Source of the DNA: Nitrospira sp.
Lineage (GTDB): Bacteria > Nitrospirota > Nitrospiria > Nitrospirales > Nitrospiraceae
Assembly (NCBI GenBank): GCA_024998595.1
Contig: JACOEK010000004.1
Span: 372,001 to 436,000, forward strand
Direction of reading: 5' to 3'
Length of the DNA: 64,000 nt
The notes below the pieces were generated by a model. That model saw nothing but the letters and a program-made list of their open reading frames with translations, did no database searches and was not told where the DNA came from. A program made the position numbers and the translations under genes. Below, one piece after another: positions 1-64,000 of the stretch. Within the stretch, counting starts at the first letter, position 1, and the number at the start of each line of letters is the position of its first letter.

Positions 1-219
1 CGAGGCTGCTGTAGCGGCAGGGGTGAACGTGCCCTCCAAAACGACGCCCTTCGGATGATTCGCGCGCATGCCGGGATGAACACCGAAGACGCCGTTGAAG
101 GCATCGACGAGTTGTTCAGGCAGTGATTTCTGAGGGGCCTGGGCGTCCTCAGCCACGGCAGAAGCGGGGATGATCAGGGTAGCAGTGAGCGCGGCTGTTG
201 CTGCGAGTGATCTCCACAT
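1..219 (-). CDS. Catalase-related (SrpA-like) heme peroxidase, exported, 5' part only
   Basis: This is the N-terminal 73 codons of a minus-strand gene that continues beyond the left edge of the window. The start at 219 is preceded on the minus strand by a strong GGAGGGAC ribosome site. Residues 1-22 form a signal peptide (short basic start, Ala/Leu-rich core, ASA-type cleavage region). The mature start then reads QLVDAFNGVFGVHPGMRANH and KGVVLEGTFTP, which resembles the opening of periplasmic catalase-related peroxidases that use heme to reduce organic peroxides or H2O2. The catalytic His and the proximal Tyr lie outside the window, so activity cannot be judged. It diverges from the old yellow enzyme gene at 425. 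Confidence 0.6.
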   Translation of the reverse strand, partial: MWRSLAATAALTATLIIPASAVAEDAQAPQKSLPEQLVDAFNGVFGVHPGMRANHPKGVVLEGTFTPAATAAS

Positions 220-424
220 AGGCCGGTCCCTCCTCGAAGGTTGTCGATTCGACGATGCTCGGCTTTGGAACAGCTCATCCCAATCAAGGATGTGGCGCGA
301 CAGGCAAACGGGGTGGGTGAGCGATGGAACCCTACTCCTGCATGCCGACTGAGTCAATCGGCCAGCGAGGTCGCCCTGATCACTCTTTCTTTCCCACTCG
401 CGTAGCTGGTAAGAGAAGTCCACC

Positions 425-1552
425 ATGGCGACCCCCAAACTCTTTGAGCCGATAGTGATCGGTGAGCAGACGCTCTGCAACCGCATCGTCATTGCGCCGA
501 TGTGCCAGTACTCTGCGGTCGATGGCCAGATGACCGACTGGCATCTGATACACCTTGGCCACCTAGCTCTGTCCGGGGCGGCCGTGCTGACCATTGAGGC
601 CACCGCGGTTGAGCCGGAGGGACGGATCACCTACGCTGATGTCGGACTCTGGGACGATGCAACCGAAGTGGCCCTTGCGCGCACGTTGCAGAGTGTCCGC
701 CGTTGGTCGGATATTCCCATTGCCATTCAGCTGGCCCATGCGGGCCGGAAGGCATCGACCGATGTACCGTGGAAAGGGGGCGGGCAATTCCCGCCTAATC
801 ATGAACAGGGGTGGCAGACAGTCGCTCCGTCGGCGATCCCATTTGCAGCCGGCCAACATCCTCCGGTTGCCTTAGACCATTCAGCGATGAATCGCCTTCG
901 CGAATCGTTCGCTTCTTCGGCCCGTCGCGCGGGGAGGCTCGGGCTCGACGCGGTGCAGATTCACGTCGCGCACGGCTATCTTCTCCATGAATTTTTGTCG
1001 CCGCTCTCCAACCGACGCGAGGATGAGTATGGCGGCTCCCTGGACAATCGCCTGCGGTTTCCCCTCGAGATTTTTGATGCAGTCCGCGCCGCGTTCCCGT
1101 CCAATCGGCCGGTGACCGTGCGCGTGTCCGGCACCGACTGGGTAGAAGGCGGTTGGGACATCGAGCAGACCATCGCATTCGCCAAGGCCCTGGAAGCGCG
1201 TGGTTGTGCCGCCATTCATGTCTCCAGCGGCGGGCTCGATCCGCGCCAGCACATTCCTCTGGGCCCCGGTTACCAGGTGCCGCTTGCCAGAGCGGTTAAA
1301 CAGGCCGTTTCGGTGCCGGTGATTGCGGTCGGCCTCATCACCGATTATGACCAGGCGGAGGCAATTGTCAGCCGAGGGGATGCGGACATGATCGCGCTCG
1401 CCCGTGCGATCCTGTACGACCCGCGTTGGCCCTGGCATGCGGCGGCGCACCTTGGCGCGCAGGTTAAGGCACCGAGCCAATATTGGCGCAGCCAGCCGAG
1501 CCGGTACCGCGATGTATTCATTACGGACAAGCAGAAGGGAATCAAACCGTAA
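425..1552 (+). CDS. Old yellow enzyme family NADH:flavin oxidoreductase (YqjM/NamA class)
   Basis: 375 aa, an FMN-dependent ene-reductase that reduces activated C=C bonds of enals, enones or nitro compounds with NAD(P)H. The N-terminus (LFEPIVIGEQTLCNRIVIAP, then MCQYSA) carries the Cys of the MCQYSA motif that tunes FMN in the YqjM/xenobiotic-reductase class. HAGRKAS (about residue 106) and HVAHGYLLHEFLSPLSNRR (from about residue 180), with the paired substrate-binding His and the EYGGS that follows, are typical of the class. Near the C-terminus GDADMIALARAILYDPRWPW is the flavin-phosphate region. Length matches the family. It is probably cytosolic, and the divergent exported peroxidase hints at oxidative or electrophile stress. 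The substrate cannot be predicted. Confidence 0.9.
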   Translation: MATPKLFEPIVIGEQTLCNRIVIAPMCQYSAVDGQMTDWHLIHLGHLALSGAAVLTIEATAVEPEGRITYADVGLWDDATEVALARTLQSVRRWSDIPIAIQLAHAGRKASTDVPWKGGGQFPPNHEQGWQTVAPSAIPFAAGQHPPVALDHSAMNRLRESFASSARRAGRLGLDAVQIHVAHGYLLHEFLSPLSNRREDEYGGSLDNRLRFPLEIFDAVRAAFPSNRPVTVRVSGTDWVEGGWDIEQTIAFAKALEARGCAAIHVSSGGLDPRQHIPLGPGYQVPLARAVKQAVSVPVIAVGLITDYDQAEAIVSRGDADMIALARAILYDPRWPWHAAAHLGAQVKAPSQYWRSQPSRYRDVFITDKQKGIKP

Positions 1553-1856
1553 TCATCTGGTGATGCAGAGGCCTGCCCGCGCCAGATCCATCTCTCGCGG
1601 GTGGAAGGGTAGAGTTCTGCCACCATCTCTCCGGTTATGAACTCATCGCGTCCTGTGTACCCTGTCCCTCATCCGTTTGCGTAAATTCCTACAGAGTCTC
1701 GATTACACCTCTCCAGCTACTTCGGACGGATTCTCGTCTCTTGTTATTCCAGGGATATACCCAGTCGGAATGAAGCGGGAGGTGCGTAGAATGTCGTGAA
1801 CGTAGTGGCCAGACCCATCTACGCAATCTTATCCACATAACAGGGAGGGTAAAGCC
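1553..1856. other. Intergenic region without recognisable gene
   Basis: No credible coding frame, tRNA or strong hairpin was seen in this 304-bp gap between the old yellow enzyme gene and the small lipoprotein. It presumably carries the promoter for the lipoprotein. A GGGAGGG ribosome site lies immediately before the ATG at 1857. Confidence 0.4.
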
Positions 1857-2054
1857 ATGCGATACCTCGGAATGCTCGCGTTACTGGTCGCTACCCTCAC
1901 TGGGACGACAGCTTGTGATCAACATCCCCAACCATCTCAGACCCCCTCGAATGCTGCCCCCACATCGTCGGATCGAAAAGAGACGCACCCGGCTCAGCCA
2001 ACGGGTGAACCGCAAAGCGGGGAGGGAAAACAAGTCCCATCACCCGGTAAGTAA
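1857..2054 (+). CDS. Small lipoprotein, unknown function
   Basis: 65 aa. A lipoprotein signal peptide is clear: MRYLGMLALLVATLTGTTAC, with Cys20 as the predicted lipidated residue after a TTA lipobox. The remaining ~45 residues are a hydrophilic Pro/Ser/Thr/Gln-rich tail with no fold expected. A good ribosome site (GGGAGGG) supports the start. Such tiny proline-rich lipoproteins are common in envelopes and evolve quickly. The SDR gene follows 52 bp downstream and may be co-transcribed. No function is proposed. Confidence 0.65.
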   Translation: MRYLGMLALLVATLTGTTACDQHPQPSQTPSNAAPTSSDRKETHPAQPTGEPQSGEGKQVPSPGK

Positions 2055-2106
2055 CCGATGGCGCTCCACTATTCGATGACACCACGCGCGAAAGGATTAC
2101 TCGATC

Positions 2107-3162
2107 ATGGCCGTATCGCTCAAACCACTTCGCAATCAGATCATCGTCATCACCGGCGCGACATCAGGCATCGGGCTTACGACCGCGCGGATGGCGGCTC
2201 GACGCGGGGCGCGGCTCGTCCTGGCGGCTCGCAGTGAAGGCGCGCTGATCGAACTCGAGCGGGAATTGTCAAACGGCCGGCATCGCGCCGTGACCGTCAC
2301 CGCAGACGTCGGAAAACCCGCCGACGTGCAACGCATTTCGCGAATCGCGCGACAGATGTTCGGAGGGTTCGACACGTGGGTCAACAACGCGGGCGTTTCG
2401 ATGTATGGGCGAATCCTGGACGAACCCATCGAAGATATGCGCCGATTGTTCGAGACCAACTTTTGGGGCCTCGTGTATGGATCGCTGGAGGCGGCCCGGT
2501 ACTTCAAGGAGCACGATCAGACGGGAGCAATCATCAACGTCGGGAGCACCCTGTCGGACCGCGCGCTGATTCTTCAGGGAATGTATTCCGCGTCCAAGCA
2601 TGCCGTGAAAGCGTTTACCGACGGGCTCCGCATGGAAGTGGAAATGGACGGCATGCCGATCTCGGTCACGTTGATTCAACCGGGCGCCGTTGCCACGCCC
2701 TATTCACAACATGCTAAAAATTATATGGAGACGGAACCGACGAATCCTCCGCCGGTGTATGCCCCGGAAACGGTCGCTCGGACGATTCTGCACTGTGCTG
2801 AGAGCAGCGAGCGAAATGTCTACGTGGGAGGCGGTGGAAAAGGCATTGCGATGTTGGGGTACTACGCACCCAGGCTGGCCGATCTGTTGATGGAAACGCT
2901 GTTTGCCAACCAGCAGCAAACTGATCGTCCTCCCGCCCGGCCTCGTGGCGAGAATGCCTTGGATCGCCCATCCGACAATTTGCGAGAGCGAGGGGACTAT
3001 CAGGGGCATGTGTCAGAATCGAGTCTCTACACCACCGCATCTTTGCACCCCATGCTGACGGGAGCCGCGCTCGTCGGCGCTGGACTCGCGTTGAAGACAT
3101 TGTGGCCATCGAAAAGGAGTGCAGGGCCGATGCAGAACGTCCGCCGCACGCCGCAACGGTAA
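2107..3162 (+). CDS. SDR-family oxidoreductase with C-terminal hydrophobic extension
   Basis: 351 aa short-chain dehydrogenase. The Rossmann motif TGATSGIG (about residues 17-24), NNAG (about 92-95), the catalytic Ser region INVGSTLSD and YSASKHAVK (Tyr/Lys pair, about 160-168) are all present, so it should be an active NAD(P)-dependent oxidoreductase. A classical SDR ends near residue 250. Here about 90 extra residues follow, including a charged segment and a hydrophobic stretch, LTGAALVGAGLALKTLWPSK, that could anchor the C-terminus to the membrane. This layout is seen in uncharacterised SDRs found near envelope or stress genes. The substrate is unknown. Confidence 0.85.
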   Translation: MAVSLKPLRNQIIVITGATSGIGLTTARMAARRGARLVLAARSEGALIELERELSNGRHRAVTVTADVGKPADVQRISRIARQMFGGFDTWVNNAGVSMYGRILDEPIEDMRRLFETNFWGLVYGSLEAARYFKEHDQTGAIINVGSTLSDRALILQGMYSASKHAVKAFTDGLRMEVEMDGMPISVTLIQPGAVATPYSQHAKNYMETEPTNPPPVYAPETVARTILHCAESSERNVYVGGGGKGIAMLGYYAPRLADLLMETLFANQQQTDRPPARPRGENALDRPSDNLRERGDYQGHVSESSLYTTASLHPMLTGAALVGAGLALKTLWPSKRSAGPMQNVRRTPQR

Positions 3163-3259
3163 TCGCGGGCGCCTGACGGGTAGGTGTGCGCGGGGACAGC
3201 TGATCCGGTGACTAGGAGCGCGTCCCGAAATAGAGCGGGGTTGGAAGCGATATCTCGCG

Positions 3260-4501
3260 TCAGCCTTTCTGCTTCCCATCCAGCAGACAACTCACGTTCA
3301 TATCACCCATGACATTGATGGCCGTCCGGCAGCGGTCGAGGAACCAATCCACCGTGAGCAGGACGGGAATGAACTGCACGGGGAGCCCAACGGCCGTAAA
3401 GACCATGGTCATCGTGACGAGGCCTGCCTCCGGAATGCCGGCGGCGCCGACTGAGGCAATGATGCTCGTCAGCACCACCATCAGTTGTTGGTGCATGCTC
3501 AGGTCTATGCCGATCATTTGCGCGATGAACAACGCCGCCATGGCCTCGTAGAGGGCGGTGCCGTCGTTGTTGAAGTTTGCCCCGACCAATGCGCCCATGC
3601 TGGCGGATTGCTCGCGCAGGCCCACGCGGTCTTTCAGCGCGGCATAGGTCACCGGCATCGTGGCCGTCGAACTCGCCGTGGAGAAGGCCATGACCAGCGC
3701 GTCGCGTCCACCGCGAAGCAATTGGCCCGGACGCACCCACGATCCGAAGCGGACGCGGATAAGATAGTAGGCGGCTTGGATGGTAAGCGCAAGCAGCACG
3801 CTCAGCACAAAGACGCCCAGCGCCTGGAACTGTGCGAAGCCTTCCGTCCCCACGATGCTGGCCACGATGCCGAACACGGCCAGAGGCACCACGGCGATGA
3901 TCCAATGCAAAATCTTTATCAGGGACTCCAGCACGAGTTCGACGAGGTGCTCGACCGTTCCGAGCGGGCGGTGACGTTCCTTGCGCAACGCCATGCCGAA
4001 GGCGACCGCCACGAAGATGACACCGATCACCTTTCCATCGTCACCCAGAGGGCCAAGCAGGCTTTTGGGCACATTTTCAATAAAGGCGACGAGCGGATTT
4101 GCCGTATGCGTGGTTTCGACGGAGGGTTCTGGCGGCGCGAGTCCCGCACCTCGTCCCGGTTGAATCACGTTGGCCACGGTCAGCCCAACGGTGATCGCGA
4201 CCAAGGTATTCATCAACAACAGTCGCGGAAGGCGTGCCGCAAGGGGACCGCCGAGATGCGTCGTCATGAACGTGTGTACGATCGCCGCAAGAATCAACGG
4301 CGGTGCGAGCGCGCCCAAGAGGCGTAGTACCAGCTTGCCGGGCGTCGCTAGAAAAGCTGCCTGGCTTCCCAATGCCAGCCCTGTGGCGACGCCCAGTATC
4401 ACGCCGATGATGATGCGCCCATACAGCGGGATGTTGTGCCAGGTTGCCATCAGGCCGGTGCGGGGCGGCACGATCGTCGTCTCCAACGTATTGTCATCCA
4501 C
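3260..4501 (-). CDS. Dicarboxylate/amino acid:cation symporter (DAACS family)
   Basis: 413 aa inner-membrane carrier of the GltP/DctA family, which couples uptake of C4-dicarboxylates or acidic amino acids to H+ or Na+. The N-terminal helix IIIGVILGVATGLALG, several later hydrophobic helices, a Ser-rich reentrant loop (VMAFSTASSTATMPVTYAAL) and the NNDGTALYEAMAALFIAQ segment (the NxDG-type cation/substrate motif) support the call. VLTSIIASVGAAGIPEAGLV is the second hairpin loop, with the G-x-P-x-A/G motif. Length matches the family. It lies convergent to the SDR gene at 2107-3162 and upstream of the minus-strand SDR at 4632. Substrate preference cannot be read from sequence alone. Confidence 0.88.
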   Translation of the reverse strand: MDDNTLETTIVPPRTGLMATWHNIPLYGRIIIGVILGVATGLALGSQAAFLATPGKLVLRLLGALAPPLILAAIVHTFMTTHLGGPLAARLPRLLLMNTLVAITVGLTVANVIQPGRGAGLAPPEPSVETTHTANPLVAFIENVPKSLLGPLGDDGKVIGVIFVAVAFGMALRKERHRPLGTVEHLVELVLESLIKILHWIIAVVPLAVFGIVASIVGTEGFAQFQALGVFVLSVLLALTIQAAYYLIRVRFGSWVRPGQLLRGGRDALVMAFSTASSTATMPVTYAALKDRVGLREQSASMGALVGANFNNDGTALYEAMAALFIAQMIGIDLSMHQQLMVVLTSIIASVGAAGIPEAGLVTMTMVFTAVGLPVQFIPVLLTVDWFLDRCRTAINVMGDMNVSCLLDGKQKG

Positions 4502-4631
4502 CAGGTGTTTCTCCGGTCATGCCTTGTTCTTTATTGAAATCACAATGCAATACAGAACGGCGCCATGTCTACGCATGGCAGGTTGCGTAGTGCCGGGTAT
4601 CAGAAAATGAGCGCCACTAGGTTCATGAAGG

Positions 4632-5384
4632 TCAGAGCTGACTCATGCCGCCATCGACGATCAGTTCGGTGCCCACAATGAACGCCGATTCGGGAGACGA
4701 GAGATAGAGCACGGCGCTCGCGATCTCATCGGGCGTCCCAAAGCGTTTGAGCGGAATTTGGGACTGGATACTCGTGGCGACTTGGGACACTTGTTCTGTC
4801 GAGAGGCCGAGCCGTCCGTAAAGAGGCGTGGAGACGGGGCCTGGGCTGACCACATTGACGCGGATGCCTTTGCTGAGCAGTTCGGATGAGAGCGTCTTTG
4901 CCAGGGAGATCAAGGCCGCCTTGCTGGCGGCGTAGACGGTCGTGTTGGGCATGCCGATGTGGGCGTTGATCGAGCCGTTGAGTACGATCGCGGCGCCCTG
5001 GTTCATGAGCGGCAGCAGCGCCTTGATCAGGAAATAGGGGCCTTTCACGTTGGTGTCGAACGTTGTATCCCACATGTCTTCCTCAACCGCCTCAACGGGG
5101 GCAAACGTGCTGACCCCGGCGTTGATGAACAGGGCGTCGAGGGTGACCTGTTCCCGTTTGAGCGACTCTGCCAACGTAATTCCGTCTGAGATGCGTCCGG
5201 CATCACTTCGCAGGGCAATGACGTTCGTGCCGAGCTGAGCCGCCGCTTTGTCCAGGGTGCTTTGATCGCGGCCTGTCAAGACGACGCGGGCCCCTTCCTT
5301 CGCAAACGCGCGCGCGGCGGCCAGACCAATTCCACTATTGCCGCCTGTGACCAGAGCGACTTTACCTGCGAAGTTCTGCGGCAT
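4632..5384 (-). CDS. SDR-family oxidoreductase (FabG/glucose dehydrogenase-like)
   Basis: 250 aa when started at the ATG at 5384, which has GGAGAAACC just upstream. A longer frame to 5525 adds 47 residues with no SDR similarity and is rejected. Motifs are TGGNSGIG near the N-terminus, the Asn/Ala-Gly site as INAGVS, NGSINAHIG (catalytic Ser) and YAASKAALISLAKTLS (Tyr/Lys), ending in a C-terminal EL-IVDGGMSQL typical of classical SDRs. It is probably a soluble NAD(P)-dependent dehydrogenase of unknown substrate. It could be co-transcribed with the symporter downstream, although about 130 bp separate them. Confidence 0.87.
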   Translation of the reverse strand: MPQNFAGKVALVTGGNSGIGLAAARAFAKEGARVVLTGRDQSTLDKAAAQLGTNVIALRSDAGRISDGITLAESLKREQVTLDALFINAGVSTFAPVEAVEEDMWDTTFDTNVKGPYFLIKALLPLMNQGAAIVLNGSINAHIGMPNTTVYAASKAALISLAKTLSSELLSKGIRVNVVSPGPVSTPLYGRLGLSTEQVSQVATSIQSQIPLKRFGTPDEIASAVLYLSSPESAFIVGTELIVDGGMSQL

Positions 5385-5589
5385 GGCGGTTTCTCCTTCA
5401 GTTGTGGCTCGACTGCCTGGAAAAGATGCGGAGGGCGCTTCAGGAGGATACAGCGTCGTCCATCTTACTGGCGCGAACTCGTTTCTGTCTATTGCGTGAT
5501 CGGGCCATGCTGGTACGAGGATCAACGGGTAGGGTCATCCCGGTTGACTCGCAATCTTTGTGCGGCCAAGATGCCGTTTCGAGGTGGTG

Positions 5590-6003
5590 ATGCGGCGTGT
5601 CGTCTCCTATCTGCTGGGGCCTGAAGGACTGTGGATCGCGATCAGCCTCGTGGTCTCTCTCGTTGCGGCCAGCAATGAACCTTCGACGCCAGCGGGCAAC
5701 GATTTCCTTGAAACCCTCTGGGTCGCGATTCCGTTAGCCGGGATACCCCTGACATTTCTCACGGCCTATCTGCCGGGCGGGGGCGGCTGGAGGTGGCTCC
5801 TGCGCACGGTAGTGATCTCCTCCGTCGGCGTGCTGGTAGCCTCGTTCATTGCGGCTAGCGGGGTCGACTATCACGATTCCCGAAACTCCGGTTTGCTCGG
5901 CGCACCCGCATACAGTCTCTCAATCGGGCTCTTGCTGCTGGTGCCACTCACGCTCGTCGCTGCTGTTCTCGTGTGGAAAAAGAACCGGGCAAGGACAAGG
6001 TAA
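5590..6003 (+). CDS. Small integral membrane protein, unknown function
   Basis: About 137 aa from the ATG at 5590 (ATGCGGCGTGTC); an in-frame upstream start at 5560 is possible. Four hydrophobic segments are visible: LWIAISLVVSLVAA, LWVAIPLAGIPLTFLTAYL, a Trp-rich segment running into VVISSVGVLVASFIAAS, and YSLSIGLLLLVPLTLVAAVLVW, then a basic tail. No family is recognised. A truncated, gapless copy of its second half occurs at 7421-7625, so this locus has been duplicated locally. The methyltransferase gene and transposase debris lie between the two copies. Confidence 0.6.
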   Translation: MRRVVSYLLGPEGLWIAISLVVSLVAASNEPSTPAGNDFLETLWVAIPLAGIPLTFLTAYLPGGGGWRWLLRTVVISSVGVLVASFIAASGVDYHDSRNSGLLGAPAYSLSIGLLLLVPLTLVAAVLVWKKNRARTR

Positions 6004-6226
6004 CGGTGCCTGGTGCGAGTTTCTTCCTCGGCAGGCGGAATGTGCGATTGCCAGATTAGAGGTGCCCTGGATTAGACAGCCACCTTTCTGTGCCCCAGCC
6101 GGCAGGTCCAATTCCCGTTCTACAATGGACAGACTCAGCGTTATGGGGCATATATGATTTGCGATTCACGCCCGGGGAAGAGCAGTGGGCATTGGTGAAA
6201 TTGAACCCTCTTGAAAGGGGCTTGGT

Positions 6227-6991
6227 ATGAGCGTCCCTCCCTTTACCGCACACAACATCCGGCTCGATGACGGCAGACGCACCATACCCGATGCGCCGCT
6301 GCTGGTGGAGGAGTGGCCTGGGTTTCACTCTCTCAAGAGGTTGTTAGACTTGGTGTTTCCCACTGGCAAGGAGAACCATCGAATTGCGGATTTGGGATGT
6401 TTAGAAGGGGGCTATTCGGTCGGATTTGCCAGGATGGGATTCGAGGCGGTGGGGATCGAGGTCAGAGACGCGAACTTTCAATGCTGCACCTACGTGAAGG
6501 AGCACGTCAGCCTTCCGAACCTGCAATTCGTGCAGGATAATGTGTTGAACTTTTCCCGTTACGGCAGATTCGACACGGTGTTTTGCTGCGGTCTGCTCTA
6601 TCACTTGGATCAACCAAAAGCATTTCTGGAACAGGTGGCCAAGCAGACGAAAAAATTGCTCATTCTTGATACGCATTTTTCGATCGAGTCCGATCTGGTC
6701 AAGCCGCAGTATGTGCTTTCCCCCATGACATCGAACGAGTCGCTGAAGGGCCGCTGGTATCGAGAGTTCCAGGACAATGCCTCGGTTGACGAACGGCAAG
6801 GGCTTCGCTGGGCTTCTTTCCATAATAGCCAGTCATTTTGGGTGAAACGGGAAGACCTGATCGGACTGATATACGACTTGGGCTTTAAGACGGTCTTTGA
6901 GCAATTTGATTATCACGCCCCGGACATTACAAAGGTGTTGGCGGACAGTTACGAATATTTGTTGCGGGGAAGATTTGTCGGCATCCGGTAG
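6227..6991 (+). CDS. Class I SAM-dependent methyltransferase
   Basis: 254 aa. The glycine-rich SAM-binding motif I is RIADLGCLEGGYSVGFA (about residues 47-63), followed by an acidic loop VGIEVRD (motif II) and FDTVFCCGLLYHLDQP (motif IV/post-IV), the usual order of a Rossmann-fold methyltransferase. The remaining C-terminal ~90 residues are probably the substrate domain. The acceptor is unknown; small-molecule or tRNA-modifying (CmoB-like) roles fit the layout but are not proven. Base composition is lower in GC than the flanking core genes. The gene is bracketed by a membrane-protein gene and its truncated copy, which suggests acquisition or rearrangement. Confidence 0.75.
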   Translation: MSVPPFTAHNIRLDDGRRTIPDAPLLVEEWPGFHSLKRLLDLVFPTGKENHRIADLGCLEGGYSVGFARMGFEAVGIEVRDANFQCCTYVKEHVSLPNLQFVQDNVLNFSRYGRFDTVFCCGLLYHLDQPKAFLEQVAKQTKKLLILDTHFSIESDLVKPQYVLSPMTSNESLKGRWYREFQDNASVDERQGLRWASFHNSQSFWVKREDLIGLIYDLGFKTVFEQFDYHAPDITKVLADSYEYLLRGRFVGIR

Positions 6992-7055
6992 GATCAGGAC
7001 TGATCATCTCGCGAAACCTCTGCTTCGCTAGCCTACAGGTTCAGGGCGTCTCTTT

Positions 7056-7202
7056 TCAGAACTCTTTCCAGAACCCCTTCGGTCGTCCCCCTGGCCGGAG
7101 GGTCGATTCCAGTCCACACCGCTTCGCCAACCGCCGTACCCAGGCTTCTTCAACGAACGGACGGCCCCGTTGCTCACGCGCCCACTCAATCGCGTGACCC
7201 CG
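7056..7202 (-). pseudogene. C-terminal remnant of a REP-associated tyrosine (Y1/IS200-like) transposase
   Basis: Read on the minus strand, this 48-codon open stretch contains RGRPFVEEAWVRRLAKRCGL followed by ESTLRPGGRPKGFWKEF and a stop. The combination of a GRPF..E.WV helix, a K/R-R-x-GLESTLRPxGRPK box and then the end of the protein is the usual tail of RAYT transposases, which mobilise REP-type palindromes in trans. Upstream, the frame is closed by an in-frame stop at 7203-7205. No HUH (His-hydrophobic-His) motif or catalytic Tyr can be found, so the gene is dead. It lies between the methyltransferase and a truncated gene copy, marking a rearrangement site. Confidence 0.55.
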
Positions 7203-7420
7203 TCATGAGCCCGTCGCTGAGCCAGTGGCAAGGCTGAGATAGCAGTTCTTGCGACTTTCTTCGTCGGAATGGGGAAGGTGTGATTGTAAGACTTGATCCT
7301 ATCTTTTGTCTCCTGCTCCCAGAGCCTTACGTTTCACATAGGGTGCGACCCTCACGAGGTGCGCATTGAATTGGACCGGAACCGAATCCGTTACCCGGGG
7401 CATTTTTGCTGGGAGAGGCA

Positions 7421-7651
7421 GGCTGGTGGTGGCTCCTGCGCGTGGTGGTTGTCTCTTCCGTCGGCGTCTTGGTGGCCTCGTCCATCGCCGCCAGCGGGAT
7501 GGACTGTCACGATTCGCGAAAATCCAGCCTACTCGGCGCACCTGTGTACAGCCTCTTAAGTGGGCTCTTGCTGCTAATGCCACTTGCGATCCGGGCCTCT
7601 TGTTCTAGCTGGGGTAAGGAACTGGTAAAGAAAGGAATAGCAGGTACGTAA
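7421..7651 (+). pseudogene. N-terminally truncated copy of the membrane protein at 5590-6003
   Basis: The frame encodes SSVGVLVASSIAASGMDCHD, SRKSSLLGAPVYSLLSGLLL and following residues. It aligns without gaps to the second half of the 5590-6003 protein (there SSVGVLVASFIAASGVDYHD). Nucleotide identity is high through roughly 7421-7625, then stops. The first two membrane segments are missing, and the only available start is a TTG (7406) without a ribosome site. It is therefore read as a duplicated fragment rather than a working gene. The fusion point at its left edge lies about 220 bp from the transposase remnant. Confidence 0.6.
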
Positions 7652-7821
7652 ACAGCTTTTTGCAAGGAGATGGAGGTGGGTGATTACTGCACTGACGCTT
7701 GTCCAATCAATCATGTCTGCAGAAGAGACAAAGACAGGCCATTTCCAAGAAGTCGAAATGTGGTCGATAAAGTTTTCCTTGATCGGCTAACGGTCGCGAC
7801 TGGACTCACCGCACCGATCTT

Positions 7822-8571
7822 TCATCTTACTTTATCCTTACTGCTGCGCTTACCGTCTTGCCTAAAAGTCGGCTCCACGGTTGCTTCTTGATAAGAGCTA
7901 AAGATCGAATCCACAAGCCTACTGCAGCTCGAGGTCACACGGGCAAGGACTCTCAACTGTTCTCTGCAGGTAGAGATGTGTGTTGGATGCGGGTAATTTA
8001 TCATGTGATCCACCTCGCCCCATACTTCTTCTGCGAGTGTTCTAACTTGGAGTTCACATGTGGGCAACGCTCGTTTATTAGCCTTGAATAAATAATGCAC
8101 ACTTGTGTACATCCGGCCGGTATCAGTAGTCTCGATACTAATGCTCTTAAAGTAAGCAGTAGATTCTGTGTCCCAGGTGCGTGCAATGGGGCCTTCAATC
8201 AGAACGTAATTCTCCTGCTCCAGCAGTTTCAAAATAATTCGGTTAATCCTATCGATTTGGGTTGTGTGCAAATGAAGAATGCGAAATCCAACTAGATCCG
8301 TGACTTTTTCGAAGAGATTGTCTTTGGTGATATCGAACTGCTCATTTTGACTTCTACGTTTGCTTGCTATTCTCTTGAGTTTATCCCTCAAGTGATCAGG
8401 ATCTTTCACGCGCCATTTCTTTGAATGGACGTAGGGAGCTAAAGCTTCCGTGTTATCGAACAAGGCTTGAACATAGCCCATAAAACGTACGAACTGCTCT
8501 ATGTTTTCCTCATAGTGAGACACGAGTTTGTCGATCCTGACCGTTTCCCTCTTCGAAAGTACGTTGTCCAT
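7822..8571 (-). CDS. RelA/SpoT-domain nucleotide pyrophosphokinase (small alarmone-synthetase-like)
   Basis: 249 aa, third gene of a compact minus-strand operon. The RelA/SpoT synthetase fold is recognisable with its key residues: R54-V-K56 (ATP-phosphate contacts), D92-LVGFR97 (the Mg-binding Asp and following Arg), Y155-TSVH159 (the Tyr that stacks on the acceptor base, and His), and E173-LQVR177 with H189 later (the E-x-Q-x-R-T motif). There is no HD hydrolase domain, TGS or ACT domain, so it is a stand-alone synthetase. Known stand-alone family members make (p)ppGpp or ppApp, or pyrophosphorylate tRNA as toxins. Which applies is not readable. It starts 5 bp after the ParA-like gene ends. 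The region has low GC (25 of 60 at 8281-8340). Confidence 0.78.
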   Translation of the reverse strand: MDNVLSKRETVRIDKLVSHYEENIEQFVRFMGYVQALFDNTEALAPYVHSKKWRVKDPDHLRDKLKRIASKRRSQNEQFDITKDNLFEKVTDLVGFRILHLHTTQIDRINRIILKLLEQENYVLIEGPIARTWDTESTAYFKSISIETTDTGRMYTSVHYLFKANKRALPTCELQVRTLAEEVWGEVDHMINYPHPTHISTCREQLRVLARVTSSCSRLVDSIFSSYQEATVEPTFRQDGKRSSKDKVR

Positions 8572-8576
8572 TTATT

Positions 8577-9596
8577 TTATGCCAGTTGGGCTCGCTTGAT
8601 AATCTGCCTGGACAGGTCGATAAAGACTTGTTTCGCTTGCTCTTTTTGACTCTTGCTCCCTATCGATCGGACGCTCCACAAAGGAACTCCTTCAGCTTGA
8701 GCCGCATTTGCAAGAGCGCCGAAGTCTTGAATTTGACCCAGCATAGTTTCAGAGACTCGGCTTGGTGCCAGTGTGGCATCAATCTTACGCATGACTGCAA
8801 TTATCTCGCTGTCTACGTTTCTTTCCAGTTTAGATAAAAAAGAGGAATAGCCGCTTGATGGCTCACCTCGATAGACTCTAAAACGCTGCGGTATATAGCC
8901 CAAGAACCTCGGCCTACCTTTAAAAAGGTAAACATCGTCTGGCGCTAGAGCGGTGACAATTTCCCAATCTTTCACCCATCCTGCTAAAGTTTGGCCAAGT
9001 GTCTTTAACGCTCTAACTGAAAATAAATCACAGGCTGCAGGTACGATAAATTCATCGCAATCCAGGAGGATAACTTTGTTGAGTGGGCCAATATTTGGTC
9101 CTGCGTCGTAGAATACGTAGTCTATCGCCAAATTTTGTGCGATGGTACTGACCAGTCCGCTCAGAGCCGTCACTCCTCTGAATCCGCGAATTCTCCGCTG
9201 TACACACTCGGACCAAAGAGTGGAAAGCGATAACTCGAATTCCGACAATCTGATGTCGCCCGGAAGTAAAAAGAGATTGGTGGACAATTCATATGGCGCG
9301 ATACCTTTTGCCATACCAGTCCCCTCGCAGACTGGTTTAACAGCTGACCAAACTGTCCTTCCTTTCTTGTCATCGTCTGAGGTGTCGAGTAGGTCGTCTA
9401 CAACGTTGCTTTCGATGGAGTAGGCTGTGAGGTTGCATTGAGGATCGGAATCAACTAAGAGCACTCTTTTGCCGAGAGAAACGAACGCAGCAGCAATGTT
9501 GACAGTGAGGGTGGTTTTTCCCACACCGCCCTTGTGATTGTAAATTACGATTCGTTTTTCGTGAGGCGCCATACTAAGTAATCCCGGAGGTATCAT
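8577..9596 (-). CDS. ParA/MinD-type P-loop ATPase
   Basis: 339 aa, second gene of the three-gene operon. The deviant Walker A motif K22-GGVGKTT is followed by LLVDSDPQCNLTAY (Walker A', residues 47-60) and the hydrophobic strand YVFYDAGPNIGPL (Walker B). It is a ParA-like deviant Walker A ATPase that dimerises on ATP and usually acts on DNA, membranes or partner proteins. An alternative ATG at 9572 gives 331 aa and would begin one base after the upstream gene's stop; the start at 9596 overlaps that gene by 23 bp. No ParB gene or parS-like site is present, so plasmid partitioning is unlikely. A switch controlling the adjacent nucleotide synthetase is an inference. Confidence 0.82.
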   Translation of the reverse strand: MIPPGLLSMAPHEKRIVIYNHKGGVGKTTLTVNIAAAFVSLGKRVLLVDSDPQCNLTAYSIESNVVDDLLDTSDDDKKGRTVWSAVKPVCEGTGMAKGIAPYELSTNLFLLPGDIRLSEFELSLSTLWSECVQRRIRGFRGVTALSGLVSTIAQNLAIDYVFYDAGPNIGPLNKVILLDCDEFIVPAACDLFSVRALKTLGQTLAGWVKDWEIVTALAPDDVYLFKGRPRFLGYIPQRFRVYRGEPSSGYSSFLSKLERNVDSEIIAVMRKIDATLAPSRVSETMLGQIQDFGALANAAQAEGVPLWSVRSIGSKSQKEQAKQVFIDLSRQIIKRAQLA

Positions 9597-10182
9597 CGGT
9601 GTCTTCGTTGTTCATAGCATCCTGGTCTTGGGCATTACCCAGTTTCTTGGCTTTTCGTTTCTTGCGGACATTGGCGAGCACGGCCTTGGCTGCATCGCGG
9701 TTAGGAAGCGCAAGAACAAATCGTTCGCCGAATGAACTTATTTGCTTGTGGCCTTGGGGTGCCGGAACAAGGAGCCCCTTCTTCGCAGCGTTTTCAACGG
9801 ACCAAGCGGCATTGGAGAATTTTATTTGAGCTGCTTCCGTATTAAGCTTGCTTATGTCGAGCGTTTTGAAATGTGGTGTAGCACGATAGTGGGTTAAGTA
9901 GTAGGCAAGGCAAGTTACTCTCTCTATGTCGGTCTGTGGTGACTTATCATGCAAGAAGTCTTTGGGTGATATAGATCGATCCTCCGAAAAAGCTCCTTGG
10001 TTGGATTGCTCGGGCATAGAAGGAACGCTGGAGCTAGAAGTGTGGGCGGAGCTAAATTTTAGCTCAAAAAAAGTCGCCGCTGTCTGAAGTAACTTTAATC
10101 GGGTGCTGGGTTCGGCTCGTGAAAGTGCTGTGATGATCTGTTGCAGAATTTCAGCTGTGAGCGCGTGATCTCCTTCGGTCAC
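9574..10182 (-). CDS. Unknown 202-aa protein, first gene of the ParA/RelA-SpoT operon
   Basis: 202 aa from a GTG at 10182, six bases after the strong ribosome site GGGAGGG. Not recognised as a named family. It has a helical N-terminal part (residues ~1-55) and a Ser/Pro/Gln-rich linker (~56-90). A conserved-looking globular part (~95-170) contains CLAYYLTHYRATPHFKTLDI and AWSVENAAKKGLLVPAP, whose alternation of helices resembles a winged-helix or HTH-like fold. The tail is basic (KKRKAKK) then acidic. Residues ~110-170 could bind DNA, which would fit the palindrome at 10194-10210, but this is inference. It overlaps or abuts the ParA-like gene, indicating co-translation. Confidence 0.65.
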   Translation of the reverse strand: MTEGDHALTAEILQQIITALSRAEPSTRLKLLQTAATFFELKFSSAHTSSSSVPSMPEQSNQGAFSEDRSISPKDFLHDKSPQTDIERVTCLAYYLTHYRATPHFKTLDISKLNTEAAQIKFSNAAWSVENAAKKGLLVPAPQGHKQISSFGERFVLALPNRDAAKAVLANVRKKRKAKKLGNAQDQDAMNNEDTDDTSGIT

Positions 10183-10193
10183 TATATCCCTCC

Positions 10194-10210
10194 CTCAAGA
10201 AATTCTTGAG
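10194..10210. promoter_or_regulatory. Perfect 17-bp palindrome before the three-gene operon (possible operator)
   Basis: CTCAAGAAATTCTTGAG has two exact 8-bp arms around one central base. It ends 11 bp before the GTG start of the 202-aa gene and partly overlaps its ribosome site. Its symmetry fits a dimeric repressor, most simply one encoded by the operon itself; it could also act as an RNA hairpin masking the ribosome site. Confidence 0.5.
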
Positions 10211-10507
10211 ACCTTAGCTCGACCATTATTAGTGTGCTGCATGAGAAAGCTAAGCTCTTTACAACCAATTTCCGCTCAAGGATAGACTTCTTCGAATCTC
10301 GCGTTTCATTAGCGAGCAATTCACCATTAATTGCCCTGAGCGCGACCATCTCCTACGCCTTGTCGTCTAGGAAATCAACGGTAATTTACGGCATTCTACT
10401 ACTTCCAATTAATTCCGTTAATTTTGTCGGCCGTCGCCTGCCGCGAGTGCGGAGCAGGGAATAAACGAGCGAAAACGGGTAGACTGCCTGCCTGATGGCC
10501 GAGCGCT
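10211..10507. other. Low-GC upstream region of the operon, no gene seen
   Basis: AT-rich DNA that presumably carries the promoter of the minus-strand operon. A 76-codon plus-strand frame (10234-10464) has no recognisable features and no good ribosome site. GC content rises sharply after about 10430, which probably marks the right edge of the acquired island. Confidence 0.4.
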
Positions 10508-10550
10508 CGCGTCCAACGAGGGGAGTCTTCGACCGCGCGTTGCGCGAGCA
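10508..10550. repeat. 43-bp repeat, copy 1
   Basis: This 43-bp stretch, beginning CGCGTCCAACGAGGGGAGTC and ending GCGCGAGCA, recurs base for base at 11819-11861 in the same orientation. It contains the small inverted element CGCG-CGTTG-CGCG. The two copies enclose the YnfA-like and MOSC genes. Confidence 0.75.
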
Positions 10551-10582
10551 TGGGGAACTGCCAGGCCAGCCTCTTTTCCCTC

Positions 10583-10921
10583 TCACCTCGGCCAATACAT
10601 CATTACCGTCACGCCCACCAGGCACACCATCGCCCCGATGACATCGAAACGATCCGGTTCCACGTGATCGATCAGCCACCCCCAGAGGATGGACAGAATG
10701 ATGAACCAGCCGCCGTAGGCGGCATAGACCCGGCCGAAGTGTGACGGTTGATAGGTCGGCACGATGCCATACAGAATCAAAATGACGGCGCCCAGAAGAC
10801 CGATGCTCCAGTGGCTGCCGTTTCGCCACCATTGCCAGATTAAATACCCGCCGCCGATTTCGAACAGACCCGCCAGCACGAACAAAGCGATCGATTGTGT
10901 GATGAGCATGGGGTCTCCCAT
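10583..10921 (-). CDS. YnfA/UPF0060-family small membrane protein
   Basis: 112 aa with four transmembrane helices: [57 protein letters not shown] and [19 protein letters not shown]. The [10 protein letters not shown] helix, the [11 protein letters not shown] motif and the D-x-x-G-x-x-(L/V)-x-L-x-G ending are characteristic of the YnfA/UPF0060 family, which is related to small multidrug-resistance transporters. A second ATG at 10909 follows GGGAGACC and would give 108 aa, the more usual family length. It is probably an inner-membrane exporter of small cationic compounds, but this is not established for most members. Confidence 0.87.
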
Positions 10922-11093
10922 TGTTTCTTCTGATATGAAATTGCGTGTCGTTGGAATCTACAACAGGCGTGGTATGTGACGTCACCGAGCCAAGCCGGTT
11001 CGATGGCGAGGCGAGGGTACGGTATGAGATCATGACGGCAACCGGGTGTGCAAACAGAATGGGGCCAGCCCCTTCCGTTCACAGGAGGGTTCC

Positions 11094-11639
11094 ATGAAAC
11101 TGCTCTCCGTGCAAGTCGGACGTCCTCGCATCGTGAGATGGCATGGCAAAGCCGTCTCGACCGGGATCTACAAGGAGCCGGTTGTGGGCCGTCTTCAGCT
11201 CCAGCTCTTCAATCTCAAAGGCGACGAACAGGCCGACCTGACTGTACACGGCGGGAGAGAAAAGGCGGTGTACGTCTATCCGTCGGAGCATTACCCGTTC
11301 TGGCGGAAAGAATATCCCGACCTGCCGTTTCAACATGGATGGTTCGGCGAGAACTTCACCGTCGAGGGGCTGGACGAACGGACGGTGTGCATCGGCGATC
11401 AATTCCGGATCGGCGGCGCCCTGGTTGTGGTGACCCAGCCACGCATGCCTTGTTTCAAACTCGGTATCCGACTCGGCAAGCCTGATGCGGTGAAGCGGTT
11501 CCATGCGAGCGGTCGCTGCGGCTTCTATCTCGGCGTGCTCCAGGAAGGGGAGGTTGGTTCAGGCGATCTCTGGGAACAGGTCGCCCGAGGTAATGAACAG
11601 ATGACCGTCTTAGAAAGCTACCGGCTGATGACCCAATAA
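11094..11639 (+). CDS. MOSC-domain protein (YiiM-like)
   Basis: 181 aa from the ATG at 11094 with GGAGGG just upstream; the longer frame from 11046 includes the ribosome site and is rejected. VHGGREKAVYVYPSEHYPFW, GWFGENFTVEGL and QPRMPCFKLGIRLG (with the conserved Cys) are MOSC-domain features. YiiM-like members, which act on N-hydroxylated substrates with molybdenum cofactor, share this single-domain layout. They reduce N-hydroxylated bases such as 6-hydroxylaminopurine, protecting DNA; other MOSC proteins handle sulfur. The residues fit a Moco-binding enzyme, and a MoaB gene lies about 10 kb away. Confidence 0.85.
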   Translation: MKLLSVQVGRPRIVRWHGKAVSTGIYKEPVVGRLQLQLFNLKGDEQADLTVHGGREKAVYVYPSEHYPFWRKEYPDLPFQHGWFGENFTVEGLDERTVCIGDQFRIGGALVVVTQPRMPCFKLGIRLGKPDAVKRFHASGRCGFYLGVLQEGEVGSGDLWEQVARGNEQMTVLESYRLMTQ

Positions 11640-11818
11640 GCAGGTCCAGTTGATCTTTGGATTGCCAGGCGCCGAGTGCATCTGGAGTAAAAGCCTGCCC
11701 CCGATCGTGCGATTGACCGTGCGCGTTCTGCGATTTAGAAGTGTGGCCAGCGGGTTCCTTCTTCCTATCTTCCGTAATTCAGCCCCAAAGGATGTGGCCG
11801 AGGTTGCCCTCAATTGCG
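11640..11818. other. Intergenic region before repeat copy 2, nothing recognised
   Basis: No gene or clear hairpin terminator is seen between the MOSC gene and the 43-bp repeat. The whole gap to the next gene (11640-11995) is 356 bp and its only recognised element is the repeat at 11819-11861. Confidence 0.4.
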
Positions 11819-11861
11819 CGCGTCCAACGAGGGGAGTCTTCGACCGCGCGTTGCGCGAGCA
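11819..11861. repeat. 43-bp repeat, copy 2
   Basis: Identical to 10508-10550 and in the same orientation. Partial similarity continues for about 25 bp beyond the identical core (pyrimidine-rich sequence ending in CTCTTTTCCC-like runs), so the mobile or conserved unit may be a little longer than 43 bp. Confidence 0.75.
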
Positions 11862-11995
11862 AGAGGGCACCTGGCCGCATCCTCCCTCCCACTCTTGCAT
11901 CTCCCTCTTTTCCCCTCGTACAATGACGAACTCCAAGCTAACCCCTTGGCATTCTGATTGTTTCGGAGTGCCGGACCGATACAAGGGCCGTCTTC

Positions 11996-13894
11996 ATGCG
12001 GGTTGAGTATACAAAGGGCGAGCGGGCGTCGCGCGAGCTGATCATGCTCCAGCGCCAATCGTCCGAAGCCGCCGCCGGTCGGAAGATGAAGGTCATGCTC
12101 ATCTTTCCACCCGACTGGTTTCCGTCTGAACCCTATCTGAGTCTTCCGTCCCTCACCGCCGTTCTCCGCCAAGCCGGGCATCAGGTCGTTCAAAAAGACA
12201 TCAATCTTGAGATGTGGGATTGGTACTTCAGCGAAGACTTTCTCCGGAAGGTGTTGCGCAAGGTGCCGCAGCAGCTTGATCGTCTGAGGAAGCTGGCGAA
12301 GAAGCGCGACTTGGAAGACTGGGAACAGGATGTTCAGCTGCAACTCTGTGACGTGAGCCGCCAGCGGATCGACGAATTGATCAAGAAGGCCGAAAAGGCC
12401 AAGGCGATCATCCGTGGGGAAATCTTTTACGAAATCGATCAGTTGGAGTGGGCGATTCAAGTATTTCGTGAGGTCACAGCGGTGATCTCGTTGGTCTATG
12501 CGCCGGCGCGGATCTGCATGCCGCCGATGGAAACCAACCTCTCCTATAAAGTGTTTGTCTCCAGCGAGGTCATCGAGGCGGTAAACGACACCCAGGTGAA
12601 CGTGTACCGCGATGTGTTTGAGCAGCTGGTGAAGCCGGCCATCGAGGCCGAGCAGCCGGATGTGATCGGGATCTCGATCGTGTTGCAGCAGCAGATGTTC
12701 TCCTCCATGACGTTCTGTGCGCTCATCAAGCAGCACTTTCCCCACATTCATGTCACGATCGGCGGCAACACGGTCACGCGTCTGCGCGACGTGCTCCCGC
12801 AGTCGCCGCTGTTCCAGTACTTCGACAGCGCCGTGGTCTATGAAGGGGAGACGGCATTCGTGCAGCTTGTGTCGGCGGTGGGGGCGAAGCAGAGTCTGGC
12901 CGAGGTGCCGAATACCATCTACAAGGATGCGACCGGGGTGCATGTTTCCACGACCAGCTTTGCGGAAGACATGCACAGTTTGCCGCCGCCGGACTTCGAC
13001 GGCTTGCCGCTGGAAAAATATTTCGTGCCGACCAAGATCTTGCCCTATCTCGCCACGCGCGGTTGTTACTGGGGCCGTTGCGAGTTCTGCGATCACGGCG
13101 AGGGCTATACGGCGGGCTACCGGACGAAGAAAATTCAGGACGTGCTGGCGGAGATTACCTTTCTACGCGACAAGTACGGAGCCAGGCATTTTCACTTCAC
13201 CGATGAGTCCTATCCACCGGCGCTGTTTAGAAAACTCGCGCGCGGCCTGATCGACAGCAACATGGGGATCGTCTGGACGACGCACATGCGTTTCGAGAAG
13301 AGCTTGCTGGAAGATCAAGTCTGGCAGGATGCCAAGGACAGCGGCTGCAAGTATCTCCACTTCGGCTATGAGTCGGGGAACGAACGGGTGCTCAGGCTGA
13401 TGGACAAGGCCACGACCACCGAAATCATGACGAAACACTTGAAGTACACCGCCGAGGCCGGCATCTGGAACCATTGCATGGGCTTCTTCGGCTTCCCCGG
13501 CGAGACGCGCGAGGAGGCCTGGTCGTCCGTACAATTCCTGGAGCAGAATAAGCACTACGTCCATTCGCTGGGGTTCGGCACGTTCGATCTGGGTCGGCAC
13601 AACCCGGTGGCGAAGCATCCGGAGAAGTTCGGCGTGACCGCCTACAAGAATCCGGAGTGGGATCTGGCGCTGGATTATTACTTCACGGTGAAGCAGGGCT
13701 TGAGCATCGAAGAAGCAGAGCGCGTCTTCGAAGAGTTCGAGCGGAACCACAACCCGGGCTGGGACCTGCGGCTGTTCATCCGCGAATATATTTTTCTCTA
13801 CATCGCGCGCTTCGGGTTGCAGAAGCTGCCGGACCTGCAGTTCCGGTCGGCGAAAGTCACTACCACAGCTCCTTCACTTGCGGGGAAGATGTAA
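11996..13894 (+). CDS. B12-binding-domain radical SAM protein 1 (unknown substrate)
   Basis: Up to 632 aa from 11996; the conserved part starts at Met31 (MKVMLIFPPDWFPSEPYLSL, 12086). An N-terminal cobalamin-binding-like Rossmann domain (residues ~31-290, with DVIGISIVLQQQ and VTIGGNTVTRL) lacks the DxHxxG ligand. A radical SAM domain follows, in which ATRGCYWGRCEFCDHG places C357, C362 and C365 as C-x4-C-x2-C rather than the usual C-x3-C-x2-C. A long helical insert occupies ~80-160. FHFTDESYPPALF and FGFPGETREEA belong to the TIM barrel. B12-radical SAM enzymes typically methylate unactivated carbons or make rings, but this substrate is unknown. A close paralogue lies 154 bp downstream. Confidence 0.82.
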   Translation: MRVEYTKGERASRELIMLQRQSSEAAAGRKMKVMLIFPPDWFPSEPYLSLPSLTAVLRQAGHQVVQKDINLEMWDWYFSEDFLRKVLRKVPQQLDRLRKLAKKRDLEDWEQDVQLQLCDVSRQRIDELIKKAEKAKAIIRGEIFYEIDQLEWAIQVFREVTAVISLVYAPARICMPPMETNLSYKVFVSSEVIEAVNDTQVNVYRDVFEQLVKPAIEAEQPDVIGISIVLQQQMFSSMTFCALIKQHFPHIHVTIGGNTVTRLRDVLPQSPLFQYFDSAVVYEGETAFVQLVSAVGAKQSLAEVPNTIYKDATGVHVSTTSFAEDMHSLPPPDFDGLPLEKYFVPTKILPYLATRGCYWGRCEFCDHGEGYTAGYRTKKIQDVLAEITFLRDKYGARHFHFTDESYPPALFRKLARGLIDSNMGIVWTTHMRFEKSLLEDQVWQDAKDSGCKYLHFGYESGNERVLRLMDKATTTEIMTKHLKYTAEAGIWNHCMGFFGFPGETREEAWSSVQFLEQNKHYVHSLGFGTFDLGRHNPVAKHPEKFGVTAYKNPEWDLALDYYFTVKQGLSIEEAERVFEEFERNHNPGWDLRLFIREYIFLYIARFGLQKLPDLQFRSAKVTTTAPSLAGKM

Positions 13895-13898
13895 TGGG

Positions 13899-14022
13899 CA
13901 GGACGTTGAAAAAGGCCCCCGGCTGCGTTCTCACTTCGCTCAAGCACTCGACGTACAGCGCAAAGTACGCCTCGCTTTTTCGCTCGCTGCGGCCTTGCCG
14001 GAGATCCTTTTTGAACGTCCTG
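13899..14022. repeat. Long imperfect palindrome, copy 1 (divergent subtype)
   Basis: 124-bp element between the two paralogous radical SAM genes. The outer arms CAGGACGTTGAAAAAGG and CCTTTTTGAACGTCCTG are complementary with one mismatch. The inner part carries GACGTACAGC...AAAGTACGCC, matching the core of the other copies. It begins four bases after the stop codon of the upstream gene. Confidence 0.7.
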
Positions 14023-14048
14023 AAAAATACCATAGCAGGTGAGCAATC

Positions 14049-16010
14049 GTGAGTGGTCTTGTTCAAATCGACGGGCTGTCGCCGATCAAGAAAGAAGATC
14101 GGAAGCAGTCGAAGGTCATGTTGCTGTTCCCGCCTGAGTGGGTGCCGACGGCGCCCTATCTTGCCTTGCCTTCGTTGACCGCCGTGTTGCGTGAAGCCGG
14201 GCATACGGTGGTGCAGCGCGACATCAACATTGAGATGTACGACCATTTCTTCACCATGGAGTTTCTGATCTGGGTGAAGGGCCGCCTGGGCATGCACCTC
14301 AAGCCGCTTCAGGACAAGGAGAAGGCGGGGACGCTGACCGACCAGGAAGCCGGCCAGAAAGCGGTGCTGGAAGACGCCTATGCGGTCGATGTCTTCGATC
14401 TCGCGGAGCGCGCCGAGGACGCGAAGCTGGTCGTGCGCGGCGAGCGGTTTTACGAGGCTGAAAAGCTGGAGCGCGCGCTGAATACGTTTCGCGAAGCGAT
14501 GCAGTACATCTCCGCTGCCTATTACCCGGCCTCGCTCGTGTTTTACCCGATGGAAAGTAATCTCGGTTACCGGCCCGGCGTGTCGCAGGAAGTGTTCGCC
14601 TGCCTCGACGACGAGCAGGTGAACGTCTACCGCGACATCTGCAATCAGTTGGTGCTGCCGAGCGTGAGCAAAGAGAGGCCGGAGGTGATCGGCATCTCCA
14701 TCGGCACGCAAATGCAGCTGATGGCGGGCCTGACGTTCTGCAAGATGATCAAGGAAAGTTTTCCGGAGATCCGCGTCGTGGTCGGCGGCAACGTCGTCAC
14801 GCGGTTGCAGGAAGAATGGGCGCACCACGAGCGGTTCTTTACCGAGGTCTTCGACGCGGCCATTTTGTACGAAGGCGAGCATGCGCTCCTCTGGTACCTG
14901 GAGGCTGTGAACGGCCAACGGGCGATTGAGCAGGTGCCCAACCTCATGTATCGCGACGCGGCGGGCGTGAAGCAGAGCAAGGAAGTCTACACGGAGAAAA
15001 CCGCGGCGCTGCCGTTGCCGGATTTCGACGGCCTGCCGCTGGATCGCTATTTCGTGCCCGAGCGGATCATTCCCTACCTCGCTACGCGCGGTTGTTACTG
15101 GGGCCGGTGCACCTTCTGCGATCACGGCCAGGGGTATTTCGACCAGTACCGCGGCATGAGCGCACAGCATGTGGTGGAGCAGGTGACGGCGCTGCGGGAT
15201 AAGTACAACTGCCGCCACTTTCTATTTTCCGACGAATCCTATCCGCCCGCGTTGTTCAAGAAGGTGTCGCAACTGCTCGTGGAGAAGAACGTCGGTATCA
15301 AGTGGACGACGCTGATCCGCTTTGAGGAGACCTTGCAGGACCAGGCGATTTGGGATCTGGCGGCGAAGGCCGGCTGCTGCACGTTGTACTACGGCATGGA
15401 GTCGGCGAACGAGCGCGTCCTGAATCTCATGGACAAACATGCGCGGAAGAGCGTGATCCAGAACAATCTGCATCAGGCGGCCAAGGCCGGCATCTGGAAC
15501 CATGTGATGGCGTTTTACGGGTTCCCGGGCGAGACGCGTGATGAGGCGCTGGAGACGCGGCAGTTCGTCATCGACAATCAGCCGGTGATCCATTCCGTCG
15601 AGTTGTTTTATTTCGTGGCGTACCGCCATACGCCGATGGTGCGCAATCCGGAGAAGTTCGGCATCACCATCCATAAGCAGGAGGAATATGACCTGCCGCT
15701 GGACTACTATTACACGCTGAATGAACCGGTGGGGATTTCCTGTCTCGACGCGATGCAGCTCTGCGAAGAGTTCTACAAGAACGACTTTCAGCCCTGGGCG
15801 GTGCGGGTGAACAGCCGCGAACATGTCTTTCTGTATATCTCCAAGTTCGGCACGAACAAGCTCCCGCAGATTTATGCGGCCACGAAGGACGGCGCCGCGA
15901 CGGAAGGGGTATCGGGTCTGGTGACCTGGCCGATGGCCGTGGCCGAAGGAGCAGGGGAGAAGGACGGCGAGACGTCGATGTCGCGGGTGGTCTCTCACGG
16001 GGTCGAGTAG
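14049..16010 (+). CDS. B12-binding-domain radical SAM protein 2 (paralogue of the upstream gene)
   Basis: 653 aa, co-linear with the 11996-13894 protein over nearly its full length: same LLFPPEWVPTAPYLALPSLT start, the same ~90-residue helical insert, ERPEVIGISIGTQMQLM, VVVGGNVVTRLQEEW, and RGCYWGRCTFCDHG with C349/C354/C357 spaced C-x4-C-x2-C. The barrel carries FLFSDESYPPALFKK and FYGFPGETRDEALET. The two sequences are related but clearly diverged, so they probably act on different substrates or as partners. A repeat separates them, but both read in the same direction and may be co-transcribed. The reaction is unknown; methyl transfer to carbon or a ring-forming rearrangement are the usual options. 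Confidence 0.82.
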   Translation: MSGLVQIDGLSPIKKEDRKQSKVMLLFPPEWVPTAPYLALPSLTAVLREAGHTVVQRDINIEMYDHFFTMEFLIWVKGRLGMHLKPLQDKEKAGTLTDQEAGQKAVLEDAYAVDVFDLAERAEDAKLVVRGERFYEAEKLERALNTFREAMQYISAAYYPASLVFYPMESNLGYRPGVSQEVFACLDDEQVNVYRDICNQLVLPSVSKERPEVIGISIGTQMQLMAGLTFCKMIKESFPEIRVVVGGNVVTRLQEEWAHHERFFTEVFDAAILYEGEHALLWYLEAVNGQRAIEQVPNLMYRDAAGVKQSKEVYTEKTAALPLPDFDGLPLDRYFVPERIIPYLATRGCYWGRCTFCDHGQGYFDQYRGMSAQHVVEQVTALRDKYNCRHFLFSDESYPPALFKKVSQLLVEKNVGIKWTTLIRFEETLQDQAIWDLAAKAGCCTLYYGMESANERVLNLMDKHARKSVIQNNLHQAAKAGIWNHVMAFYGFPGETRDEALETRQFVIDNQPVIHSVELFYFVAYRHTPMVRNPEKFGITIHKQEEYDLPLDYYYTLNEPVGISCLDAMQLCEEFYKNDFQPWAVRVNSREHVFLYISKFGTNKLPQIYAATKDGAATEGVSGLVTWPMAVAEGAGEKDGETSMSRVVSHGVE

Positions 16011-16012
16011 CC

Positions 16013-16134
16013 CGGATGATGAAAACGCCATCTCACGGCGTTCTCGGTCGGCTGTCTCCCTGCGACGTACCGCAAGGGTACGCCTCAGTCGCCACCCTCC
16101 CTGCGGTCTTGTGACATGACGTTTTGATCATCCG
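16013..16134. repeat. Long imperfect palindrome, copy 2
   Basis: 122-bp element starting three bases after the stop of the second radical SAM gene. Outer arms CGGATGATGAAAACG and CGTTTTGATCATCCG pair with one mismatch. The core is GCGACGTACC-GCAA-GGGTACGCC with a flanking TCAGTCGC pairing. It sits between convergent genes. Confidence 0.8.
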
Positions 16135-16170
16135 ATCGGGATGCAGGTAGGGTTGGATGACTATCGACGA

Positions 16171-16419
16171 TCAGGTCGTGGGCTTTTCGGAGACGAGTAA
16201 AGACGAGAGCAGGACATACGAGGCTTCGACGAGGCGGGTCATCTCTTCGGCTTTTGTGTAGGCTTGCATGTATTTCTTGGGGTTGTTGGTCAGGTTGGCG
16301 AAGCGGCGCGGGGTCCAGGTATGGAGCAGTGCATCGCGCTTCTGATCGAGTTGCTCGCGGGTAAAGGGCTGTGTGAGCGCGAAGAGTGCGAGTGCGTCGG
16401 TGAGGCGTTTCTCGGTCAT
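16171..16419 (-). CDS. Small J-domain-like protein lacking the HPD motif
   Basis: 82 aa. The order of helices resembles a J-domain: ALALFALTQPFTREQLDQKR (helices I-II) and then a terminal helix EEMTRLVEASYVLLSSLL like the helix-III EAYxxL end of J-domains. The loop that would hold His-Pro-Asp reads HTWTPRRFANLTNNPKKYMQ, with no HPD, so it cannot stimulate Hsp70 in the normal way. This is a weak similarity judged by eye. It lies on the opposite strand among three radical SAM genes. Start at 16419; family otherwise unknown. Confidence 0.5.
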   Translation of the reverse strand: MTEKRLTDALALFALTQPFTREQLDQKRDALLHTWTPRRFANLTNNPKKYMQAYTKAEEMTRLVEASYVLLSSLLVSEKPTT

Positions 16420-16500
16420 GTCACGGAGTCTGGCAAGTCGACGATGACCCTGTCAATCTCACACGGGCTGCCCCAGCGGCGATAGGCGAACCGGTTCACC

Positions 16501-17742
16501 ATGCCCACCACGCTTCCTATCTTTCAGCCGACTCCCATCTTCAAAGATCGCACCGATTATCGGCAGGTGCTTATCAGAGAAATGGAGGCGGGGAAAATTC
16601 CCCTGAGTCTGGGCCGGGACTGTCCGGTCAAATGCGAGTTCTGTTACGAACTCGACCACTCCTACCGCGAAACGCTCGATCCGCCCAAAACCAGCGATGA
16701 GGACTGGAAGTTCATCCTCGACTACATCAGCCGGAAGCCGACCGATCCCACGCAGTTCTGGTGTCTGGGCGGCAACGAGTTCATGGAATGGACCGATCTG
16801 TTTCTCCATCCCAAGGCGATGGAATGGGTCGAGGACTTTCTCAAATATACCGACAAAAGTATTCAGTTCTTCACCGTCGGGTTTGTGCATGTGCCGAAGA
16901 TCCACCAGCTGGTGGCGCAGTATCCGGGACGGATCAACTTCGAACTCTCGGTCATCACGCTCAGTGACTATCGGCAGCGGTTGATGCCCCATGCGCCTTC
17001 GGTGAAACATCTCATGAAAGTGTTGGACGGGCCGGCTGTGTCTTCCGCCAATTTCTACGCGTTCGACAAGGATACGATGTCCAAGGACGCCGCGACGATT
17101 TCAGCCATCAACCAGCAATGTGTGCTCTGGATGGGGACGCTCACTCCTGTGCGGGGACTCAAGGAGGAGACGGCTTCGCTCATGCGACAGGGGCGGAAGT
17201 TCTTGCCGGAGGAAGCGACGCGGATCTATCAATTGGGATTGCCGAATCTCCAGACCGTCCACACGGAATCCTATACGACGGCGTTCCTGAGCCGTCGACG
17301 CATCGTGAGTCTGTTCGATTCGTTGGAGCTGGAGAAGAAGGATACGGTGGTGATGGCCGGGAGCGTCCACAAAATCCTGACCATGTTCCGGAAAAACCGC
17401 GCGAAGTTTCTCTACGTCCCCAATGCCTTACTGAGCGGCGATTCCGATTGCACGGTGTTGCTGACCTTCGATGATATTGCGCGGCGACTGACGAATCAGA
17501 AAGCCATCCACGTGCCGAAATGCATCATGCAGTCGGGGCGCGGCCCCTATACTGACATCACCGGCGTGAGTCTGGAGCAGTTCACCAAGAAGACCGGTGT
17601 GCGCGTGAAAGTGCTGCACAAGATCGATACCCGCTTCGCCAATCAGCAACTCTACCGGAACGGCTCATTGCAGAACTACGTGGAGCAATACCTCAACAAT
17701 CCGTTGAGGGGTGCGTATGAAGCCATTCCACGCCCAGTTTAG
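16501..17742 (+). CDS. Radical SAM protein 3 (unknown function)
   Basis: 413 aa. GRDCPVKCEFCYE (C41, C45, C48) is a canonical C-x3-C-x2-C radical SAM cluster motif, unlike the two upstream paralogues. The following LGGNEFMEW resembles the GGE/SAM-contact region of the half-barrel, and FELSVITLSDYRQRLMPHAP continues the barrel. There is no B12 domain and no SPASM cysteine cluster was identified, although isolated later Cys residues (in QQCVLWMG and PKCIMQSG) are present. The C-terminal third (from ~330) looks like a separate accessory domain. Its proximity to the two B12-radical SAM genes suggests a shared pathway, but this is inferred from position only. Confidence 0.75.
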   Translation: MPTTLPIFQPTPIFKDRTDYRQVLIREMEAGKIPLSLGRDCPVKCEFCYELDHSYRETLDPPKTSDEDWKFILDYISRKPTDPTQFWCLGGNEFMEWTDLFLHPKAMEWVEDFLKYTDKSIQFFTVGFVHVPKIHQLVAQYPGRINFELSVITLSDYRQRLMPHAPSVKHLMKVLDGPAVSSANFYAFDKDTMSKDAATISAINQQCVLWMGTLTPVRGLKEETASLMRQGRKFLPEEATRIYQLGLPNLQTVHTESYTTAFLSRRRIVSLFDSLELEKKDTVVMAGSVHKILTMFRKNRAKFLYVPNALLSGDSDCTVLLTFDDIARRLTNQKAIHVPKCIMQSGRGPYTDITGVSLEQFTKKTGVRVKVLHKIDTRFANQQLYRNGSLQNYVEQYLNNPLRGAYEAIPRPV

Positions 17743-17744
17743 CC

Positions 17745-17864
17745 GGCTGGTGAAAACGGCATATCGCGCCGTTCTCGGTCGCGTGCCTCCTTGCGACGTA
17801 CCGCAAGGGTACGCCTCAGTCGGTCCGCTCCCTGCGGCCTTGCCATATGCCGTTTTGACCAGCC
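17745..17864. repeat. Long imperfect palindrome, copy 3
   Basis: 120-bp element beginning three bases after the stop of the third radical SAM gene. The arms GGCTGGTGAAAACGGCATAT and ATATGCCGTTTTGACCAGCC are complementary except at one base. The core is GCGACGTACC-GCAA-GGGTACGCC, as in copy 2. The arm sequence differs from copy 2 but stays complementary, so pairing has been maintained. Confidence 0.8.
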
Positions 17865-17890
17865 AGCCTACAGATTAGCTTGAATGCCGA

Positions 17891-17944
17891 CTCCGGGTTG
17901 AGTTCGCCTGCAGCCTAGTGGGACGCCGTTTTGAGCAGCCCTCC
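17891..17944. repeat. Half copy (right half) of the long palindrome
   Basis: The stretch from CTCCGGGTTGAGTTCGCCTG through CGCCGTTTTGAGCAGCC matches the right half of copies at 20696-20816 and 21583-21697. No left half is present, so this is a truncated copy about 30 bp downstream of copy 3. Confidence 0.6.
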
Positions 17945-18038
17945 AAATTCCTACATTCTGACCCGCTTAGCGTTGTCGCCCCCTTGCAAAAAATACTGAC
18001 TCGGGGCAACATGCCGCCAGCATCTTCTTGAGGAGTGT

Positions 18039-18968
18039 ATGCCCGGGCAACGCCGATTGCAGTTCTATCAAGCCGACGTCTTTACCGATGAACCCTTCGG
18101 CGGGAATCCCGTCGCGGTGTTTCCCGATGCGGATGGGCTGACCGATGTCGAACTGCAGCAGATCGCCCGCGAGATGAATCTCTCCGAAACCGTCTTTGTC
18201 TTTCCCCCCACCGACCAGGCGGCCGTCGTTAAGATGCGCATTTTTACGCCGACGCAGGAAATTCCCTTCGCCGGCCATCCCGTCATCGGGACCTTTTTCG
18301 TGCTGGGTACCTTGGATCGCCTTGCGCTCCGGGAGCCGGTCACGCGAGTGCTGCAGGAATGTAATCTCGGACTGTTTCCCGTCGATATCCATTCGCATGA
18401 CGGGGTGATCGAACGCGTGGTCATGGCACAACCGAGCCCGGAGTTCCTGGATGTGATCGATGAACCGGAAGCGTTGTTCGCCATCGCCCGCTCCCTGGGC
18501 ATCAACAAGTCGGCGATTACCGAAAGCCGCTTTCCCGTGCAGGTAGTCTCCACAGGGCTTCCCGTCATCATTGTGCCGGTGCGGACCCTGACTGCGGTAC
18601 GTTCGATCGTTCCCGATGTCGCAGCCATCGCCGAGTTGTCTCAGCAGTATGGCGCGAACGGCATGATGGTGTTCAGCACGATGACGGTCGAACAATCCTC
18701 CACGGTGCATACCCGCATGTTCGCGCCGTTGATCGGTATTGTGGAAGATCCCGCGACTGGAAGCGCCAGCGGCGCCTTGGGCGCTTATCTCGTGCAACAT
18801 GGCGTCGTGGATATCAGACCTGAGACTGAGATCACGGCGGAACAGGGCTATGAGATCGATCGTCCGTCTCGCATTTTGATTCAGGTGAATTCCGACGACG
18901 ATGCGATTCAAGGGGTGATGGTTGGTGGTGAGGCGGTGATGGTGGTGGAGGGGACGCTCACCTTTTAG
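18039..18968 (+). CDS. PhzF-family isomerase/epimerase
   Basis: 309 aa with the two-lobed PhzF fold: FYQADVFTDEPFGGNPVAVF at the N-terminus, NLSETVFVFPP with the catalytic Glu of the family, IPFAGHPVIGTFFV, and EDPATGSASGALGAYLV in the second lobe. PhzF isomerises dihydro-hydroxyanthranilate in phenazine synthesis, but most family members act elsewhere on unknown substrates, and no other phz gene is here. The start at 18039 is preceded by GAGGAG. It is followed immediately by a long palindrome (18969), which may terminate the transcript. Confidence 0.88.
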   Translation: MPGQRRLQFYQADVFTDEPFGGNPVAVFPDADGLTDVELQQIAREMNLSETVFVFPPTDQAAVVKMRIFTPTQEIPFAGHPVIGTFFVLGTLDRLALREPVTRVLQECNLGLFPVDIHSHDGVIERVVMAQPSPEFLDVIDEPEALFAIARSLGINKSAITESRFPVQVVSTGLPVIIVPVRTLTAVRSIVPDVAAIAELSQQYGANGMMVFSTMTVEQSSTVHTRMFAPLIGIVEDPATGSASGALGAYLVQHGVVDIRPETEITAEQGYEIDRPSRILIQVNSDDDAIQGVMVGGEAVMVVEGTLTF

Positions 18969-19092
18969 CAGGACGATGAAAACGCCATCTCACTGCGTTC
19001 TCGGTCGCCCGTCTCCCTGCGACGTACCACAAGGGTACGACTCAGTCGCCGCGCTCCCTGCGGCCTTGTGACAGGGCGTTTTGATCGTCCTG
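18969..19092. repeat. Long imperfect palindrome, copy 4
   Basis: 124-bp element directly after the phzF-like stop codon. Arms CAGGACGATGAAAACGCC and GGCGTTTTGATCGTCCTG pair with one mismatch. The core is GCGACGTACC-ACAA-GGGTACGAC, one stem base changed relative to copies 2 and 3. Confidence 0.8.
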
Positions 19093-19176
19093 CGGGAGAT
19101 GGTTAAGGACCTGTACTCTCGGAATCACAGTGCGGCGTGACACGTCATGTCGTAATGAATTACAGGGGAGGATGAT

Positions 19177-20208
19177 ATGAACGCGGTTGTCTTTCACGAG
19201 CATGGCGGGCCGGGCAAACTCCAGTATCAAGAAATGCCGATGCCGACGATCGGTGTCGAGGAGGTCCTCGTGCAGGTGAAGGCTTGCGCGTTGAACCATC
19301 TGGATATCTGGATCAGGCAGGGAAGTCCCGCCTATCCGATGCCGCTCCCGCATATCCTCGGTTCGGACGTGGCCGGGGTGGTGCAGGAGATCGGTTCGCA
19401 GGTGGAAGGGGTGGCGGTCGGGGAGCGCGTGTATGTATCTCCCGGTGTCGGCTGCGGCCGCTGCGAGCAATGTTATGCCGGGCGCGACAACATGTGCCGT
19501 TCGTATGGGTTGATCGGGGCGATGTGCCATGGTGGCTACGCGGACTATGTGAAGGTACCGGCCCGGAACGTGCGGCCGATTCCTGGTGCGCTGTCTTTCG
19601 AACAGTCCGCGGCTTTTCCTTTGGTCTCCGTCACCGCCTGGCATATGTTGTTCGGATTGGCGGAGGTGCGGCCCGGCGAAGATGTGTTGATCATGGGCGC
19701 GGGCAGCGGTGTCGGGCATATGGCGATTCAAATGGCCAAACTGGCCGGCGCACGCGTGATCACCACGGTCGGGAGCGAGGAAAAAGTCGCGAAGGCTAAG
19801 GCGCTCGGCGCGGACGACGTGATCATTCACAGCCGTGAGCAGGTCAATCAGCGAGTGCGCGAGTTGACCCAGCGCCGCGGTGTGGATGTGGTGATCGAGC
19901 ACATCGGCCCGGAGGTGTGGACGCAGTGCATCGATTCGCTGGCGAAGGGCGGGCGGCTGGTCACCTGTGGCGCCACGACTGGGGCGGAGGTCAAGCTTGA
20001 CTTGCGCTACGTGTACTCGCGGCAGCTCACGATCAAGGGGTCGTACATGGGGTCCCAGAGCGAGTTGTGGAAGGCCGCTCATCTGATTGGCGAAGGGAAG
20101 TTGCGACCGGTGATCGATCGGACCTTTCCGCTGTCCGAGGCGAAGGCGGCGCAAGAATATCTTCTGAATCGGAAATTTTTTGGTAAAATCGTGCTCACTG
20201 TTTCGTAA
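19177..20208 (+). CDS. Zinc-type medium-chain dehydrogenase/reductase (alcohol dehydrogenase/quinone reductase family)
   Basis: 343 aa. The N-terminal GroES-like domain has KACALNHLDIWIRQG and HILGSDVAGVV. The structural zinc site is CGRCEQCYAGRDNMC (four Cys). In place of the usual Cys/His catalytic pair, the residues around ALNHLD are atypical, so the catalytic zinc is uncertain. The Rossmann domain follows, with IMGAGSGVGHMAIQMAKLAG and the later VIEHIGPEVW. NAD(P)-dependent; substrates could be alcohols, aldehydes or quinones. Ribosome site AGGGGAGGATG precedes the ATG at 19177. It sits between two long palindromes, so probably as a monocistronic unit or with the CBS gene 50 bp downstream. 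Confidence 0.85.
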   Translation: MNAVVFHEHGGPGKLQYQEMPMPTIGVEEVLVQVKACALNHLDIWIRQGSPAYPMPLPHILGSDVAGVVQEIGSQVEGVAVGERVYVSPGVGCGRCEQCYAGRDNMCRSYGLIGAMCHGGYADYVKVPARNVRPIPGALSFEQSAAFPLVSVTAWHMLFGLAEVRPGEDVLIMGAGSGVGHMAIQMAKLAGARVITTVGSEEKVAKAKALGADDVIIHSREQVNQRVRELTQRRGVDVVIEHIGPEVWTQCIDSLAKGGRLVTCGATTGAEVKLDLRYVYSRQLTIKGSYMGSQSELWKAAHLIGEGKLRPVIDRTFPLSEAKAAQEYLLNRKFFGKIVLTVS

Positions 20209-20258
20209 TCGACTTCATTATCGGCTCTTTTGTCCCAACGGGCAGAAAGGTATGTGAC

Positions 20259-20693
20259 ATGGCGACTGTTGCGCAAATCATGAACAAGAAACCTCAAAGC
20301 GTCGGTCCGACGACGTCCATCCGCGGTGCGGCGAAGAAGATGCGCACTTTGCGGGTCAGCTCCCTGCTGATCAAGAAAGGGAAGAACCATGTCGGGATTG
20401 TGACCGACACGGATCTGGTCCGGAAGGGATTGGCCACCAATCAGGACTTAGGCAAGCTCACGGTCGAACAGGTGATGACTTCTCCGCTGTGCACCATCGA
20501 GAGCAATCAGGCCGTGGATGACGCTCAGGATATGATGGGCGATCTCAGCGTGCGCCATCTGGCCGTGACCAAAGGCGGATCGGTCGTCGGCGTGGTGTCG
20601 GTTCGCGATCTGTTGATGCACTACAAGCGGTATGCGCAATCGAGACTGGCGGATAAGCAGACGTACTCTGAGCCGAAGATCTCGCAAGACTAG
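20259..20693 (+). CDS. Tandem CBS-domain protein
   Basis: 144 aa consisting of two CBS motifs. The first runs IMNKKPQSVGPTTSIRGAAK to VGIVTDTDLVRKGL (residues ~5-55). The second runs VEQVMTSPLCTIESNQAVDD to VVGVVSVRDLLMHYK (~69-127). CBS pairs bind adenosine nucleotides (AMP, ATP, SAM or c-di-AMP) and regulate partner proteins. No enzymatic domain is attached, so it is a stand-alone sensor. A homologous 130-aa CBS protein is encoded at 43817-44209. It follows the MDR gene by 50 bp, possibly in the same transcript. Confidence 0.87.
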   Translation: MATVAQIMNKKPQSVGPTTSIRGAAKKMRTLRVSSLLIKKGKNHVGIVTDTDLVRKGLATNQDLGKLTVEQVMTSPLCTIESNQAVDDAQDMMGDLSVRHLAVTKGGSVVGVVSVRDLLMHYKRYAQSRLADKQTYSEPKISQD

Positions 20694-20695
20694 TC

Positions 20696-20816
20696 GGATG
20701 CTGAAAACGGCCTCCAGCAGCGTTCTCGGCTTATCAAAATCCTCAACGTACCGCTGCGGGTACGCCTCCGGTTTTGCTTCGCCTGCGGCCTTGCTGGACG
20801 GCCGTTTTGAGCATCC
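20696..20816. repeat. Long imperfect palindrome, copy 5 (second subtype)
   Basis: 121-bp element starting three bases after the CBS gene stop. Arms GGATGCTGAAAACGGCC and GGCCGTTTTGAGCATCC pair with one mismatch. The core is AACGTACC-GCTGC-GGGTACG, with the subtype-specific TTCGCCTGCGGCCTTGCTGG part. Confidence 0.8.
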
Positions 20817-20824
20817 TTCCGGAC

Positions 20825-20946
20825 GGATGCTGAATAGCGGGCTCCAACTTCGTTCTCAGTCGCCCATCTCCCTGCGACGTCTCGCAAGGATACGCCTCAG
20901 TCGCTGTGCTTCCTGCGGCATTGTTGAAGCACCGTTTTGAGCATCC
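20825..20946. repeat. Long imperfect palindrome, copy 6
   Basis: 122-bp element eight bases after copy 5, in tandem. It has GGATGCTGA and TTTTGAGCATCC at its ends, but the left arm has drifted (AATAGCGGGC), so pairing is weaker. The core GCGACGTCTC-GCAA-GGATACGCC belongs to the subtype of copies 2-4. It lies between convergent genes. Confidence 0.7.
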
Positions 20947-21058
20947 TCAGTCGGACTAGCCGACCGGCGGAAAACCGCTGCCAACAACAAACATCATCAG
21001 CTCACCGCAGCCAGTTCTGAGCAAACCTCAAAGCTGATTGCTGAAAGCTGACGAGCTA
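20947..21058. other. Intergenic remainder after tandem palindromes
   Basis: A 112-bp stretch with no gene. It is the rest of the 365-bp gap between the CBS gene and moaB that is otherwise filled by two long palindromes. Confidence 0.3.
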
Positions 21059-21571
21059 CTACTTCGTGAGTTCTTTGACGAGGTGACCGAGTTCGGGAAG
21101 GATGAGTTTTTCCATCGCCAAGCGCACGGCGTTCTCAGAACCTGGGGTGGAGAACAGGACGCGGCCCTTGATGATGCCGGCGGTGGCCCGGCTCATGATG
21201 GCCGGTGAACCAATGTCCTGATAGGTCAGATATCGAAACACTTCGCCGAATCCATCCAGCCGCTTTTCCAGCATGGCGTCCACGGCTTCGAACGTAGAGT
21301 CCCGCCGCGAGATTCCCGTTCCGCCGTTGATGATGACGGCTTGTACGGAATCATTGGCCACACCCTCCGTGATCCGCGCCTTGATCTGCGCCGGCTCATC
21401 TTTCACGAGATGATAGGCCGCGATCGTGTGCCCGTTCTCCTTCAAGAGCTTTTGGATCAACTGGCCACTTGTATCGGTGTCGGGCGTGCGAGTATCGCTG
21501 CAGGTGATGACCATGCAGCCGACAGATCGTGGGGCGTGGTGCTTGTGCTCTTTGTGGCTTGGAGTGCTCAT
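21059..21571 (-). CDS. moaB: Molybdenum cofactor biosynthesis protein MoaB/MogA family
   Basis: 170 aa, an MPT-binding protein that adenylylates molybdopterin before metal insertion. The N-terminal GCMVITCSDTRTPDTDTSGQ, the AVIINGGTGISRRDSTFEAV motif (GGTG for MPT binding) and the C-terminal LFSTPGSENAVRLAMEKLIL are characteristic. An acidic DDTPE-like site is represented by LVKDEPAQIKARITE. Length matches MoaB. Moco need is supported by the MOSC protein nearby and is expected in nitrite/nitrate metabolism, but no Moco enzyme is in the window. Confidence 0.88.
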   Translation of the reverse strand: MSTPSHKEHKHHAPRSVGCMVITCSDTRTPDTDTSGQLIQKLLKENGHTIAAYHLVKDEPAQIKARITEGVANDSVQAVIINGGTGISRRDSTFEAVDAMLEKRLDGFGEVFRYLTYQDIGSPAIMSRATAGIIKGRVLFSTPGSENAVRLAMEKLILPELGHLVKELTK

Positions 21572-21582
21572 AGCGATCGACT

Positions 21583-21697
21583 GATGAAAATGCCTTCCAG
21601 CGTCGTTCTCAGTTCCTCAAACTCCTCAACATACCCCTGAGGGTACGCCTCCGGGGTTGAGTCGCCTGCGGCCTTGCTGGAAAGGCATGTTGATCAT
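21583..21697. repeat. Long imperfect palindrome, copy 7 (second subtype)
   Basis: 115-bp element lying between two minus-strand genes (upstream of moaB, downstream of the ferredoxin-like gene). Arms GATGAAAATGCCTT and AAGGCATGTTGATC pair imperfectly. The core is AACATACC-CCTGA-GGGTACG, and it has the subtype segment GTCGCCTGCGGCCTTGCTGG. Confidence 0.75.
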
Positions 21698-21720
21698 CCT
21701 CAAAGAAAGGATGGTTCGCG

Positions 21721-22047
21721 TTATTTCCAGATGCTGTCCGGATTGAGCGTTGCAGCCGGTTTTCCACCCTTGATGTGTTCATCAAGGATCGTCGCGACAT
21801 CGGCTTCCGTAACCTTGGAATACCAGGTGCCTTCCGGATAGACCACGACAGTCGGACCCTGCTCGCAAGGGCCCAGGCAGGAGGAGCCCGTCACCAGCAC
21901 TTCGCCGGGCATGATGCCACGTTGCATCAGGCCCATGTTGAAGGTCATGAGCAATTGCGCGGAGCCCTGGCCGCCGCAGGACGGTTTCGGGTGACCCGGT
22001 GGTCGAGCATTGGTGCAGACAAGAATATGATGTTTCGGCTTTGGCAT
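21721..22047 (-). CDS. Thioredoxin-like [2Fe-2S] ferredoxin
   Basis: 108 aa. The four ligating Cys fit the thioredoxin-fold 2Fe-2S ferredoxin family: HILVCTNARP (Cys11), PSCGGQG (Cys24), and the pair in TGSSCLGPCEQGPTVVVYPE (Cys57 and Cys61). The C-terminal YPEGTWYSKVTEADVATILD is also conserved. Such proteins shuttle single electrons or act in redox sensing. A homologous domain is found in NuoE. Start at 22047 with no competing start. The gamma-glutamylcyclotransferase-like gene precedes it by about 40 bp on the same strand, so co-transcription is likely. Confidence 0.85.
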   Translation of the reverse strand: MPKPKHHILVCTNARPPGHPKPSCGGQGSAQLLMTFNMGLMQRGIMPGEVLVTGSSCLGPCEQGPTVVVYPEGTWYSKVTEADVATILDEHIKGGKPAATLNPDSIWK

Positions 22048-22089
22048 TGTGACCTCAATGTATGGGTAAGTGACGATCTGTGGCGTCTA

Positions 22090-22533
22090 TCAGGCTGGCT
22101 TATACGCTTTCCACTGCTCGTTGCATTCTTCGGGCAACTTCCATTGTTTGACGCCCTTGAGCACCCAATCGATGTAATGTTCTTTCGGTTTGAACTTACC
22201 AATGGGATTGGCCGCATGGGTCGTGACCAATAACTTTTCACCCTCTTCGGTGATCACGGTCACCGGCAGGTGCCGATATGCTCCTTGCGGCACATCGTCT
22301 TCGAACTCGTCGAGGATTTTGAGATCTTCGTCGGTGATTTCAAAGACGGCTCCCCAGACTTTTTCTCCCGGCGACGGCACGACGCTGGCCAGACCGCAGC
22401 GCCACTGCGTCGACCAGCGGCAGAACTGCACGCTATGATCGGGGAGATAGGCCGTGAAGAGAAACTTATGTTCCGGGGCACGACGCTTGAGTTGGGACGG
22501 GTTCAAATTGTCCGCGTAAAAGAAGAACTTCAT
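22090..22533 (-). CDS. Gamma-glutamylcyclotransferase-like protein (GGCT/AIG2 fold)
   Basis: 147 aa. It opens with FFFYADNLNPSQL (the YxxNL substrate-loop motif; YGSNL in classical members). FCRWSTQWRCGLASVVPSPG and VWGAVFEITDEDLKILDEFE (with the catalytic Glu region ahead of VPQGAYRHLPVTVI) are family features. Classical enzymes release 5-oxoproline from gamma-glutamyl amino acids. Many bacterial members have unknown roles. Upstream in an apparent two-gene unit with the ferredoxin gene. Confidence 0.8.
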   Translation of the reverse strand: MKFFFYADNLNPSQLKRRAPEHKFLFTAYLPDHSVQFCRWSTQWRCGLASVVPSPGEKVWGAVFEITDEDLKILDEFEDDVPQGAYRHLPVTVITEEGEKLLVTTHAANPIGKFKPKEHYIDWVLKGVKQWKLPEECNEQWKAYKPA

Positions 22534-22735
22534 TGAACGGTGAGGCTCCCATGGTGTCTTGTAGGTTGACCGGTACTTGTACCATAGCGCTGCGCAGCCT
22601 TGTCAAGCGCGGCAATGGCGGTCGCTTTGAGGTTGCCCGGTTCTCCGCAGGCGGTTCCCCGATTGACAGTGAAATCGCCCGCCACATATAGTGATCAATT
22701 CCTTCGTCCTTTATCGATGGTGATCGTCACACGCT

Positions 22736-23191
22736 ATGAGTAAAGTTATCCATTACGCGGTGCTCCTGCTTCTCGTCGTCGGCGGGCTGGTCTATTGGTG
22801 GATGAAGCCTCCGGGCGCCAACCCCATGACTGATCCGCGCGCGGCTGAAGCGCTGGCGCTGGTGCAGACTCACCGCGCGGCCGGGTATCCGACAATACTT
22901 CAGGCGTTCAACGAACGAGTGCGAATTTTAGCGGCTCGCAAACTGGGACTGCGGTTGGGGGAATGGCAAGTGATCAAGCAGGATGAGCAGCGGTATGAGG
23001 TTCGGATCTACATGCGCGAGCAGGGCACGACGCAGTGGTTCGAGCGTGATTTTATCTGGCACGTGGATCTGGGCACGAAGCGTGTGAACGCCGCCTCCTT
23101 GCCGGCCGACGGGTTGATGCCTGAAGGTCCTGAAGGCGGACGCGCAGGAACTCCTCCCGCCGGTGCGCCTCCGTTCCCTCCTACAATGTAA
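22736..23191 (+). CDS. Membrane-anchored protein, unknown function
   Basis: 151 aa. One N-terminal hydrophobic segment (HYAVLLLLVVGGLVYWWMKP, residues ~6-25) anchors a periplasmic or cytosolic domain of ~100 residues. The domain reads like a small alpha/beta fold (LRLGEWQVIKQDEQRYEVRI, WFERDFIWHVDLGTKRV) and ends with a Gly/Pro-rich tail. No family was recognised. Its 3' end overlaps the convergent Rieske gene by 11 bp. Confidence 0.6.
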   Translation: MSKVIHYAVLLLLVVGGLVYWWMKPPGANPMTDPRAAEALALVQTHRAAGYPTILQAFNERVRILAARKLGLRLGEWQVIKQDEQRYEVRIYMREQGTTQWFERDFIWHVDLGTKRVNAASLPADGLMPEGPEGGRAGTPPAGAPPFPPTM

Positions 23192-23507
23192 GCGGTACTT
23201 TCACCTGCACGTTGGACCCCTCTACGCGCACCTCCACGCAGGCGACACGGATTTCCGGATTCTCCGGCCGCTCGCCGGTCAGCACATTGAATCGCCAGCC
23301 ATGCCAGGGGCATTCGATGAGGTCGCCTTCCAGACAGCCTTCACCCAACGGTCCGCCTGCGTGCGGACAGGTGTTGTCCACGGCTCGGAACGTTCCCTCC
23401 ACATTGCAGAGGGCGAGGTAGATGCCGTCGACTTCCACGGTGCGACAGGTCCCGGGTGGAATGTGATCGACCTGGGCTACGGTGACATACCCGCCGTGAG
23501 AATCCAT
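23181..23507 (-). CDS. Rieske [2Fe-2S] ferredoxin
   Basis: 108 aa, a stand-alone Rieske protein. The two ligand motifs are NTCPHAGGPLGEG (Cys-x-His) and IECPWHGWRFNV (Cys-x-x-His), with the GGPLGEGCLEG linker. It is of the dioxygenase/nitrite-reductase small-subunit type (BphF/NirD-like), probably carrying electrons to an oxygenase or reductase not present here. No transmembrane anchor and no signal peptide, so it is cytosolic. It overlaps the preceding convergent gene by 11 bp at its 3' end. Confidence 0.9.
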   Translation of the reverse strand: MDSHGGYVTVAQVDHIPPGTCRTVEVDGIYLALCNVEGTFRAVDNTCPHAGGPLGEGCLEGDLIECPWHGWRFNVLTGERPENPEIRVACVEVRVEGSNVQVKVPLTL

Positions 23508-23705
23508 GCGGTCCCTTTACGCGTTACAGAATGAGACAGATTGAGTTGCCGCGGAGTAACATTGTGGAGCGTATAGCCTAAGCGCTTGATTTCATTAATG
23601 GCATGTGGCATAGATGAAGCGGGAACCATTCAGGGAAGGGTCACAACAGCGCCGTCATTTGCTATGCTTTAAATAGTGTTCTCATAGGAGACCGCCGGAG
23701 CCACT

Positions 23706-24251
23706 ATGGAAATGACCTTGTTGCTCAACTCCACCTATGAACCGCTGCGTGTCCTGCACTGGCAGAAGGCCATTACCTTGCTCTGGCAGGGGAAGGTCGA
23801 AGTCCTTGAAGTCTACGACCGTCAAATCCACGGCATCTCGATCTCGATCAAACTCCCCTCGGTGATGCGCCTCCTGAAGCTGGTGAAGCTGAAGGACAGT
23901 CACCGCGCCGTGAAATTTTCCCGCATCAACATCTTCACGCGAGACGGGTACTGCTGCCAGTACTGCAAGCATAAATTCCGCACGGAAGAACTCACCTTCG
24001 ACCACGTCGTGCCTATCGCGAAGGGCGGGCGAAAGACCTGGGAAAACATCGTGACGGCCTGCTGGCGATGCAATAACCGGAAGAGCGGCCGGACGCCGGA
24101 AGAAGCCAACATGCGCCTGATCAAGAAGCCCGTGAAGCCTCGGTGGAGTCCTACCGTCACGATTACCATCGGAATCCGGAACACGCCGGAAAGCTGGCGG
24201 GACTATCTTTATTGGAATCTGGAACTCGACGCCGACTCTCCGGATACGTAA
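23706..24251 (+). CDS. HNH endonuclease family protein
   Basis: 181 aa. The HNH core is GYCCQYCKHKFRTEELTFDH followed by VVPIAKGGRKTWENIVTACW and RCNNRKSGRT. It contains the two CxxC zinc pairs, DHVVP for the first His, ENIV for the Asn and CNNRK for the final motif. The N-terminal ~75 residues (LNSTYEPLRVLHWQKAITLL, ending in SVMRLLKLVK) are the conserved extension of chromosomal HNH proteins found widely in bacteria. Those have been linked to DNA repair or mobile-element defence but lack a proven role. No methyltransferase partner or restriction gene adjoins it. Confidence 0.88.
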   Translation: MEMTLLLNSTYEPLRVLHWQKAITLLWQGKVEVLEVYDRQIHGISISIKLPSVMRLLKLVKLKDSHRAVKFSRINIFTRDGYCCQYCKHKFRTEELTFDHVVPIAKGGRKTWENIVTACWRCNNRKSGRTPEEANMRLIKKPVKPRWSPTVTITIGIRNTPESWRDYLYWNLELDADSPDT

Positions 24252-24263
24252 CGAGCCCGGTGG

Positions 24264-24716
24264 TTAATACACCTTATCGATTGTAATCATGAGATCCCGG
24301 CCCCCGGGGAGGGTCGGATTCTTCGCATACCGCCCTTCCATATCGCCTGGCTGCGGTTGCCCGGCCTGGCCATCGCGATCCAGGCGAGCGATCACATCGA
24401 CCATCCCTTTCAGCTCGCTCCCCTTCACCATCACATCCTCGCTTGTAATTTCGAACTGCACGGGAAACTTCGGTCCGTCGAATCGTTTGGCCGCGATGGG
24501 TCGTGGGGGACCGGTTGGGCGGCGCACGATCACGAACAGCACGTCCGTCGGCTTGACCTGCTCGGCCAGGTTGGGGGCGATTTGTACCTGTCCGGCAATC
24601 GATCCTCCGCCCTGATCAGGCTCCCCGATGTGAGCGACACCGAAGTATGCCGCTACGGCCGCGATGCCGATAATCCCGCCGGCCATCGCCAGAGATCGTC
24701 CTGTATATCCAGCCAC
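24264..24716 (-). CDS. CcmI/CycH C-terminal-domain-like exported protein
   Basis: 150 aa. A single N-terminal hydrophobic segment (LAMAGGIIGIAAVAAYFGVA) precedes a domain with GQVQIAPNLAEQVKPTDVLF, IVRRPTGPPRPIAAKRF and GDMEGRYAKNPTLPGG. The P.DxLFVxxRxxxGPPxPIAxxR layout matches the C-terminal immunoglobulin-like domain of the cytochrome c maturation protein CcmI/CycH. Here it stands alone, without the CcmH/TPR parts. It may assist apocytochrome handling in the periplasm, but that is inference. CcsA-type cytochrome assembly genes occur at 38964. Confidence 0.6.
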   Translation of the reverse strand: MAGYTGRSLAMAGGIIGIAAVAAYFGVAHIGEPDQGGGSIAGQVQIAPNLAEQVKPTDVLFVIVRRPTGPPRPIAAKRFDGPKFPVQFEITSEDVMVKGSELKGMVDVIARLDRDGQAGQPQPGDMEGRYAKNPTLPGGRDLMITIDKVY

Positions 24717-24886
24717 AATAGACTCCTTTGTTGGCGCAATCGCCCGAAGCTTCCGTCTTCAACTGCGGGCGCATTATACCCAGCTCATGGCGCAAAGGGG
24801 AATGGCGTGGACGGTTTACCCTGCGAAATGCCCTGTTGTATGATACGCGTTCACGTTATTGTCGGCTTGTTGGAGGAAGATCAATC

Positions 24887-25546
24887 ATGGCTGCAAATTC
24901 CGGGTTTCAGATTTCACTCGATGTGCGTGGGTGGCCGGTCCTCGTCATCGGGGGCAATGAAGAAGCGGCTGATAAAGTGCAACGGCTGTTGGATGCCGGT
25001 GCCAAGGTGACGGTCATCAGTCCCACGCTTCACGAAATACTGCGCAAGCTCGCGGCGTCCGCGAAAATCATTCATCGCGGAAGGCACTTTCGCGCCAACG
25101 ATCTGGAGAGCGTCATTCTCGTCCTGAATACGTTGCGCGAAGATCGTGAACTCGCGCACTCGCTGATCCGGTTGGCTCGCGAACAAAAATTCCTGCTCTG
25201 GTCCGTCGACCAGCCCGATGTTTCGAACGTTGTGATGCCTGCGGTGGTCAGTTCGGGTCATGTTCGCGTGGCGATCAGCTCGAGCGGGCAGGCGCCGGCC
25301 TTGTCCGGATTCATGAAAGAAGATCTGGAGCGGATTCTGGATGGCGAATTTGCCGCCTTCGTCGACTGGCTCGCCCAGCTTCGGGAGCAGGCGAAGGCCA
25401 ATGAGCCCGATGCGGAGAAACGCCGCGCGCTCCTGCGCGAAGCGCTGGATGGATTCCGTCTCCTGGGCAAGGTGCAATACCCGAAGGTATGGCAGGAGCA
25501 GCGCGCCAGTCAGCAGGCGCCAGCAGCCCCGGCATCCACGACATAG
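24887..25546 (+). CDS. Precorrin-2 dehydrogenase (siroheme synthase N-terminal type)
   Basis: 219 aa from the ATG at 24887 with GGAGGAAGA upstream; a longer frame to 24728 is rejected. WPVLVIGGNEEAADKVQRLL is the NAD-binding Rossmann motif, and DQPDVSNVVMPAVV and VRVAISSSGQAPALSGFMKE are conserved in Met8p/CysG-N proteins that oxidise precorrin-2 to sirohydrochlorin and may insert iron. This supplies siroheme for nitrite and sulfite reductases. Its methyltransferase partner is the cobA/hemD fusion at 42190. MTH1187 follows 16 bp downstream, so the two share a transcript. Confidence 0.85.
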   Translation: MAANSGFQISLDVRGWPVLVIGGNEEAADKVQRLLDAGAKVTVISPTLHEILRKLAASAKIIHRGRHFRANDLESVILVLNTLREDRELAHSLIRLAREQKFLLWSVDQPDVSNVVMPAVVSSGHVRVAISSSGQAPALSGFMKEDLERILDGEFAAFVDWLAQLREQAKANEPDAEKRRALLREALDGFRLLGKVQYPKVWQEQRASQQAPAAPASTT

Positions 25547-25562
25547 GAAGGACAACCGGACC

Positions 25563-25871
25563 ATGGTGTTATTGGAATTCAGCATGTCGCCGCTGGGCAA
25601 GGGCGAAAGTGTGAGTAAATACGTCTCGCGTTCCCTCGACATCATCGACAAAAGCGGGGTGGCTTATCGATTGAACCCGATGGGCACGGTGCTGGAAGGG
25701 GAGTGGGACGAGGTGATGGCGGTCGTCAAGAAATGCTACATGCGTATGCGCAAGGATTGTAATCGCGTGTCCTGCAGCATCAAGATCGATTACCGCAAAG
25801 GGCCGAAAGGGCGGTTGGACAGCAAAGTGTCGAGCGTGGAATCACAGTTGAAGCGGAAGCTCAAGGTGTAA
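25563..25871 (+). CDS. MTH1187-family thiamine-binding protein
   Basis: 102 aa. The compact ferredoxin-like fold is recognisable from FSMSPLGKGESVSKYVSRSL, DKSGVAYRLNPMGTVLEGE and KVSSVESQLKRKLKV, matching the MTH1187/YkoF-like thiamine-binding family. Such proteins bind thiamine or a related pyrimidine and are proposed as binding or sensing partners. Start at 25563 with GGAAGGACAACC upstream. It lies downstream of the precorrin-2 dehydrogenase gene. Confidence 0.87.
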   Translation: MVLLEFSMSPLGKGESVSKYVSRSLDIIDKSGVAYRLNPMGTVLEGEWDEVMAVVKKCYMRMRKDCNRVSCSIKIDYRKGPKGRLDSKVSSVESQLKRKLKV

Positions 25872-25879
25872 CTCACGGG

Positions 25880-27301
25880 TCACGGCGCGGCGACGTCGGC
25901 GCGGGCGTCGTAGCGCAACGTGCCTTCGGTGTTGAAGCGAACCGAGAGACTCGTGGCCTGCACCGCGAGGTCGTCCAGCGACAAGTGCCGGACCGTTCCG
26001 TGCAACCGTCCACCCGCCAGTTCGCGGTTGAGCCCCTTCTCGAGTGCCTGTCGCATCAGGTCTAATTCTTCTCGAATCGGCAAGGTCAGTCTGCCGGCCA
26101 ACTCTTGACGCAGCGGTTCGTGCAGCCATTCTTCCGCCAGGTCCGTGGCAGGGGTGCGTTCCTTGATGGTGTAATCGACCTCTCGGAACAGAATGCGTTG
26201 GGCCGATTCATCATAAGCCGGTGTCCCCTTGAGGCGCAGGGTCAACGGCAGGAGTCCGCGGAGGATCAGCTCGACTCCCACCTGATGACCCAGCGGATAG
26301 AGGGTGGCCCCCACGATCTTGATCGTCCCGACGCCCAAGGACCATTCCTGTCCGATGACGGCTTCACGCAGACGTTGATTCGCTTCTTCGATCGGCACCT
26401 GTAACGCAAAATCGACATGAAATCCGTCGTTATGAAATTGATTCTGCGGTTCGGGGAGCGGGAGGTGGCGCGCCGTGGGTTTGGCGCCTCGCACGACGCT
26501 GGGTCGTGCAATGACTCCATAGCCTGAAGCGGGGCTACCCGAGAGCGGCTCGACGCCCGCCGCGGCGGTGGTTTCCGGGTTCAGCACGAGCCAGAGCTGT
26601 TCGGTTTCATCCAAGAGCAACGGCTCCTGGAGTTCGTTCCAGATGCGGGTCACCGCCGGTTTGAGGGTGACCAGGCTGGCTGCCTTGCGATCGACCGAGG
26701 GGAGGATCTCCAGCAAGTCGCTTTTGTAGACTTGCGCCATTAACGGGCTGGCGTCCACGCCTTGCTCAGACAGCACACAGGACTGGGCGGATTGCACGGC
26801 GCTGACCTGACTGGCCGGAAGGACCGTATAACTGCGACCCTGCTTGAACATCGTCGCCACGGTGACTGAAAGCCTTCCCGTTCCTGTGGAGGCATCGCGC
26901 AGTCCGCATTCCGCGATTTTCGTGATGGACCCCTTGATCTGTTTGGCATACTCCACCCCGAACGGCACGGTGCTGTGGGACAGCAACCGGTCTCCCGCTG
27001 TGGTCGAGCCCTGTTCATCGGGCCACAGGCGGTACTTAAGAAAACCGCTCCCGCCTCCCAGGGTGACCCATTCGCGACCGTGGCTTCGATGTGTCGCAAG
27101 CTGCTGATGGATGTTCCCATACAACTCAGCGAGCGGCGTCACCGGAATCGGGATGTGGATGGTCATAGCGGACGGTTGCGTTCCAGCTTGTCCTGGAGGC
27201 TGCCTGCCTGCGGCCATGGCCGATGTGATCGGGGTTGCAAGCAGGATGACGGCACACCATCGAATCAGGTGGCGCTTCATCAGCTGGCTCAGGAAGGGCA
27301 T
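25880..27301 (-). CDS. DUF4403-family exported protein
   Basis: 473 aa from the ATG at 27301 (with GAGGACAAC upstream); longer frames up to 27559 run into the alanine racemase gene and are rejected. There is a signal peptide (MKRHLIRWCAVILLATPITS then AMAAG). The mature protein opens with IHIPIPVTPLAELYGNIHQQ, which resembles the DUF4403 family. That family appears in cell-envelope contexts and has no known activity. Another family-like segment is YGVIARPSVV. The gene follows alr on the same strand, 139 bp downstream, suggesting envelope expression. Confidence 0.55.
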   Translation of the reverse strand: MPFLSQLMKRHLIRWCAVILLATPITSAMAAGRQPPGQAGTQPSAMTIHIPIPVTPLAELYGNIHQQLATHRSHGREWVTLGGGSGFLKYRLWPDEQGSTTAGDRLLSHSTVPFGVEYAKQIKGSITKIAECGLRDASTGTGRLSVTVATMFKQGRSYTVLPASQVSAVQSAQSCVLSEQGVDASPLMAQVYKSDLLEILPSVDRKAASLVTLKPAVTRIWNELQEPLLLDETEQLWLVLNPETTAAAGVEPLSGSPASGYGVIARPSVVRGAKPTARHLPLPEPQNQFHNDGFHVDFALQVPIEEANQRLREAVIGQEWSLGVGTIKIVGATLYPLGHQVGVELILRGLLPLTLRLKGTPAYDESAQRILFREVDYTIKERTPATDLAEEWLHEPLRQELAGRLTLPIREELDLMRQALEKGLNRELAGGRLHGTVRHLSLDDLAVQATSLSVRFNTEGTLRYDARADVAAP

Positions 27302-27440
27302 GCTGTTGTCCTCATGCAATGTGCGAGATGGGGGCGCGATCAGGTCGCTCAAGACTACGTATGGACTATGAGGGAACGGGAAACGGAAGGCAAGGGGAGG
27401 CCGCGCCACACGGCAAGCCGCGTGGTCTGCGCCGTTGGGG

Positions 27441-28604
27441 TCAGCTCTCTCGGGACGGCTCACCGGAGGGCGAAGTGAGTGGGAGATACCGACGAGGGAC
27501 GCGCGAGCCGATGGCGCAGAGCACTTCATAGGGAATGGTCTGTTGCCAGGCGGCGACATCGGCCGCGGTGATGCGCTCCGAGCCCTGTTGCCCGATCAGG
27601 ATGGCATCGTCTCCAACGTGGACGCCCTTGACGTCCGTGACGTCGATCATCGTCATGTCCATACACACCCGCCCGATCACCGGGACTCGTCGTCCGCCGA
27701 TCAGCACCTGTCCCCGATTAGAGAGCAGCCGGTTGTACCCGTCGGCATAGCCGACCGGAAGCACCGCCACGCGCGTCTGGCGGGAGGCAATGAAGGTCCG
27801 GTTATAACTCACGCTGCCCCCCGGTGGAATCGTATGCACATGGGCAATGGTCGTCTTCCAGGTGAGGATCGGGTGCAATTCGGGAGCCGTCGAGTCGTTC
27901 GGAAGAGTATGGTATCCATACAGCATGATGCCGGGCCTGACAAGAGTGTGACGGCTGGCGGGATAGTTGATAATGCCCGCACTATTGGCCACATGAATGA
28001 GTGGAATCGCGAGGCCGCGTTCCTGCGTATGATTGAGGACCTCCTGGAATCGCTTGAGCTGTTCCTCTGTCTGTTCTGTATCCCGGTTGTCTGCATCAGC
28101 CAGATGCGTCATGAGGCCTTCAAGGCGCAGAGTGATGCGCAGTTCTGCCCTGGAAAGGACTTCGGGCAGTTCGTGAGGCAGGACACCCAGACGTCCCATC
28201 CCGGTTTCTACTTTGATGTGGACGGGATAAGGAGCGGTGCCGGGCTCGACCGCCTCGGCAAAGGCCTGGATTAGGTCGGCACGATAGAGAACCGGAGTCA
28301 GCCGATGGGCAGCTAGATCCTGAAATTGAGCAGGGATGGTCGCGCCCAAGACGACGATCGCATCCCGGATGCCGGCCTGGCGGAGCGCGACGCCTTCGTC
28401 CACGGTGGCCACGCCGAACCGTCGGACGGCCAAGTGTTGCAAGGCGCGGGTAATTTCGATTGCCCCATGCCCATACGCGTTCGCCTTCACGACGGCCAAC
28501 ACATCGGCACGCGGCGCGAGTCGTCGCACGTGGGCGACATTCTGAGCGAGGGCGGTCAGATCGACGGAGGCTGAGGTTGGGGGAGGTTGAGACAGCTGGT
28601 ACAC
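27441..28604 (-). CDS. alr: Alanine racemase
   Basis: 387 aa, PLP-dependent enzyme supplying D-alanine for peptidoglycan. VLAVVKANAYGHGAIEITRA contains the PLP Lys (Lys in VVKANAYGHG), and the second catalytic base Tyr lies in GGSVSYNRTFIA. RPGIMLYGYHTLP and GRVCMDMTMIDVTDV are further family motifs. Length is typical. It lies 26 bp after frr on the minus strand, so it probably ends the rpsB-tsf-pyrH-frr operon or is read through from it. Confidence 0.96.
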   Translation of the reverse strand: MYQLSQPPPTSASVDLTALAQNVAHVRRLAPRADVLAVVKANAYGHGAIEITRALQHLAVRRFGVATVDEGVALRQAGIRDAIVVLGATIPAQFQDLAAHRLTPVLYRADLIQAFAEAVEPGTAPYPVHIKVETGMGRLGVLPHELPEVLSRAELRITLRLEGLMTHLADADNRDTEQTEEQLKRFQEVLNHTQERGLAIPLIHVANSAGIINYPASRHTLVRPGIMLYGYHTLPNDSTAPELHPILTWKTTIAHVHTIPPGGSVSYNRTFIASRQTRVAVLPVGYADGYNRLLSNRGQVLIGGRRVPVIGRVCMDMTMIDVTDVKGVHVGDDAILIGQQGSERITAADVAAWQQTIPYEVLCAIGSRVPRRYLPLTSPSGEPSRES

Positions 28605-28630
28605 GCAGCTTGTGACGACAGAGTAGGGCG

Positions 28631-29194
28631 CTAGACTTCCAGGATTTCGCCTTCTTTTTTCTTCATCACGTCATCGATTTTCTGCACATATTGGTCGGTG
28701 AGTTTTTGAATCTCCGTTTCCGATTTGCGCAGTTCGTCTTCCGTCAGTTTCGTGTCTTTCTGCAGTTTCTTGAGTTCTTCATTGCCATCTCGCCGGAAGC
28801 CGCGAATCTGTACCTTCACTTCTTCGCCGTGTTTCTTGCAAACTTTGATGAGTTCTTTCCGGCGCTCTTCAGTCAGGGGTGGAAGGGGAATGCGAATCAA
28901 TTTGCCGTCGTTGGACGGCGTCAAGCCAAGATCGGACGTCTGGATGGCTTTTTCGATTTCTCGAATGAGGTTCTGTTCCCAGGGTTGAATCGTGATCAGC
29001 CGGGCTTCGGGCGTGGCGACGTTGGCAACCTGTTTGAGCGGTGTCATGGTTCCGTAGTAGTCGACTTTAATGCCGTCCACCAGTGCCACGGATGCGCGTC
29101 CGGTACGCAGACCGGCCAGGTCCCGCTTCAAATGCTCGATCGCGTGGTCCATCTTTTCGGTTACGCGTTGCTTCACTTCTTGCGCCGTCGACAT
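28631..29194 (-). CDS. frr: Ribosome recycling factor
   Basis: 187 aa, which with EF-G splits post-termination ribosomes. The three-helix bundle is visible as MDHAIEHLKRDLAGLRTGRA, SVALVDGIKVDYYG and the C-terminal QKIDDVMKKKEGEILEV. The hinge segment PLPPLTEERRKELIKVCKKH is highly typical. Start at 29194 with GGGAGAGG upstream. It follows pyrH by 11 bp in the conserved order rpsB-tsf-pyrH-frr. Confidence 0.98.
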   Translation of the reverse strand: MSTAQEVKQRVTEKMDHAIEHLKRDLAGLRTGRASVALVDGIKVDYYGTMTPLKQVANVATPEARLITIQPWEQNLIREIEKAIQTSDLGLTPSNDGKLIRIPLPPLTEERRKELIKVCKKHGEEVKVQIRGFRRDGNEELKKLQKDTKLTEDELRKSETEIQKLTDQYVQKIDDVMKKKEGEILEV

Positions 29195-29205
29195 CAGCCT
29201 CTCCC

Positions 29206-29931
29206 TTAGCGACTTTCCACGGTGACCAGGGTCCCGATAGGTTCGCCCTGGACGACACGTTTAAAGTTTCCCTTCTCTTTCAAATTGAAGACGATCAATG
29301 GCAACCGGTTGTCCATGCACAAGCTGATGGCCGTCGAGTCCATCACCTTGAGGTTCTGGGTGAGAATCGACAGGAACGGAATCTCTGCATACTTCTTGGC
29401 TTGTGGATTCTTGACCGGATCGCTATCGTAAATGCCGTCGACCTTGGTGCCCTTCATGATGACCTGGGCGCCAATTTCCATCGCCCGTAGTGATGCCGCG
29501 GTGTCGGTGGAGAAATAAGGATTTCCCGTTCCTCCCGCGAAGATCACCACGCGCTTTTTTTCGAGGTGCCGGATGGCACGCCGCCGAATGTAGCCTTCGG
29601 CCAGCTGCCGCATTTCGATGGCTGACTGGACGCGGGTGCTGACGCCTTTGCCTTCCAGCGCATTCTGGAGGGCGAGTGCATTCAACACCGTGGCAAGCAT
29701 GCCCATATAGTCGGCAGAGGCCCGCTCCATGCCGCGCGCGCTGGCGGCCAAGCCGCGGAAGATATTGCCGCCGCCGATCACCACGGCTACTTCGACGTCC
29801 ATCGCGACGACGTCGGCAATTTCTTCTGCGAGCCCTTCGAGAATCGAGGGTTGAACGCCATAGCCCTGCTCACCGGCCAGCATTTCTCCGCTGACTTTCA
29901 GCAGGATGCGGCGGTAGTGGGCAGAACTCAT
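29206..29931 (-). CDS. pyrH: Uridylate kinase (UMP kinase)
   Basis: 241 aa, a bacterial UMP kinase of the amino-acid-kinase fold. [20 protein letters not shown] (N-terminal nucleotide loop), [34 protein letters not shown] and [20 protein letters not shown] are all diagnostic. The ATG at 29931 overlaps the tsf stop as ATGA, indicating translational coupling; an upstream frame to 30060 is an artefact of the neighbouring gene. Makes UDP for RNA, peptidoglycan and nucleotide sugar synthesis. Confidence 0.97.
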
Positions 29932-30524
29932 GCTTGGCCTAGTTGGAAGCGTGTAAACCGGCGGATGTTCATGTTCTCGCCGATTTTGGCAATTTGCTGC
30001 GCCAGGAGGTCCTTGATCACGACGGACGGATCCTTGATGAACGCCTGTTCGAGCAGGCAATTCTCTTGATAGAACTTTTCGAGCTTGCCTTCGACAATTT
30101 TAGGCCAGGCGGCCGGCGGCTTCCCGAGTTCCTTGGCTTGCCCTTCGTAAATGCTCCGTTCTTTTGCCACCACATCAGCGGCGATCTCTTCCCGTCTCAC
30201 GTAGGAGGGGCTTGCCGCCGCCACCTGCAGAGCCAGATCGTTGACGAAGCCTTTAAATTGCTCATTGCGCGCCACGAAATCGGTTTCGCAGTTTACTTCG
30301 ATGAGCACGCCGATTTTTCCTCCGGCATGGATGTACGCGTGGATCAGGCCCTGGTTGGTTTCACGTCCGGCCTTTTTCTGGGCCGCGGCCAGCCCCTTCT
30401 GCCGAAGATAATCGATCGCTTTGTCGATGCTGTTTCCGTTTTCGGTCAAGGCCTTCTGGCAATCCAGAATGCCGGCACCGGTTTTTTCACGCAACTCTTT
30501 CACGAGCTCACTCAAACTTGCCAT
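29928..30524 (-). CDS. tsf: Translation elongation factor Ts (short form)
   Basis: 198 aa. EF-Ts exchanges GDP for GTP on EF-Tu. The N-terminal UBA-like part ([20 protein letters not shown], then [20 protein letters not shown]) and [19 protein letters not shown] in the core are canonical. The protein is about 90 residues shorter than enterobacterial EF-Ts and has a reduced core, as in other short EF-Ts (for example Thermus), so it is not truncated by error. Transcribed after rpsB with a gap of about 50 bp. Confidence 0.96.
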
Positions 30525-30575
30525 GGCTTCCTCAGTTGGTCGAATAGAACAATGTCATCGTGCGAGATGCAGCCC

Positions 30576-31352
30576 TTAGGATGCAGACACGCCGGCCAAT
30601 TTTGCCGCCGGTTTGCCAGCAGAGCCGCCGGCCGGTGCCGATGCGAACTCAGTCTCTTCCTGCTGGGCACGGAGATGGGCGCCTTCGAGGCAGGCGTCCG
30701 CAATCCGAGAGATAATCAGCTTGATGGAACGAATCGCGTCATCGTTGCCCGGGATGGGATATTGAATGTGATCGGGATCACAGTTCGAATCGACGATCGC
30801 AATCACGGGAATTTCCAGCCGGCTGGCCTCAAGGATGGCGATGTGCTCGATGCGCGTATCCAGAATAAAGACGGCGCCGGGAAGGGCGCGCATGTTGCGG
30901 ATACCCGACAGGTTCTTCTGCAGTTTGACGACTTCCTTCTGCATCTGTCCGAGCTCTTTTTTCGTGTGGCCCTGATGCGTCGGATCAGCGAGGGTCGCTT
31001 CCATTTTTTTCATTTTGTCGATGCTGCGGCGGATCGTCTGAAAGTTGGTCAGCATGCCGCCCAGCCAGCGCTGGTTGATGTAGAACTGGTTGGCGCGCTT
31101 GGACTCTTCCTCGAGAATCTCTGCCGCCTGGCGCTTCGTGCCGACGAACAGGACGGAGTCACCGGCTGCCACGGTGTCGCGAGCGAAGGCATAGGCCTGC
31201 TCCATGCGTTCGACCGTTTGTTGAAGGTCAATAATGTAGACGCCGTTACGTTCCCCGAACAGGAACCGCTTCATTTTCGGATTCCAACGGTTCGTTTGGT
31301 GTCCGAAGTGGACGCCGGCTTCCAACAATTCCTTAATCGCAACTACTCCCAT
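30576..31352 (-). CDS. rpsB: 30S ribosomal protein S2
   Basis: 258 aa. [60 protein letters not shown] and [16 protein letters not shown] are all S2 signatures. It recruits to the 30S late and is needed for mRNA binding. It is the first gene of the rpsB-tsf-pyrH-frr(-alr) operon. The ribosome site GGAGGTGAAGG precedes the start. The leader carries two short hairpins (31386-31420). Confidence 0.98.
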
Positions 31353-31385
31353 ACCTTCACCTCCCTCCGAAGCCTGCAGAGCGCC

Positions 31386-31420
31386 TGGCGAACGCCAACG
31401 ACGAGGGGGAGATCCCCCTT
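31386..31420 (-). promoter_or_regulatory. Two short hairpins in the rpsB leader
   Basis: Stem TGGCG-AA-CGCCA and, further from the gene, AGGGGG-AGAT-CCCCCT lie about 35-70 bases before the rpsB start. They may contribute to feedback regulation by S2, which is known from other bacteria, but no recognised rpsB leader motif was identified here. Confidence 0.25.
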
Positions 31421-31580
31421 ATTCTCAGGCTGCGCAGCGTGCGCATCACGCTGGTGTGGATTTAAATAAGACGTCCCTGATTTTGGCTGCAACCACGTGA
31501 ACGGTGGGACGAACCGATCATGGCGCGAAACGCCCGAACGCTAGCATAGTGGCTGCGATTTTGCAACCGCGCGAGATGCC

Positions 31581-32792
31581 TCACGAGCGGTAACTCGCGT
31601 TGATTCGCACGTATTCGTAAGACAAATCCGTCGTCCACATGTGTGCCCCGGCCTTGCCCTGAGCCACATCGATGAGAATGGTGAACTCTTTGGCTTTGAA
31701 GACCTTGGTCAGTTCCCGTTCGGCTGCACGTCCGAGACCTTGTCCTTTGCGCACCATCGGCACCCCTCCAAACTTCAGACTGATGCGGGAGGGATCAATG
31801 GGGACCCCTGCGCGTCCGAGCGCCGCCATGACGCGGCCCCAATTGGCGTCGCCCCCGAAGAGCGCAGTTTTCACCAGGTTTGAGGTCGCGACTGTTTGCG
31901 CGATTTGTTTCGCTGCTTTGGTCGTGACGGCTCCTGTCACTTCCACCCGCACGACCTTGGTGACACCTTCGCCGTCCCAACAGATTTTAAGCGCCAGGGT
32001 GCGGCAGACCGTTTCGAGCATCGCACAGAAGCGTGTGAAGTCGGCCGAGCCCGGTCTGATGGAGCGATTTCCCGCCATCCCGTTGGCCAGGCAAAGCACA
32101 GTGTCGTTCGTGCTGGTGTCGCCGTCGACCGTGATGCAATTAAACGATTGATCGACCGCCTGTCGGAGCGCCGATTGGAGCGCCCGCTGCCCGATGGCTG
32201 CATCGGTGGTCAGATATCCCAGCATCGTCGCCATGTTGGGATGAATCATTCCTGAGCCCTTGGCCATGCCTCCGACGGTTACCGTTTTCCCGCCGAGTTG
32301 AGCGCGGACAGCGACTTGTTTGGGTTTGAGGTCGGTGGTCATGATCGCCGCGGCCGCTTCGGCTCCGCCCCGGCGTGTCACACGTGCGGCCAGTGCGGGA
32401 AGCGCCTTGCGGATGCAGGCGATCGGCAGGGGTTGACCGATGACTCCAGTAGACCCGACAAAGATGGTGTGCGGGGCGCAGTTGAGGGCTATTGCCGCCA
32501 GTGTCGCCATCTCCTTCGCTGCCTGCATGCCTTCCGGTCCGGTACAGGCATTGGCATTCCCGCTATTGATGAGGAACGCGCGGCCTACACCCTGCTTGAG
32601 ATGCAGACGATCGAGGATGACGGGTGCGGCCACGACTTGATTGGCCGTGAACACTCCGGCGACTGGACCTTCACGGTCCGACACGAGCAAGGCCAGGTCG
32701 AGTTGCTGCTTCTTTTTCTTTTTGATGCCGCTGTAGACTCCGGCGGCCCGAAAACCGATTGGCGCGGTCACGCCTCCAGAAATTGTCTTCAT
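31581..32792 (-). CDS. argJ: Bifunctional ornithine acetyltransferase/N-acetylglutamate synthase
   Basis: 403 aa. ArgJ recycles the acetyl group from N-acetylornithine to glutamate. It self-cleaves at an internal Ala-Thr bond, here in KGSGMIHPNMATMLGYLTTD (the MATML motif). VTAPIGFRAAGVYSGIKKKK, FLINSGNANACTGPEG and DANWGRVMAALGRAGV support the call, and SYEYVRINASYRS is the usual C-terminus. It lies 57 bp after argC, an operon in many bacteria. It makes arginine synthesis cyclic. Confidence 0.97.
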   Translation of the reverse strand: MKTISGGVTAPIGFRAAGVYSGIKKKKKQQLDLALLVSDREGPVAGVFTANQVVAAPVILDRLHLKQGVGRAFLINSGNANACTGPEGMQAAKEMATLAAIALNCAPHTIFVGSTGVIGQPLPIACIRKALPALAARVTRRGGAEAAAAIMTTDLKPKQVAVRAQLGGKTVTVGGMAKGSGMIHPNMATMLGYLTTDAAIGQRALQSALRQAVDQSFNCITVDGDTSTNDTVLCLANGMAGNRSIRPGSADFTRFCAMLETVCRTLALKICWDGEGVTKVVRVEVTGAVTTKAAKQIAQTVATSNLVKTALFGGDANWGRVMAALGRAGVPIDPSRISLKFGGVPMVRKGQGLGRAAERELTKVFKAKEFTILIDVAQGKAGAHMWTTDLSYEYVRINASYRS

Positions 32793-32849
32793 CGCTCTTC
32801 CTATGAGATTTGACAGTGATGCGGTTCGACAGGCTCAGGCATGGATGGG

Positions 32850-33923
32850 TTAAGGATAGATGCCCGGAGCCACGAGTCCTGTTTCTTCGGGGTACCCCAG
32901 CATGAGGTTCATCGCTTGAATTGCCTGTCCGGCCGCTCCCTTGATCAGGTTATCGATTGCCGATACGGTGACCACCCAGCCGGCCCGCCGATCGGTGTGC
33001 ACGGCGATGTCGCAATAGTTGGCGCCTCGCACGTGGCGGGGATTGGGCATGGTCCCTTCGAGGAGTCGCACAAATCGCTCGCCCTTATAAAACTCCCGGT
33101 AGAGTGTCCGTAACTCGGCCACGTCGGGCTGATCTTTCATCCGTGCATAGGCGGTACTGAGGATCCCTCGATTCATGGGAACCAGATGTGGCGTGAAGGC
33201 GATTGTGACGGGACCCTGTTGACCGCGAGCCGCCTGTCCCTTTGTTCCTGCTAATCCGGTGAGTTCTTGCTCGATTTCGGGAATGTGCCGATGCTGGCCG
33301 ATCTTATAAGGCTCCAGTGATTCGTGGGCTTCGGGGAAGTGATAGGGCAGGGCAGGACTTCTTCCCGCGCCGGAAATGCCGGATTTCGCGTCAATCACAA
33401 TGCTGTCAGTTGCGACCAACCCATGGGCGATCAAGGGCGCCAACTGGAGGATCGCGGCGGTCGGGTAGCATCCCGGCGAAGCCACAAGCCGCGCCTGTGC
33501 GATGGCGGACCGGTGAAGTTCCGGCAGGCCGTACACGGCTTCCTTGATGAAATGTGGATACGCGTGCGCAGTCTGGTACCAGGTTTCATACGTAGCCGGA
33601 TCCTTCAGGCGGAAGTCTGCGCTCAGATCGATGACACGCTTGCCGGCTTTCATGCAGCTTGCCACGGGTGCCATGGATTTGGTGTGGGGGAGCGCAAGAA
33701 ACAAGACATCGGCTCGCTCTGCCAGAGCTTCCGGTGCCAACGCTTCAAAGGAAAGGGGGACGATTCCCTGCAGATGGGGATACACCGCGGAGATAGCCGT
33801 GCCGGCAGACTTTTCCGAGGTGACCGCTGTGAGTTGAACGTGCGGATGTTGAGAGAGAAGCCGAACCAATTCAGCTCCCGTATATCCGCTGGCCCCTGCT
33901 ACCGCTACTCGTACCGACGTCAT
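32850..33923 (-). CDS. argC: N-acetyl-gamma-glutamyl-phosphate reductase
   Basis: 357 aa, NADPH-dependent reduction of N-acetylglutamyl phosphate in arginine synthesis. GASGYTGAELVRLLSQHPHV is the NADP Rossmann motif, VASPGCYPTAAILQLAPLIA carries the catalytic Cys, and GISGAGRSP and HRHIPEIEQEL are conserved. It is a canonical length (about 340-360). A rho-independent terminator lies just upstream of the start (33977-34010), so argC has its own promoter in the short gap. Confidence 0.97.
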   Translation of the reverse strand: MTSVRVAVAGASGYTGAELVRLLSQHPHVQLTAVTSEKSAGTAISAVYPHLQGIVPLSFEALAPEALAERADVLFLALPHTKSMAPVASCMKAGKRVIDLSADFRLKDPATYETWYQTAHAYPHFIKEAVYGLPELHRSAIAQARLVASPGCYPTAAILQLAPLIAHGLVATDSIVIDAKSGISGAGRSPALPYHFPEAHESLEPYKIGQHRHIPEIEQELTGLAGTKGQAARGQQGPVTIAFTPHLVPMNRGILSTAYARMKDQPDVAELRTLYREFYKGERFVRLLEGTMPNPRHVRGANYCDIAVHTDRRAGWVVTVSAIDNLIKGAAGQAIQAMNLMLGYPEETGLVAPGIYP

Positions 33924-33976
33924 CTTACGCCTCCCGGTCCGTCACAAGTTGGTGCTCGCCGTGTGCGCTGGGCCAA

Positions 33977-34010
33977 TAAAAAAAGGGAAGGCTGCGGAGC
34001 CTTCCCTTTT
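33977..34010 (-). terminator. Rho-independent terminator after rplM-rpsI
   Basis: Minus-strand reading gives the stem AAGGGAAGGCT, loop CCGC, stem AGCCTTCCCTT, then a run of T (TTTTTTTATT). It lies 25 bp after the rpsI stop and would end the ribosomal protein transcript before argC. Confidence 0.85.
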
Positions 34011-34034
34011 GAACCCTGTCGCTCCAGTCGATCG

Positions 34035-34427
34035 TTACCGCTTCGAGTATTGGAAGCGCTTTCTGGCACCCTTCTGACCGTACTTCTTACGTTCTTTCAC
34101 ACGAGAATCGCGGGTCAGGAGGCCTTCCTTCTTGATGGGAGCGCGGAACGCCGCGCTCATGATGACCAGCGCTTTCGAGATGGCATGGCGGAGAGCACCG
34201 GCTTGGCCTGCCGGGCCACCACCATAGACGGTGGCGCGGACGGAATATTTGCCCGCCACCCCGGCTAACTCAAACGGAAATTGAATCACATTCCGTAGCG
34301 TCGGGCGGGGAAACGCCTTTTCCAGCGGCTTCTCGTTGACGACGATGTCGCCAGCGGCTGCGGTGACCCATGCGCGCGCGATCGCGCTTTTTCTCTTTCC
34401 GGTTGCGTACTGCGTCATTGCTGCCAT
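34035..34427 (-). CDS. rpsI: 30S ribosomal protein S9
   Basis: 130 aa with the universal S9 features: TGKRKSAIARAWV near the N-terminus, GGGPAGQAGALRHAISKAL in the middle, and the C-terminal KKYGQKGARKRFQYSKR whose basic tail reaches the P-site tRNA. Translated after rplM, with a gap of 42 bp. Transcription ends at the hairpin 33977-34010. Confidence 0.98.
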   Translation of the reverse strand: MAAMTQYATGKRKSAIARAWVTAAAGDIVVNEKPLEKAFPRPTLRNVIQFPFELAGVAGKYSVRATVYGGGPAGQAGALRHAISKALVIMSAAFRAPIKKEGLLTRDSRVKERKKYGQKGARKRFQYSKR

Positions 34428-34469
34428 ATCAGGCGGTCTCCTTCACTGATCGAATTCAAAGATTAAAAA

Positions 34470-34910
34470 TCACAACGAGAGTGATTCCAGTTTTTGCGCT
34501 TGGTGCGGGTGTGTTGCGCCGGCGTACACGCGCAACTTTTTCGCCATGTGGTTGCCGAGTGGATTCTTGGGCAGCATACCCTCGATGGCCTTCGTCAACA
34601 GTTTGGTTGGGTCCTTTCGGTGAATATGCTCTGCAGTGAGCGTCTTCAAGCCGCCAGGAAATCCGCTGTGAGTCGAATAGGTCTTGCTCTCCATCTTGTT
34701 GCCGGTGAGCACGACTTTCTCTGCGTTGACAATGACGACATGATCCCCGGTATCGACATGGGGAGTAAAGGTCGGCTTATGTTTGCCTCGCAGTAGCGTG
34801 GCGACTTTTGCCGCAAGGCGGCCAAGTGTCTTGCCCTCGGCGTCCACGAGGTACCATTTTCGTTGCACGTTAGCGGGTTTCTCGAGATACGTTTTTGTCA
34901 TGGTCTCCAT
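34470..34910 (-). CDS. rplM: 50S ribosomal protein L13
   Basis: 146 aa (143 if started at the second ATG, 34901). [40 protein letters not shown] and [20 protein letters not shown] are L13 signatures. An early-assembly 50S protein, first gene of the rplM-rpsI operon. A 14-bp tandem duplication lies just upstream (34925-34952). Confidence 0.97.
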
Positions 34911-34924
34911 CTACTCCTGCACGA

Positions 34925-34952
34925 AAGGATTCTAATGTAAGGATTCTAATGT
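34925..34952. repeat. Exact 14-bp tandem duplication upstream of rplM
   Basis: AAGGATTCTAATGT occurs twice back to back in the 55-bp gap between a bifunctional-nuclease gene and rplM. A short inverted repeat GTGAGG/CCTCAC follows at 34951-34969, at the stop of the upstream gene. Confidence 0.6.
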
Positions 34953-34965
34953 GAGGTATGAGGCC

Positions 34966-35454
34966 TCACGCCTGTTGGGTTTCGGTATTGTTGGCGTCCA
35001 GTTTATTGATCCATGCGTCTAAGTGCACGGCGGTCCGCCGGTTGAGTACATCCTGCGTCGCATAAATCGGGCAGCCTGCGCGAAGCGCCAGAGCAATGGC
35101 ATCGCTCGGTCTCGCATCCAAGGTTCGATGAAGTCCCTTGGAGGCAAACGCGATGCTTGCATAATACGTACTGCTCTTCACGTCCGTAATTACCACCCGC
35201 TCAATGCGAACGCCGAGGTGATCCGCAAAGCTTCGAATGAGGTCGTGGCTCATAGGCCGTGGTGTCACCACATGTTCCATGGCGAGACGAATCGCGTTAC
35301 CTTCTGCGGAGCCTACCCAGATCGGCAAGGTCACCGTCGCATCTTCACTTTTCAGAACGACGATGCGAGTGTCGGTGTTCCCGTCGTCCAGTACTTGTTT
35401 GACGGACAGGGCGACCAACTCCGAGGCTTCATTCTGTGGCGCGGCGGCATCCAT
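34966..35454 (-). CDS. Bifunctional nuclease (DUF151/BFN) family protein 2
   Basis: 162 aa. It is a DUF151/bifunctional-nuclease domain with DTRIVVLKSEDATVTLPIWV, EGNAIRLAMEHVVTPRPMSH, DLIRSFADHL, ASIAFASKGLHRTLDARPSD and AIALALRAGCPIYATQDVLN in the standard order. BFN proteins have DNase and RNase activity in plants and are widespread in bacteria without a fixed role. It follows the homologous gene at 35460 by five bases, so the two are a tandem duplication and co-translated. Confidence 0.9.
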   Translation of the reverse strand: MDAAAPQNEASELVALSVKQVLDDGNTDTRIVVLKSEDATVTLPIWVGSAEGNAIRLAMEHVVTPRPMSHDLIRSFADHLGVRIERVVITDVKSSTYYASIAFASKGLHRTLDARPSDAIALALRAGCPIYATQDVLNRRTAVHLDAWINKLDANNTETQQA

Positions 35455-35459
35455 TTTGA

Positions 35460-35954
35460 TTAGGTGTCCAATTTGCCGAAGTCTTCGGGCTTCAGGTTTT
35501 CAAGCCATTGTTCCAGCTCTTCGGACGACTGTTTTTTAATCACCTTCTCGCTGGCAAAAATCGGGGCGCTGGTTCGAAGAGCCAGGGCGATCGCATCGCT
35601 AGGGCGAGAGTCGACGGTATATTCAGAGTCTTCGTACATTAAATGGATGGTGGCGAAATACGTGTTGTCATTCAGATCTGTAATCACGACGCTGATGATC
35701 TTGGCATCGAACGTTTCCAAAAATGACTTCATCAAGTCGTGAGTCATCGGACGGGGTGCAGTTACGCTCTCGAGCGCAAGACCGATGGCGCTCGCTTCCG
35801 ATTTTCCCACCCAGATCGGCAACATGTCTGAATTCTCTTCGTCTCGCAACACCACTATATAGGCATTGTTGTAGGGGTCGAAGATGAGCCCCTTGACCCG
35901 CATTTGTGTAATCACGGCGGGAGTATCCTTCCCGATGTCGGCCAAAAACCTCAA
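35460..35954 (-). CDS. Bifunctional nuclease (DUF151/BFN) family protein 1
   Basis: 164 aa. Same domain as its neighbour (IVVLRDEENSDMLPIWVGKS, ALESVTAPRPMTHDLMKSFL, DSRPSDAIALALRTSAPIFA), with a short extra N-terminal strand (MRVKGLIFDPYNNAYIVVLR). The ATG at 35954 sets the start. Upstream gene of a pair of paralogues. Two adjacent copies suggest distinct partners or a heteromer, which is inference. Confidence 0.9.
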   Translation of the reverse strand: MRFLADIGKDTPAVITQMRVKGLIFDPYNNAYIVVLRDEENSDMLPIWVGKSEASAIGLALESVTAPRPMTHDLMKSFLETFDAKIISVVITDLNDNTYFATIHLMYEDSEYTVDSRPSDAIALALRTSAPIFASEKVIKKQSSEELEQWLENLKPEDFGKLDT

Positions 35955-36084
35955 GAATAGGGCACTCTATCACTTCCGAAATCAGAGTGTCAATGAATTC
36001 AATGTCGTAACGGAGCAGGGATGGATGGTTGAAGAGTGCGCCGTACTTCCACGTTCTCACCTGCCGAGTTGAAGAGAAGGGATA

Positions 36085-36121
36085 AGCCCGTCCACCTCGC
36101 GCATCATGCGGGCGACGGGCT
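36085..36121 (-). terminator. Hairpin after the YggX-like gene
   Basis: AGCCCGTC and GACGGGCT form the outer stem around CGCATCATGCG-type pairing. It lies 15 bases after the minus-strand stop at 36136 and is followed by a pyrimidine-rich TTATCCCTTCTCTTC stretch. Probably a terminator in the minus direction. Confidence 0.55.
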
Positions 36122-36135
36122 GTCTCCACTGGGTC

Positions 36136-36417
36136 TTATGTGCCGGCTGGCCGGAAGTTCTGGTCCAGCTTTGAGGTATCGGTTTCCTCACCGAGCTTCA
36201 AGAACGCCTTCATTTGCTTTTTGACGAGTTCACGGCCGCTTTCATCGCCGAGATTGACCTGATATTCGTTGATGACCATCACTCGCATGCCCTCCCACTT
36301 CTTCCAGCAGGGCTTGCAGACCTTGGCCTTAATCTCTGCTTCGAGTTTCCCGAGGAACAGCATATCAGTAATAGCTTCGCCTGCCTGGCCGCAGGTGACA
36401 CATTGCACATCCGCCAT
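36136..36417 (-). CDS. Fe(2+)-trafficking protein (YggX-like) with added Cys pairs
   Basis: 93 aa from the ATG at 36417, which has the perfect ribosome site GGAGGCAACT; an upstream ATG at 36429 overlaps that site. The middle and end (VMVINEYQVNLGDESGRELV then KKQMKAFL) resemble YggX, which protects Fe-S clusters from oxidation. Classical YggX has one Cys, near VQCVK. This protein has CVTCGQAG and CKPCWKKW instead, two CxxC pairs that could bind Zn or Fe. Function in iron handling is inferred from the C-terminal similarity. Confidence 0.6.
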   Translation of the reverse strand: MADVQCVTCGQAGEAITDMLFLGKLEAEIKAKVCKPCWKKWEGMRVMVINEYQVNLGDESGRELVKKQMKAFLKLGEETDTSKLDQNFRPAGT

Positions 36418-36594
36418 AGTTGCCTCCATAAAGTCAGCGAGTTCTCATTTCATTGTAAAACGCGCCATTCTAGCATCCGTGTCGTTCAGAAAAAAGAGTG
36501 GGTCGTGTAGATTGACGGGCTCTCGGGTTCATGCTAAAAAAGCGTCCCCTCAATTCTGAGGATCATTAGCTGAATGTCGCAGTACGAAACAGGT

Positions 36595-36681
36595 GCCCGG
36601 ATGGCGGAACTGGCAGACGCGCCGGACTCAAAATCCGGTTCTCGCAAGAGAGTGGGAGTTCGACCCTCCCTCTGGGCACCA
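36595..36681 (+). tRNA. tRNA-Leu (anticodon CAA)
   Basis: An 87-nt class II tRNA including the encoded CCA. The acceptor GCCCGGA pairs with TCTGGGC (one G-U pair). The anticodon stem CCGGA/TCCGG encloses the loop CTCAAAA, so the anticodon is CAA, reading UUG. The variable arm is long (CTCGCAAGAGAG region), as in tRNA-Leu. GTTCGAC is the T-loop. The plus-strand frame across this locus (36574-36891) is an artefact. Confidence 0.95.
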
Positions 36682-36832
36682 ATAACATTCAACCTCAATG
36701 CAGCTCTTGACGCCTGCCGTGTATGTCCCGATCAAGCACCAACTGTTTCAATGAATGTCGACGGAGCGCGAATGAATTGGGCTGTGCAAGGTGCGACGAC
36801 ACCATATAGTGGATGTCACGGCCGAAAACCTC

Positions 36833-36861
36833 TTGACATGATGTGGGGGTTAGCCTATAGT
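36833..36861 (+). promoter_or_regulatory. Sigma-70-type promoter for the exported protein at 36958
   Basis: TTGACA (36833-36838), a 17-bp spacer, then TATAGT (36856-36861). This is close to the consensus. It leaves a leader of about 90 bases before the gene, whose ribosome site is AAGGAGGCAGC. Confidence 0.75.
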
Positions 36862-36957
36862 TCGCCCGAATTTGCCATGGAATACTTATGACTCGGTTAG
36901 TTTATTGTCGTCCATCATCAATCTCTTATCAATTCCAACTCACTAAGGAGGCAGCAC

Positions 36958-37740
36958 ATGCGTAACGTGTTGGCACTTGGAGCTGCGGTGCTTTTCATCA
37001 GCTCCGTTGGTGTTGCAGGCGCTCAAGAGCGTTTGCCACAGTCCTCGTCGGGATCAGGATTCGGTGTCGGCACCGGAGTCGGAGACGTGTCGGGCAACTC
37101 CGGCCGTACGGCCGCGTTCGATCGGTCCGCGTTCATGGAACGCCTTTCCCAAGCGGAAACGGTGTTTGGACGTGTACTCGCCATCGATATTCCCGGTGGA
37201 AAGCTTCACCTGGAGACGGGTGGCAGCTCTCATGATGAAGGCCGCGCCGGAACCGGTGCGATGTCTTCGCTCACTCTTTATATTGATGATAAGACCAATC
37301 TTGACCAGATGCGTGCGTTGAATGCCGGTGATGACATTTCAGTGCAGGTTGTTGAGCCGGTAAATCAACGGGCGGAGCAGGGTGTCTACGGGACTGGCCG
37401 CAAGCTCGTGCGAGAGATCTATCTATTCCGCGGCAACGAGAAGCTGGCTGGTTTTGGTGGTCTTGGCCAACGGCCCGCCCCCTCGACCGAGCGCGGCATT
37501 GAAACCAATTCTGCCACCAACACTGGTGGCCCGGTGGGCGGAGTATTCCCAGGAACGGTCACCAGTGGCGTAGTTACCACCACGGTGGGTGAGTTCACTG
37601 GAACCGCACCGTGCTGGAACTGTGAACCGCAGCCGGGATGGGGTTATCAGACCGTCACTCCTGAAACCAAACTTCAGAACAAGTCTGACTATGGGACCGA
37701 TGGTGCCAAGCCCAATCTGCAGAAGGGCTGGACGAACTAA
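36958..37740 (+). CDS. Exported protein, unknown function, strong expression signals
   Basis: 260 aa. A signal peptide (MRNVLALGAAVLFISSVGVA then GAQE) is clear. The mature protein has a Gly/Ser-rich start (SSSGSGFGVGTGVGDVSG), then a domain with VFGRVLAIDIPGGKLHLETG and LTLYIDDKTNLDQMRALNAG that reads like a small OB or beta-barrel fold. It ends in a Gly/Thr-rich tail with a CWNC pair (APCWNCEPQP). A near-consensus promoter, AAGGAGG ribosome site and a strong terminator show a monocistronic, probably abundant, periplasmic protein. No family is recognised. Confidence 0.65.
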   Translation: MRNVLALGAAVLFISSVGVAGAQERLPQSSSGSGFGVGTGVGDVSGNSGRTAAFDRSAFMERLSQAETVFGRVLAIDIPGGKLHLETGGSSHDEGRAGTGAMSSLTLYIDDKTNLDQMRALNAGDDISVQVVEPVNQRAEQGVYGTGRKLVREIYLFRGNEKLAGFGGLGQRPAPSTERGIETNSATNTGGPVGGVFPGTVTSGVVTTTVGEFTGTAPCWNCEPQPGWGYQTVTPETKLQNKSDYGTDGAKPNLQKGWTN

Positions 37741-37747
37741 GAGCTAA

Positions 37748-37810
37748 GGCCATTCTGATGGCCGCTTTGTTGAGCGGGGTGCTTCGTAAGAGGCACCCCG
37801 CTTTGCTTTT
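37748..37810 (+). terminator. Double hairpin terminator of the exported protein gene
   Basis: GGCCAT-TCTG-ATGGCC (37748-37763) is followed by AGCGGGGTGC...GCACCCCGCT (37773-37802) and then TTTGCTTTT. The second hairpin is a good rho-independent terminator. Confidence 0.85.
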
Positions 37811-37883
37811 CGTGCAAGCGTCACTGTTGCAACAGCATGGGACGCTTGGTACCATCAACTCATCACTTCACTCGAGATACTGA

Positions 37884-38144
37884 ATGTCCGACTCACCAGC
37901 ACACGTTCACACGCCTGACGAAGAATTGGATCTTCGTGGGGTCATTTGTCCGTACAATTTCGTGAAGACGAAGCTCAAGCTCGAAAGCATGGCTCCCGGG
38001 CAATTACTTCTCGTTCACCTGGATGATGGGGACCCCATTCGCAATGTGCCTCGCAGCGTCAGTGATGATGGGCATGATGTAGTTTCGCAGGAGCGTGCTG
38101 AACAGTCTTTTCGCGTTGTGATACGAAAGCGTCTCGACGAATAA
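37884..38144 (+). CDS. TusA-family sulfurtransferase-like protein
   Basis: 86 aa with the TusA fold: ELDLRGVICPYNFVKTKLKL, LLVHLDDGDPIRNVPRSVSD and a C-terminal VVIRKRLDE. The catalytic Cys is in CPYN; the usual motif is CPxP, so the second Pro is replaced by Asn. TusA proteins relay persulfide sulfur for tRNA thiolation or Moco and sulfur oxidation. It ends four bases from the convergent methylase gene. Confidence 0.85.
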   Translation: MSDSPAHVHTPDEELDLRGVICPYNFVKTKLKLESMAPGQLLLVHLDDGDPIRNVPRSVSDDGHDVVSQERAEQSFRVVIRKRLDE

Positions 38145-38148
38145 GTTG

Positions 38149-38919
38149 TCATGCGGGTCCCTGTGCTGCCTTGCCTCGTTCCTTCAGGCCCTCCACGATT
38201 ACAGTCACCTGCGATGCACGGTTGTGAAATGAATCCCTAGCCAGGACCGTTCGGACTCGTCCCCTCACGACGTTCTCTGTGGATTTTGTGAGGTCCAGCG
38301 CCACCACCACTCGTCGATTACCGAATATGTTGGAGATGAGGGAGAGGAGATGGGGGAGCGTTTGTGCCGCAGGTAGAAAGATCATGGTTCGGGGCTCGGA
38401 TCGCAGTGATTGAAGCCGATGTGTCATGTTGCGCAGCCCGCGGGACCAACGCCCTTCGAAGAGAAATGCGTCGCCGTCCAGGCCACACAGTGCAGCTGCC
38501 GCAACCACGACAGACGTTCCTGGAATCACCTCAATAGGGATGTGTTCCTTCGATGCCGCTGCGATCAACACCCTGCCGGGATCGTAGATCGCAGGCATGC
38601 CGCAGTCTGAAACCAAGGCAATGTGAAATCCTTGTCTGAGTCGTTCCAGCAGAACGGGCGCTTTCTCAGCGGCATTTTTCCGATCATAGGTCGTGACAAC
38701 GGCCTGCACGTTGTGATGGGTAAGTAGCGCCTGGGTAGACTGGGGATTTTTGGCGGCAATCAAATCGACTTGTCGAAGCGTCGAGAGGGCTCGAACGGTG
38801 AGATCATCCGGATGCCCAATCGGTACCCCTACGATGAACAACCTTCCTGGTTCTGCTTCCGATTGAGCGCACTTTCCTTGACTCCGTTCTCGTCGCATCG
38901 ATATAATTTCCAGTTCCAA
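38149..38919 (-). CDS. Tetrapyrrole-methylase-fold rRNA methyltransferase, RsmI-like
   Basis: 256 aa. GRLFIVGVPIGHPDDLTVRA matches the SAM-binding start of RsmI (16S rRNA C1402 2'-O-methyltransferase), and ALVSDCGMPAIYDPGRVLIA and EVIPGTSVVVAAAALCGLDG are typical. The loop IAAKNPQSTQALLTHHNVQA differs from the family's usual AEDTR, and the C-terminal FYESPHR-type segment is not obvious (MIFLPAAQTLPHLLSLISNI instead). RsmI-like is the best guess; a divergent paralogue is possible. It diverges from the CcsA/HemX gene at 38964. Confidence 0.7.
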   Translation of the reverse strand: MELEIISMRRERSQGKCAQSEAEPGRLFIVGVPIGHPDDLTVRALSTLRQVDLIAAKNPQSTQALLTHHNVQAVVTTYDRKNAAEKAPVLLERLRQGFHIALVSDCGMPAIYDPGRVLIAAASKEHIPIEVIPGTSVVVAAAALCGLDGDAFLFEGRWSRGLRNMTHRLQSLRSEPRTMIFLPAAQTLPHLLSLISNIFGNRRVVVALDLTKSTENVVRGRVRTVLARDSFHNRASQVTVIVEGLKERGKAAQGPA

Positions 38920-38963
38920 AAAAAAGTGGCTTTGCGCTGAAATGTTGCGAGGATAGGGGCTAT

Positions 38964-39770
38964 ATGTCGTCGGTTTTCTTCATGCTCACGATGGGCCTGT
39001 ATTTCGTGAGCACGGTGTGCTACCTGGCCTATTTGCTCCGGCGGGCTGAAACTCTCTCAAAGGTTTCGCTCGGCATCACGGCTGTCGGGTTTGCCACTCA
39101 CACCGTCGCGCTCGTCGCACGAATGGCTGATTCCAGCCAAGCCCAATTGCCGACATTTCACGAAGCCCTGTCATTTTTTTCCTGGATGCTGATTCTGGTC
39201 TTCCTTGCCGTAGAATTCCGGCGGCAGCTCCACGTCCTCGGCTCCTTCATCGTACCACTGGCGCTGGTGTCCCTTGTCACCGCGGCGGCATTTCGTTCAG
39301 ATGAGACGTCCAGCCTTCAACCCGTCTTCAAAACGCTGTGGGTGCATGTGACCCTCAGTATGCTGGGAACCGTAGGTTTTGCCGTCGCCTTCGTCGCGGG
39401 GGTGATGTATCTCATTCAGGATGGTCTTCTCAAGTCAAAGCGCTTCAATGTGCTCTACGCGAAACTGCCCGCCTTGGATTATCTTGATCATTTGAATCAG
39501 CAATCGATCGTGATGGGGTTTCCCCTCTTAACGCTCGGCATCATCAGCGGCGCGTTTTCGGCGGAGATCGTTCGGGGATCCTATGTGAACTGGAACCCTG
39601 AGCAAACCTGGGCCATGGTGACGTGGGGCTTCTACTTCGCCGTGTTGGTCGGGCGCTTGACGATCGGTTGGCGGGCCAAACGAGCGGCGTATCTCACGAT
39701 CATCGGATTTGCCGGCGTCATTCTGACCTTGATCGGCGTCGTGCTGAAAAGTCACGGTTCGGTGTCCTGA
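38964..39770 (+). CDS. CcsA/HemX-family membrane protein (cytochrome c assembly or heme-related)
   Basis: 268 aa, a polytopic membrane protein with about eight helices (for example FFMLTMGLYFVSTVCYLAYL, LWVHVTLSMLGTVGFAVAFV, WAMVTWGFYFAVLVGRLTIG). The conserved His of ccsA/ccmC-type heme-handling proteins lies in the LWVHVTLSM segment and the Trp-rich WNPEQTWAMVTW is the tryptophan-rich loop. In many bacteria HemX precedes hemA, as here: its stop TGA overlaps the hemA ATG by one base. It could modulate GluTR or export heme; this is inference. Confidence 0.85.
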   Translation: MSSVFFMLTMGLYFVSTVCYLAYLLRRAETLSKVSLGITAVGFATHTVALVARMADSSQAQLPTFHEALSFFSWMLILVFLAVEFRRQLHVLGSFIVPLALVSLVTAAAFRSDETSSLQPVFKTLWVHVTLSMLGTVGFAVAFVAGVMYLIQDGLLKSKRFNVLYAKLPALDYLDHLNQQSIVMGFPLLTLGIISGAFSAEIVRGSYVNWNPEQTWAMVTWGFYFAVLVGRLTIGWRAKRAAYLTIIGFAGVILTLIGVVLKSHGSVS

Positions 39771-41176
39771 TGCATGTCATTGTTGTCGGGTTGAGCCACA
39801 AGACCGCTCCGGTCGAGATTCGTGAGAAGCTCGCCGTTCCTGAAAGCCGTCTCCGCGAAGCGCTCAGTCGTCTCTGTACGTACCCGGGTGTGCGCGAGGG
39901 ACTGCTGCTCTCCACATGTAACCGCGTCGAAGTGTACGCCGTCGTCGAAGACTTGGAAAGCGGCTACGGACGTGTACAGGAATTCCTGGCCGATACTCAT
40001 CTTTCTCTATCCTCGGAACATCTCACCCCGCATCTTTACTGGCATGCCGGCGACCGTGCCATCAGCCATCTTTTCCGCGTCGCGTCAAGTCTCGATTCCA
40101 TGATCGTCGGTGAATCCCAAATTCTCGGACAGATCAAAGATGCGTTCGAGGTGGCCCTGACGCACAAGGCGTCCGGGTTGTTGCTCAACAAGATCGTCAA
40201 AAAAGCCATTTCGGTCGCTAAACGTGTGCGGACCGAAACCAAAATTGCCGAGACCGCCGTGTCCGTGAGTTACGCGGCCGTGGAGCTGGCCAAGAAGATC
40301 TTTTCGAATTTGACCGAGAAGACGGTGTTGTTGATCGGGGCCGGGGAGATGGCGAAGTTGGCGGCCCGTCATCTGATTGCCAACGGGGTACGCCAGGTGA
40401 GGATCACCACGCGGAACTTCCAACATGGTTTGGAGTTGGCCCAGAAGTTTAACGGCACTGCTGTTCCGTTTGAAGACTACAAGACGGAACTGGCCGGGGC
40501 GGATATCGTGCTCGTGTCCACCGGAGCGTCACATTATCTGATCACAGCCGACGATGTGCAGCGAGCGATGCGACAGCGAATGAGTCGGCCCATGTTTTTG
40601 ATCGATATCTCCGTGCCGCGCAACATCGATCCTGCGGTGAGGCCGATCGACGACGCGTTCCTCTTCGACATCGACGATCTCCACATGCGGGTTGAGCAGA
40701 ATCGGGAAGATCGGTTGCGGGAAGCGGCCAAAGCCGAGCAGATGGTGGTCGAAGAAGTGGCCGTGCTCGGACAGTGGCTGCAATCGTTGGAAGTGACACC
40801 GACCATTGTCGCTTTGCGCGGCCGGACCGAAGAAATCAAGCGGCGAGAGGTCGAGAAGGTTCTTGCCCGACTGGCGCATCTATCCTCGGAGGATCGAGCG
40901 GCCGTGGAAGCGTTGGCGTCGGCCATTGTGAATAAAATGGTGCATGGCACCATGGTGACATTGAAAGCCGAGGCCACATCTTCCAGCGGGGCGGCCTATG
41001 TCGATGCGGCCCGCCGGTTTTTTAGCCTTGAGGACGCGCCTGCCGCATACCCGCCCGCACAGACGGATGTGCAGGATGTGCCGGAAGAAAACGGCGCCGG
41101 GAACGGCGCCAATCGATTTTCCGGGGAGGCATTGGTACAGCATTCAACGAAGGAGCAAGGCCGGCGAGTGAGCTGA
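39770..41176 (+). CDS. hemA: Glutamyl-tRNA reductase
   Basis: 468 aa from the ATG at 39770, translationally coupled to the upstream HemX/CcsA-like gene. GLSHKTAPVEIREKLAVPES and LLSTCNRVEVYAVVEDL, with the catalytic Cys50, are diagnostic. VGESQILGQIKDAFEVAL and the NADPH domain (VLLIGAGEMAKLAARHLIAN) follow. The C-terminal dimerisation helices (EEIKRREVEKVLARLAHLSS) are present. It makes glutamate-1-semialdehyde from charged tRNA-Glu, the first committed step to heme. The longer upstream frame to 39623 is rejected. Confidence 0.97.
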   Translation: MHVIVVGLSHKTAPVEIREKLAVPESRLREALSRLCTYPGVREGLLLSTCNRVEVYAVVEDLESGYGRVQEFLADTHLSLSSEHLTPHLYWHAGDRAISHLFRVASSLDSMIVGESQILGQIKDAFEVALTHKASGLLLNKIVKKAISVAKRVRTETKIAETAVSVSYAAVELAKKIFSNLTEKTVLLIGAGEMAKLAARHLIANGVRQVRITTRNFQHGLELAQKFNGTAVPFEDYKTELAGADIVLVSTGASHYLITADDVQRAMRQRMSRPMFLIDISVPRNIDPAVRPIDDAFLFDIDDLHMRVEQNREDRLREAAKAEQMVVEEVAVLGQWLQSLEVTPTIVALRGRTEEIKRREVEKVLARLAHLSSEDRAAVEALASAIVNKMVHGTMVTLKAEATSSSGAAYVDAARRFFSLEDAPAAYPPAQTDVQDVPEENGAGNGANRFSGEALVQHSTKEQGRRVS

Positions 41177-41263
41177 CAGGCATCGCCGGTGATCCCCCAT
41201 GAGCAGATTATCCCTTATCGACGCCCCATTCTTGACAGCCGACCGATTTGATTGCGGGTTCCG

Positions 41264-42193
41264 ATGAGTCGCGCGCTTATTCTCGGGACGCGTGGCAGCA
41301 AGTTGGCCGTGCATCAGAGTGAGTGGGTTCAGGCGCGCCTCCAGGAACTGGCCCCCGGTGTCACCATCTCACTGAAGCGCATCCAAACCTCGGGTGACAA
41401 AATTCTCGATGTACCGCTGGCGAAAATCGGCGGCAAGGGGCTGTTTGTCAAAGAAATCGAGGATGCGCTCCTGAGCGGGGAGATCGACCTCGCCGTCCAC
41501 AGCATGAAGGATGTCCCGACGGCGTTGCCGGACGGCCTCGATATTCTCTGTGTACCCCCCCGTGAAGATGCGCGCGACGCGCTGATCACGCGGGATGGGT
41601 GCCGCCTGGATGACCTGAAGCCCGGTGCCCGCATTGGTACCAGCAGTCTGCGGCGCCAAGCCCAGCTGCTGCACCATCGTCCCGATTTTGTGATTGAGAT
41701 GCTCCGTGGCAATTTGGACACTCGTCTGAGGAAATTACGCGAGGGACAATATGATGCCATCGTGTTGGCCGCTGCAGGCTTGCGCCGGTTGGGGTGGGAT
41801 GCAGAAATCACGGAATACTTGCCGGTGGAGCTCAGCCTGCCCGCCATCGCTCAGGGAGCGCTGGGCATCGAGGCGCGCCGTGACGATGCCTTCGTGCGGG
41901 AGTTGTTAGGGCGATTTGAGCATCAACCGACCCGCACTACCGTAACGGCGGAGCGCGCATTGCTGCATCGCCTGGAAGGAGGCTGTCAGGTTCCCATCGC
42001 GGCACATGCTCTCCTGGATGGAGAGAGCCTGAAGCTGGACGGCCTTGTGGCCAGCGTTGATGGCCGGCGGGTGATTCGGCAGCACATCCAAGGCCGGGCC
42101 ACAGACGCGCATCAACTCGGTACCACACTTGCGGAACGGCTGTTGTCGGCTGGTGGAGACGTGATCCTCAAGGAGATCTACGGGCGAGCGTGA
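41264..42193 (+). CDS. hemC: Porphobilinogen deaminase (hydroxymethylbilane synthase)
   Basis: 309 aa from the ATG at 41264; a TTG at 41252 is an alternative. LGTRGSKLAVHQSEWVQARL, GGKGLFVKEIEDALLSGEID, HSMKDVPTALPDG and GTSSLRRQAQLL are highly conserved. Cys241 in RLEGGCQVPIAAHAL carries the dipyrromethane cofactor. It polymerises four porphobilinogens. The stop overlaps the start of the next gene. Confidence 0.97.
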   Translation: MSRALILGTRGSKLAVHQSEWVQARLQELAPGVTISLKRIQTSGDKILDVPLAKIGGKGLFVKEIEDALLSGEIDLAVHSMKDVPTALPDGLDILCVPPREDARDALITRDGCRLDDLKPGARIGTSSLRRQAQLLHHRPDFVIEMLRGNLDTRLRKLREGQYDAIVLAAAGLRRLGWDAEITEYLPVELSLPAIAQGALGIEARRDDAFVRELLGRFEHQPTRTTVTAERALLHRLEGGCQVPIAAHALLDGESLKLDGLVASVDGRRVIRQHIQGRATDAHQLGTTLAERLLSAGGDVILKEIYGRA

Positions 42194-43764
42194 TGGTCAT
42201 AACGACGCGCAAAGGAACCGTTTATTTGGTCGGCGCCGGTCCCGGTGATCCGAAGCTGCTGACGTTGCGCGGCAAGGAGTGTCTGGAGCAGGCCGATGTC
42301 GTGTTGTACGATTACCTCGCGAACGAAGCGCTGTTACAACACGTCTCCCCAACGGCTGAACGACTGTACGTCGGTCGGCGGGGTCGCGGCCACTATCGTG
42401 ATCAGTCGGAGATCAATCGCCTGTTGATCGATCACGCCCGGGCCGGAAAACGTGTGGTCAGGCTGAAAGGCGGCGATCCGTTCGTATTCGGGCGGGGAGG
42501 GGAAGAGGCGGAGGCCGTAGCGGCCGCCGGGTTGGAATACGAAGTGGTGCCGGGTGTGACCGCAGCCGTGGCGGCTCCGGCCTACGCGGGCATTCCCGTC
42601 ACGCACCGGACGCTGGCATCCACCGTGACCTTCATCACCGGCCACGAAGATCCTACGAAAGAGCGCAGCAGCATCGAGTGGACTCGGTTGGCCACCGTGC
42701 ATGGGACGTTGGTCTTTCTCATGGGCATGACCAACTTGCCGAAGATTGTTCAGTGCCTTCGGACCGAGGGCAAAGAAGGTACGACGCCTGTGGCCGTCAT
42801 CCGTTGGGGGACGCGCGTGTCGCAGCGAACGGTCGTGGGCACCTTGGACGATATCGTGGAGAAAGCAGCAGCAGCCCATTTGGAACCGCCGACCGTGATC
42901 GTGGTCGGAGAGGTGGTACGTCTTCGGGCACAGTTGAACTGGTTTGAGCAGCGTCCGTTGTTCGGGAAGCGGATTCTCGTCACGAGGCCGAAGGCCCAAG
43001 CCGCCGAGTTTTCCGATTTGATCCAGGCTCAGGGCGGAGAGGCGGTGGAATGTCCGACCATTGATATCGTACCTCCGGAAGATTGGGCCCTGCTGGATGC
43101 GGCCTTGGATCGTCTGGCTACCTACAACTGGTTGATCTTCACCAGTGTGAACGGCGTCGGTCCTTTCATGACTCGCCTGCTTGGCACACAGCGTGATGTC
43201 CGTGCATTGTCCGGTCTGACGATTTGCTGTATCGGGCCACGCACGGCCGAGGCACTGGCTGCGTATGGCGTGCGCGCAGATGTCATCCCGGAACAATTTC
43301 AGGCAGAGGGCATCCTTGACGCATTGGCCGCTCGGCAGATCCGCGGAGCGAAGGTGTTGATTCCCCGTGCGCTGGTGGCTCGCGAACTGCTCCCGGAGCA
43401 GTTGCGCGCGCAGGGAGCGGAAGTCGATGTGGTGCCGGTCTATCGAACGATTCTTCCTACTGTCGCGCTGGATCGCCTTGTCGCGCAGCTCGGAGCCGGC
43501 GAGATTGATGTGATTTCGTTTACCAGCTCGTCGACGGTGCGAAACTTTGTCGGACTGTTTCCCTCAAAGGATGAATTGTTGCGGCTTATCGGGGAGACAA
43601 CTGTCGCCTGCATCGGCCCCATCACGGCGGCGACTGTTCGAGAAGCCGGCCTGACGGTTCATGTCATGGCGGCTGAGAACACCATTCCTTCGCTGGCGGA
43701 GGCCATCGTCCGACATATTGAAAGTCCGCTCGATCGCCGGCCCGCGTCGGCGGCGAATCGATGA
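42190..43764 (+). CDS. cobA/hemD: Fused uroporphyrinogen-III C-methyltransferase and uroporphyrinogen-III synthase
   Basis: 524 aa. Residues ~9-250 are SUMT: YLVGAGPGDPKLLTLRGKEC, RLKGGDPFVFGRGGEEAEAV and the conserved YAGIPVTHRTLASTVTFITG. Residues ~260-500 are HemD: LFGKRILVTRPKAQAAEFSD, WLIFTSVNGVGPFMTRLLG and ISFTSSSTVRNF. The fusion makes uroporphyrinogen III and methylates it to precorrin-2, supplying siroheme and B12 routes; the dehydrogenase is encoded at 24887. The GTG at 42190 and ATG at 42193 both overlap the hemC stop. Confidence 0.93.
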   Translation: MMVITTRKGTVYLVGAGPGDPKLLTLRGKECLEQADVVLYDYLANEALLQHVSPTAERLYVGRRGRGHYRDQSEINRLLIDHARAGKRVVRLKGGDPFVFGRGGEEAEAVAAAGLEYEVVPGVTAAVAAPAYAGIPVTHRTLASTVTFITGHEDPTKERSSIEWTRLATVHGTLVFLMGMTNLPKIVQCLRTEGKEGTTPVAVIRWGTRVSQRTVVGTLDDIVEKAAAAHLEPPTVIVVGEVVRLRAQLNWFEQRPLFGKRILVTRPKAQAAEFSDLIQAQGGEAVECPTIDIVPPEDWALLDAALDRLATYNWLIFTSVNGVGPFMTRLLGTQRDVRALSGLTICCIGPRTAEALAAYGVRADVIPEQFQAEGILDALAARQIRGAKVLIPRALVARELLPEQLRAQGAEVDVVPVYRTILPTVALDRLVAQLGAGEIDVISFTSSSTVRNFVGLFPSKDELLRLIGETTVACIGPITAATVREAGLTVHVMAAENTIPSLAEAIVRHIESPLDRRPASAANR

Positions 43765-43816
43765 GCGCATGGAGTTGATGGGCAAGATGTTCGTTACTTA
43801 ACAGGGAGGATACGGC

Positions 43817-44209
43817 ATGGTTCCAGTCAAGTCATTCATGGTTCCGAAAGACAAGTTCATCACCGTGGAACGCGATGTGGATGTGCGCACGGCGGGCCGC
43901 GTTATGCGGGATCGCAACATCGGCAGTTTGTTTGTCACCAACGGTAAGGATGTCATCGGCATCATCACAGACACGGATATGGTTCGGAGGGTCGTGGCGA
44001 CCGGGGCCGATATGACCAAGACGACGGTGGAGCAGATCATGTCGGCGCCGCTCGTGACGATCGAGGAACATAAGACGTTGTTGGACGCGAACGACCTCAT
44101 GGCTCAAACCCATCTTCGCCATCTCGGGGTCACGAAAGACGGGCAGCTTGTCGGGATGATTTCGGTCCGCGATTTGGTGGTGTTCCTCACCAACTTGCCG
44201 AGGAAGTAA
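43817..44209 (+). CDS. Tandem CBS-domain protein within the heme cluster
   Basis: 130 aa, two CBS motifs ([20 protein letters not shown] to [14 protein letters not shown], then [20 protein letters not shown] to [15 protein letters not shown]). Related to the 144-aa CBS protein at 20259. Ribosome site GGGAGGATAC precedes the ATG. Its position between cobA/hemD and hemB suggests nucleotide-dependent regulation of tetrapyrrole synthesis, which is inference from context. It could instead be an unrelated sensor. Confidence 0.87.
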
Positions 44210-44213
44210 GCGC

Positions 44214-45197
44214 ATGGCTTTTCCGATGCAGCGCATGCGTCGAACGCGAGAGACGGAACCGCTTCGGCGAATGGTGCGAGAAACGAATCTGACCCCGGCT
44301 GACTTCATCTATCCGGTATTTGTCATCGAAGGACAGGGGCGGCGCGAACCGATCAGCTCGATGCCGGGACAGTCTCGTGTCTCCATTGATCTTCTGATTA
44401 AAGAAGCCCAGGAGGCCAAAGCGCTGGGTATTCCTGCCGTGATCCTGTTCGGCATTCCGGATCAGAAGGACGAGCGGGGCAGTTCGGGATTCGACCCGGA
44501 CGGAATCGTGCAACGTGCCATTCGCGCCCTGAAGCAGCAGGTTCCTGACCTGGTGGTGATTACCGATGTCTGCATTGACGAGTACACGAGTCATGGACAT
44601 TGCGGCATCGTTCGAGACGGCAAAATCCTCAACGACGAGACGCTGGATTGTTTGAGGACCATGGCGAAGACTCATGCTGAGGCGGGTGCCGACATGGTCG
44701 CCCCGTCCGACATGATGGATGGACGTGTGGCCGCCATCCGTGACGAACTGGACCGGGCCGGATTCGTCGATACCCCGATCATGGCGTATGCCGCGAAATT
44801 CGCGTCCTGCTTTTACGCCCCGTTTCGTGATGCCGCCAATTCGAGCCCGCAGTTCGGGGACCGCCAGTCGTACCAAATGGATCCGGCCAACAAGCGCGAG
44901 GCGTTACGGGAAATCGATCTGGACGTCGAAGAGGGCGCGGATATCATCATGGTGAAGCCGGCCATGCCCTATTTGGATGTCATCAGCGCGGCGCGTGAGC
45001 GAACGCTCCTTCCCATCGCCGCCTATCAGGTGAGCGGCGAATACAGCATGATCAAAGCCGCTGCGCAGGCGGGATGGCTGGATGAGCGCCGAGCCATGAT
45101 GGAGTCGCTGCTGTCGATCAAACGCGCTGGCGCGGAGATCATCCTGACCTATTTTGCTAAAGAAGCTGCCGCCTTGCTTCAGTCACGACACGCATGA
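44214..45197 (+). CDS. hemB: Delta-aminolevulinic acid dehydratase (porphobilinogen synthase)
   Basis: 327 aa. [60 protein letters not shown] (Schiff-base Lys) and [20 protein letters not shown] (second Lys) fit PBGS. The metal-binding loop is C120-I-D122-EYTSHGH-C130. Zinc enzymes have three Cys here and Mg enzymes have Asp/Ala; this one has Cys, Asp, Cys, so the active-site metal is uncertain. Condenses two ALA to porphobilinogen. Its stop overlaps the ribF start by four bases. Confidence 0.96.
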
Positions 45198-46156
45198 AGA
45201 TTTCTCGCGGTCTTACACCATCCATTGCCCGGCCCTATTCGGTGGTGACCATCGGCAATTTCGATGGTCACCATCACGGCCATCGGGCCCTCTTGGATCG
45301 GGTGGTGTCCACCGCTCGACGCGCAGCCGGCACAGCCCTCGTGCTCACGTTCGATCCGCATCCGGTCAAGATTCTGGCTCCGCAGGTCAACCTGATGTTT
45401 TTGACGACGCCGGAAGAGAAGCTAGCCCGCTTCGAGGCCGCCGGTATCGATGAGGTGGTGTTTCTAGAATTCACGACCGCGTTTGCCGGGTTGAGTCCCG
45501 CGCAGTTTGCGAAACAGGTCCTGTGCGACGGAATCGGCACGCGGGAGTTGTTCGTCGGAGAGCATTTTGCTTTCGGGAAGGGGCGGGCCGGTCGTATTGC
45601 GGATCTGCTTGAACTCGGCGCACAGCTCGGATTTCGAGTGCATCCGACGCCGCCCGTGACGATGGATGGTGAGGTGGTGAGCTCGACGCGGATTCGCCAG
45701 ATGATTCAAGCGGGTGACCTGCAAAAAGCCATCCGTTTTCTCGGCAGGCCCTATGGCATCGAAGGGACGGTCATTCCCGGCGCTCACCGCGGGAAGGAGC
45801 TTGGCTGGCCGACCGCCAATCTTCGTCTCCCTGAGGGACGGGTCATTCCGCCGGATGGGGTCTATGCGGCGAGGGTGCTCTGGCGGGGACGCGCCTTGGA
45901 CTCGGTGGTCTATATCGGTACCAGGCCAACCTTTGGGGCCGGAGAACGATTACTCGAGGTGTCTATCCTGGATGAGCGACTGGAACTCTATGGCGAAACG
46001 ATTCGTGTTGAGTTGCTGGGGTTCGTTCGCGAAGACCGGGTCTTCGCTTCTGCGGAGGCGTTGACCAGACAGATTGAGTTGGACGTGGATGCGGCCCGCG
46101 CCCAGTTGCGTGAGGCGGCATTAGAGACAGTCTCACCCCTCCAATCCCAGTCATGA
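45194..46156 (+). CDS. ribF: Bifunctional riboflavin kinase/FAD synthetase
   Basis: 320 aa. The N-terminal FAD synthetase domain has [20 protein letters not shown] (adenylyltransferase H-x-G-H-like motif) and [32 protein letters not shown] is next. The C-terminal riboflavin kinase starts at [20 protein letters not shown] and [17 protein letters not shown]. It converts riboflavin to FMN and FAD. It overlaps hemB as ATGA. The tilS gene begins 3 bp after its stop. Confidence 0.95.
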
Positions 46157-46159
46157 GCG

Positions 46160-47644
46160 ATGGCAGGTTCTCCCACAGCGGCGCATCACCCGCTTCATAA
46201 CAAGGTCGTCCGGGCCCTCCGCGCGCGCGCATTACTTCAACCGAACCAATCTCTTTTGGTGGCCGTTTCCGGGGGGCCGGATTCCGTGGCCTTGCTCTCC
46301 GTCCTCCATCAGCTCGCCCCGGCGTGGAATTTTTCGCTGACGATCATTCATTGCAACTATGGGTTGCGCGGTGCCGAGTCCGAGGGGGACGCCTCCTTTG
46401 TCACCGATCTCTGCCGCCGGCTCAACCTTCCTTGTCTCGTCAGGTCTCTCAACATTCCTTCACCTCACGCGGGCCTTTCAAGCTCATTGCAGGCGCGTGC
46501 CAGGGAGCTGCGCTACCGGCTGTTCCGGGACCTGAGTGTCGAACTCGGCGTAGATCGTGTGGCGCTTGGGCACACGGCGGATGATCAGGCGGAGACCGTG
46601 TTGCTACGGATGTTGCGCGGGGCCGGTTTGCGGGGCTTGGCCGGCATGCCGCATAGCCGTGGGCATCTCTTCGTGCGCCCCCTCTTGACCGTGACGCGTC
46701 GCGAGATCCTCTCCTATCTGGACAAGAGGGGGTTGTCCTTTCGAACCGATTCCAGCAATGCAACATCCATCTATCTTCGTAATCGTGTCCGGCATGAATT
46801 GCTTCCCGTTCTGCAGTCTCTGGCCCCGGCAACGGTCCAGTTGTTGGCGCGCCAGGCCGACCTGTTGCGCGAAGACGACCGGCTATTGGATCGCCTGGCG
46901 GCGCATCGCTTGGTGCGGGCGACACAGAGTGGGGATTCGAACCTGATTGTCCTGGATCGAGCGGCTTTGCTTGAACAGCCGGTAGCCTTGCAGCGCCGCA
47001 TGCTGAGACAGGCCATGCAGGCCCTATCGCCATCGAGCCGCGGGCCGCGTGGCGATGTGGTGCTCTCGATGGTAGCCTCCCTGGCCAGCAGGCGCTCAGG
47101 CGGGTCCTGGAAGATCGAATCCCTGATGGTGACGTCCGAGCAGAGACAGGTACGGATCACGTTGGATTTGCCCCCGAGCTCGCATACAGGCTCGGTTCTT
47201 CACCAGGCATCTGCAGTTCCCTCTCCCGCTGTCACTCTGTCCACCGTGCCGAGCACGGTATCCTGGTCGCCAACCGGGGCCGTGATCCGCATCAATGTGG
47301 TGACGCGTGAACGGGGGCTGTCGCTGCTGAAAAAGCCTTCCTCGACAGCGGCCATTTTTGATGCCGAGCATCTGTCGTTGCCGTTGACGGTTCGATCGTG
47401 GCGCCGCGGAGATTATTTTTTCCCCGCAGGGATGGCCGGTCGACGAAAGAAATTGCAAGATTACTTCACAGATGCAAAACTGGGTCGGTCTATGCGAGAA
47501 CACATACCATTGTTACTTTCCCGAGAGAACATCGCCTGGATCGTGGGGCAACGGATCGATGCCCGATTCGCGGCCACCGCTTCGACGACCCGATTTATTC
47601 TGGCTCGAGTGACGTATCCCGTGCGCCGGAAAGGAGTCTTGTAG
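46160..47644 (+). CDS. tilS: tRNA(Ile)-lysidine synthetase
   Basis: 494 aa. The PP-loop LLVAVSGGPDSVALLSVLHQ (ATP pyrophosphatase motif SGGPDS), CNYGLRGAESEGDASFVTDL and HTADDQAETVLLRMLRGAGL are typical of TilS, which modifies C34 of tRNA-Ile(CAU) to lysidine so it reads AUA. NRVRHELLPVLQSL and the C-terminal domain (TVRSWRRGDYFFPAGMAGRR then KKLQDYF) complete it. Essential in most bacteria. Next gene hpt begins 2 bp after its stop. Confidence 0.94.
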   Translation: MAGSPTAAHHPLHNKVVRALRARALLQPNQSLLVAVSGGPDSVALLSVLHQLAPAWNFSLTIIHCNYGLRGAESEGDASFVTDLCRRLNLPCLVRSLNIPSPHAGLSSSLQARARELRYRLFRDLSVELGVDRVALGHTADDQAETVLLRMLRGAGLRGLAGMPHSRGHLFVRPLLTVTRREILSYLDKRGLSFRTDSSNATSIYLRNRVRHELLPVLQSLAPATVQLLARQADLLREDDRLLDRLAAHRLVRATQSGDSNLIVLDRAALLEQPVALQRRMLRQAMQALSPSSRGPRGDVVLSMVASLASRRSGGSWKIESLMVTSEQRQVRITLDLPPSSHTGSVLHQASAVPSPAVTLSTVPSTVSWSPTGAVIRINVVTRERGLSLLKKPSSTAAIFDAEHLSLPLTVRSWRRGDYFFPAGMAGRRKKLQDYFTDAKLGRSMREHIPLLLSRENIAWIVGQRIDARFAATASTTRFILARVTYPVRRKGVL

Positions 47645-47646
47645 GA

Positions 47647-48198
47647 ATGGAACGCATTTTTGGTCGCCCCATTGTGACGCAGGAACAGATGCGGACTCGA
47701 ATCCGTGAACTCGGTCGACAGATCGCGTCCGATTATGCCGGCAAGGAGTTGGTGCTGGTAGGGGTGCTCAAAGGAGCGTATGCATTTTATGCCGACTTGG
47801 CGCGGGCCATCCGTATTCCGATGCGCGTGGAATTTATTGTCGTGACGAGTTATGGCGCCGGTAAGAAAAGCTCTGGTAAGGTGAAGTTGATATCCGATCT
47901 GACGGAACCCATTGCGGGCAAAGATGTCTTGCTGGTTGAAGACATTGTCGATTCTGGGTTGACGGTGCAGTATCTGATGAAGACCTTATCGAGACGAAAA
48001 CCTCGGTCGTTGAAGGTCTGCACGCTCCTCAGCAAACCGGAGCGGCGACAGGTCGAGGTGGATCTGGAGTATGTCGGGTTCAAGATTCCCAATAAGTTTG
48101 TGGTCGGCTATGGGCTCGATTATCGGCAGGAGTACCGCAATCTCCCGTACCTCGCGGCGCTCGATCAAGAGGAGGAAGGGGAGCAGGAGTCCGCATGA
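47647..48198 (+). CDS. hpt: Hypoxanthine phosphoribosyltransferase
   Basis: 183 aa from the ATG at 47647; a longer frame to 47398 lies within tilS and is rejected. ELVLVGVLKGAYAFYADLAR, the PRPP-binding loop VLLVEDIVDSGLTVQYLMK and FVVGYGLDYRQEYRNLPYLA are diagnostic. Salvages hypoxanthine and guanine to nucleotides. The order tilS-hpt-ftsH is widely conserved. Confidence 0.96.
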   Translation: MERIFGRPIVTQEQMRTRIRELGRQIASDYAGKELVLVGVLKGAYAFYADLARAIRIPMRVEFIVVTSYGAGKKSSGKVKLISDLTEPIAGKDVLLVEDIVDSGLTVQYLMKTLSRRKPRSLKVCTLLSKPERRQVEVDLEYVGFKIPNKFVVGYGLDYRQEYRNLPYLAALDQEEEGEQESA

Positions 48199-48285
48199 AA
48201 GGTTGTTCCCCTCGCGGAATCTATGGTAACATTCTGCACGGTTAGATAATTTTCGGTCTGCCTAATATCCTCAAAGGAGAGGTGG

Positions 48286-50100
48286 ATGAATTCACGCGTA
48301 AAGAATTTATTGTTCTGGGTCGTGGTCGGCCTGTTCATGATTTTGTTGTTCAATTTGTTTAGCGTGCCGACCCATGCGCCGGAAGATGAAGTGATATTCA
48401 GCGATTTCATGGCCAAGCTCGACAAGGGCGAGATCATGAAGGTCACCATCAAAGCCAATCACATCAGCGCCATCCTGAAAGACCAAAGCCGGATTCGGAC
48501 GTATACGGCCGAATATCCAGAATTGGTGAAGCATTTACGCGAAAAGGATGTGCAGATTGAAGCACGGCCTCCTGATGAAAGTCCGTGGTACATCACCTTC
48601 TTGGTGACCTGGGGACCCTTCATTCTGTTCCTCGGACTCTGGTTCTTCCTTATGCGTCAGATGCAGATCGGCGGCAACAAGGCGTTGTCTTTCGGTAAAA
48701 GCCGCGCTCGCATGCTGACCGAGGAGCGCAAGAAGGTGACGTTCTCGGACGTCGCCGGCATCGAGGAAGCCAAAGAAGAAGTCCTTGAGATTATCGAGTT
48801 CCTGAAAGATCCACGGAAATTTCAGAAACTGGGCGGGCGCATCCCGAAGGGTGTCCTCATCGTCGGCCCTCCAGGTACGGGAAAGACTCTTCTCGCCAAG
48901 GCCATTGCCGGTGAGGCGGGGGTGCCGTTCTTCAGCATCAGCGGTTCCGATTTCGTCGAAATGTTCGTCGGGGTGGGAGCCTCCAGGGTGCGAGATCTGT
49001 TCGAGCAGGGGAAAAAACACGCTCCCTGTATCATTTTCATCGATGAAATCGATGCGGTGGGCCGCTTGCGGGGCGCGGGCCTTGGTGGAGGCCATGACGA
49101 GCGCGAGCAAACCCTCAACCAGTTGCTGGTTGAAATGGACGGGTTCGACACGACTGAAGGGGTCATCTTGATTGCCGCCACCAACCGTCCTGACGTATTG
49201 GATCCGGCCCTGTTACGCCCGGGTCGTTTCGACCGCCAGGTGGTCGTGAATCGTCCGGATTTGCGTGGTCGATCGGAGATTCTGAAGGTCCATACCAAGA
49301 AAGTTCCCTTGGCCACGGATGTTGAGTTGGAGAAGATTGCCCGGGGAACGCCAGGATTCTCCGGGGCAGACCTCGAAAACCTCGTCAACGAAGCCGCGTT
49401 GTGGGCGGCTCGTTTGAATAAGAAAGAGGTTGAACTGATCGACTTCGAAATGGCGAAGGATAAAGTGTTGATGGGTGCGGAACGGAAGAGCATGGTGCTC
49501 ACCGACGACGAAAAACGCACCACCGCCTACCATGAAGCCGGCCATGCACTCATGGCGAAACTATTGCCCGGAACGGATCCGGTGCATAAGGTCACCATTA
49601 TTCCTCGCGGGCGGGCGCTTGGCGTCACGATGCAGCTTCCGACAGATGATCGCCACAATTACTCCAAGGACTTTCTCTATAATAACCTCGCGATTCTCAT
49701 GGGCGGGCGTGTAGCGGAGGAGTTGGTGTTGCATGATGTGACGACCGGAGCTGGCAATGACTTGGAGCGCGCGACGGATCTCGCCCGGAAAATGGTTTGC
49801 GAATGGGGCATGAGTGAAAAACTCGGTCCGCTGACCTTCGGCCGGAAAGAAGAGGAAATTTTCCTCGGCCGAGAGATCGGATCAAAGCGTGATTTCAGTG
49901 AGCAGGTTGCTCTGGAAATCGACCATGAAGTCCGGCGCCTGGTGACGGAAAATTATGAACGTGCGAAGCGCATCTTGACCGACAACATGACCAGCCTGAA
50001 GGCGCTGGCCGAAGCGTTGTTGGAAAAAGAAGTGTTGGACGCACTGGAGATCGATCAGATCCTCATTCAGGGATCCTCATCACAGACGGTTCCTGCCTAA
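48286..50100 (+). CDS. ftsH: ATP-dependent zinc metalloprotease FtsH
   Basis: 604 aa, inner-membrane AAA+ protease. Two transmembrane segments (residues ~8-26 and ~104-123) flank a periplasmic part. The AAA domain has Walker A GPPGTGKT (194-201), Walker B IIFIDEID (about 246-253) and the second region [20 protein letters not shown]. The protease has H416-EAGH420, and a downstream Asp in the LERATDLA segment is the third zinc ligand. It degrades misfolded membrane proteins. AAAGGAGAGG precedes the start. Confidence 0.98.
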
Positions 50101-50113
50101 GTGTAGACTACCG

Positions 50114-50151
50114 GCTTCGCAGGGGTGCCGGGTGAGGTGCTCCTGCGAAGC
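50114..50151 (+). terminator. Hairpin after ftsH
   Basis: GCTTCGCAGG and CCTGCGAAGC pair around an 18-base loop, 13 bases after the ftsH stop. There is no T-run, so it may be a weak or rho-assisted terminator or an mRNA-stabilising structure. Confidence 0.45.
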
Positions 50152-50293
50152 AGAATCCTCTTGTGAGTTCCTGGCCAGGAGTTGGGAAAGCCTACTACCC
50201 TCGTCGGTTGTTGGTCCTCATCTCCCTTCTCTCGTCAGCTCATGTCATTCCATACTGTGTCGTTCCTGATTGTATTGTATCCAAGGACTTGCC

Positions 50294-51190
50294 TTGACCA
50301 TCGGAACCCCATCGTCATCCCGTCATGTGGTGCTCACGGCGGGGCCCCAAAAGATCAGCATTGGATCGGATCCGCTCGTCATGGGTGTCCTCAACGTCAC
50401 GCCTGACTCATTTTCCGATGGGGGGGCCTACGCCACGATCGAACTGGCGGTGAATCATGCCAGGCAAATGCAGGCCCAAGGGGCCGATATCATTGACATC
50501 GGTGCCGAGTCTTCGCGGCCAGGCGCTCAACCGATCGCCGAGAGCGAGGAGTTGCGGCGGTTAATTCCCGTCGTGGAAGCAGTGCGGGAGGCTGTTTCTC
50601 TTCCTATTTCAGTGGATACGACGAAGGCCGTCGTTGCCCGAATGGCTATCCAGGCCGGCGCAGTGATTGTGAATGATATCAGCGCCTTACAGGGAGACCC
50701 GTTGATGGCTGGGCTGGTGGCCGAGACCGGGGTCGCAGTGGTGTTGATGCATATGCAGGGAACTCCGCAGACCATGCAAAAGTCGCCACGGTATGGGAAT
50801 GTGGTGGAAGAGGTGTCGGTATTCCTGCAGCAGCGGGCTCAGGACGCGATCACCCGCGGAATCCGGCCAAGTCAAATCATCCTTGACCCGGGCTTCGGTT
50901 TTGGTAAGCTCCAAGAGCATAACCTTCACATGCTTGCGGAGTTTGAGGCGTTCACGAAATTAGGGTATCCGGTGTTAGCCGGGGTATCCCGTAAACAGTT
51001 TATCGGGAATCTGATCCGTCAACCGGTTCATGAACGAGAATACGGTACCGCCGGAGCCATTGCGGTAGCCGTTTTGAAAGGCGCCCACATTATTCGTGTA
51101 CATGACGTTCGAGCCATGAAAGATACGGCTACCGTCGTGTCAGCCATTTCCCGGCACGTGCGTTCTTCTGTAGAGGTATCCAATGCGTAA
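50294..51190 (+). CDS. folP: Dihydropteroate synthase
   Basis: 298 aa from a TTG at 50294 (AAGGA lies six bases before it); another TTG at 50270 would add 8 residues. [20 protein letters not shown] is the pterin-binding signature. [40 protein letters not shown] and [19 protein letters not shown] are also typical. It condenses p-aminobenzoate with dihydropterin pyrophosphate in folate synthesis. It overlaps glmM by 8 bp, the conserved ftsH-folP-glmM arrangement. Confidence 0.95.
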
Positions 51191-52532
51191 ATTATTCGGC
51201 ACAGACGGCGTTCGCGGGGTCGCGAACCTCGAACCCATGACCAGCGAAATCGCCATGCAACTGGGCCGCGCAGCCGCCCATATATTCATGCGGCGGGCAG
51301 GCAGACACCAGGTCGTGATCGGAAAGGACACGCGCTTGTCCGGCTATATGCTGGAATCGGCGTTGACCTCGGGTATTTGCTCGATGGGAGTCGACGTCCT
51401 GCTCGTGGGTCCCCTGCCGACCCCTGCCATCGCGTTCCTTACGCGTAGTTTGCGTGCCGATGCGGGCGTGGTGATTTCTGCCTCCCACAATCCTTACCAG
51501 GACAACGGGATCAAGTTCTTCTCCAATGAAGGCTTCAAATTGCCGGACGAGTTGGAGGCGCGCATTGAACAGCTAATCATTTCCGATGAGATCAAACATC
51601 TGCGGCCGACGGCGGATGCGATCGGAAAGGCCTATCGCATCGGGGATGCCGAGGGACGGTATATCGAATTCGTAAAACGGTCGCTTCCTCGAGATCTCGA
51701 TTTTCAAGGGATCAAATTGGTGGTCGATTGCGCCAATGGCGCAGCGTACAAGGTCGCCCCCATGGTGTTGCGCGAGTTGGGTGCCGACATTGAAGTCATC
51801 GCGAATACTCCTGACGGAATGAATATCAACGACCACTGCGGTGCCGTGCACCCGGAGCGTTTGCAGGAGGCCGTGCGTCGGCATGGCGCACATATCGGCA
51901 TTGCGTTGGACGGGGATGCGGATCGAGCAATCTTTGTCTGTGAGCAAGGCAACATCGTGGACGGGGATCACGTCATGGCCGCACTGGGGCTCGACTTGCA
52001 TGGCCAAGGACGGCTTGCCTCCCAGACGGTTGTGGGTACCGTGATGAGCAATTTCGGGTTGGAACTCGCCATGAAGAAGGCGGGCATCCAACTCATGCGA
52101 ACGCCGGTCGGCGATCGATATCTCATGGAACGCATGCTGGCGGATGGGTATAACTTCGGCGGGGAGCAATCCGGTCACTTTATTTTCCTGGATCATAACA
52201 CCACGGGGGACGGGTTGATTTCCGCATTACAGATCCTCTCCTTGATGAAACGTACGGGGAAACCGCTGTCCGAACTCGCGAAGGCGATGACCGCCGTGCC
52301 GCAGATCCTATTGAACGTCAAAGTGAAACATAAGCCGGACTTGAACCAGATTCCGGATATTCAACAAGCCATCAAGACCGCGGAAGCCACCTTGAATGGA
52401 AGCGGCCGCGTGTTGGTGCGTTATTCGGGCACCGAAGCGCTGTTGCGGATCATGGTCGAAGGTGAACGGGACTCAACCATTCGTGAAGTGGCCGATCACC
52501 TTGCGGATATCGTTCGCGCTCGCATCGGGTAG
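51183..52532 (+). CDS. glmM: Phosphoglucosamine mutase
   Basis: 449 aa. [20 protein letters not shown] is the N-terminal signature. The phosphoserine is Ser101 in [19 protein letters not shown], the Mg-binding DGDADR occurs in [18 protein letters not shown], and [19 protein letters not shown] is the phosphate-binding loop. It interconverts GlcN-6-P and GlcN-1-P on the way to UDP-GlcNAc for peptidoglycan and LPS. The start overlaps folP by eight bases. Confidence 0.97.
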
Positions 52533-52558
52533 TACCCGCTCCTTGCCCGAGGCGTCGG

Positions 52559-55090
52559 ATGCTGCCGTCCCTGACGATCATCTTCATCCTCGGAATCGTC
52601 CTCGGCTCGTACCTCGTATTTTTCCCTCTCAGCATTGCCATGCTCCTCATCGCCGTAACCATTGCGGCAGTGCTGGCAGAGCGGCTTGGACTGTTCACAT
52701 CGCGGTACAGTAGCCTCTTACTGGCCTGTCTGTTCGGTGGCTGTCTGTATTGGACCCTGTTTGCGTGGTCGACGCCGCATGTTCCGGTGCAGGACCGTCC
52801 TGGCGCTCTTCCCGCCAGTCTTGTCGGAACCATCGCTGAATCGGTTCGTCATGCTCCGGGCCGACTGACCGCGCTCGTGCAGGTTACCAGTAGCGATGAT
52901 CCCGATCTCGCCTTGCCGTTGTACCTTCGTCTGACCTGGCGCGACCCCGACCGCGATCTTCAACGCGGCCTGCAGATTCGCCTGCGAACCCACGTGCATG
53001 CCCCGTCGGGGACGCTGAATCCGAGAGGATTTGACTACGCCGCCTACCTGGACGCGCAGGGCGTAGATGCCGTGGGCTCGGTTTCAGGCGCCGGCGCCGT
53101 TGAAGTGCTTGGTGCGAATGGTGGGCTGGTATCGAGTGCGATCTTCTCACGGATCGACACATGGCGCAGCCGGGTACGGAATGCAGCCGACACGTTACCA
53201 CAGCCGGGTCGGGGCCTCTTCCTCAGCTTGACCATCGGAGAACAAGGCTTCCTTGCGCCGGAAGTCCGCGAGTGGTTCATGACGACCGGGACGGTGCACA
53301 TACTCTCCATCTCCGGATCCCATCTCGGGCTGATCGCGTTGCTGTCCTTCGCGCTGGTCCGGAAAGTCTGCCTCTTGCTTCCCTCCAAAGTTCTCCTGAG
53401 CCTTTCGCGATGGCTGATACCGAGCAGGTTGGCGGCGTTACTCACCCTGGTGCCAGTTATGGGATATACGCTATTGGCGGGGGCGGAGACGGCAACGATT
53501 CGTTCGGCCATCATGATCGTCATCGGCTTATGGACTGTTTGGCTTGGCACGCCGCAGTACCTTCTCCACGCATTGGCGGCGGCAGCCGGCTTGACGCTCC
53601 TGGTGCACCCTCCCGCGCTGTATGATATTTCCTTTCAACTCTCCTATGTGTCCGTCTGGGTGCTGGCGCTGGCACTGCGAAGGGCGACGAGCCCGGACGA
53701 ATTGCCTTCACCCGCGAAAGGGATCTCCGGACGAACCCTCTATTGGTTACAAGAATCCGTGCGGCTGACGGCCTGGGTGACGCTGGCAACCCTGCCGCTG
53801 GTGGCCTGCTATTTCAATCAAGTCTCCTGGATGGGGCTTTTCGCCAATCTTCTCATGGTGCCGTTCGTGGGGTTCATTCTGTTGCCGATCAGTTTGCTGT
53901 CCGCTGTCTGGGTCATTGTGTCTGAGAGCAGTACGCTTCCTGGTGCTGGGCTCATTGAGGTGCTCGGGCAGGGAGTGATTGCCTCGATGCAATGGTTGGC
54001 CGGTCTGCCCGGGGCAGAATGGTTTGTGGCCGCGCCCACCGTCCCTACGATGGTGCTGTTCTACCTTCTAGGCTGGGCGATGCTGACTGGTAGGCCGGCT
54101 GGCGCATCCCTGTTGTTGAAGCGTGCGATGGCGGCGGGCATGGCCGGTCTCGTCGTCTGGTGGTTGTGGTCTCCGCGTCCGTTCAGTTGGGAAGGGCAGG
54201 TGCGGGTCACGTTTCTCGACGTGGGCCAGGGAGATAGCGCCGTGATTGAATTGCCAAAGGGGGAGGTGTTGCTCATCGATGGCGGCGCGACCTACGAGCG
54301 GTTTGACATGGGGCGGAGTGTGGTGGCGCCCTTTCTCTGGAACCGCGGCATTCGTACCATCGATCATGTCATTGCGACACATCCCCAATTGGATCATGTC
54401 GGAGGATTGGCCTGGATCGTGGCGCATTTCCAGGTTCAGCATGTCTGGACGAATGGCGTCACGCGGAGCGAGGAATTCTGGCGCAAGATCGAGCGTGCCT
54501 TGGCGAAACGGCATCTCCAGCCAGAAGTCGCTGAGCAGGGGAGACGGATCGTGGACGGCATAGAGTGCAGCATGGCTGTGCTGAACCCGCCGCCAGGCCG
54601 GGACGTCTCCTCTGCGGGGAAACAGCAATCGCTAAATAATTTGTCGGTCGTGACTGAGCTCACGTGTGGTCGTCAACGAATCTTGTTCACGGGAGACATT
54701 GAACGAGAGGGCTTGGCGCGTATGGTTCAATCCGGTCATCTGAGCCACATCAATCTCCTGAAGGTTCCACATCATGGGGCCCTGAGTTCGTTGGATCGTG
54801 GATGGCTGAACACAGTCCAGCCGGATATGGCCGTGGTGTCTGCCGGACGCCGGAACTCCTATGGTCATCCCGCGGGGGAGGTCATAACAGCCTACGAGTC
54901 CGTCCCAACGCAGATATGGAGAACGGATCGGGACGGCGCCGTCTGGGCCAATCTAGACCTCTCTGGACAGCATCTGACCATGCACAGCACCAAAGAATGG
55001 CAGCTACAACCGGCACTGGGGGCAGACTTCCTGTGGACGATTGAGCAGGAAAACCTTCGTCGCCTGTGGCGCCGTTGGAATTGGAGCTAG
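52559..55090 (+). CDS. comEC: ComEC/Rec2 DNA uptake channel protein
   Basis: 843 aa. A polytopic membrane N-terminus (several helices in residues 1-70) precedes the OB/DUF4131 part, then the competence domain (TTGTVHILSISGSHLGLIAL is the hallmark). A C-terminal metallo-beta-lactamase-like domain starts near 548 (VTFLDVGQGDSAVIELPKGE, THPQLDHVGGL, FTGDIERE). ComEC moves single-stranded DNA across the inner membrane. The H-x-x-x-D-H site suggests an active nuclease domain. With the ComEA-like protein at 63136 it suggests natural transformation ability. Confidence 0.94.
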   Translation: MLPSLTIIFILGIVLGSYLVFFPLSIAMLLIAVTIAAVLAERLGLFTSRYSSLLLACLFGGCLYWTLFAWSTPHVPVQDRPGALPASLVGTIAESVRHAPGRLTALVQVTSSDDPDLALPLYLRLTWRDPDRDLQRGLQIRLRTHVHAPSGTLNPRGFDYAAYLDAQGVDAVGSVSGAGAVEVLGANGGLVSSAIFSRIDTWRSRVRNAADTLPQPGRGLFLSLTIGEQGFLAPEVREWFMTTGTVHILSISGSHLGLIALLSFALVRKVCLLLPSKVLLSLSRWLIPSRLAALLTLVPVMGYTLLAGAETATIRSAIMIVIGLWTVWLGTPQYLLHALAAAAGLTLLVHPPALYDISFQLSYVSVWVLALALRRATSPDELPSPAKGISGRTLYWLQESVRLTAWVTLATLPLVACYFNQVSWMGLFANLLMVPFVGFILLPISLLSAVWVIVSESSTLPGAGLIEVLGQGVIASMQWLAGLPGAEWFVAAPTVPTMVLFYLLGWAMLTGRPAGASLLLKRAMAAGMAGLVVWWLWSPRPFSWEGQVRVTFLDVGQGDSAVIELPKGEVLLIDGGATYERFDMGRSVVAPFLWNRGIRTIDHVIATHPQLDHVGGLAWIVAHFQVQHVWTNGVTRSEEFWRKIERALAKRHLQPEVAEQGRRIVDGIECSMAVLNPPPGRDVSSAGKQQSLNNLSVVTELTCGRQRILFTGDIEREGLARMVQSGHLSHINLLKVPHHGALSSLDRGWLNTVQPDMAVVSAGRRNSYGHPAGEVITAYESVPTQIWRTDRDGAVWANLDLSGQHLTMHSTKEWQLQPALGADFLWTIEQENLRRLWRRWNWS

Positions 55091-55416
55091 GTCCACTGTC
55101 CGTGTCTCTTAGCCTGGTGACCCGGTACCGTCTTCGCCGGGCAGAAATCCCCACTGTCCACTTGCCGAATTTGCCGGGTGTCCCGTTTTTCGCCAGTGCA
55201 GCTGTCAATTTTGCCGACGTCCGGAAGGTATGACGGCATAAGTCAGCAATAATGCGCCAATATGCCAGCTGATGATCAAGGCATAGCCCATGCACACCTT
55301 TCCAGCGTCTTCCCCTTCTTAGGTCCCTGAGAGTGGTGGCCCATTCAAAAGTACCCCTGCAGAGTAGATCGCAAGGCAGCGGGACATGCGGTGATGATTA
55401 AAGTAAAGGCTACGCG
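55091..55416. other. Intergenic region, no gene assigned
   Basis: 326 bp between comEC and the glycosyltransferase. The only notable frame is a 28-codon hydrophobic minus-strand ORF (55205-55291, starting MGYALIISWHIGALLL). It lacks a good ribosome site and is not called. No hairpin terminator is clear. Confidence 0.4.
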
Positions 55417-56595
55417 ATGGCAAATCGATTGTTGTTTCTAGCCCCGGCACCGCCTTCCGATCATCAGGGTGGGGGCGCTTTGCGGATGTTACACCTGCTC
55501 CGTTTCCTGGGAAGCCGTTTTCAAGTGGATCTGATAGCCCCGGCGGTTGATGGATGGCAGGACGCACAACGCTTGTTGCAGGGTGTCTGCCCGGAGACGA
55601 CCTTTGTCCCGCCTCAAGGGCCAGGCTTGCTGGATCGGATCGGCCGCGTTAGCCCATACGGAAAAGATCGGGCGTTGGCTTCGGTGGTGCGTGAGCGATT
55701 AGCAAGTGGTGTCTATGGCGCGGTGCATGTCGAAAAGCTCGGCATGATCCCGTCTTTGCCGGCACAGACGGCGATCCCGGTGGTGTTGGACATCTGGTCT
55801 TACGGCCAGCCTAGCCCGTTGCGAATATTGACCGGCGGTGGAGCCGCCGGCCGGCCGAAGCAGTTGGTGCGTCGCCTCAAAGTGGGATGGTATGACCGTT
55901 GGTGTTGGCCCTTGACCTATTGTGTCACGGTTGTTTCCGAAGAAGATCGAATTCGTTGCGAGGGTGCGCACCCAGGGCAGCGTGTGCTGGTCGTGCCCAG
56001 CGGGGTCGATTGTCAGGCGATTCGTCCCAAACCGGATCATGCCATGACATCGCCCGTGTTACTCTTCACGGGCGACATGGGCGCCGAGTCGAATGTGGAG
56101 GCCGCAACGGTTCTTGCCACGGAGGTGTTTCCCGCCATTCGTCGCGAATACCCAAAAGCGGAACTGCGCCTGGTGGGAAGAAATCCTGATCCGCGGGTGG
56201 CTCGATTGGCCGGTCAGGGCATCATAGTTACTGGAGCCGTCCCAGACATGCACGTCCATTTGCGGGCGGCCACGATCTATGTGGCGCCGCATTTCACCGG
56301 CTCCGGCACGCGCACGAAATTGTTGGAAGCAATGGCGGCAGGATTGCCGATTATCACCACCTCGCTCGGGATGGAGGGGATGAAAGTGCAGCCCGGCCGT
56401 GATCTGCTTGTGGCTGATCAACCGACCGACATGATTGAATCAATCCAGACGTTGCTTGCAAGTCAGCCGGATCGGGAGCGTTTTGCACAGGCGGCTCGCC
56501 ACATGGCTGAGGTCTGGTACGACTGGAGCCGCTGCCTCTGGCCGTTGGAGCCTCTCTATCACAATCTCCTCGCACCGAAGGCTATGGCCTGCTGA
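55417..56595 (+). CDS. GT4-like glycosyltransferase
   Basis: 392 aa. Two Rossmann-like halves: APPSDHQGGGALRMLHLLRF near the N-terminus and, in the C-terminal half, LFTGDMGAESNVEAATVLAT then VVPSGVDCQAI and GRNPDPRVARLAGQGIIVTG. SGTRTKLLEAMAAGLPIITT is the sugar-nucleotide-binding E-x7-E motif region. It resembles the glycosyltransferases found in EpsH/exosortase-type polysaccharide loci, but no exosortase gene is here. The substrate is unknown. Probably cytosolic, at the inner membrane. Confidence 0.85.
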   Translation: MANRLLFLAPAPPSDHQGGGALRMLHLLRFLGSRFQVDLIAPAVDGWQDAQRLLQGVCPETTFVPPQGPGLLDRIGRVSPYGKDRALASVVRERLASGVYGAVHVEKLGMIPSLPAQTAIPVVLDIWSYGQPSPLRILTGGGAAGRPKQLVRRLKVGWYDRWCWPLTYCVTVVSEEDRIRCEGAHPGQRVLVVPSGVDCQAIRPKPDHAMTSPVLLFTGDMGAESNVEAATVLATEVFPAIRREYPKAELRLVGRNPDPRVARLAGQGIIVTGAVPDMHVHLRAATIYVAPHFTGSGTRTKLLEAMAAGLPIITTSLGMEGMKVQPGRDLLVADQPTDMIESIQTLLASQPDRERFAQAARHMAEVWYDWSRCLWPLEPLYHNLLAPKAMAC

Positions 56596-56758
56596 ACCGT
56601 GTAACCATTTCTGTGCACTGCCCAGTCATCGAGCCGAGATAGCACCTGCTCCCGCCCGGCCGGAGGAATCTGTTGTGTTCTCACAGCCTTCCACGTAGAA
56701 TTTTCCACGGTGCGAGTCGTAGATCGTATGACGATTGAACAAGGTCGACCCTGACACG

Positions 56759-57826
56759 ATGACGTTGATTCCGCACTCCAAGCCCTCGCTTGGACCAGAA
56801 GAGCTGCGCGCAGTCACCGAGGTGATTCGATCCGGCCAGATCACCGCGGGGCCGGTGGTGGCACAGTTTGAGCGAGGGATGGCCGCGTACATCGGGTTGC
56901 ACGGCGGCGTGGCGGTCAGTTCCGGCACGGTTGCCCTGGAATTAGCCCTGCGTGCTCTGGGCGTCGGACATGGCGACAATGTCATTCTTCCGAGTTATGT
57001 CTGCTCGGCACCCTGGCTCGCGGTGCAACGAGTCGGCGCCCAGGCCAGACTCGTCGATATCAATCCGACGACCTACAATCTCGACCCCAACAAAGTGCGC
57101 AAGGCCCGCACCAGCCGTACGCGAGCCGTAATCGTTCCGCACATGTTCGGCCTGCCGGCTGATTTGACCAGCCTCCAATCGATGGATATCCCGTTGATCG
57201 AAGATTGCGCGCAGACGCTGGGCGCCATGGAGCAAGGGCGGGCGGTCGGCAGCGTCGGGACCCTGACGGTCTGTTCGTTCTATGCCACCAAGTTGCTCTG
57301 CACCGGTGAAGGCGGCATGGTGTTGTCGAACGACGAGGCGTTGCTCGAACGGGTACGGGCCCTCCGGGAATATGACCAGGCGCCATCGCTGAATGCGGCG
57401 GCGGGCAACTGCAAATTGACTGATTTGCAGGCGGCGATCGGCGTTGCGCAACTCAATCAGTTGGGGGAGTTTCTCGACAAACGGTCGACGTTGGCCGCCG
57501 TCTATCGTGACAGCTTGCCGCCGGAGTTATTCACATTGCCTGTTGTGCCTGCCGGTCGAACGCACAGTTATTACCGCTTCGTCGTGCGATTGATGAAAGG
57601 GTTACAGTCGACCGACGAATTCACAGACTATCTTTCCCGCCTGGCCCATCGCGGCCTGCAGTGCCGCAAACCAGTGTTCCGCCCCCTGCATCGGTATCTC
57701 GACCTGCCCGACTTCCCCGCCAGTGACGAGGTCGATGCGTCCGCCATCTCGCTGCCGATTCATCCATCGCTGACGGAAGAGGCCGTTCGTCACGCTGCGC
57801 ATATTCTTCAGGAAGAGCTTCGCTGA
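56759..57826 (+). CDS. DegT/DnrJ/EryC1-family PLP aminotransferase
   Basis: 355 aa from the ATG at 56759; a TTG at 56735 would add eight residues. IPHSKPSLGPEELRAVTEVI, ITAGPVVAQFERGMAAYIGL, VIVPHMFGLPADLTSLQSMD and SFYATKLLCTGEGGMVLSND, with the PLP Lys in the last, are family motifs. Usually transaminates nucleotide-linked keto-sugars for surface polysaccharide. It fits next to the glycosyltransferase, so this pair may belong to a glycan pathway. Confidence 0.9.
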   Translation: MTLIPHSKPSLGPEELRAVTEVIRSGQITAGPVVAQFERGMAAYIGLHGGVAVSSGTVALELALRALGVGHGDNVILPSYVCSAPWLAVQRVGAQARLVDINPTTYNLDPNKVRKARTSRTRAVIVPHMFGLPADLTSLQSMDIPLIEDCAQTLGAMEQGRAVGSVGTLTVCSFYATKLLCTGEGGMVLSNDEALLERVRALREYDQAPSLNAAAGNCKLTDLQAAIGVAQLNQLGEFLDKRSTLAAVYRDSLPPELFTLPVVPAGRTHSYYRFVVRLMKGLQSTDEFTDYLSRLAHRGLQCRKPVFRPLHRYLDLPDFPASDEVDASAISLPIHPSLTEEAVRHAAHILQEELR

Positions 57827-57953
57827 CGCGGCCCGGCCACGCCGGGACGTTCTGCCCTTGACCCTCGCCTGATTGATCGGCATGATGGGTGAGTTTCGAA
57901 AGGTTGTGTCACGGCGTCACACGCTTACTCAGCTAAAGTCGGAGACAATTGGT

Positions 57954-59018
57954 ATGGTGCCTACCGTCGAGTGGAAAGATGGAGCGGTTCGGCTCTTGGA
58001 TCAAAGCCGACTGCCGTCACAGGTCGATTTTGTAGAGTGCCGCGACTCTCGTGCGGTCGCGCAGTCGATTCGAGACTTGAAAGTGCGCGGCGCTCCTGCG
58101 ATCGGCGTGACTGCTGCGATGGGAGTCGCCCTCGGCGCGCAAACCTTGAACGTCGACGACTATCAGGCGTTCGTGAAACAGGTCGAAGAGATCTGCGATC
58201 ACCTGGCTTCGTCGCGCCCGACGGCGGTGAATTTGTTCTGGGCCATCGCTCGCATGAAGGAGAGGCTGGCGTCGCTCAAAGGTAAGACGATCGCCGAGAT
58301 CAAGCATGATCTGATCCGGGAATCGCAAGCCATCCTCGACGAAGACATCGCGCTCTGCAAGGCCATGGGACGGCATGGTGCGACTGTGATCCAAAGCGGA
58401 CAGACAATCTTGACCCACTGCAATGCCGGCGCATTGGCGACCGCCGGGTACGGAACAGCGCTTGGCGTGATCCGGGCTGCGTGGGAACAGGGGAAACAGA
58501 TTCGTGTCATTGCCGACGAAACCAGACCGGTCCTGCAGGGCGCGCGGTTGACCGTCTGGGAACTCATGCAGGACAAGATTCCGGTGACGTTGATTACAGA
58601 CAATATGGCCGGTAGCCTCATGCGGCAGGGCAAGATTCAGGTCTGTGTCGTCGGCGCGGATCGTATCGCGGCCAATGGCGATGTGGCCAACAAGATCGGC
58701 ACGTACTCAGTCGCAGTGCTAGCCCGAGCGCATGGGATCCCTTTTTATGTGGCCGCGCCGTACAGCACGATTGATCTGGCCACCAAGACCGGCGCTGAGA
58801 TTCCCATCGAAGAACGGAACCCGCTTGAAGTGACGTGCATCCACGGGAGCCATCCTATCGCTCCGACCGGCGTGGCCGTCTACAATCCGGCGTTCGACGT
58901 TACCCCGGCCGACCTGATCACCGGCATTATCACGGAGCGGGGTATTTTCAAGCCAGGGCAACTTGCCGGCGCGTTTGGGCCGCAGCGTAGCGCGAACAAG
59001 TCCGGCATCGTTTCCTGA
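57954..59018 (+). CDS. mtnA: S-methyl-5-thioribose-1-phosphate isomerase
   Basis: 354 aa from the ATG at 57954 with GGAG upstream; a frame to 57873 adds a non-conserved tail. [37 protein letters not shown] (catalytic Cys) and [20 protein letters not shown] (catalytic Asp) are diagnostic of MtnA, related to eIF2B. Converts MTR-1-P to MTRu-1-P in the methionine salvage pathway. No other mtn gene is nearby. Confidence 0.95.
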
Positions 59019-59088
59019 TCATTGCTCTCGGGTCGGTTGTGAATTTTGTCCGGCCTTCGAATACCGAGCAATCTCATAGTCCTTTATC

Positions 59089-59118
59089 TTGCCAGCACTT
59101 CCGCCGCTTCTTTATAAT
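59089..59118 (+). promoter_or_regulatory. Promoter-like sequence for ndk
   Basis: TTGCCA (59089-59094), an 18-bp spacer and TATAAT (59113-59118) lie 50 bp before the ndk start. The -10 is consensus. A GAAGGAG ribosome site follows. Confidence 0.65.
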
Positions 59119-59169
59119 GCCGCGAGAGTCTTCCATTGCGATATTTCTAGCTGAAGGAGCTGACGATCC

Positions 59170-59589
59170 ATGAGTGAACGAACCCTTGCCATCATTAAGC
59201 CGGACGCCGTGAAAAAGGATGCCATCGGCGACATTATTAATCGATATGAAAAGGCGGGGTTGAAGCCGGTCGCCATGCGTCTGATGCATCTGTCCAAAGC
59301 CACGGCACAGGGGTTTTATGCCGTCCATAAGGCGCGTCCCTTCTTCGACAGCCTCTGTACGTTCATGTCTTCCGGGCCTTGTCTGGTCCTGGTGCTCCAA
59401 GGAGACAATGCGGTGAAAAAGAATCGCGAGCTGATGGGCGCGACCGACCCCGCGAAGGCCGAAAATGGAACCATTCGCGCGGCCCATGGAGCGAACATCG
59501 AATTCAATGCGGTACACGGGTCCGATGCGCCGGAGACGGCGAAGTTCGAGATCGGGTATTTCTTTTCTGAGATGGAGTTGGTCGGGTAG
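59170..59589 (+). CDS. ndk: Nucleoside diphosphate kinase
   Basis: 139 aa. [20 protein letters not shown] starts the fold and [20 protein letters not shown] contains the phosphohistidine in the NAVHGSD motif (about residue 117). It equalises NTP pools. Canonical length. It follows mtnA with its own promoter. A hairpin at 59627-59655 is close after its stop. Confidence 0.97.
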
Positions 59590-59620
59590 GCGCACATTGA
59601 GCGCAGACTTTCCTCACGTC

Positions 59621-61141
59621 ATGCACGCTCGACGGCCGTTTTCTGGCCGTCGAGCATCCCTTTCTTTGGTGATGCTCCTGATGGCACTCGGCGCCGCTTG
59701 CACCGGGTCGCCCCCCGTTCCGGTTGCTCAGCCCATCGAAAACCCTGGGGTCGAGGCCGAGACGCGCCTGTGGTACCAAGCCTCGACGGCCTTTTCTGAC
59801 GGCCGGTATTCCGCCGCGATTCATCTCTATGAACGCTATCTGACGACTTATCCGAAATCCCGGCGTGCGAACGAAGCCCATTGGGAATTGGGACAGTCGT
59901 ATGAACAGATGGGGGAAGCGACGGGAGCACTGAAAGAGTACCGAATATTGGCGGGCCCGGAGGGCGCGCCGGTTTCGACACAGAGTGCCTATGCTGAACG
60001 GGCGCTGCATCGTATCGAAGCGTTGCGGAACCAATCCAGCGTACCCGCCGGCGCCCGGTCCGGTCATACGGCGTTGTATGTGTCGTTCAGCAATTTGCCC
60101 CCCATGGCCCAAGTGGAGTCCTGGGTCAGGCAGCTGAGCGCGCAGGGCGTCAGCGCTATTCTCATGGATGCCAGTTTGGAGTCGTCCTTCACCAGGCCGC
60201 CTGTCCCAACCGGTCCGACACCCAGTAGCCCCTTACCGAAGTTGCCTGCGGGCGCGTTGTTTTCAACCTCCCAGGGTCCCGTCATGACCGATTGGTTCGG
60301 CGTCATGGTGCCGCAGGCGCATGAACTGGGCATTTCCGTCTTTGCCGTGCTGGATCTGTATCATGCGCCGCTCTCAGATCACCGGCAGGAATCTCGGATG
60401 CTGCTGTATGATCCGACCAGGCGGAAGGTTCATTCCTGGACGCAGTTCGATCTCCTCGCCCCGCCGGTTCAACAGGAACTGGCGCAGCTGTTGGCCGATC
60501 TGCTGAGGAGCGGGGTGGATGGCATGGTCCTTCGCGCGCGCGCGGAGAATAGTTTCGCGTATGAGGTGAGTGACGGCGTGTTGCGCCAGTTTGAAATGCA
60601 GGTGCGTCAGCCGTCGGCCGAAGTGGCGCAGGCGCTCCGTGAGCGGATGACCGTGCGCCAGGATGCGGGGGCGCTGGCCTCCGATAAAACGCTCTGGCGA
60701 TGGGTCGGCTGGAAGGCTCGTCAGGAACTCGATGTGCTGGCGCGCCTGAAGAAATATTTGCAAAAAGCGGTACCGCGATTGCGCATGGTGCTGGAGATTC
60801 ACCCCGAAGCCTTGTCGAATCCGACGTCTGCCTTGGTGAACTATGGAGAGGACGCCGCCGAGGCGCGCCGCCGGGGATTTGATTTACTGTTGGGGGGGCC
60901 ATCACGCGAGGCGTCGGATGTGCGGACTTTCGGCGGGTCATTCAAGGGCTGGAGCCGCGATGTCATTCAATCCGAAAAGGGGGAACCGCAAACCCTTCCG
61001 CAGGGCTGGGTGCTACTCCGGACGCCGGCCGAGCATGGCGGCGGCATGTTCACGGGGCTGGCTCAGCAGGCGGATGAATTGCGTACGCCGGACATTCGCC
61101 ATCTGGTGTTTGTGCCGGATGCGCCGGCACCGATTCCTTGA
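59621..61141 (+). CDS. PgaB-like lipoprotein with TPR-type N-terminus
   Basis: About 506 aa from the ATG at 59621, with no strong ribosome site; a TTG at 59598 or a start at 59669-59672 cannot be excluded. A lipoprotein signal (SLSLVMLLMALGAACTG) gives the probable lipidated Cys. The next ~90 residues look like TPR/CDC27-type helices (AETRLWYQASTAFSDGRYSA, HWELGQSYEQMGEATGALKE). Then a TIM-barrel-like domain (VSAILMDASLESS, LGISVFAVLDLYHAPL, LLRSGVDGMVLRARAENSFA) resembles the C-terminal hydrolase domain of PgaB. The usual DD(A/x)xLxDFE ending is not seen. It might act on exopolysaccharide in the periplasm. Confidence 0.6.
   Translation: MHARRPFSGRRASLSLVMLLMALGAACTGSPPVPVAQPIENPGVEAETRLWYQASTAFSDGRYSAAIHLYERYLTTYPKSRRANEAHWELGQSYEQMGEATGALKEYRILAGPEGAPVSTQSAYAERALHRIEALRNQSSVPAGARSGHTALYVSFSNLPPMAQVESWVRQLSAQGVSAILMDASLESSFTRPPVPTGPTPSSPLPKLPAGALFSTSQGPVMTDWFGVMVPQAHELGISVFAVLDLYHAPLSDHRQESRMLLYDPTRRKVHSWTQFDLLAPPVQQELAQLLADLLRSGVDGMVLRARAENSFAYEVSDGVLRQFEMQVRQPSAEVAQALRERMTVRQDAGALASDKTLWRWVGWKARQELDVLARLKKYLQKAVPRLRMVLEIHPEALSNPTSALVNYGEDAAEARRRGFDLLLGGPSREASDVRTFGGSFKGWSRDVIQSEKGEPQTLPQGWVLLRTPAEHGGGMFTGLAQQADELRTPDIRHLVFVPDAPAPIP
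59627..59667 (+). terminator. Terminator-like hairpin overlapping the lipoprotein gene start
   Basis: GCTCGACGGCC and GGCCGTCGAGC (59627-59637 and 59645-59655) form a strong 11-bp stem with a 7-base loop, followed by ATCCCTTTCTTT. It lies 37 bp after the ndk stop and inside the predicted signal-peptide codons of the next gene. It may terminate ndk. Confidence 0.65.
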
Positions 61142-61166
61142 CAAAGATTTTCACAGCTTTTACAAT
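61138..61166 (+). promoter_or_regulatory. Sigma-70-type promoter for gcvH
   Basis: TTGACA (61138-61143), a 17-bp spacer and TACAAT (61161-61166). The -35 overlaps the end of the preceding gene. It would drive gcvH and probably the three following genes. Confidence 0.75.
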
Positions 61167-61236
61167 CGCGCCACTTGTGTGTGGATCGCGTTTTATTCAC
61201 GTAGGCCGCGCTTAGGCGGCCGCCAAGAGGAGTGTC

Positions 61237-61623
61237 ATGATACCGTCCAATCTCCGTTACCACCAGGAACATGAATGGGTCCGCGCCGAAGGCCAACAGG
61301 CGACGATCGGCATCAGCCATTTCGCACAGGATGCGCTGGGAGATATCGTGTTCATTGATCTTCCCAAGGTGGGCGCCAAGGTCACTGCCGGTCAGCAGAT
61401 CGGTGAGGTGGAATCGACCAAGACCACGTCCACCATCTATACCCCGGTCAGCGGGACCATTGCGAAGATCAACGCCGATCTCAAGGACCATCCCGAGGCC
61501 GTCAACGCGGATCCTTACGGCAAGGGATGGATGGCCGTGATCGATCTTACGACTCCGGCTGAAGTGGAGCAGCTCATGACCGCCGCTCAGTACGAAGAGT
61601 TTTTGAGCAAGCAGAAGCACTAA
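61237..61623 (+). CDS. gcvH: Glycine cleavage system H protein
   Basis: 128 aa. YHQEHEWVRAEGQQATIGIS begins it, and GEVESTKTTSTIYTPVSGTI contains the lipoylation Lys62. The KGWMAVIDLTTPAEVEQLM end is conserved. The H protein shuttles the aminomethyl group. The T and P proteins are not in the window; lpd, the L protein, lies 88 bp downstream. AAGAGGAG precedes the start. Confidence 0.94.
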   Translation: MIPSNLRYHQEHEWVRAEGQQATIGISHFAQDALGDIVFIDLPKVGAKVTAGQQIGEVESTKTTSTIYTPVSGTIAKINADLKDHPEAVNADPYGKGWMAVIDLTTPAEVEQLMTAAQYEEFLSKQKH

Positions 61624-61711
61624 GGTCGGGTATCCTTGCACCATTGAATCGGCGGAGCAAGGTTTGTAGCTGCGTATGATTCAATCGGCACTGGTTCACT
61701 GAGTCATTGTT

Positions 61712-63135
61712 ATGTCAAAGCATCTCATAATTCTTGGCGCCGGCCCCGGAGGGTATGTGGCGGCGATCCGCGCCGCTCAGCTGGGTGCGCGCGTGACCGT
61801 GGTCGAGAACCAGGCGTTAGGTGGAGTGTGTCTCAACTGGGGCTGCATTCCGAGTAAGGCGCTCTTGTCTGTCGTCGAATTGGGCGATAAGGCCAAGAAG
61901 GCGAAGGACTTCGGGCTTTTGCTGAACGGCCCGATCGCCTATGACCCCGCCGTGATGGTGGCCAGAAAAAATAAAGTCGTTTCCACGCTGGTGAAGGGCA
62001 TTGCCACACTTTTTAAGACCTGGAACATTGAGCATGTGGAGGGTACGGGTGAACTAGTGGATGCCCGGACCATTCGCGTAACGAAACCGGATGGGACCAT
62101 CATGCAGGTGGAGGCCGAGGGGGTCATCATCGCTACCGGCTCATCCTGGCCGAACCTGCCGTTGTTTCCAATCGACGGAACTCAGATCATTACCAGCAAA
62201 CAGGCTCTGGATCTCGCGCGAGTCCCCGCCAGCCTCCTGATCATCGGCGGCGGCGTGGAGGGTTGTGAGTTTGCTTCCCTCTATAGCGGGCTAGGGACCC
62301 AAGTGACGCTGGTCGAACTGGTTCCGCGCATCCTGCCGCTGGAGGATGAAGAGATCAGCCAGATGATGGAGCGGGAGCTGAAGAAGCGGGGCGTGGAGAT
62401 TCGGACCGGCGTCACGGTCGACCAGATCGTCCGGCAGCCCGACGTGGTGACGGCACATTTTCGCGACGGCCTCTCGTTGAACGTAGAACAGGTGCTGGTC
62501 TCGGTGGGGCGAGGGTTCAATTCGCGCGGAATCGGGTTGGAGAAAGCGGGGGTGCAGATCGGCACTCGCGGTGAGATTGTCGTCAATGAACGCATGGAAA
62601 CGAATATCCCCGGGGTCTACGCGATCGGCGATGTCGTCGGCAAGGCGATGTTGGCGCATGTCGCTTCGCAGCAAGGCAAAGTGGCGGTGGAGAATTTTAT
62701 GGGCCACCCGCGCGCGATCGATTACGATGTCATCCCGACGGGCATCTTTACGTTACCTGAAATCGGACGCGTTGGACTGACAGAGCAACAGGCCCGAGAA
62801 CGCTCCGTCGGAGCGGGGAAGGATCCTCAGCAGGCCGTGAGAGTTGGGCGTTTTCGCTACGGTGGATTGGGGAAAGCGCAGGCGACGGGGGACATTCAGG
62901 GACTGGTGAAGGTGGTGGTGGATGCGGCGAGTGACCGGATTCTCGGAGTCCATATTCTCGGGGCCCATGCGACCGATCTGGTTCACGAAGCCGCCCTGGC
63001 GATGCATCTTGGCGCGACGGTCTCGCGCGCGGCCGAGATGATTCATGCGCATCCGACCCTGGCGGAGGGACTCATGGAAGCCATGGAAGATGTGCATGGC
63101 CATGCGATCCATCTCGCGCGAAAGCCGGCGACGTC

Positions 63136-63139
<4 letters not shown>
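61712..63139 (+). CDS. lpdA: Dihydrolipoyl dehydrogenase
   Basis: 475 aa FAD enzyme. LIILGAGPGGYVAAIRAAQL (FAD), GGVCLNWGCIPSKALLSVVE (redox Cys40 and Cys45), LLIIGGGVEGCEFASLYSGL (NAD) and AEMIHAHPTLAEGLMEAMED (catalytic His) are all present. Regenerates lipoyl-Lys of glycine cleavage or 2-oxoacid complexes. Its position after gcvH suggests the former. The stop overlaps the ComEA-like gene as ATGA. Confidence 0.96.

Positions 63140-64000
<861 letters not shown>

Follow-up and report, generated by a model that had tools for sequence, protein, structure and literature searches.

Bacterial MITEs such as ERIC, NEMIS/Correia and RUP are short, non-coding, intergenic elements of high copy number that have TIRs and whose young copies carry target duplications. 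The palindrome family described here shares all of these traits, but a nested palindrome makes up half of its unit; this part has conserved unpaired motifs, appears to outlive the decayed tail and is anchored at stop codons. For insertions of IS5-family elements, the duplicated target motif given in the literature is YTAR (PMC10359306). The likeness of our family to IS5-family insertion sequences (IS) lies in a 16-bp end sequence, a 4-bp YTAR duplication and a transposase of the transpos_IS5_4 type; however, the palindrome family is gene-less, and only the ends of its units match, the 121-bp palindrome being absent from the IS. The GTAG-tagged REPs (Di Nocera 2013, PMC3733652) are also palindromes in which a TAG at one foot frequently supplies the stop codon of the preceding gene, and they show the same preference for tandem and convergent gaps, but they measure 20-40 bp rather than about 121 bp, and our family has no RAYT link and carries matched 4-bp duplications and IS5-type ends. 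The attC sites of integrons are comparable as imperfect hairpins behind a stop codon whose bottom-strand fold is seemingly favoured. In contrast to these, the present copies are dispersed among core, syntenic genes outside cassettes, and no attC core sites (GTTRRRY/RYYYAAC) were seen by eye in the palindromes.

The window analysed is a stretch of 64 kb from a Nitrospira genome of 4.23 Mb, in which a preliminary description had noticed seven full copies of the palindrome and one half copy. A covariance model trained on the seven copies, together with a profile, recovered all eight (Table 1), and the model found the same copies only across the 64 kb, the hits on the other strand being these same copies; the earlier statement that there are none elsewhere in the window thus stands. 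The flanking genes encode B12-binding radical SAM proteins, a PhzF-like protein, a zinc-binding dehydrogenase, a CBS-domain protein and a MoCF-type protein. Each of copies 1 to 5 has an in-frame stop codon 1-5 nt before its start, in agreement with the five of seven first reported.

Table 1. Palindrome copies and associated features in the 64-kb window.
Feature	Position	Strand	Evidence	Surroundings
Copy 1, palindrome module	13900..14021	+	covariance model, 111 bits	5 nt past TAA of upstream B12-binding radical SAM gene
Copy 2, palindrome module	16013..16134	+	covariance model, 127 bits	TAG stop codon 2 nt upstream
YTAR-type target TTAG before copy 3	17739..17742	+	sequence and target rule	contains stop of upstream gene
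Copy 3, palindrome module	17744..17865	+	covariance model, 130 bits	left flank TTAG, then C; TAG is stop codon
Right-half copy, 3′ of copy 3	17888..17940	+	profile positions 69-122, E 9e-6	
Copy 4, palindrome module	18970..19091	+	covariance model, 133 bits	left flank TTAG (YTAR target), then C; TAG is stop codon
Copy 5, palindrome module, first of tandem pair	20695..20817	+	covariance model, 122 bits	left flank CTAG (YTAR target), then T; TAG is stop codon
Copy 6, second of tandem pair	20824..20947	+	covariance model, 118 bits	
Copy 7, palindrome module	21578..21700	+	covariance model, 105 bits	antisense to both neighbour genes

When the search was extended to the genome of origin and its relatives, as the preliminary description had proposed, the model gave 69 matches at E<=0.1 in the former, about 60 of them beyond the window copies, the best of these non-training matches reaching E 1e-25, so that the copies are truly related and do not merely resemble one another by chance. 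Of 41 relatives, 40 had matches; genus-mates have 29-87 each, apart from one that has two, and in a wider sample of Nitrospirota 124 of 296 genomes had matches at E<=1e-5. Candidatus Nitrospira defluvii has 109, and two groups among these consist of near-identical copies. When GTDB was scanned with a strict pattern, the matches listed were mostly from Nitrospirota, with a few from Methylomirabilota/Rokubacteria. In the Methylomirabilota copies the inner motifs are retained and the outer arms are quite different, and the module may therefore be older than, or independent of, the pairing of ends described below. Plasmid, phage and viral collections gave no match to one consensus and one strict pattern. 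Gene order is conserved through the genus, and copies recur in the same gaps of many species, where gains, losses and tandem arrays are also seen; at the site of copies 5 and 6, relatives have from one to four tandem units at a spacing of about 131 bp. In several species the gap 3′ of the second radical SAM gene holds an additional copy, which lies precisely between the stop codon and the older one.

We established the anatomy of the module from 297 distinct full copies taken from many genomes. It is a nested palindrome of about 121 bp with an outer stem of about 25 bp and conserved, mostly unpaired motifs (CGTTCTCG, CTCAACGTAC, GTACGCCTC and CTGCGGCCTTG). The inner hairpin first described as CGTACC-GCAA-GGGTACG is exact in copies 2 and 3 and nearly so in copy 4, but varied in the others. 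Double changes occur at 10 of 29 consensus pairs among the seven window copies, and in the larger set freely varying stem pairs (for example 4, 7 and 14) are kept complementary far above independence, pair 7 being Watson-Crick in 90% of copies against 37% expected and pair 14 in 87% against 35%. Arms that vary and yet remain complementary, with compensatory changes, were thus rightly noticed. Folded as RNA, the window copies have z-scores of -2.1 to -7.6, and the half copy showed no fold in this test. Stem pair 9 is a nearly invariant G.G mismatch (285 of 297 copies), at which the left arm reads TGAAAA and the inner arm TCAAAA, the corresponding end of the IS described below being CGGAAAA. The right arm of the palindrome resembles the left end, but a C replaces its G, and since no target duplication follows directly behind this right (inner) arm, it is not a transposon end; it is plausible that the fixed mismatch would prevent the inner arm from acting as one. 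A coding insert of the RPE type was considered and set aside, the best frame being open in 149 of 297 copies versus about 92 expected after shuffling, which is only mildly above.

The true right end became visible in N. defluvii, the one genome in which young units were mainly studied. There, near-identical copies at many loci share a sequence that spans from (N)TAG followed by CAGG to CCTG followed by (N)TAG. The intact unit is 199 bp long and consists of the 121-bp palindrome, a tail of about 75 bp and a terminal repeat, arranged as a YTAR copy, a CAGGATGCNGAAAA-type end leading into the palindrome, the tail, the end repeat GTTTTTCCGCAGCCTG and a second YTAR copy. A scan with the end sequences gave 25 paired ends in which the left and right tetramers, usually YTAR, are identical in 18 cases (permutation mean 7.1, p ~1e-5), and rarer identical duplications such as CTAA/CTAA, CTAT/CTAT and CTAC/CTAC are also present. 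In other Nitrospirota genomes there are ten further intact units, in which the right repeat and an identical duplication stand at one fixed offset.

The same scan revealed a pair of ends 1.32 kb apart (N. defluvii 2773270-2774593), enclosing an IS with perfect 16-bp ends, a TTAG duplication and a transposase of 342 amino acids. This IS, of 1314-1317 bp, occurs as four copies in three genomes with perfect 16-bp ends CAGGCTGCGGAAAAAC and TTAG or CTAG duplications; in the two other genomes, one of which has two copies, the transposases are 85-87% identical, the ends are the same and the duplications are CTAG. The transposase scores 278.9 bits against NCBIfam NF033581 (transpos_IS5_4), for which the cut-off is 140. 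The right end of the palindrome units, CAGGCTGCGGAAAAAC, equals the IS ends, and the left end is off at 2 of 16 positions. IS701, with a YTAG target for which we found no supporting paper, was an earlier candidate partner and was replaced by IS5 after the discovery of the transposase. Among left-only and right-only matches there is no autonomous copy with palindrome halves at both ends. Because an IS shares this 16-bp end and this type of duplication, we assign the family to the IS5-type MITEs. The palindromes are very probably the left part of a non-autonomous transposon mobilised by an IS5-family transposase, and owe their placement to its YTAR target.

Some observations weigh against this reading. 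The right end is detectable in only 29 of the 297 copies, the young units are chiefly those of one genome, and the genome of the window has no relative of the IS5-type transposase at E<=1e-10. In the window, none of the copies carries both ends with a target duplication: a left YTAG stands at copies 3 to 5, and neither a tail end nor a right duplication is recognisable, these being absent or decayed, with a remnant at most behind copy 3. The half copy there terminates ...GTTTTGAGCAGCC at offset 62 behind copy 3, close to the offset of the right terminal repeat in intact units. Since tail and right duplication are absent, it is from homology of the palindrome module that we infer a descent of the window copies from units of the 199-bp type.

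In the mechanism that we propose, an IS5-type transposase would insert the unit at YTAR (CTAG, TTAG, CTAA) and duplicate this target. An insertion behind TAG or TAA would spare the gene, the duplicated YTAR preserving its stop, and copies would gather at stop codons as harmless landing sites. The tail would later decay while the palindrome stays, preferentially in sense orientation right behind a stop codon. With gene calls from a simple home-made codon-usage script, 155 of 276 copies start between -2 and 3 nt from where a gene on their strand ends, with a mode of 1 nt, and at spacing 1 TAG accounts for 82 of 109 stop codons versus 37% of all genes. Of 74 copies away from a stop, 18 have TAG at the corresponding position, versus 0.7% in intergenic DNA. 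The spacing of 0-2 nt behind stops that are mostly TAG follows from the TAG or TAA held by the YTAR target. The intergenic palindromes, tens in each genome of Nitrospira and as many as about 110 in N. defluvii, thereby gain an origin, and with it comes a simple rule, namely that repeats may come to rest at the ends of genes even if no role there is selected for.

Insertion is only part of the pattern, and young, unoriented placement can be told apart from the later retention of old copies in sense at stops. Intact units have their left end at a stop in 4 of 24 cases and their right end in 7 of 24, with no orientation preference, versus 161 of 288 solo palindromes with the left end at a stop in sense; Fisher's test on the left ends gives p 2e-4, which is optimistic since the copies are related by descent. 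Such a difference between young and resident copies is consistent with selective loss elsewhere or with selective retention in sense at stops, and the adjacency to stop codons is largely explained by the insertion target plus this later bias. At sites shared between disjoint species pairs, the loop motifs differ at 7 of 190 positions (4%) versus about 125 of 700 in the flanks (18%). The element has diverged less than its flank in 278 of 300 pairs, which are non-independent, and in 13 of 19 disjoint pairs, which is not significant (p 0.17). The retention of tail-less copies in sense at stops and their kept loop motifs suggest selective retention, perhaps for a function, and the folded module may have come into later use.

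Several other explanations could account for parts of these data. The palindromes could be REP-like and mobilised by a RAYT/Y1 (HUH) transposase that works on single-stranded hairpins tagged at the end with TAG, since YTAG stands at the foot of the hairpin as the GTAG tag of REPs does, but this seems to us extremely improbable: neither the genome of the window nor several copy-rich relatives have Y1_Tnp, the palindrome flanks none of the Y1 genes sampled, and the matched 4-bp duplications, with an IS5 element that has the same ends, point to DDE transposition. The palindromes likewise differ from a REP of 20-40 bp with a GTAG/CGTC tag in their length of about 121 bp and in a YTAG that is part of the duplicated target. 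More attractive, though still unlikely, is a set of functional RNA hairpins in 3′ UTRs that act as a terminator, stabilise the 3′ end or block the ribosome at termination, in which case selection on the RNA fold would explain both covariation and placement. The sense orientation, the close spacing behind stops, the near avoidance of divergent gaps (12 of 276 copies), the compensatory changes and the low divergence of same-site loops all favour it, as do E. coli REPs near stop codons, which affect translation according to work cited in PMC12306157. However, young units have no sense preference, no U-tract follows the window palindromes in the sequence, and at gathering score Rfam matches none of them, the window yielding one tRNA only. 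The departures from pairing also run the wrong way: on the top strand A-C exceeds G-U by 75:38 (nearest neighbour) and 87:43 after clustering, C-T and C-C mismatches likewise exceed A-G and G-G, and the excess of G-U over A-C on the transcribed strand that a structured RNA should have is not seen, nor is the bias reversed in antisense copies. A sense RNA fold would predict the opposite mismatch bias, and the spectrum thus speaks against an upkeep of the stems by sense RNA.

The preliminary description had ascribed the covarying arms to selection on folding or to copying with a structured intermediate, and had raised terminator or stabiliser roles. A copying origin holds, but by way of a DDE-type transposon with IS5-like ends and YTAR duplications, and nothing in the data requires a structured intermediate. 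As for folding, there are signs that fold and loops are maintained at fixed sites, but the stem mismatches show no sense-RNA tolerance of G-U, and a terminator or stabiliser role finds no support in the mismatch spectrum as the cause of covariation; it could exist as a by-product. An exapted DNA module, whose folded single-stranded bottom strand would be recognised by a host protein that keeps stems, loops and sense placement, is a rather doubtful explanation, compatible with an origin as a MITE. The ratio of mismatches stable on the bottom strand to those stable on the top strand is 167:85 (p 3e-7), with the excess in one direction in all three contexts (tandem-sense 69:39, convergent 57:28, antisense 30:14); overall, the loops favour neither G>A nor C>T, and the greater share of solo copies at stops also speaks for it. 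Against it, the recognising protein is hypothetical, the inner stem is unbiased (53:49), a DNA-level role needs no exact stop-codon spacing, and the same signal could arise if stable hairpins were disfavoured on the lagging-strand template. To judge by the sequences, either the bottom-strand fold is maintained or stable top-strand hairpins are disfavoured. We suggest only tentatively that, across the phylum, a trimmed transposon end would have been repeatedly retained precisely behind stops as a functional module by virtue of its bottom-strand DNA fold and not of an RNA. The bottom-strand DNA fold is the more stable one in 110 of 123 cluster representatives, and the strand-specific mismatch test may help to sort RNA-fold from DNA-fold retention in other palindrome families.

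Comparison across species of the gap that holds copy 4 (18969-19176) showed that the element and its flank had diverged by only a few percent between some species, whereas in the same species the fourfold sites of the preceding gene differ by about 40%. Because of this disparity, the sequences suggest that the intergenic region has been exchanged between species.

Across the whole chromosome of N. defluvii (G023), the orientation of the 109 matches to the covariance model tracks the chromosome half, with 40 plus-strand against 16 minus-strand matches in the first half and 37 minus-strand against 16 plus-strand matches in the second, as if the elements were co-oriented with replication, although this bias may merely mirror the orientation of the genes. 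Element copies were far scarcer in the single-contig genome G004 (locus L120), where just two were found as against 29-87 in the other genus-mates, and nearly all of its syntenic sites are short gaps.

We also observed a subfamily of the element in which the apex of the palindrome bears an additional hairpin of about 90 bp, CCGTTCGCCAAGAGTAT...GGCGAACGGGTC. In relatives lacking the element, the post-stop gap orthologous to that of copy 1 (13895-14048; compared in L091, L093, L095, L097 and L111-L114) is often occupied by repeats that are likewise palindromic but not related to it, such as GTGAGACGTGAAAGGTGAAACG...CGTTTCACG; these gene ends thus accommodate several families of palindromes. A different type of dispersed inverted repeat, TCAGCTCTCAGCC...GCTGAGAGCTGACGG, occupies the site of copy 7 in two relatives.

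Extra-hairpin subfamily members and the inverted repeat at the copy 7 site, in loci of relatives
Feature	Locus	Position
Extra-hairpin member	L095	6838-7034
Extra-hairpin member	L096	9177-9371
Extra-hairpin member	L113	8091-8288
Extra-hairpin member	L115	C-D gap
Inverted repeat	L089, L119	between MoCF gene and next minus-strand gene
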